Origin: a virus
Strand: one strand, 5' to 3'
DNA: 20,864 bases
Virus record (IMG/VR): IMGVR_UViG_3300042885_001110
Location: 1 to 20,864 of that record
Shown here: one piece after another, positions 1 through 20,864 of the stretch
Layout: each line of letters starts with the position of its first letter
How positions within the stretch are numbered: position 1 is the stretch's first letter
Notes under the pieces: generated by a model
Told to the model about the DNA's origin: nothing
Databases searched by the model: none
Seen by the model: only the letters and a program-made list of their open reading frames with translations
Position numbers and translations under genes: made by a program

Positions 1-64
1 TCATATCATCTACAGATATCAAATCACCATTCTTCTTTCTCCAGTATACTATATTACTCTCCAT
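1..64 (-). CDS. Partial small gene, N-terminal end only
   Basis: On the minus strand an ATG at position 64 opens a reading frame that runs off the left edge, giving about 21 residues starting MESNIVYWRKNGDLIS. It starts 2 nt after the stop of the upstream minus-strand gene, so the two are probably translationally coupled. Too little is present to assign a function. The tight spacing and same-strand neighbour are the only support that it is real. Confidence 0.55.
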   Translation of the reverse strand, partial: MESNIVYWRKKNGDLISVDDM

Positions 65-66
65 AA

Positions 67-276
67 TTATATATTGTCTTGTTCTAAATAATAAGCAACA
101 CTGTCTAATGTTGTAATCTTAATTAAATTGTCTTCTGCATCTCTTATCTCCACTTGATTATAATCAAGCAATTGAATGTAATACGTTGTTTTTGGATGAT
201 ATAAATTATACAAACCAACAAAACAGACTATCATTCCTATAATAGACACTATTTGAATAATTTTAATTATTTTCAT
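67..276 (-). CDS. Small single-helix membrane protein
   Basis: This is a 69-residue protein. Residues about 3-25 are strongly hydrophobic (IIKIIQIVSIIGMIVCFVGL) after a lysine near the N-terminus, which fits one membrane-spanning helix or an uncleaved signal anchor. A short polar tail of about 45 residues follows and is mildly acidic. No family is recognised. The gene is separated from its upstream neighbour by a minus-strand terminator, and its stop is 2 nt before the next minus-strand ATG. Small one-helix proteins are common in phage accessory regions, where they may act in the host envelope, but nothing here shows the role. Confidence 0.6.
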   Translation of the reverse strand: MKIIKIIQIVSIIGMIVCFVGLYNLYHPKTTYYIQLLDYNQVEIRDAEDNLIKITTLDSVAYYLEQDNI

Positions 277-295
277 AATATTTAATGTATTTAAA

Positions 296-323
296 AAGAG
301 CCCTATATATAAATAGAGCTCTT
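296..323 (-). terminator. Intrinsic terminator of the 104-aa gene, minus strand
   Basis: As minus-strand RNA this forms a 10-bp stem (AAGAGCUCUA with UAGGGCUCUU, one U-G pair) around an 8-nt loop, followed by a short U-run. It begins 5 nt past the stop codon at 329. One pair is G-U only when transcribed leftward, which supports leftward transcription. Confidence 0.8.
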
Positions 324-328
324 AATGA

Positions 329-643
329 TTAAAGAGCAATTGTTTTTTGAATAACATCAATAACATCTTGTTTAGTTTGATAACCTAATACATCTCCAGT
401 AATATCTGTATCATATGTAATACTCCAATCATCATCACTACCTGGTACAAACTTAACAATAGCTATCTCAAACTCATCATCACTATTTCCATAAGAAAAA
501 GAATGACACACTAATGATATTCCATAATCATTAGGAAACTTAAATAATATCTGCATTCCTTTATTACAAGAATTAATATCTATTATATAAGAAGTAAAAT
601 CTTTAATTGTATTCATAATTGTATTTGTTTTAAATGTATTCAT
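329..643 (-). CDS. Conserved-looking small phage protein, function unknown
   Basis: This is a 104-residue minus-strand protein. The middle and C-terminal parts look like a small alternating beta/alpha fold: hydrophobic strands around FPNDYGISLVCHSFSYG and FEIAIVKFV, then an acidic turn and a terminal helix (QDVIDVIQKTIAL). From memory, proteins with a pattern of this kind occur widely in phage accessory regions and have no known function; this was not checked by a search. Two starts are possible. The first ATG at 643 is used here, but a second in-frame Met at residue 10 (MNTIKDF) would give about 95 residues and is equally plausible. It is bracketed by its own terminator downstream and by another one upstream, so it is probably transcribed as a single-gene unit. 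Confidence 0.7.
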   Translation of the reverse strand: MNTFKTNTIMNTIKDFTSYIIDINSCNKGMQILFKFPNDYGISLVCHSFSYGNSDDEFEIAIVKFVPGSDDDWSITYDTDITGDVLGYQTKQDVIDVIQKTIAL

Positions 644-659
644 AATATATAAAATATAA

Positions 660-681
660 AAGAGCCTAATTAAAGGCTCTT
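660..681 (-). terminator. Intrinsic terminator of the 58-aa gene, minus strand
   Basis: In the minus-strand transcript AAGAGCC pairs with GGCUCUU (7 bp, 8 if the loop-closing U-A is counted), followed by UUUUAUAUUUU across 650-660. It lies 8 nt beyond the stop of the 58-aa gene, as expected for its terminator. Confidence 0.8.
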
Positions 682-689
682 ATGATTAG

Positions 690-866
690 TTACTCAGATA
701 AGGAATACATTTCTCTATTAATATTCTCTATTCTAACTAATAAAGCATTAGTTAATTCTTCTATCTCTATTATATCAAATCTAATATTAGAAGAATCAAT
801 ACTAAAGTCTTTAATATATGAAGAGATACGATTAATATCTTTAACTTGTTGTTCAATTGTTGCCAT
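690..866 (-). CDS. 58-aa helical acidic protein
   Basis: The minus strand has an ATG at 866 and a stop at 690-692, encoding 58 residues (starts MATIEQQVKDINRISSYI, ends INREMYSLSE). The sequence is heptad-like and rich in I, L, E, D and N, which suggests one long helix or a small coiled coil. Support that this strand is the coding one: an intrinsic terminator reading the same way starts 8 nt after the stop, and both neighbours are on this strand. The longer plus-strand ORF over the same bases has no such context. No family is recognised and a function cannot be given. Confidence 0.7.
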   Translation of the reverse strand: MATIEQQVKDINRISSYIKDFSIDSSNIRFDIIEIEELTNALLVRIENINREMYSLSE

Positions 867-1037
867 AATGCTATATGTTTTACAGTGATTTTGTTATTTT
901 TTGATTGTTTGTTGTCCCATTTTATTACGTGATGGGTTACACATTACCCCTTTCACACTCTTCTACAAATACAAATATGTATTCCTTTAACAATGTGTTA
1001 ACAATAAATGTAAGAATACTTCCTACATAAACATACA

Positions 1038-1060
1038 AAAACAATAAAAACTATTGTTTT
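1038..1060. repeat. 9-bp perfect hairpin
   Basis: AAAACAATA (1038-1046) and TATTGTTTT (1052-1060) are exact inverted repeats around a 5-nt loop. Read leftward the 3' arm ends in a T-run, so it could be a weak minus-strand terminator. Read rightward it is followed by GACCCC, so it is not a plus-strand terminator. Confidence 0.6.
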
Positions 1061-1092
1061 GACCCCTACCAGCAGAAAGAATTATTTTTCTT

Positions 1093-1143
1093 CCTATATA
1101 TATAGGACAACATTAATAAAAACATTGTCCTATGTATAATGCT
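1093..1143. repeat. Nested palindrome and long inverted repeat
   Basis: CCTATATATATAGG (1093-1106) is a perfect 14-bp palindrome. Its right half overlaps ATAGGACAA (1102-1110), which is an exact inverted repeat of TTGTCCTAT (1135-1143) across a 24-nt spacer. The two structures are mutually exclusive, so the site could switch between forms or bind a dimeric protein. Confidence 0.6.
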
Positions 1144-1149
1144 AATATA

Positions 1150-1179
1150 ATATCCCACCCAAAGATATATATCCCACCC
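1150..1179. repeat. Two direct copies of ATATCCCACCC
   Basis: The 11-mer occurs at 1150-1160 and 1169-1179, start to start 19 bp apart, close to two helical turns. The core CCCACCC also appears on the other strand as overlapping GGGTGGG motifs at 1885-1895. The spacing suggests a protein-binding iteron or operator. Confidence 0.55.
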
Positions 1180-1193
1180 TTATATATAATAAC

Positions 1194-1223
1194 AATAGCA
1201 AGCCCAATTAAGGACTCGCTATT
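1194..1223 (-). terminator. Terminator of the 133-aa gene, minus strand
   Basis: On the minus-strand RNA a 12-bp stem forms (AAUAGCGAGUCC with GGGCUUGCUAUU, two G-U pairs) around the loop UUAAUU. On the plus strand the same bases leave A-C mismatches, so the element is built for leftward transcription. The following tail is only partly U-rich (GUUAUUAUAU). It starts 7 nt after the stop at 1231. Confidence 0.75.
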
Positions 1224-1230
1224 TTACTAA

Positions 1231-1632
1231 TTAGAATGAAGCGTTAGTTAGTGCATTAATAGCACTCTCACTTAAGCCTGCTGATGTAGCTTGCGTTTTG
1301 ATTGTTTGTGCAATCTCAATGTCAAGCAATGCACTATCAGCGTGAGCTTGTGTAATTTCAGCTTTAGTTTTGAAAGCACTAAGAGCTGTTAATCTTTCAG
1401 ATGTTATTTCAACACCATTAGCGTCAACCTTAGCATTACCACTATCATCTAATGAACCAATCATTTTAGTTTCAGCAATGCAAAAGAATGGAAAAGTTAC
1501 TTCTTCATTCTTAGTCCAAGCTAATGCTTCCATTTGACGTTTGTGTAAGTGTACTCTAACACCAAGAGCTGTGTATCCACTAAAATTTCCATTTGCTGTA
1601 AAAGCACCATTGTTAATCACGTAATTTTTCAT
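1231..1632 (-). CDS. 133-aa protein, possibly abundant; function unknown
   Basis: This 133-residue minus-strand protein starts MKNYVINNGAFTANGNF. The first half has a strand-rich, aromatic/glycine pattern (NFSGYTALGVRVHLHKRQM, then EVTFPFFCIAETK). The second half is Ala- and Thr-rich helix, roughly residues 76-130. No catalytic motif is seen and no family is confidently recognised. Its codon use is less AT-biased than that of the other small genes here (GCG, GTC and AAC are used), which may mean strong expression. It has its own dedicated terminator. The position immediately left of the main divergent intergenic region suggests a gene controlled from that region. A single-stranded DNA-binding role could be imagined from the beta-rich half, but the evidence is too thin to call it. 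Confidence 0.7.
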   Translation of the reverse strand: MKNYVINNGAFTANGNFSGYTALGVRVHLHKRQMEALAWTKNEEVTFPFFCIAETKMIGSLDDSGNAKVDANGVEITSERLTALSAFKTKAEITQAHADSALLDIEIAQTIKTQATSAGLSESAINALTNASF

Positions 1633-1851
1633 TGTTTTTCTATTTTAAATTAATGTTTATATTCAGGAATATTCCCTGTTTGTTGAGAAGGTTTTGGGAT
1701 GGATGAGGATTTTTTGTATAAATTAATGTACCCCCCTACACAGCAACTAGGGGATAGGCCCAACTTCTGATTTGTTATGGGGGGTTTTGGTTGGGATAGG
1801 TATACTCTCCTATATACACCAGGGGTCTAAAATTTTGGGAAAAAATTTTTC

Positions 1852-1882
1852 TTGCCCATGTGAAAAATATGTTATAATTTTG
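1852..1882 (+). promoter_or_regulatory. Candidate Bacteroidota promoter, upstream of the pair
   Basis: TTG at 1852-1854, a 20-nt spacer, then TAATTTTG at 1875-1882, which matches the TAnnTTTG -7 element exactly. The -7 box overlaps the first G-run of the G-quadruplex candidate, so folding there could affect its use. Confidence 0.45.
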
Positions 1883-1949
1883 GAGGGTGGGTGGGTTGAG
1901 AGAATAAAAACACTTTTATATATTCTTTGTATACATAAGAAATAAAATA

Positions 1950-1983
1950 TTTGTTTATTATAATATTATTTTATATACCTTTG
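1950..1983 (+). promoter_or_regulatory. Candidate Bacteroidota promoter of the late operon
   Basis: TTTG at 1950-1953, a 22-nt AT-only spacer, then TACCTTTG at 1976-1983, a perfect TAnnTTTG -7 element. The first operon gene starts 17 nt after the -7 box, so the leader would be very short. The promoter candidate at 18391-18424 has the same spacing and nearly the same -7 box. Confidence 0.65.
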
Positions 1984-2000
1984 TATAAACCAAATAGATT

Positions 2001-2345
2001 ATGATTGTACAAAGATTTAAAAGAAAAGAGAAAGATGTATTTAATACAGCATTAAAGTATTATTCTATATTGTTTAGTGTTAATGGTATTAATGTAACAG
2101 AAAGAGAAATTCAATTAGTTTCTTTTATTGCTGTTAATGGGAGTATATCATATAAACATGTTAAAGAAGAATTCTGTAAAGAGTTTAATACATCTAATGC
2201 CACAATTAATAATTTAGTTAGCAGATTAAAGCAACTAGGAATATTAATTAAAGATGATGGCAAAATAAAAATACTTCCAGCTATACAATTAGATTTTTCT
2301 AAGAATATTGTTTTACAAATTACATTGGAGAATGAAACCACCTAA
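2001..2345 (+). CDS. Winged-helix DNA-binding protein
   Basis: This is a 114-residue protein. Residues about 36-94 read as a winged helix-turn-helix: a first helix (EREIQLVSFIAVNG), a second helix (YKHVKEEFCKEFN), a recognition helix (SNATINNLVSRLKQLGIL) and a wing (KDDGKIKILPAI). The N-terminus is basic (MIVQRFKRKEK). Such proteins are typically phage transcription regulators, but a winged helix upstream of a terminase operon may also be a DNA-packaging or replication factor. It is the first gene after the best promoter candidate, with a leader of about 10-17 nt. Its stop overlaps the next gene by 14 nt if that gene starts at 2332. The fold is read from the pattern; the role is inferred. Confidence 0.7.
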   Translation: MIVQRFKRKEKDVFNTALKYYSILFSVNGINVTEREIQLVSFIAVNGSISYKHVKEEFCKEFNTSNATINNLVSRLKQLGILIKDDGKIKILPAIQLDFSKNIVLQITLENETT

Positions 2346-2712
2346 TATGCATATTAAGGATTATCTTATTAAGAAGATTGCAGTTAATAAGGTGATTGAA
2401 AATAAACTCATTGCTGAGAAGATTATTCATAAAGTTATTGCTCATCAATTTGATTCTGCTAATGATGCTATACATAAATATAATAGTGTAGAATTTTCTG
2501 GATTTGGTAAGTTTATGTTTAATATGAGTAAAGCTAAAAAAAGAATGATTATATTTGAATCACAAATAGCTCATTTTACAGATTTCCTAAATGATGAAAC
2601 TCTTTCCCCTACAATTAGAAGAAACGCAGAAATGAAATTAGCAACAGCTATTGATAATAGAACAAAACTAAAACCAAAAATTGATCATGGGAGTGATACA
2701 ACAAATAATTGA
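2332..2712 (+). CDS. HU/IHF-like DNA-bending protein
   Basis: This is a 126-residue protein. Residues about 51-60 contain VEFSGFGKFMF, which matches the strand motif of the HU/IHF family (the conserved GFGxF before the DNA-binding beta-arm), preceded by a helix (SANDAIHKYNS) equivalent to the helix before that strand. The rest departs from bacterial HU: the N-terminus is a long amphipathic helix (IKDYLIKKIAVNKVIENKLIAEKII) and the arm region is replaced by a basic KAKKRM segment. IHF-like genes have been described in crAss-like phages, which fits this context. The start is uncertain: ATG 2332 has GGAG just upstream but overlaps the previous gene, while ATG 2347 directly follows that gene's stop and gives 121 residues. 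A further TTG start upstream is not preferred. Confidence 0.6.
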   Translation: MKPPNMHIKDYLIKKIAVNKVIENKLIAEKIIHKVIAHQFDSANDAIHKYNSVEFSGFGKFMFNMSKAKKRMIIFESQIAHFTDFLNDETLSPTIRRNAEMKLATAIDNRTKLKPKIDHGSDTTNN

Positions 2713-2974
2713 AGGATGGGGTAACCACCTTCTTCCTCGTAAAGAGCTAGAGTTAGTTATAGAGCAAACGAGTAAAGAGAGAATGGAGATATGTAACAAT
2801 TGTGAATATGTGTCTACAAAGCACAAAACATTAAGACTAGATGTACATTGCACAGATTGTGGATGTACATTAGCTGCTAAGACAAAGTGCCTTTCTTGTA
2901 ATTGCCCTAAGAATAAATGGACAGCTGTAATTTCTCAAGAACAACAAAATATAATTGACAATGGAAAAGAGTAA
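2687..2974 (+). CDS. Zinc-ribbon-type Cys-rich protein
   Basis: This is a 95-residue protein with eight cysteines clustered in the C-terminal half: CNNC near residue 36, then HCTDCGC, then CLSCNC. The pairing of CxxC knuckles suggests one or two zinc sites of zinc-ribbon or rubredoxin-like type. The N-terminal helix (IQQIIEGWGNHLLPRKELELVIEQTSKERMEIC, about residues 4-36, cited here by its ends) would pack against it. In phages such small zinc ribbons often bind nucleic acid or protein partners. ATG 2687 is chosen over a TTG codon at 2681. The gene overlaps its neighbours on both sides (26 nt before, 14 nt after), typical of a tightly coupled operon. Confidence 0.7.
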   Translation: MGVIQQIIEGWGNHLLPRKELELVIEQTSKERMEICNNCEYVSTKHKTLRLDVHCTDCGCTLAAKTKCLSCNCPKNKWTAVISQEQQNIIDNGKE

Positions 2975-3173
2975 TGTTAAATTGACAAAAATCCCAATTG
3001 AATATTTATTAGAAATATTAGAAACATTATATAATGAGGGATATGATTATTTTGATCTAGAAGGAATTATTGATCCAGATAAAGAGAAGGATACAATTAA
3101 GATTACAGTTTCAGAAGATTATCTTACAGAAGAAGATGAAAATAAATTAGATGATTATGAACAGCTATTATAA
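2961..3173 (+). CDS. Small acidic protein of unknown function
   Basis: This is a 70-residue, strongly acidic protein (starts MEKSNVKLTKIPIEYLL, ends NKLDDYEQLL). The predicted order is helix, acidic loop, short strand (DTIKITVS) and acidic helix. ATG 2961 is used rather than an in-frame TTG at 2955. It overlaps the zinc-ribbon gene by 14 nt and the next gene by 23 nt, so it is part of a translationally coupled chain. No family is recognised. Small acidic phage proteins can be DNA mimics or chaperones, but nothing here identifies such a role. Confidence 0.65.
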   Translation: MEKSNVKLTKIPIEYLLEILETLYNEGYDYFDLEGIIDPDKEKDTIKITVSEDYLTEEDENKLDDYEQLL

Positions 3174-3414
3174 AAGGAGTGTTAATGTATTAAATAAACT
3201 TAACACAATAATTCCAAAACAAACACTTGGTAGACATTTAGCCACAGCTCTAGATGATCATCAAATTGAGAATCTAAATGACAAAGAAATATTTAATATA
3301 TTAAATGATTATTTAATAGAACTAGAATCAGATGTTCCTCATTGTGAGGATTTGGAAGAAATTCTTAAACAAGGAATGAATTTAAATTCTGAGTATTTAA
3401 TAGAAGAAGAATAA
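3151..3414 (+). CDS. Small helical acidic protein, unknown function
   Basis: This is an 87-residue protein made mostly of predicted helices, with an acidic C-terminus (YLIEEE). Two Mets at residues 1 and 3 give starts at 3151 or 3157; both overlap the previous gene, so initiation probably depends on coupling. The basic N-terminal patch (YYKRSVNVLNKL) contrasts with the acidic rest (LNDYLIELESDVPHCEDLEEIL). No known family is recognised. It sits 7 nt upstream of the putative small terminase and shares its operon. Confidence 0.6.
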   Translation: MIMNSYYKRSVNVLNKLNTIIPKQTLGRHLATALDDHQIENLNDKEIFNILNDYLIELESDVPHCEDLEEILKQGMNLNSEYLIEEE

Positions 3415-3420
3415 CTACAT
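3413..3420 (+). promoter_or_regulatory. Leader motif AACTACAT
   Basis: AACTACAT lies 1 nt before the ATG at 3422. The same 8-mer sits 0 nt before the start at 8516 and 2 nt before the start at 11599. It is not a Shine-Dalgarno sequence; a role in start-site recognition is inferred from position alone. Confidence 0.35.
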
Positions 3421-3421
3421 T

Positions 3422-3757
3422 ATGGCAACAGCAAAAAAAGCTTTATTAATAGAATATGAATTAGAGTTTCTTGAGAAACAATTAGCAGAGCTAAAAGAAT
3501 ATATAGAGGCTAATCCTTATTCTACCCTTACAGATAGAATGCAATACAAAGAAACAAAGAATGGAGGAATGGTTTCTGTATGTGTAGCTAATAAGGAATC
3601 ACAAAGAAAAGACTTGACACAAGCTCTTAAAGACTATGCTGAGATTCTTAGAACAGTGGATTCTATGAGAGAGAAGCAAGAAGCTAAAGCAGTTCCTGTA
3701 AGAGGAGATGTACAGCTTGGGAGTATGGCTGAAGATTTCCTAAAAGGACGTAAATAA
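3422..3757 (+). CDS. Putative small terminase subunit or packaging cofactor
   Basis: This is a 111-residue, highly charged, mostly helical protein. Two predicted coiled-coil segments (about residues 8-32 and 60-92) flank a central glycine-containing turn (KETKNGGMVS). The C-terminus is basic (FLKGRK). Its stop overlaps the TerL start by one base (TAATG), the classic arrangement for a small/large terminase pair. Small terminases bind the packaging site and recruit TerL. No helix-turn-helix is obvious, so the identification rests on position, size and helical character. An alternative is a structural coiled-coil protein. The leader carries AACTACAT just before the ATG. Confidence 0.5.
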   Translation: MATAKKALLIEYELEFLEKQLAELKEYIEANPYSTLTDRMQYKETKNGGMVSVCVANKESQRKDLTQALKDYAEILRTVDSMREKQEAKAVPVRGDVQLGSMAEDFLKGRK

Positions 3758-5778
3758 TGAAACTACATAATATAGAATATAAGGATTGGTTTATTAATCA
3801 AGGGCGTATTCCAGATGAAGGTTCTGAGGAATATAGAGAATTCTTTAACTTCCACAAGGAGTTATGTATGAATGGGGCTATGATGGATGGACAATTTATA
3901 AATCCTTTTCTATATTGGCATTTAAATATTTGGCATACAGAGGTAGATATTATTGATGAATATGGACGTATTAATCAGAAATATGCCAACCCCCTGCTTA
4001 GGGATAATGAGTGGCTAGTAACAAATGAAATAGATAGAGCACACAAAGAAAAGAAAGGCCTAGTTATATTAGGTATTAGACGTTTTGCTAAATCAGTGTT
4101 AGAAGCTAGTTATATAGGACAGGGAGCTACATTTGATGAAAACTCACAGAATATTATTGCAGGACTGAATGCACCAGATATAAAGCTTATTACAGATAAG
4201 ATTGATAAAGGACTTAACTTTATTCCTAAAGCCTGGAGATGGCAAAGAGTGGAGGATAATTGGAAGAACCAAGTTACATTAGGGATCAAGACAAAAGCAG
4301 GAGAGAGAATCCCCTTTTCTCAGATACTTATTCGTAACTTAGATGGGGGTAATAATGAGGAAGCTATTGCAGGTACAAAACCTAGAAGACTTATTATTGA
4401 TGAGATTGGTAAAGGAAGTTTCCTTAGAGGACTACAAGCAGCAACACCTGGATTTACTACACCATTTGGATGGGGATGTTCTCCAATTCTTACAGGCACA
4501 GGTGGGGATATGAAGATGTTTATGGATGCTAAGAGTTTAATGTTTGACGTTGAAAACTTTAACTTTCTTGAATATAATAGTGCTAAAGATTCTTCAAAAG
4601 TACATGGTTTATTTATATCACATAAATATAGAATGGAAGCTAAAGAACAATCTTCTTTAGGAGCATTCTTAAACAAACCAGAAGGGTCTGCATTATATCA
4701 AGTTAATATGATGGTTAGTAATGAAGAGCTAGCTACAAAGATTACAAATGATAACCTTGACAAGCTTAAAAAAGCTGGAGATAGAATAGCATATTTAAAA
4801 GAAAAAATGTATTATCCTCAAGAAGTGGATGATATATTTCTTAATGAAGATACAAATATATTTGATATTGAAGCAGCTAAAAGACAGAAGTTCAGACTGT
4901 TACAACAAGAAAGAACAGGAACCTCTGTAGTGTTATATGATGATGGTGATGGAGTTAAACATACATTTTCTGATAAACTACCAATATCAAATTTTCCATT
5001 AAAGAGCTCTGATCAAAAAGATGCTCCTGTAGTTATATATGAATTCCCTGTAGAAAATCCAGCATATGGACTTTATGTAGCAGGAGTTGACCCTTATAGA
5101 CAAGGTAAATCTGCATATTCAAGTTCTCTTGGTTCTGTGTATATATACAAGCGTATGCATACAATATCAGGAGAGAAATACCAAGATATGTTTGTTGCTT
5201 CTTATTGTGCTCGTCCAGATAAGAAAGAAACATGGGAAGAACAAGCACGATATTTGATTAAGTATTACAATGCTAGAACATTGTGTGAGAATGATGAGAT
5301 ATCCTTTATAGATTACATGATAAGTAAAGGAGATGCACATTATTTAGAAAGACAACCAGATTGGTTAAAAGAAATAGTTCCTAATACAACAGTGAGAAGG
5401 GATTATGGAATACATAGATCTGCAGAAAAAATACGAGACTTCTTGCATGGATGTTTAAAAAAGTATACAGAAGAAGTTGTACATACAGAGAAGGATGAAG
5501 ATGGAAATACAATATCTGAAACCAAAGGAATGTCAAAAATATTTGACCCAGTTCTTTTAGAAGAAATGATTCAGTATAATGAAGATGGTAACTTTGATAG
5601 AATTATCGCAGCAGAGTTAGCAGTGGCATTAGCTATGAAACTTGATCCTATATTTGGTAAGATTGGAGACAACTCTGATTCAAGAACAAGTTCAATGGGA
5701 GTTAAAAGACAAAAAAGTTCACTCTTCCCTGAATCAAGAGGAGTGTTTAAAAGTAATAAACGTAAATTATTTAGATAA
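3757..5778 (+). CDS. terL: Terminase large subunit (TerL)
   Basis: This 673-residue protein is the ATP-driven motor and nuclease that packages DNA through the portal into the capsid. N-terminal ATPase: an atypical Walker A around residues 106-113 (GIRRFAKS), a Walker B with catalytic Glu at about 212-217 (LIIDEI), and a coupling-type TGTGG at about 246-250. C-terminal RNase H-like nuclease: likely metal-binding acids at D445 (AGVDPYR), E511/D513 (CENDE) and D614 (NFDRI). The Walker A lacks a classical GxxGxGKS loop but keeps KS, as many TerL proteins do. Length is normal to slightly long for the family. The start overlaps the upstream stop by one base, and the portal gene follows 1 nt after the stop. 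Family assignment is strong; specificity (headful or cos) cannot be read. Confidence 0.93.
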   Translation: MKLHNIEYKDWFINQGRIPDEGSEEYREFFNFHKELCMNGAMMDGQFINPFLYWHLNIWHTEVDIIDEYGRINQKYANPLLRDNEWLVTNEIDRAHKEKKGLVILGIRRFAKSVLEASYIGQGATFDENSQNIIAGLNAPDIKLITDKIDKGLNFIPKAWRWQRVEDNWKNQVTLGIKTKAGERIPFSQILIRNLDGGNNEEAIAGTKPRRLIIDEIGKGSFLRGLQAATPGFTTPFGWGCSPILTGTGGDMKMFMDAKSLMFDVENFNFLEYNSAKDSSKVHGLFISHKYRMEAKEQSSLGAFLNKPEGSALYQVNMMVSNEELATKITNDNLDKLKKAGDRIAYLKEKMYYPQEVDDIFLNEDTNIFDIEAAKRQKFRLLQQERTGTSVVLYDDGDGVKHTFSDKLPISNFPLKSSDQKDAPVVIYEFPVENPAYGLYVAGVDPYRQGKSAYSSSLGSVYIYKRMHTISGEKYQDMFVASYCARPDKKETWEEQARYLIKYYNARTLCENDEISFIDYMISKGDAHYLERQPDWLKEIVPNTTVRRDYGIHRSAEKIRDFLHGCLKKYTEEVVHTEKDEDGNTISETKGMSKIFDPVLLEEMIQYNEDGNFDRIIAAELAVALAMKLDPIFGKIGDNSDSRTSSMGVKRQKSSLFPESRGVFKSNKRKLFR

Positions 5779-5779
5779 A

Positions 5780-8368
5780 ATGGCAATAATTAGATATACA
5801 AAGGATGCTACAATACGCTATGCATACTTAAATATTTTTCCTGATCAGTTTAAAACAGAAAAGGAAAAAGCAGATGAGAGTTGGATAAAGAATACAATGG
5901 ATTATTTCTCCAACAAAGCATACGCAGAGTATGTAAAGAACAGAGACACCTTTGTTAAGAACTATGACCTTGTAAAAGGTATTCTTCGTATGGAAGATTT
6001 TTACCAAGATCCTCAAGTGAAGAGTTTTACTGAAATACTACAAGATGATTTAGCTTTGCCATCATATGTAAAACATTATTCTATTATTACTACTCCTATT
6101 AATGAACTTGTAGGAGAGATATCTAAAAGACCAGATACATATAGAGTGAAAGCATTTGATGATGATAGTAAGGCAGAAGAACTACAGTTTAAAACTGATA
6201 CTCTTCAGAACTACATCATTACAAAAGCAAAACAACAAATATTAGAGAAGGCAGCTATAGAAGGACAAGAACTAGAAGAAGAGCAATTAGAACAAATGAC
6301 AATGGAGCAAGTTAAAGATCAACTTGATTCATATACATCTGTAGCTGAGAAGTGGGCTAACCATATTCTTACCTGTACAAAGGCAGAATTTAATACAAAA
6401 GAAAAATCTGAAGATGCCTTTAGAGATTTGCTTATATCAGCAAGAGAATTTTACCACATATATGAAGACAATTCCAAAACTGGGTTTAACATTGAAGTTG
6501 CCAACCCAAAAAACACTTGGTTTCTTACTACTCCTGATAGAAAATGGATATCAGATCCAACTGGTAGAGCTCAAGGAGCCTATGCTGCTGGTACAGTACA
6601 AGTTATGGAGCTTTCAGAGATCATTGAAAGCATACCAGATCTTACGAAAGAGGAAATTGACCACTTACGTTCATCATTACAAGACTATGGACTGATTAAT
6701 GTAAGAGAGTCTAACTTAGGAAACCCTAATGCCACTCCTGGTCAAGACTCTGTACAGTATGATACATTTGACCCATTAGTACTTCAAACTAGAATGATTA
6801 TAGAATCAGAAATGAAGGAAAACAATGATGGACTTAAAGATTTTTTAGGACTAACAAATAACGTTAGTTCATTTGGATATAAGTATGTTGTAGTTAGAAG
6901 TTATTGGATAAGCAAAAGAAAAATTGGAAAGCTTATTTATGATGATGAGATGGGTAATGAGCAATCTATGCTTGTTGATGAGAATTATAAATCAGGAACT
7001 ATTCCTACACAGAAGTCATTAGAATGGGGATGGATAAATGAATGGTATCAAGGAATTAAAATTGGTCCAGACATCTATCACATTAAACCATATAGACTTT
7101 TAAATTATTGTCCTATCATAGGAACAACATATGAAGTGAAGAATACAGAGGCTAGGTCAGTGGTAGATATGATGAAACCTTTTCAAGTGTTGTACAATAT
7201 TTGTATGAATCAAATGTACAAACTTCTTGAAAAAGAAATTGGTAATGTAGCATCTGTTAATATACGAAGAGTACCAAGAGTAAAAGATGGAGATGCACAA
7301 GATGATATTGATATTTGGGAATTAGAAGCAAGGGAGCGTGGTATAATGTTTGATGATGACTCTCCTGAAAATACTAAAGCTCCAGTAACAAATCAATCTG
7401 TTGCTAGAAACGTAGACCTTACAAGAACTAATGAGATTCAATCTCGTTATAACCTAGCCATACAATTAAAGAATGAGTGTTGGGAACTAATAGGTATGTC
7501 TAAACAGCGTTTAGGAAGCATCTCTGCTTCTGAAAGTGCTACAGGTACAAATGCTGCTATACAACAGAGTTACTCTCAAACAGAGCCTTTATTTGTAGCA
7601 CACGAATATGTTCTTGGTCAATTATACCAAGCCATTATTGATTCTGCATTATACATAGAGAGTTCTAAACCACAATCAACTATTTCTTATGTAACTAATG
7701 AAGGAGAATCTGCATTTGTACAAGTGAATGGTTCTGATATTAAATTTAGAGACTTAAAAGTATTTACAACTAATAGACCTGAAGATACACAGATGTTTAA
7801 TGAGCTTAGACAACTTGCACAACCTTTCATGCAAAATGGTGGAAGCTTGTACGAAGTGATAGAGCTTTACAGCACTAAGTCTATGAGACAAATGAAGAAA
7901 GTGTTTAGAGATTTTAGAGATAAACAAGATGCTATGCAACAGCAAGCACAGCAACTTGAGCAACAAAAAGTTGAACAACAACAACAAATTGCTCAAGCTC
8001 AAATGCAACAACAAGTTCAATTGCAACAAGAGCAACAAGCCCATGATGATTATCAAAAAGAACTTGATAGGCTTTCTAAAAAAGAAATTGCTATTATTCA
8101 AGCTACAGGATTTGGTAATGTAGAATCAGAAGATATAAATGCTAACGCTATTCCTGATGTACTAGAAATGAGTAGACTTGCTCAAGACCAAGATAAAGCT
8201 ACAAAAGATTATGGCATGAAAATGGCAGACATACAATCTAAGAACAAACAAGCTAATGATAAGTTAGCTGTAGAAAGAGAAAAACTACAAGTAGCTAGAG
8301 AAAATATGGCAAATGACTTAGCTGTAGCAAAAGAGAATGCAAAAGGACGAGCAACTAAGAAAAAATAA
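5780..8368 (+). CDS. Portal protein
   Basis: This 862-residue protein forms the ring at the capsid vertex through which DNA enters and leaves. Evidence: position directly after TerL (1-nt gap, ATG 5780), large size, and a portal-like internal order of long helical N-terminal part, a mixed central domain with Trp/Gly-rich loops (EWGWINEWYQGIKIG), then a helical stem/wing segment. The C-terminal part is unusual: a Gln-rich stretch at about residues 718-765 (nt 7936-8040), followed by a long charged coiled coil ending in basic ATKKK. Extended helical barrels at the portal C-terminus occur in P22-like podoviruses, so this may be an internal barrel. The upstream in-frame ATG at 5642 lies inside terL and was rejected. 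Overall size fits crAss-like portals, but this was not confirmed by search. Confidence 0.85.
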   Translation: MAIIRYTKDATIRYAYLNIFPDQFKTEKEKADESWIKNTMDYFSNKAYAEYVKNRDTFVKNYDLVKGILRMEDFYQDPQVKSFTEILQDDLALPSYVKHYSIITTPINELVGEISKRPDTYRVKAFDDDSKAEELQFKTDTLQNYIITKAKQQILEKAAIEGQELEEEQLEQMTMEQVKDQLDSYTSVAEKWANHILTCTKAEFNTKEKSEDAFRDLLISAREFYHIYEDNSKTGFNIEVANPKNTWFLTTPDRKWISDPTGRAQGAYAAGTVQVMELSEIIESIPDLTKEEIDHLRSSLQDYGLINVRESNLGNPNATPGQDSVQYDTFDPLVLQTRMIIESEMKENNDGLKDFLGLTNNVSSFGYKYVVVRSYWISKRKIGKLIYDDEMGNEQSMLVDENYKSGTIPTQKSLEWGWINEWYQGIKIGPDIYHIKPYRLLNYCPIIGTTYEVKNTEARSVVDMMKPFQVLYNICMNQMYKLLEKEIGNVASVNIRRVPRVKDGDAQDDIDIWELEARERGIMFDDDSPENTKAPVTNQSVARNVDLTRTNEIQSRYNLAIQLKNECWELIGMSKQRLGSISASESATGTNAAIQQSYSQTEPLFVAHEYVLGQLYQAIIDSALYIESSKPQSTISYVTNEGESAFVQVNGSDIKFRDLKVFTTNRPEDTQMFNELRQLAQPFMQNGGSLYEVIELYSTKSMRQMKKVFRDFRDKQDAMQQQAQQLEQQKVEQQQQIAQAQMQQQVQLQQEQQAHDDYQKELDRLSKKEIAIIQATGFGNVESEDINANAIPDVLEMSRLAQDQDKATKDYGMKMADIQSKNKQANDKLAVEREKLQVARENMANDLAVAKENAKGRATKKK

Positions 8369-8407
8369 CAAAAAAAGTTAGAAATTAAGAAGAATAAAAA
8401 AACATAA

Positions 8408-8455
8408 TGCTATATTACCCAACAATAATAAAGGATATAGCAGTATTTTCTTTTG
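8408..8455 (+). terminator. Weak terminator-like hairpin after portal gene
   Basis: TGCTATAT (8408-8415) pairs perfectly with ATATAGCA (8435-8442), followed by GTATTTTCTTTTG. The loop is about 19 nt, larger than usual, so termination may be inefficient. It lies 40 nt past the portal stop. Confidence 0.4.
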
Positions 8456-8481
8456 TAATTAAAATAACTATTATAGTTTTA
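8453..8481 (+). promoter_or_regulatory. Weak promoter candidate for the scaffold-MCP unit
   Basis: TTG at 8453-8455, an 18-nt spacer and TAGTTTTA at 8474-8481 (one mismatch to TAnnTTTG). It lies 34 nt before the scaffold-like gene, in the only sizeable gap between the portal and MCP genes. Spacing is shorter than in the two better candidates. Confidence 0.3.
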
Positions 8482-8507
8482 CATAGAATAAACCAATTAT
8501 TAAATAC

Positions 8508-8515
8508 AACTACAT
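8508..8515 (+). promoter_or_regulatory. Leader motif AACTACAT
   Basis: The 8-mer abuts the ATG at 8516 with no spacer. Two other structural-block genes (starts 3422 and 11599) carry the same motif within 2 nt of the start. Confidence 0.35.
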
Positions 8516-9766
8516 ATGGCAACTGAATTAGATAACCTCTCAATGAGTAACTTTAGTATTCAAGATACTATGGAAATGGGTGCTGGTAATCAAGAATTAT
8601 TAGAAGGACTTTTTTCACCAGAAACAGCTTCTTCAAATCCTGATGATGTTACTCCTATTATTAGTGAAGTACAAGATCAAGAACCCAAAGCACCACCTGC
8701 TGTTCCAAAAGGAAAAGAAATAACTCCAACAGAAGATGATGATAGCGATGAGAAAAAAGCTCAATCAGCTATTTCTAATTTCTTAGGAGATAATACAGAT
8801 GATGAAGAAGAAGAGGATACAAAAATTGTAACACCTGCTGCTAAAGCTGACTCAGAAGAGTCTACAAATGAAGATACAGGAAGTACACAATTCTCAGCAC
8901 TTTCTAATGATTTATTTAAACTAGGAGTGTTCACTAAAGAAGACGAAGATGATGAAGCACCAATTTCAACTCCTGAAGAATTTTTAGAAAGATTCAATGT
9001 TGAGAAAAGAAAAGGAGCTTCTGAAATTGTAGAAAACTTTATAGGACAATTTGGAGAAGATTATCAAAATGCTTTTGATGCCATATTTGTAAAAGGTGTA
9101 GACCCAAAAGAATATTTTGGAACATACAATCAAGTTGTAAACTTTGCTGAAATGGATTTATCTCAAGAAGCAAATCAAATCTCAATTATGAGACAAGCAT
9201 TAACTGATCAAGGATTTGATGCAGAAGATGTAGGAACAGAAATTGAAAGATTACAAAACTATGGTGATTTAGAAAGCGTTGCTACAAAACATCATAAAGT
9301 GTTAGTTAAAAAAGAAGCACAAAAATTGCAAAGTATGCAATCAGAAGCAGAACAACAACTAGTACAAAAACAACAAATAAAACAACAGTATATTAAGAAT
9401 GTTCAAGATGTACTGCAAGATAAATTAAAAACTAAAGAATTTGATGGTATTCCATTAAATCCTAAATTAGTAAATGAATTACAAGATTATCTATTAGTAG
9501 ATAAATGGAAAACTCCTTCAGGAGAAACCCTTTCAGATTTTGATAGAACTATTCTAGATTTAAAAAGACCTGAAAACCATGCAACAAAAGTTAAAGTGGC
9601 TCTACTATTAAAGATATTAGAAAAAGACCCTACACTGTCAACTATTCAAAAAACAGGAGTGTCTAAACAAACAAATCAATTGTTCTCAGAAGTTGCTAGA
9701 CAAAAAACAACTGCTAAAACTGGAACAACTGGTACAAAGTCAACTGGTAATTCTTGGTTCCAATAA
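8516..9766 (+). CDS. Putative capsid scaffolding protein
   Basis: This 416-residue protein lies between the portal and MCP genes, the usual place for a scaffold or maturation protease. Residues about 1-150 are very acidic and low-complexity, with D/E clusters (EDDDSDEKK, DDEEEEDTK) and proline patches, so this part is probably disordered. Residues about 160-310 are helical, with a Gln/Glu/Lys-rich coiled coil at about 265-305. The C-terminus is Thr/Gly/Ser-rich and ends WFQ, a possible capsid-interacting tail. No serine-protease catalytic motif was seen, so a scaffold is preferred over a protease. Scaffolds guide MCP assembly from inside the procapsid and are then removed. A charged, helical, elongated protein fits that role; the assignment is mostly positional. 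Confidence 0.6.
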   Translation: MATELDNLSMSNFSIQDTMEMGAGNQELLEGLFSPETASSNPDDVTPIISEVQDQEPKAPPAVPKGKEITPTEDDDSDEKKAQSAISNFLGDNTDDEEEEDTKIVTPAAKADSEESTNEDTGSTQFSALSNDLFKLGVFTKEDEDDEAPISTPEEFLERFNVEKRKGASEIVENFIGQFGEDYQNAFDAIFVKGVDPKEYFGTYNQVVNFAEMDLSQEANQISIMRQALTDQGFDAEDVGTEIERLQNYGDLESVATKHHKVLVKKEAQKLQSMQSEAEQQLVQKQQIKQQYIKNVQDVLQDKLKTKEFDGIPLNPKLVNELQDYLLVDKWKTPSGETLSDFDRTILDLKRPENHATKVKVALLLKILEKDPTLSTIQKTGVSKQTNQLFSEVARQKTTAKTGTTGTKSTGNSWFQ

Positions 9767-9805
9767 AATAATTTAAATTAATAATAACTCAAAACGATTA
9801 ATAAA

Positions 9806-11371
9806 ATGTCAATTCAAACTATTCCTGGATTAACTGGTTTTACTTACGCTCGTGTTGCCTCTATGGACAAACGTGCTGTTGGTAAATTAACAGATTCCAA
9901 CCACTTAGAGTCTTTTCACTCTACAGAACCTGCAGACTATGATAAAAAAATCATTAGCTTGTACACTCAGAGCTCATTGTACAGCAATGATTTCTTAGAT
10001 ATGATTAACAAGAGCACTCCTTATTACATTGATAATAATAGTGATTCTTGGAAATGGGATATTCAAGTTCCTTACAAATTCCCAAAAATTGTTGATATTC
10101 CTGCTACCTTAACTGCTATCTTAGAATTAACAGGTAAGCCAGGTATTGATGGTCAAGAATTTCAATTAGTATTAGATACTAATGAATTTTCTAAAAATGC
10201 AATCGTATCTGTAGGATCTCGTCAATATGGTCCTCGTTTCTACGTAGTGAAAGACCCAATTATGTGGAATGCTGGTTTCTTGTATTCATTTACATTAGTA
10301 ACTGACAATCCTATTGTTGATTTTGTAACTTCTACATTCTTACAAGTAGGTATTGAATTAGAATTAGTTGATGCTGCTATTGGTGAGTTTGATCAAGACT
10401 TACTTGGTTTACCAAGACTTGGTGAAAAAATCACAATGTTTGAATCTTTAGGATCAGCATATGGTTATGAGCACAAAATTACAGAATGGGCTGATGATAA
10501 AATGATGAGAGATGCTTCAGGTAAACCTCTTGATATTTTAGTATATGCTCCACAAAGACGTAACCAATTACCTTTAACTCGTAATGATGTTAAATGGGAG
10601 CCATTTATTGAGTTCTGGATGCGTAAATCTATGATTGAACTTAAAGTTAAACGTATGATTTGGGCTAAGCCTGGAACAGTTAAAACTAATGGTTCTAAAC
10701 AAGAATTGAAACGTACATCTGCAGGTGTTTACCACAGAATGCGTAACAATGGAAACTTGGTACAATATAATAGAGGAGAATTCTCTGCTAACTTGATTCG
10801 TTCAGTATTTGGAGATTTGTTCTACAGAAGAGTGGATGTAAAAGATAGACGAGTTAAAATGTACACTAATGAAGCTGGATTCGATGTATTCCAACAAGCT
10901 TTGAAAAATGATGCATTAAATTCTGGTCTTACTTTTATGGCTGACTCTGGAAACAGATATATGCAAGGAGAAGGACAACACATCACTTACAACTTTGCAT
11001 TTGATGCAATGGTTACACGTGAGACTGGTCGTGTTGAACTTATTCACTTGAAAGAACTAGATTTACCACAATCTAACTTAGAGTTTGGACAAAACAAAAA
11101 ATCTACCCCAGTATTTATGGTGTTTGATGTTTCTCCAATGTCTGATGGATCAATGGTGAATAACATTAGAGAAGTACGTATGAAAGGTGCTCCTTCTATG
11201 ACATGGGGATACATTGATGGTACACGTCACCACTTAGGGTTTGCAAAATCTCAAGGTATGTCAAGTGCTAACAAATTCCCAGGATACGAAATCTGGATGA
11301 AAGACAGATGTGATGTATTTATTGAAGATTTGTCAAGAACTGTGTTGATTGAGGAAATCCCACAATTTTAA
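9806..11371 (+). CDS. Major capsid protein
   Basis: This 521-residue protein is taken to be the HK97-fold shell protein. Support: it follows the portal and scaffold-like genes, has a suitable length for large phage capsids, and shows mixed alpha/beta composition without low-complexity segments. Codon choice differs visibly from the neighbours: Arg is often CGT and Asn/Tyr/His are often AAC/TAC/CAC, where surrounding genes prefer AGA and AT-ending codons. This is what is expected of the most abundant protein. No cleavage site is obvious, so the N-terminus (MSIQTIPGLTGFTYARV) is probably retained. Start choice is the first ATG after an AT-rich leader (CGATTAATAAAATG). It is followed at once by the structured intergenic RNA candidate. 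The fold itself could not be confirmed by eye. Confidence 0.85.
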   Translation: MSIQTIPGLTGFTYARVASMDKRAVGKLTDSNHLESFHSTEPADYDKKIISLYTQSSLYSNDFLDMINKSTPYYIDNNSDSWKWDIQVPYKFPKIVDIPATLTAILELTGKPGIDGQEFQLVLDTNEFSKNAIVSVGSRQYGPRFYVVKDPIMWNAGFLYSFTLVTDNPIVDFVTSTFLQVGIELELVDAAIGEFDQDLLGLPRLGEKITMFESLGSAYGYEHKITEWADDKMMRDASGKPLDILVYAPQRRNQLPLTRNDVKWEPFIEFWMRKSMIELKVKRMIWAKPGTVKTNGSKQELKRTSAGVYHRMRNNGNLVQYNRGEFSANLIRSVFGDLFYRRVDVKDRRVKMYTNEAGFDVFQQALKNDALNSGLTFMADSGNRYMQGEGQHITYNFAFDAMVTRETGRVELIHLKELDLPQSNLEFGQNKKSTPVFMVFDVSPMSDGSMVNNIREVRMKGAPSMTWGYIDGTRHHLGFAKSQGMSSANKFPGYEIWMKDRCDVFIEDLSRTVLIEEIPQF

Positions 11372-11381
11372 TAATAACAGT

Positions 11382-11561
11382 AGTTACTACGCCAAGAAGA
11401 ATAATAACTTATATCAAGTTGTAGGCGTACCAGAGTAACTCATCTATCTGAGAAAGATCCCCTCGTACCCACTCCCTCCTAGAGGGGATTGATCTCAAAC
11501 AGAGTGATGAATACTAGACTCCATGTCTGTATTGCATTCCCTTCGATGGGAACATTCTGCA
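11382..11561 (+). ncRNA. Candidate structured RNA after the capsid gene
   Basis: This 180-nt segment has no ORF and is almost entirely paired when folded by eye. P1: AGTTAC/GTAACT (11382-11387, 11435-11440) continued by TACGCC/GGCGTA (11388-11393, 11424-11429) with a 5-nt 3' bulge, and AACTT/AAGTT capping it (11406-11420). P2: TGAGA/TCTCA plus GATCCCCTC/GAGGGGATT (11449-11497), separated by a 2x2 internal loop, with a pyrimidine-rich loop. P3: ATAC(T)AGAC/GTCTGTAT (11511-11532). P4: TGCA/TGCA plus TTCCC/GGGAA (11533-11561), again with a 5-nt 3' bulge. It is clearly less AT-rich than flanking DNA. It lacks a terminal U-run, so it is not a plain terminator. The function is unknown; a stand-alone RNA, an mRNA-stabilising element or a leader for the next gene are all open. 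Confidence 0.6.
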
Positions 11562-11588
11562 AAATATAAAACCAAACATTAATTAAAT

Positions 11589-11596
11589 AACTACAT
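11589..11596 (+). promoter_or_regulatory. Leader motif AACTACAT
   Basis: This is the third copy of the 8-mer, 2 nt before the ATG at 11599 and just downstream of the structured RNA candidate. Confidence 0.35.
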
Positions 11597-11598
11597 TT

Positions 11599-12567
11599 AT
11601 GGGCAAAGTTGGAAAAATATCTACTCTTAAGAAAGAGTATACAACTTCACAATTACAGACAATGCAAAGTAATCTTGCATCAAAAGGTATGACAAGAATT
11701 CCTGGAACAGGAGTATTTAAATATCCTTACAAAGAGTTAGATGGTCAGTATAGAACAGGACTAGATCCAAATGCTTCTTACATTAGAAGAATTGGTGATC
11801 AAACAGAAAGAGAGCTTGAAGTTGAAAGAGTAACAAAGCTACGTGCTAAATTAGAAGCTGCATTAGGAGATATTGATTTAGGACCAAGATCTAAATTTTG
11901 GAACTATGGACTTTCTACTTCTACAGAAGATTATAATCACGTACAATCTGTAAAACTATTAGATGGTGATAATTTCTTTGATCTTTCTATTCCTTTTCAA
12001 GAATTAGCTTTTTCATGGTTAAGAGTACATCCAACTATTGCAAGTTCATATCAAGCTTGGGAAAGAGGTGATTTTAGTGCAGAGACACAGTTTTATGTTG
12101 TTGATGACGAAGTTGAAAGTGGAATTATCTTTAAGAAAAAACAATTGATTAACAAAGCTATTGTTAAATTTGATAGTATGACTCCTGAGAAAAAACGTAA
12201 AGTTGCAAGACTTTTAGGACTTCCAGTTACAGAGGATACTAAAGAAGAAATTGTTTACAACCAAGTAGATAATATATTAAAACAATCAGAGTTTAAAACT
12301 GGTTCATTCCAAGGATTAAATCCTGTAGAAGTGTTTAATAGATTCGCTGATATGAAAGAAGCATTGCTCCATATTAAAGATTTAGTTAAACAAGCAATTA
12401 CACATTCTATTTATAGAGTTAAACCAAGTGGTAAAGTTTATGAAGGAGAATTTGAAATTGCTAAAGATGAAGAAGATTTAGTTAAATTCTTAATCGATGA
12501 TGATAACCAAGATGAATTACTCACTCTTGAAGGAAAATTAAAAACTAAAAAATTAGCTGCTGTTTAA
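11599..12567 (+). CDS. Putative head-associated structural protein
   Basis: This is a 322-residue soluble protein. The N-terminus is basic (MGKVGKISTLKKEY), the middle holds an aromatic-rich segment (FDLSIPFQELAFSWLRVHP, about residues 127-145), and the C-terminal part is helical and charged, ending in basic KTKKLAAV. A stretch around residues 195-215 (MTPEKKRKVARLLGLPVT) reads as a helix-turn-helix-like segment. No catalytic motif or known family is recognised. It lies between the MCP and connector-type genes, so a capsid-internal, head-completion or packaged-cargo role is likely but inferred. Its leader follows the structured RNA and carries AACTACAT. The stop is followed by a 26-nt AT-rich spacer before the next gene. 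Confidence 0.6.
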   Translation: MGKVGKISTLKKEYTTSQLQTMQSNLASKGMTRIPGTGVFKYPYKELDGQYRTGLDPNASYIRRIGDQTERELEVERVTKLRAKLEAALGDIDLGPRSKFWNYGLSTSTEDYNHVQSVKLLDGDNFFDLSIPFQELAFSWLRVHPTIASSYQAWERGDFSAETQFYVVDDEVESGIIFKKKQLINKAIVKFDSMTPEKKRKVARLLGLPVTEDTKEEIVYNQVDNILKQSEFKTGSFQGLNPVEVFNRFADMKEALLHIKDLVKQAITHSIYRVKPSGKVYEGEFEIAKDEEDLVKFLIDDDNQDELLTLEGKLKTKKLAAV

Positions 12568-12593
12568 GTGGCTAGTTTTTAAAAATATAAAAA

Positions 12594-13325
12594 ATGATTT
12601 CAGTAGATAGTTTATTATACAAAATTGATCAAAGATTAAATAAGCTATCAACTAATGAGCATCAACAGATTCAGCTTGAAGATAAAATCTTAGCCCTTAA
12701 TGAAGCTCAGATTAAGTTGATAAAGCAAAAGATTGATAACATTAGCACTGTTAGTCAAATGGGACTTGACTCATTTAAGAAACGTTATGAAGACTTACAA
12801 AGTCTTATTATAGCATATAATGATGGAGAACTTCCATTAACATTAAAGAATGAAGAACTAAATCAGTGGAAAGCTAACATACATGTTTTAGAACCTAAAT
12901 ATATGTTTTATATAGACTCATATGTTTTAGCTGATAAAGGGATTTGTAAAGACAGAAAGATTTGGATTAACAGAGATTTAGCCAAACATGGTGATCTTCA
13001 GTTTATTCTAAATAACACACATTACAAACCTTCATTTGAATATCAAGAAACATTTAACTTTCTATCCTCAGATGAGATAAGCATATTTACAGATGGTACA
13101 TTTACACCAACAAAAATATGTATAAGTTATATGAGATATCCAGTTTACATTGATAAAACAGGGTATGTTAAATTTGATGGAACAGATTCTACAGATGTAG
13201 ACTGTGAATTAGAAACATATCTAGAAGATGAGTTGTTAGACTTAACAGTACAAAACTTAGCAATGTTTACAGAAAATCAAAGTGCAGTACAAAATGCACA
13301 ATATAGAATACAAACAAACGAATAA
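12594..13325 (+). CDS. Putative head-tail connector / tail-stub protein
   Basis: This is a 243-residue protein. Residues about 1-55 form a long amphipathic helix or coiled coil (LLYKIDQRLNKLS to KLIKQKIDNI). A mixed beta region follows, including KICISYMRYPVYI (about 179-191). The C-terminus is a helix (ELETYLEDELLDLTVQNLAMF) and a short tail. The combination of a strand ending in YxRYP and a C-terminal helix of the type E-x-x-x-x-x-x-x-DLTVQ resembles phage neck or connector proteins that precede the tail genes; this is a pattern-level resemblance from memory. Position in the operon, after the head genes and before tail-type genes, agrees. No enzyme motif is present. Confidence 0.55.
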   Translation: MISVDSLLYKIDQRLNKLSTNEHQQIQLEDKILALNEAQIKLIKQKIDNISTVSQMGLDSFKKRYEDLQSLIIAYNDGELPLTLKNEELNQWKANIHVLEPKYMFYIDSYVLADKGICKDRKIWINRDLAKHGDLQFILNNTHYKPSFEYQETFNFLSSDEISIFTDGTFTPTKICISYMRYPVYIDKTGYVKFDGTDSTDVDCELETYLEDELLDLTVQNLAMFTENQSAVQNAQYRIQTNE

Positions 13326-13348
13326 TTTTAACTTAATAAATAAATAAA

Positions 13349-14518
13349 ATGGCTGATTTTTCATTAACTACTGTATTTGTTGTCCCAAAAGATGAGGCAA
13401 TAGCGAGTACTGGTAACACGCAAGATCTTACTGCTGGAAAAGTAGGATTCTTTAAAAGCGACTATGCTGTAGCAACAGCAGGTAACATCGCAGCTTCTCC
13501 ATATTTTTATGTGGCACAAGGAAGAGAAAACACGTATTTACAAGGAACAAAAAGATCTGACAAGATCAAAGGATGTCCTTCAGGTTCAGGTTGTAATTCA
13601 AATATTACAGAATTTTACAAAGTATCTGGTTGTCCAACACCTGTAACTCAAGTTACTGATGTTGATGGATGGAATGTACATTGTGGTGATGTTGTAACAT
13701 TAACACTTCGTGCGCACTCTTCTTACTTAGATACATTGTATTTCAATGGATTTACACGCTCAGTAACTGTACAAGCTCCTTGTTGTGATTGTGGTGGTGA
13801 TCCTTGTGATACAGTAGATGTACCTGCATTAATTGATGCATTTATTGCAAAGCTTACACAACAAGCTCCTGGTAACAACCCTGATAACATTAATTTTAAT
13901 GATTTTTATCAATTCCAAAGAATTAATAACGATAGTACTGCTATTCTTCGTATTTCAGGAAAACCATTAACTATCTATGGACAACCATGTGATGTTGCTG
14001 CTTTTCCTTTTGAATTTGACAGAATGTACTTTAGAACTTTTGTATACAGTGGTCCTGCAACTACAGCTGACTTTATTGTTGCTGATAATTGTAACATTGT
14101 AGCTAATGCTGTAATTACACAACGTTCTAGTTATGCTAGAGGAACTAGTGCAGAAATTATCCAACTTGAGAAAAACTTCTATAGCTACCAAGCTGGTTAC
14201 CTAAAACACCTATACAGAATGGTTGGGTACAATGGTAACTTTGAATCTTGGGTAGATGGTGCTTCAACTTATGATACTTATTACATTAAATTTAATGAGT
14301 ATGATAGATCAGCTTACCAATGGGGTGATTTCATTATGCAAGATTCTCAAGTTATTATTGCTGCTGTTGCTGGTTCAACTGAATCAACTGCTATTACAAC
14401 AATTTTAAATGCTGCTTTAGGAACTGTTCCAGAGTCTGGAGATACTTGTATTACTACAACTTCTACAACTACTACTATCTGGTCAACTACTACAACAACA
14501 AGTACGTTGATTCCTTAA
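13349..14518 (+). CDS. Cys-rich virion structural protein with Thr-rich tail
   Basis: This 389-residue protein is probably an abundant virion component such as a capsid decoration or major tail protein. The N-terminal 50 residues include LTAGKVGFF, a pattern I associate with phage structural proteins. Cys residues are clustered at about 76-84 (GCPSGSGC), 94 and 112, and in CCDCGGDPC near 144-152, where disulfides or metal binding are possible. The central part is beta-rich. The last 25 residues are almost only Thr, Ser and Ile (nt 14447-14515), a linker-like tail with no domain after it. Codon use resembles the MCP (less AT-biased than the neighbours), suggesting high expression. A strong terminator lies 23 nt after the stop. 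Confidence 0.6.
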   Translation: MADFSLTTVFVVPKDEAIASTGNTQDLTAGKVGFFKSDYAVATAGNIAASPYFYVAQGRENTYLQGTKRSDKIKGCPSGSGCNSNITEFYKVSGCPTPVTQVTDVDGWNVHCGDVVTLTLRAHSSYLDTLYFNGFTRSVTVQAPCCDCGGDPCDTVDVPALIDAFIAKLTQQAPGNNPDNINFNDFYQFQRINNDSTAILRISGKPLTIYGQPCDVAAFPFEFDRMYFRTFVYSGPATTADFIVADNCNIVANAVITQRSSYARGTSAEIIQLEKNFYSYQAGYLKHLYRMVGYNGNFESWVDGASTYDTYYIKFNEYDRSAYQWGDFIMQDSQVIIAAVAGSTESTAITTILNAALGTVPESGDTCITTTSTTTTIWSTTTTTSTLIP

Positions 14519-14540
14519 GAACTTTTTTAATAAATAATCT

Positions 14541-14585
14541 ATACCAGAGGAGAGGATATTCCACATTCCTCTGGTATTTTTTTTT
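14541..14585 (+). terminator. Strong rho-independent terminator
   Basis: ATACCAGAGGA (14541-14551) pairs perfectly with TCCTCTGGTAT (14567-14577), 11 bp around a 15-nt loop, followed at once by nine T residues (14577-14585). It closes the head/neck operon. The next gene begins only 8 nt after the T-run. Confidence 0.93.
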
Positions 14586-14593
14586 AAATTTAT

Positions 14594-15160
14594 ATGAGCA
14601 CCTTACTATTAAATATAACAATTGTTCCTACCTTTGATGTACAGAGTTTATCTATATTAGATATTTCTACATATCCTAATCCAATACCATTACCTATACC
14701 AGTTTATACAATGGAGATAACAGTTCCAGGATTTGAAGCTGTTGTTGTTCCTTTTACACCATTAAGTTTAAATGTGTATTTTTCAGATACATTAGAAATA
14801 ACTGAACCAGGAATTCAACAACCTCTTCCTGATGGAATATATTATTTTAAATATAGTACAGATGCACTAGGATATTCTCCTGCAGAAAGAACTATAATGC
14901 GTGTAGATAGACTTCAAGCAAGATTTGATGAAGCATTTATGCATCTTGATATGATGGAGTGTGATCAAGCTATTAAAACACAGAGTAAAGTGGAACTATC
15001 TACTATATACTTTTTTATTCAAGGATCAATAGCTGCAGCTAATAACTGTGATCCAATTACAGCTAATAAATTATATAATAAAGCTTCCAAAATGCTAGAT
15101 ACATTTATCAACAATAATTGTGGATGCTCAGGAAATAATTATCAAATTAACTTTCAATAA
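14594..15160 (+). CDS. Conserved phage structural protein, tail-appendage cluster
   Basis: This is a 188-residue protein with two parts. Residues 1-95 are beta-rich with many prolines (YPNPIPLPIPVYTMEITVPG) and contain PLPDGIYYFKYS, like a small immunoglobulin-type or fibre-attachment domain. Residues about 100-188 are helical with conserved-looking RVDRLQARFDEAFMHLDMMECD and FIQGSIAAANN motifs, ending in a Cys pair (NNCGCSGNN). From memory, this two-part architecture recurs in uncultured Bacteroidota phages; its role is unknown. The gene starts 8 nt after a terminator T-run with no visible promoter, so it needs read-through or antitermination. It opens the chain of tail-appendage genes. Confidence 0.65.
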   Translation: MSTLLLNITIVPTFDVQSLSILDISTYPNPIPLPIPVYTMEITVPGFEAVVVPFTPLSLNVYFSDTLEITEPGIQQPLPDGIYYFKYSTDALGYSPAERTIMRVDRLQARFDEAFMHLDMMECDQAIKTQSKVELSTIYFFIQGSIAAANNCDPITANKLYNKASKMLDTFINNNCGCSGNNYQINFQ

Positions 15161-15168
15161 TAAATATT

Positions 15169-15294
15169 ATGGCAGCTTGCAGTAAATGTGGGACACAAGT
15201 AGGGTGTGGGTGTCAATTAAGACAAGGACTTTGTGGTGCTTGTTATTCTTTAGTACATAAAATAAAAACCTTTTGTTTAAATGTTATATCCTAA
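15169..15294 (+). CDS. 41-aa Cys-rich mini-protein
   Basis: ATG at 15169 opens a 41-residue frame starting MAACSKCGTQVGCGCQLR and ending in a stop at 15292-15294. It has CxxC, CxC and CxxC motifs within the first 25 residues (seven Cys in 41), like a miniature zinc ribbon or a disulfide knot. It starts 8 nt after the previous stop and overlaps the next gene by 14 nt, the same type of overlap seen elsewhere in this phage, which supports it being translated. From memory, similar very short CSKCG-type proteins occur in related uncultured phages. Function is unknown. Confidence 0.65.
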   Translation: MAACSKCGTQVGCGCQLRQGLCGACYSLVHKIKTFCLNVIS

Positions 15295-15943
15295 ACAAAC
15301 CAATTGTTCAGAAAATGGAAATATTAATTCTTTAATATCTTCTATAGACTGTAGACTTTCTAAATTAGCAAACACTATGTATAACAATACAGTGTTTATG
15401 CTAAATAAAACTATTTCTGGTACAGAAATGTTTGATTTAATACAATACAAAAGAATTCTATATTACAAACAAATCAATCCAGATTATGCTTGTAATTATT
15501 CTGTTAATATGATTACAAGTAAAGTGAAGTTACTAGCTTCTAATTGTGTAAAAAATTGTTTTGATGCCCCTCCAATAAGAGTTACAACAACTACCACTAC
15601 AACTCCTTGCCCAACAACTACAACAACATCAAGTTCTACTAGCACATCAACAACTACTTCTAGTTCATCAACAAGCACTTCAACCACTACTTCAACGACT
15701 ACTACAATACCAACTAGATATTATTATGATGTAAGTTTTTATGATTGTGGAAGTTGTGGAAGTGCAACAGGAGGAGGAGCTTTTGATAATTCTGAACCAT
15801 TAACTGTTGGTAAATGGTATATTAATTCTGGTGGAATTGTAATTTATATTGTCTCATTTGCAAGCTCCTCTCCAGGAGTATCAATTAATAATATTTTAAA
15901 CTCTTCACAACAAAGTAATTGTATAGATATAATTTGTCCTTAA
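15281..15943 (+). CDS. Tail-appendage protein with Thr/Ser linker and domain A
   Basis: This 220-residue protein has three modules. Residues 1-100 form a helical head (LLASNCVKNC near its end) that probably anchors to the virion. Residues about 102-146 are a Thr/Ser-rich linker (nt 15583-15716) broken once by PCP. Residues about 147-220 are a small beta domain with SFYDCGSCG, EPLTVGKWY, GGIVIY and a final CIDIICP. That terminal domain is paralogous to part of the 190-residue protein at 17150 (see findings). This layout suits a surface-exposed fibre or adhesin. A 98-nt AT-rich spacer follows before the collar gene. Confidence 0.6.
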   Translation: MLYPKQTNCSENGNINSLISSIDCRLSKLANTMYNNTVFMLNKTISGTEMFDLIQYKRILYYKQINPDYACNYSVNMITSKVKLLASNCVKNCFDAPPIRVTTTTTTTPCPTTTTTSSSTSTSTTTSSSSTSTSTTTSTTTTIPTRYYYDVSFYDCGSCGSATGGGAFDNSEPLTVGKWYINSGGIVIYIVSFASSSPGVSINNILNSSQQSNCIDIICP

Positions 15944-16041
15944 TTTTGTTTATTACTAGATGTAATAATTAAAACACAAATATAATCAGCATATAATACT
16001 GAAAATTAAGTTAGATTAATAAAATAAAAAATATATATAAT

Positions 16042-17148
16042 ATGTCTTGTACAAATTGTTTTAATGGATGCTCTGAAATTACATCAGATAAATGTGTAAA
16101 ATATACAGGAGCAGATATTCCTGCACTAGGAATTCAAAATGGTGATACGTTACAGTTTGTAGAACAAGCTTTAGCACAATTTTTAATAAGTGCATTAGAT
16201 GGCTCTGGAATTAAACCACCTATAGATCCTTCTATTATATGTAATGCTGTAAGTATTAATCTTCCTACATGTGGAGAATTTACAATTGTAGATCTTATTT
16301 CAGGATTAATTAAGTCTGTATGTGATCTTCAAGATTTAATTACTAATGTTTCAAATAATCTAGAAATTTTAGAAGGCCCTTATAGTGAAGAATGTTTGAC
16401 AGTTGTAGATACAACCTTTTCTAATACTCATAATGTTCTTCAAGCTGTAATAGATCAATTATGTCAAACAGATGAATTACTAGCAACAACTATTTTAAGT
16501 CTTAATAATTATGTATTAGAAAGTGAATTAGCTAATTCAGTTGTAGCTATATTAGAAGATGAAGGGCTTATAGGATCAACAACAAAGCAATACACTAAAA
16601 TGATTCCTTATGCAGCATATCCTTGGTTTGCACCAAATATAGCTGGCCTTTTTGATGGTACAGGAAAAGGAATACCTTCTGGTGAATATGAAAATGTTTA
16701 TTTATGTAATGGTAATAATCCAGGAGTACCTGATTTAAGAGGAAGGGTTCCTGCAGGATTAACTAATGGTGGAATGCTTGGTCTTACAATGAATGTAGAA
16801 GTAGACCCTAGTATAAGTTTACTTAATCCAACATATGCAGTAGGGACAAGAACTGGGGTAAATTTTGTTACATTAACAGAACCCCAAATAGCTAGTCATA
16901 GTCATATAGCTACATCTGAAGTTAGTCCTAATCCCCATGATCACATTATTGGATTTAAACAAGATCCTAGAGGCTGGGGAGGAGGAGACCCTGAATTACA
17001 AAAATTAACAACAATTGATAATACAAAATTAACATCTCAAGTAGATTTAACTGTAACTACAACTCTAACTCCTACAGGTCAAAACCAAGCACACACTAAC
17101 ACACAGCCTACAATAGGTTGTTATTATATAATGTATATACCAGCATAA
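16042..17148 (+). CDS. Tail-fibre protein with phage tail collar domain
   Basis: This is a 368-residue protein. Residues 1-180 are helical and Cys-containing (MSCTNCFNGC at the start) and are probably the virion-attachment and trimerising part. Residues about 187-240 match the phage tail-collar domain, with VYLCNGNNPGVPDLRGRVPAG (quoted here in part: CNGNNPGVPDLRGRVPAG). The C-terminus has LTEPQIASHSH and finishes HTNTQPTIGCYYIMYIPA, a typical collar-protein end, where the His-x-His residues often bind metal in fibre trimers. Such proteins form receptor-binding or short tail fibres. The next gene starts 1 nt after the stop. Family assignment is good; receptor specificity is unknown. Confidence 0.82.
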   Translation: MSCTNCFNGCSEITSDKCVKYTGADIPALGIQNGDTLQFVEQALAQFLISALDGSGIKPPIDPSIICNAVSINLPTCGEFTIVDLISGLIKSVCDLQDLITNVSNNLEILEGPYSEECLTVVDTTFSNTHNVLQAVIDQLCQTDELLATTILSLNNYVLESELANSVVAILEDEGLIGSTTKQYTKMIPYAAYPWFAPNIAGLFDGTGKGIPSGEYENVYLCNGNNPGVPDLRGRVPAGLTNGGMLGLTMNVEVDPSISLLNPTYAVGTRTGVNFVTLTEPQIASHSHIATSEVSPNPHDHIIGFKQDPRGWGGGDPELQKLTTIDNTKLTSQVDLTVTTTLTPTGQNQAHTNTQPTIGCYYIMYIPA

Positions 17149-17149
17149 T

Positions 17150-17722
17150 ATGTTTACAGGGTTTATAAAATGTGATTGTAATGGAGTGTGTATAGAAGTT
17201 GATCCTTTTGTATGCACTACTAGTACATCAACAACAACCTCTTCTACTAGCAGCACTACAACTACAAGTACCACTGTTGCGTGTAATAGATGGCAATATA
17301 ACTATCTTTCTTTTACTTGTACTCTTTGTGAAATTATAGAATATGGTTCTTTATATAACTCAAACCCTTTAACTTTAGATAACTTTTATCAATATGGAGA
17401 TATAGTTATAACGCCATATGAATATCTAAGCTGTGATACAGGAATAAGTGATGCATCTATTCCTGATGAAGGAGTAACAACTTGTGAAGAAATTGATTGT
17501 ATTCCTACTACAACCACTACTACTACACTAAGGCCAATAATATGTAAAGATTACGGATTACAGGCTTATTCTGGTGGAGGAAGTTGGACTGCATTAGATT
17601 GTCTAGGAGAAAGTGTAGGAGGCTTGATGCCCTCAGTAGGCGATACTATCTATACAGGGTGTATAGATAGTATTACATTAAATATAATAAATGGTGAAAT
17701 AAAGATAGAAACCGATTGCTAA
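17150..17722 (+). CDS. Modular tail-appendage protein: two domains, two Thr linkers
   Basis: This 190-residue protein has a short Cys-rich N-terminus (IKCDCNGVCIEVD), a Thr/Ser linker (about residues 22-43), domain A (about 45-118), a second linker of seven threonines (about 119-125) and a final domain B (about 129-190, ICKDYGLQAYSGGG to IETDC). Domain A repeats the Cys-x-x-Cys, NSNPLT, GDIVI and C-terminal CEEIDC pattern of the domain ending the 220-residue protein at 15281. Beads-on-a-string architecture with mucin-like linkers suits a flexible surface decoration or receptor-binding fibre. It starts 1 nt after the collar gene, so translation is coupled. No known enzyme motif. Confidence 0.6.
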   Translation: MFTGFIKCDCNGVCIEVDPFVCTTSTSTTTSSTSSTTTTSTTVACNRWQYNYLSFTCTLCEIIEYGSLYNSNPLTLDNFYQYGDIVITPYEYLSCDTGISDASIPDEGVTTCEEIDCIPTTTTTTTLRPIICKDYGLQAYSGGGSWTALDCLGESVGGLMPSVGDTIYTGCIDSITLNIINGEIKIETDC

Positions 17723-17734
17723 ACCAATAATAAT

Positions 17735-18307
17735 ATGACAGTATATATAACATTAACAACAGCAGGAGCAGATAGTGGTCCTTTTAATTTATATTCAAAT
17801 TTAGATGCATTTATAGTTCCTTTTGAAGTGGGCGTAGATAAAGCTAGTCTAGAGGCAGGGTATTCTTCTTTATTAGTTCCAGACTTTACAACAATAGTTA
17901 GAGTAAAATCAACAGCACAGTTTTGTATTAACTATGTTGATATAACATTAGCAGAACCCCCTTGTGAAAGACCTGAAGGATTAATTACTAAATACTTTAA
18001 TTGGCAGTACATACCTGATGGTGGTCCTACATTCTTTTTTACAGATTCTCTAGTTAATGCTTGTTTAGCATCTACAGAATATAATACAAATATTCCTTCT
18101 GGAATAATGGTTGCAAAACCTGGGCAATTAGCTTCTTTTAATGTAGGAGAAACAGTTTATTTAGATGTAGCAACTGATTGTACATTAATAGAAGATGGTT
18201 TTTATATAACAGATTTAGTTACACAGGAAATAACAGAAATTGTTGGAGGTGTAATTATTAGTATAAGTAATTGCCCTGCTACCACAACCACAACTACTAC
18301 AATATAA
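17735..18307 (+). CDS. Conserved tail-appendage protein with dangling Thr tail
   Basis: This is a 190-residue protein. Residues 1-72 form a beta-rich domain with TLTTAGADSGPFNLYSNLD and FCINYVDITL, a signature I associate with small structural proteins of uncultured Bacteroidota phages. The second half (about 82-180) contains NVGETVYLDVATDC and GVIISISNC, reminiscent of domain B of the preceding gene (VGDTIY, then a Cys-terminated strand). The last residues are Pro-Ala followed by seven Thr and Ile, a linker with nothing beyond it. The gene is 12 nt after its neighbour and ends 32 nt before a terminator hairpin, closing the tail-appendage operon. Confidence 0.6.
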   Translation: MTVYITLTTAGADSGPFNLYSNLDAFIVPFEVGVDKASLEAGYSSLLVPDFTTIVRVKSTAQFCINYVDITLAEPPCERPEGLITKYFNWQYIPDGGPTFFFTDSLVNACLASTEYNTNIPSGIMVAKPGQLASFNVGETVYLDVATDCTLIEDGFYITDLVTQEITEIVGGVIISISNCPATTTTTTTI

Positions 18308-18339
18308 AACTCTAAAGTTTGTTGGTTTTCTTTGAGTTT

Positions 18340-18372
18340 ACTCTCAGGTAATTTATTATCTGAGAGTTTTTT
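18340..18372 (+). terminator. Rho-independent terminator closing tail operon
   Basis: ACTCTCAGGTAA (18340-18351) pairs with TTATCTGAGAGT (18356-18367), 12 bp with one G-U, around the 4-nt loop TTTA, followed by six T residues. Confidence 0.9.
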
Positions 18373-18390
18373 ATTATTTAATAATATATA

Positions 18391-18424
18391 TTTGTTCATT
18401 CAAACTATTTTTTTTATACCTTTA
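18391..18424 (+). promoter_or_regulatory. Candidate Bacteroidota promoter for phosphoesterase gene
   Basis: TTTG at 18391-18394, a 22-nt spacer, and TACCTTTA at 18417-18424. It lies directly after the terminator and 27 nt before the next ATG. Spacing and the first seven bases of the -7 box are identical to the candidate at 1950-1983. Confidence 0.6.
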
Positions 18425-18451
18425 CGTTATTTTAATTAATACAAATTTCTT

Positions 18452-19690
18452 ATGAATGAAAACAATGTATTGTTATATCAATTAGAAAAATTGCTATCTC
18501 AAAAAAAAAGTAAAAAGTTTTACGCTGAAAAGTTAGGTATAACTGAATATGAGGTAGATGAGCTTTTAAAAGAACTTAAAGAAAAACCAGAAGAACCAAT
18601 TAAAAGTTATGAAGAGGGAAGAAAAGTAAACGTAGAAAAAGGTACAATAGAAAGTACAATAATTACAGATTACAATCCTAAAGATGATATTGAATTAGCT
18701 AAACTACATAAAATAAATTTAGACAAATACGTAATTACAAATTATTGGTCTAAAATGCTTCCTTCAGGAAAATTTACTTCTTCAGTATTTAGCAAATTAA
18801 TATGTGATGATGATATTATTCGAAAAGATTTAACTGAAGACATTAAAGAAATTTTTTCTAAAACAGAAAAGTTTTTTGGAAAAGTAAAATATCAAGAATC
18901 TAATAAAGCTTTATTTGTATACATAGCAGATGATCATACTGGGATTGATTTTAAAGAATCTTTATTTGGAAACCCATATACAGGAGATATATACCATAAT
19001 CGTTTAAAAGAATTAGCTAAACAAATTATATCTTTAGATTATGTAATAGATACATTATTTATAGTTAATCTTGGAGATGAGTTAGATGGTTTTAATAAAC
19101 AAACTACAAGAGGGGGACATGCATTAGAGTCATTATCAAACAAAGAACAGTTTAATATTTACACTTCTGCTAGAAAAATCTTTTATGATACTATACTAAC
19201 TTCTAATTTATTTAAAGAAATTACTATAGTAAATATTAATAACTCAAACCATTCAGGTAATGACTATTCTTATATAGTAAATAAATCAATAGAGTTTTAC
19301 CTAGATGCAAGGTATGATAATATAACAATTATTAATCAAGATAAATTTATAGATACTTATTCATGGGGAAACCATTGTATTTTACTTACACATGGTAAAG
19401 ATGAAAAGTACATGAAATTTGGGTTTCCTTTGAACTTAAATGAAAAAGTTGATTTATGGTTATTAGATTATTCTAAAAATTTTACAAATAAATATATATC
19501 AACAGTTAAAGGTGATTTACATTCTTATTCTGTTAACATAGGTAAATCAGGTAGATATATTAATGTTCCTTCTATATGTGGAGGATCTAATTGGATAGAA
19601 CATAATTATGGTTCTTCTAATGCAGGAGCATTATTAGAAATAGTTGATAAAGAAGATAAAAATATAATTTCAATACCTATTTGGTTTTAA
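18452..19690 (+). CDS. Calcineurin-like metallophosphoesterase with N-terminal HTH
   Basis: This is a 412-residue protein. Motifs of the calcineurin-like phosphoesterase fold appear in order: DxH at D160/H162 (ADDH), GDxxD at G208-D212 (GDELD), an Asn-His at 266-267 (NSNH), His314 (LTHGKD) and a final GDLH at 354-357. The last motif is normally GHxH, so the first His is replaced by Asp. That could alter the metal site. Residues about 20-45 resemble a helix-turn-helix (YAEKLGITEYEVDELLKELK). Members of this fold cleave phosphodiesters or phosphomonoesters, including DNA nucleases such as SbcD/Mre11, but the substrate here is unknown. The gene has its own promoter candidate after a terminator, and is strikingly AT-rich. 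The endonuclease gene follows after 4 nt. Confidence 0.8.
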   Translation: MNENNVLLYQLEKLLSQKKSKKFYAEKLGITEYEVDELLKELKEKPEEPIKSYEEGRKVNVEKGTIESTIITDYNPKDDIELAKLHKINLDKYVITNYWSKMLPSGKFTSSVFSKLICDDDIIRKDLTEDIKEIFSKTEKFFGKVKYQESNKALFVYIADDHTGIDFKESLFGNPYTGDIYHNRLKELAKQIISLDYVIDTLFIVNLGDELDGFNKQTTRGGHALESLSNKEQFNIYTSARKIFYDTILTSNLFKEITIVNINNSNHSGNDYSYIVNKSIEFYLDARYDNITIINQDKFIDTYSWGNHCILLTHGKDEKYMKFGFPLNLNEKVDLWLLDYSKNFTNKYISTVKGDLHSYSVNIGKSGRYINVPSICGGSNWIEHNYGSSNAGALLEIVDKEDKNIISIPIWF

Positions 19691-19694
19691 TAGT

Positions 19695-20462
19695 ATGCAC
19701 TATTTATACAGACACATAAGACTTGACACTAATCAACCATTTTACATTGGTATTGGCACTATAACTAATAAAAAATTTAAAACAATTACATCAAATTATT
19801 CAAGGGCAAACTCTAAAACACAAAGAAGTAAATATTGGAATTATATAATTAATAAAACAAATTATGAGGTAGAAATTCTTTTTGAATCAAATGATTATGA
19901 TTTTATTAAACAAAAAGAAATAGAATTTATTAAATTATATGGTAGAGTAGATAATAAAACAGGAATACTGTGTAATTTAACAGATGGTGGAGATGGTGCA
20001 ATAGGTTGTATTTGCTCAAAAGCGTCTAGTATAAAAAAATCTATAAACTCTAAAAAAAATTTATTAGGTAAAAAAGGAAAAAATCATCCTTGTGCTAAAA
20101 AAATTTATCAATATAATTTAGAGGGTAATTTTATTAAAGAATGGGATAGTATTATAGACACAGGGTTTAAGTGTTTAAAACCAAAAAACTCTAGTCAAGA
20201 TGGAAATTATTTTTTTGCTAGAGGTTATTTATGGAGCCATACCTTTAGATTAAGTGTTGATGAATATAAAAAATTTGACTATATTACACATAAAAAAGAA
20301 ATAGAAATGTTTGATTTAAATAATAATAAATTAAATTCTTTTTCTTCTACAAAAGAAGCTGCATTATTTCTTAATAATTTACATGCAAGAGGAGATATAA
20401 GTAAAGCAGCAAATGGTATAAGAAAATCTGCATTAGGCTATTTTTGGAAATATAAAAATTAA
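19695..20462 (+). CDS. GIY-YIG homing endonuclease, free-standing
   Basis: This is a 255-residue protein. The N-terminal GIY-YIG nuclease shows YLYRH at 3-7 (the GIY strand), FYIGIG at 16-21 (the YIG strand), a basic helix with Arg residues (about 38-48), a likely catalytic Glu at 75 or 77 (KEIEF) and NLTDGG at 94-99. A lysine-rich, NUMOD3-like segment with GKKGKNHP at 125-132 follows, then two NUMOD1-like DNA-recognition repeats at about 137-182 (KIYQYN, then GYLWSH) and 203-253 (IEMFDLN, then GYFWKYK). Such enzymes cut a specific intronless site and spread by homing. No intron is visible around it, so it is free-standing. It is very AT- and Lys/Asn-rich and sits between a phosphoesterase gene and a structural-type gene, which suggests insertion. 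Family is clear; target is unknown. Confidence 0.87.
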   Translation: MHYLYRHIRLDTNQPFYIGIGTITNKKFKTITSNYSRANSKTQRSKYWNYIINKTNYEVEILFESNDYDFIKQKEIEFIKLYGRVDNKTGILCNLTDGGDGAIGCICSKASSIKKSINSKKNLLGKKGKNHPCAKKIYQYNLEGNFIKEWDSIIDTGFKCLKPKNSSQDGNYFFARGYLWSHTFRLSVDEYKKFDYITHKKEIEMFDLNNNKLNSFSSTKEAALFLNNLHARGDISKAANGIRKSALGYFWKYKN

Positions 20463-20464
20463 AA

Positions 20465-20864
20465 AATGAGTACAGGAAGAAAATTAGTATCAGATGTTAG
20501 AGCAACTCATAAGTTACTCTCAACTGATTCTTTAATAACAGACAGAGCAATTCTTAGTGAAATAAGAAACAATTCTTTATTATTAATTAAGAGAGAAACA
20601 AACCTTAGAAAGCTTTGGGCTACAGATACATTATTCACAACAATTCCTTGTTTAGAATTATGTGAAGTTCCTTTGTCTGAATGTTGTGATTATGTAGATG
20701 AATGTACAGTGGCTAGGAGCAAAGAAAAACTCCCAAGAATATCAGAAGGTAACTATCAATATGTTATTCAAGGAGTGTACTCTATTAATGCCTTAGGGGG
20801 TAAGGCTACAAAGTTTAAAGAGATATCTGTCAATAGATATACAAATCTTTTAAAACTTCCTATA
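20465..20864 (+). CDS. Partial virion-structural-type gene, N-terminal part
   Basis: ATG at 20465 opens a frame that runs off the right edge (133 residues seen). It starts MSTGRKLVSDVRATHKLLS, continues with a motif of the form ITDRAILSEIRNNSLLLIKRE, and then a Cys-rich stretch (IPCLELCEVPLSECCDYVDEC, given by its ends). The RKLVSDVR/ITDRAIL/LLIKRE sequence resembles a conserved structural protein of crAss-like and related phages, as far as I recall; it was not checked. It starts 2 nt after the endonuclease stop and its codon use returns to the general phage style, suggesting the endonuclease was inserted upstream of it. Confidence 0.65.

Follow-up and report, generated by a model that had tools for sequence, protein, structure and literature searches.

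The window, by which we mean the whole stretch of DNA analysed here, is an entire virus record of 20,864 bases. Within it, a region of 368 bp (positions 1633-2000) parts leftward genes, the nearest of which occupies 1231-1632 on the minus strand, from a rightward group that opens at 2001-2345 and includes the large terminase subunit (TerL) at 3757-5778, as a preliminary description made from the letters alone had held. The places which that description assigned to a run of six C, a run of six G, four successive G runs at 1882-1895, a CCCCTA/TAGGGG hairpin and an A/T dyad are likewise confirmed, and the features referred to below are these (G-box coordinates are from the window, the relatives' forms from alignment):

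1151-1188, minus strand: left quadruplex motif TATATATAAGGGTGGGATATATATCTTTGGGTGGGATA, behind the hairpin that trails the first leftward gene
1197-1220, minus strand: terminator-like hairpin of 9 bp behind the first leftward gene, -13.8 kcal/mol
1231-1632, minus strand: first leftward gene, 133 aa
1731-1736: C6, the only C run of six in the window
1733-1761, plus strand: hairpin area, with CCCCTA at 1733-1738 and TAGGGG at 1748-1753, plus GGGGATAGGCCC at 1750-1761
1779-1784: G6, the only G run of six in the window
1779-1826, plus strand: G boxes, namely GGGGGGT (GTGGGGT in relatives), GGGATAGGT at 1793-1801 (often GGAGTGGTC in relatives) and CACCAGGGG at 1817-1825 (often ACACACGATGGGT in relatives)
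1829-1850, plus strand: A/T-tract block (dyad) AAAATTTTGGGAAAAAATTTTT, upstream of P_R1
1852-1882, plus strand: P_R1, predicted promoter of the rightward arm, with TTG at 1852-1854, 20 nt, and the -7 box TAATTTTG at 1875-1882
1882-1895, plus strand: G run GGAGGGTGGGTGGG, the right quadruplex motif
1950-1983, plus strand: P_R2, second predicted promoter, just before the gene at 2001, with TTTG at 1950-1953, 22 nt, and TACCTTTG at 1976-1983
2001-2345, plus strand: winged-helix DNA-binding protein, first rightward gene (Pfam HTH_Mga, 23.4 bits, cut-off 23)
2341-2712, plus strand: HU/IHF-like DNA-binding protein (PF00216, E 2.8e-5, 24.7 bits, cut-off 22.4)
3757-5778, plus strand: terminase large subunit (phrog_6681)

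We read the window as a fragment of an environmental crAss-like phage, because its TerL and capsid proteins match phrog_6681 (E 2.1e-79) and phrog_11589, respectively, and because a crAss muzzle protein is encoded in the relative G016 (PF25731 crAss_MUZ, E 3.3e-35); the marks of Crassvirales, a crAss-type TerL, capsid and muzzle protein, are thus all found, the last of them in that relative, whose ORFs of 1621, 2230 and 4287 aa include the muzzle match as the second. Among the 20 listed of 90 records, the closest named TerL is that of Leptolyngbya phage Lbo-JY46 (39.7% identity), followed by csAssE-Sib and Cellulophaga phi17:2/phi4:1 (30-31%), and the crAss-like records among them stand at about 26-31%. 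A TerL search with Lbo-JY46 led to one locus, L202, and the relatives examined reach, at their longest, record lengths of 98-119 kb. In a collection of named phages, the DNA of window 1231-3800 found no match, a relative's region found 4 weak partial ones (E 0.1-5), and the first rightward protein had none at E 0.1. The window contains no tRNA and no Rfam match at gathering score, and the matches listed for its proteins include no small terminase.

The first rightward protein has a predicted model of pLDDT 92.4, whose structure matches are generically winged-helix, none with a Foldseek E below 0.001. A MotA-like activator was considered and set aside as one of many winged-helix matches and only a lead: the T4 MotA activation domain (1bja) was found by Foldseek with probability 1.00, E 0.056 and TM 0.52/0.61, and VIA-align gave MotA a Z of 7.1 (rmsd 6.9) as against a best Z of 9.1 for a zinc uptake regulator. 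Of the 80 TerL loci, 74 encode a relative of this protein and 6 break off before the gene is reached. No PHROGs or Pfam family matches the first leftward gene, whose relatives occur in 14 of the 80 TerL loci (11 of 49 if only loci with over 1500 nt to the left of the first rightward gene are counted). In a separate observation, different first leftward genes in L006 and L014 (and, with one change, L026) share a TAAAAAACAGAAA-like leader before their ATG, as if the gene had been swapped behind a fixed leader.

Promoters, G run and upstream blocks

P_R1 carries both elements of a Bacteroidota sigma-A promoter, a TAnnTTTG -7 box and a -33 TTG at a spacer of 20 (about 19-23 nt being expected), and the boxes and their spacing are alike at P_R2, for which +1 is predicted at 1988 with a leader of 13 nt. 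What distinguishes P_R1 from such a promoter is that it runs straight into a four-tract G run that holds the predicted start: the run begins at the last base of the -7 box and continues as G-A-GGG-T-GGG-T-GGG. Host promoters are not known to obey any rule of a joined four-tract G run at the start. Because the TAnnTTTG box of Flavobacterium psychrophilum lies at -12 to -5 (PMC9723704), the +1 of P_R1 is predicted at 1887, inside the G run, provided that the box is placed in the same way here; an RNA beginning there would hold no more than one G and two full G3 tracts. The stretch at 1882-1895 agrees with the relaxed quadruplex motif (four tracts of at least 2 G, short loops) and departs from the canonical one (four tracts of at least 3 G, loops of 1-7) in its first tract, which is GG.

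The view that the homopolymers of the region stand out is borne out for the four-tract G run, which arose in 11 of 2000 dinucleotide shuffles of the 368-bp region and whose pattern appeared in none of 100 shuffles taken over the full length of the window, but not for C6 and G6, which are ordinary for the region's composition, being common in the same 2000 dinucleotide shuffles (257 and 926, respectively).

Further upstream, the CCCCTA/TAGGGG hairpin is not kept as such; at the matching place most aligned relatives have hairpins resembling GGGG-nnTA-CCCC, of which GGGGATAGGCCC is the window's version. The notion that these upstream blocks form a conserved structured RNA was rejected, since RNAalifold returned only a 3-bp hairpin on one strand, nothing on the other and virtually no covariation for 50 aligned upstream regions, in an alignment with many gaps from which 9 of 64 regions lacking the hairpin pattern were left out.

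The G run and the left motif in relatives

A search with TerL retained 80 of 481 loci and yielded a close set of 67 distinct upstream regions (window included, 8 duplicates removed), 66 of them testable, L078 being too short. A G-rich run stands directly behind TTTGG in 64 of the 66, the exceptions being L029 and L048, in which no promoter-joined G run was found. The TA of the -7 box is present in 63 of these 64 regions; a TTTG lies 21 nt upstream (TTTG-N21-TAnnTTTG) in 48 and a TTTG or TTG at other spacings within 18-24 nt in 10, making 58 in all, with no -33 match in the other 6. Four G tracts are seen in the viewed stretch of 63 of the 64, and the exception, L067, reads G7-ATAAA-G7 in a longer alignment.

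The set was widened with an alignment of the first rightward protein, for which 80 of 339 loci were kept, 40 of them new and distinct. A narrow pattern detects the promoter-joined run in 25 of these 40, and reading the remainder by eye adds further forms such as TAACTTTGGGGGGGATTTAGGGGGGG. When the criterion is broadened to 10 or more G within 20 positions behind TTTG or TTAG and applied to the pooled set, in which 6 loci were too short, 94 of the 101 distinct loci that could be tested carry the run; the opposite strand satisfies it in 11 of the 101 and shuffled sequence in 1. TA stands two bases before TTTG in 89 of the 94 and is absent at the expected place in 5. These 94 comprise 47 distinct 18-mers, all of which hold four tracts (at least 2 G, loops 1-5) where composition shuffles expect 29.9, in counts that ignore relatedness and that concern loci chosen, like the 64 of the close set, by their G content before tracts were counted. 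The comparison with relatives that the preliminary description had suggested therefore finds the G run kept in most of them, and its four tracts kept with it. The canonical G3 rule holds in 3 of the 47 versions within the 18 nt examined, most having a first tract of only GG.

Loops, tract lengths and register vary among these versions, as GGTGGGTGGGTGGG, GGGGTGGTGGTTGGG, GAGGGCGGAGGGTGGG and GGGGGGGATTTAGGGGGG illustrate, and this variation bears on the idea that the run is a G-rich duplex site at which a phage protein, for instance the winged-helix protein of 2001, represses or activates P_R1. A DNA-binding protein is indeed encoded directly next to the run, and then an HU/IHF-like one; a register, tract length and loops that differ between lineages, together with a central spacer of 3-23 nt in the left motif described below, are nevertheless unlike a site read by a rigid protein, and we regard this explanation as very improbable.

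The seven loci in which the broad criterion detects no run are L029, L048, L207, L218, L238, L267 and L268, L207 having a G-rich run 402 nt upstream without TTTG. Since these seven are without it, and since the narrow pattern finds it in only 25 of the 40 new loci, the promoter-joined G run is, as judged from these sequences, not essential in all relatives. TerL identity in the wider set falls to 31-38% (over a partial stretch), and at that distance the run is found in L206, L234 and L270 and not in L238 or L267.

Losses and rearrangements also reveal to what the run is attached. L218, L238, L267 and L268 keep the hairpin and G-box sequence and the proximal TAnnTTTG box without a promoter-joined G run; in L207 and L270, conversely, rightward tRNA genes lie directly to the left of the G run and replace the divergent block, and in L269 tRNA genes flank it on both sides. 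Because blocks and run are separable in this way, the G run appears tied to the rightward promoter and not to the upstream block. The rightward tRNA genes near the run are located at 506-811 in L207 (3 genes), at 1066-1383 and 2157-2228 in L269 (4) and at 59-1982 in L270 (16).

Specificity was assessed by scanning both strands of IMG/VR for the pattern T-N3-TTTGG-N-GGGTGGGTGGG, which occurs in 83 stretches. In 72 of them the same first gene follows 74-403 nt downstream in the same direction, so that the G run is on the coding strand in 72 of the 72 matches with the first gene in view; 3 end before the gene, 48-138 bases after the motif, yet carry the same promoter, and 8 have no match to the query genes and look unrelated. 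The pattern occurs once per record in 17 of 20 long records, and the other three (G004, G006 and G008) hold the loci L029, L043 and L062, in which the run is absent or variant. GTDB genome contigs contain no match to the promoter-plus-G-run pattern.

A comparable motif is found on the left. Its general form is TATATATA(A)-GGGTGGG-N3..23-GGGT(T)GGG, and in the window it is also a 19-bp direct repeat. Of the 48 close loci that extend far enough, 36 have the form, as do 17 of 33 newly added ones. In the pooled set, 54 of 88 loci have it on the coding strand of the leftward genes, with its tracts kept and a central loop of 3-23 nt; neither the other strand nor shuffled sequence yields it in any of the 88, and 46 loci have both this motif and the right G run. 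In six whole genomes, GGGTGGG is largely confined to the two motif places: G003 and G011 have no copy elsewhere, G009 has the right-hand copy plus one more, and G005, G013 and G016 each have two or three further copies. As a side observation, the left non-coding stretch (window 1090-1140, minus strand; G003, G009, G011) contains repeated CCTATATATATAGG-like palindromes, which in relatives adjoin AAAAGTTT words.

The strand preference of both motifs would be expected if the G run were selected in RNA, as a quadruplex shielding the 5' end of the long late mRNA or serving to load an antitermination factor, with the left motif doing the same leftward; each motif, moreover, faces one long arm. HK022 put and lambda nut offer the comparison for antitermination loading. 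Two observations speak against such a device, namely that a transcript starting at 1887 would retain the few G tracts given above, and that a TAnnTTTG box is absent before most left motifs, and we consider it decidedly unlikely.

Genome arms, GC skew and record ends

In the six whole genomes, three of which have end repeats of 107-461 bp and three of which have none, the place of the G run divides a rightward arm of about 71-86 kb with structural genes from a leftward arm of 28-43 kb with replication genes, DnaB-, DnaG- and RecA-like genes being found in the leftward arm of G016. Structural and replication gene blocks are likewise described for Crassvirales (PMC10136315, PMC7886860), to which the muzzle protein of the relative adds a further likeness; within the main text of these two articles the word 'promoter' is absent. 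From its gene content and from the work on crAss001 and phi14:2 recounted in PMC10136315, we infer that the rightward arm carries the late genes.

A change in cumulative GC skew, which the preliminary description had named as a check, is present at the region, the lowest bin of the window being 1251-1750. In the six genomes, with the sum started at the G run, cumulative skew climbs to the convergent junction and drops back towards the run, its minimum lying at the run in five and 260 bp to its left in G003. Real as it is, this turn goes with the strand of the genes. The lone minus-strand genes of the rightward arm show a negative plus-strand skew in 5 of the 6 genomes (the opposite sign in G009 comes from an ORF that looks spurious), and in 4 of these 5 the result holds at third codon positions, G016 being the exception. 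We therefore rejected the skew turn as proof of an origin.

An origin of replication, with the G boxes and the A/T block as initiator sites and unwinding element and with a priming R-loop held in the G run, would be served by the place of the skew minimum, by the conserved blocks upstream of the run and by the replication genes of the leftward arm of G016. R-loop priming has models in T4 oriF, ColE1 RNA II and mitochondrial CSB II, the last two of which have a G-rich transcript or non-template strand near a promoter that can hold an RNA:DNA hybrid. P_R1 resembles CSB II and ColE1 RNA II in its G-rich non-template strand near a promoter, and differs from them in showing no sign of priming or of an origin. 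Against an origin stand the dependence of the skew on gene strand, the survival of the upstream blocks without the run in L218, L238, L267 and L268, and the run of L270 with its rightward tRNA genes on the left; no initiator or iteron array was found in the sequences. With its parts separable in this manner and its skew turn following gene strand, the origin that the preliminary description had entertained gains no independent support here and is weakened, and we think it possible but rather unlikely.

The same description had also raised a terminase recognition site (cos, terminal-repeat boundary or pac), and the region does lie 1.9 kb upstream of terL. In addition, 36 of 75 loci have a contig end between 0.1 and 3.1 kb ahead of the first rightward gene (48 had been flagged, and 12 were set aside as flagged only since their TerL match starts at residue 3). 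These ends, however, are at no fixed distance from either the right or the left motif and could just reflect the boundary with the variable leftward genes, of which the 11 of 49 loci with a relative of the first leftward gene are an indication. In all 17 of the records of 98-119 kb that have the motif, the sequence continues through the site and the nearest end is more than 7 kb away; these are ends of assemblies rather than of virion DNA, and the assemblies were chosen for length, which favours distant ends. A terminase site with fixed ends is accordingly disfavoured, and a terminase site of any kind seems to us extremely improbable.

Proposed control of the rightward arm

At a probability of roughly 0.55, we read the region as the divergent control region of a crAss-like phage, in which a late promoter would have its output tuned by a quadruplex or an R-loop. 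As shown by sequence comparison, a promoter of host type (sigma-A, Bacteroidota) faces the structural-gene arm, with its -7 box joined to a four-tract run; the keeping of this run in most relatives while its letters change suggests that it helps to control the late genes, which are thought to use the host RNA polymerase in crAss phages (PMC10136315).

In the mechanism that we propose, transcription would start inside the G run, and during initiation the non-template strand would therefore expose its G tracts while the C tracts of the template pair with a nascent RNA that is itself G-rich. A quadruplex, formed by the DNA alone or shared between DNA and RNA, might then hold the R-loop open, and the R-loop might alter promoter escape or re-initiation and so set the timing or the strength of late transcription. 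An ordinary start would be provided by P_R2, which lies some 100 bp further downstream, and the left motif may act likewise for the leftward arm. It is the start site, the folding, the R-loop and the effect on late genes that we infer in this scheme, and similar traces could be left by a protein that binds G-rich DNA or by RNA slippage on the G tracts.

Precedents for the individual steps come from systems with non-template G tracts near a transcription start. A non-template quadruplex sequence behind the start raised the output of T7 RNA polymerase via R-loops in vitro (PMC7341879); where the DNA was supercoiled, such a sequence caused an initial burst and then suppression (PMC11982182); and DNA:RNA hybrid quadruplexes can form near starts (PMC7198591). 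Those systems are in-vitro transcription or animal genomes, whereas P_R1 is a predicted promoter of a natural phage, and its run, unlike theirs, is joined to the -7 box and is single-copy in matching long records. Searches of open-licence PubMed Central text found no paper pairing 'crAss-like' with 'G-quadruplex' and, among the matches listed, no description of a promoter-joined G-run element.

The interpretation in the preliminary description is thus partly supported, a G-quadruplex-controlled promoter having the most support of its three options, owing to the Bacteroidota promoter joined to the run and to the four tracts kept in it; that quadruplex folding controls the promoter is a prediction. 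A broader and more speculative proposal, which we hold to be unlikely, is that the divergent pair of quadruplex motifs, one near the start of each arm, constitutes a DNA-topology switch, whereby the late promoter would fire freely on incoming or relaxed DNA and be throttled or held open by a quadruplex or R-loop on supercoiled DNA, the same R-loop being usable to prime replication. If this were true, it would amount to a conserved quadruplex-coupled early/late switch in a phage order for which a 2023 review calls the start of replication unknown (PMC10136315). With its clear promoter boxes, its numerous natural variants and its several natural losses, this short element offers, in either event, a direct test case in laboratory strains for the question whether selection in phages and bacteria favours quadruplexes at the start of transcription.

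Two other elements were noticed in the course of these comparisons. A near-palindromic box, ATGC-TATATTAT-GCAT (ATAATATAGCAT), lies between P_R1 and the first gene in 6 of 6 whole genomes and again between the portal gene and the next gene in all 6; G003 has it at +127 and minus 57895 relative to the G run. It also occurs, about 57 bp ahead of the lone minus gene, in G003, G011 and G016 and, in a weaker form, in G005 and G013. The window has a copy with 1 mismatch at 8407-8418 on the minus strand and no clear copy before its first rightward gene, and the box looks like an operator or activator site. Behind the capsid gene, the non-coding stretch at 11372-11598 has no Rfam match and contains strong predicted hairpins (-61.1 kcal/mol for 227 nt, a value without shuffle control); it has a counterpart about 9.7-10.2 kb to the right of the G run in the six genomes, with similar stretches in relatives, and may possibly be a structured RNA.
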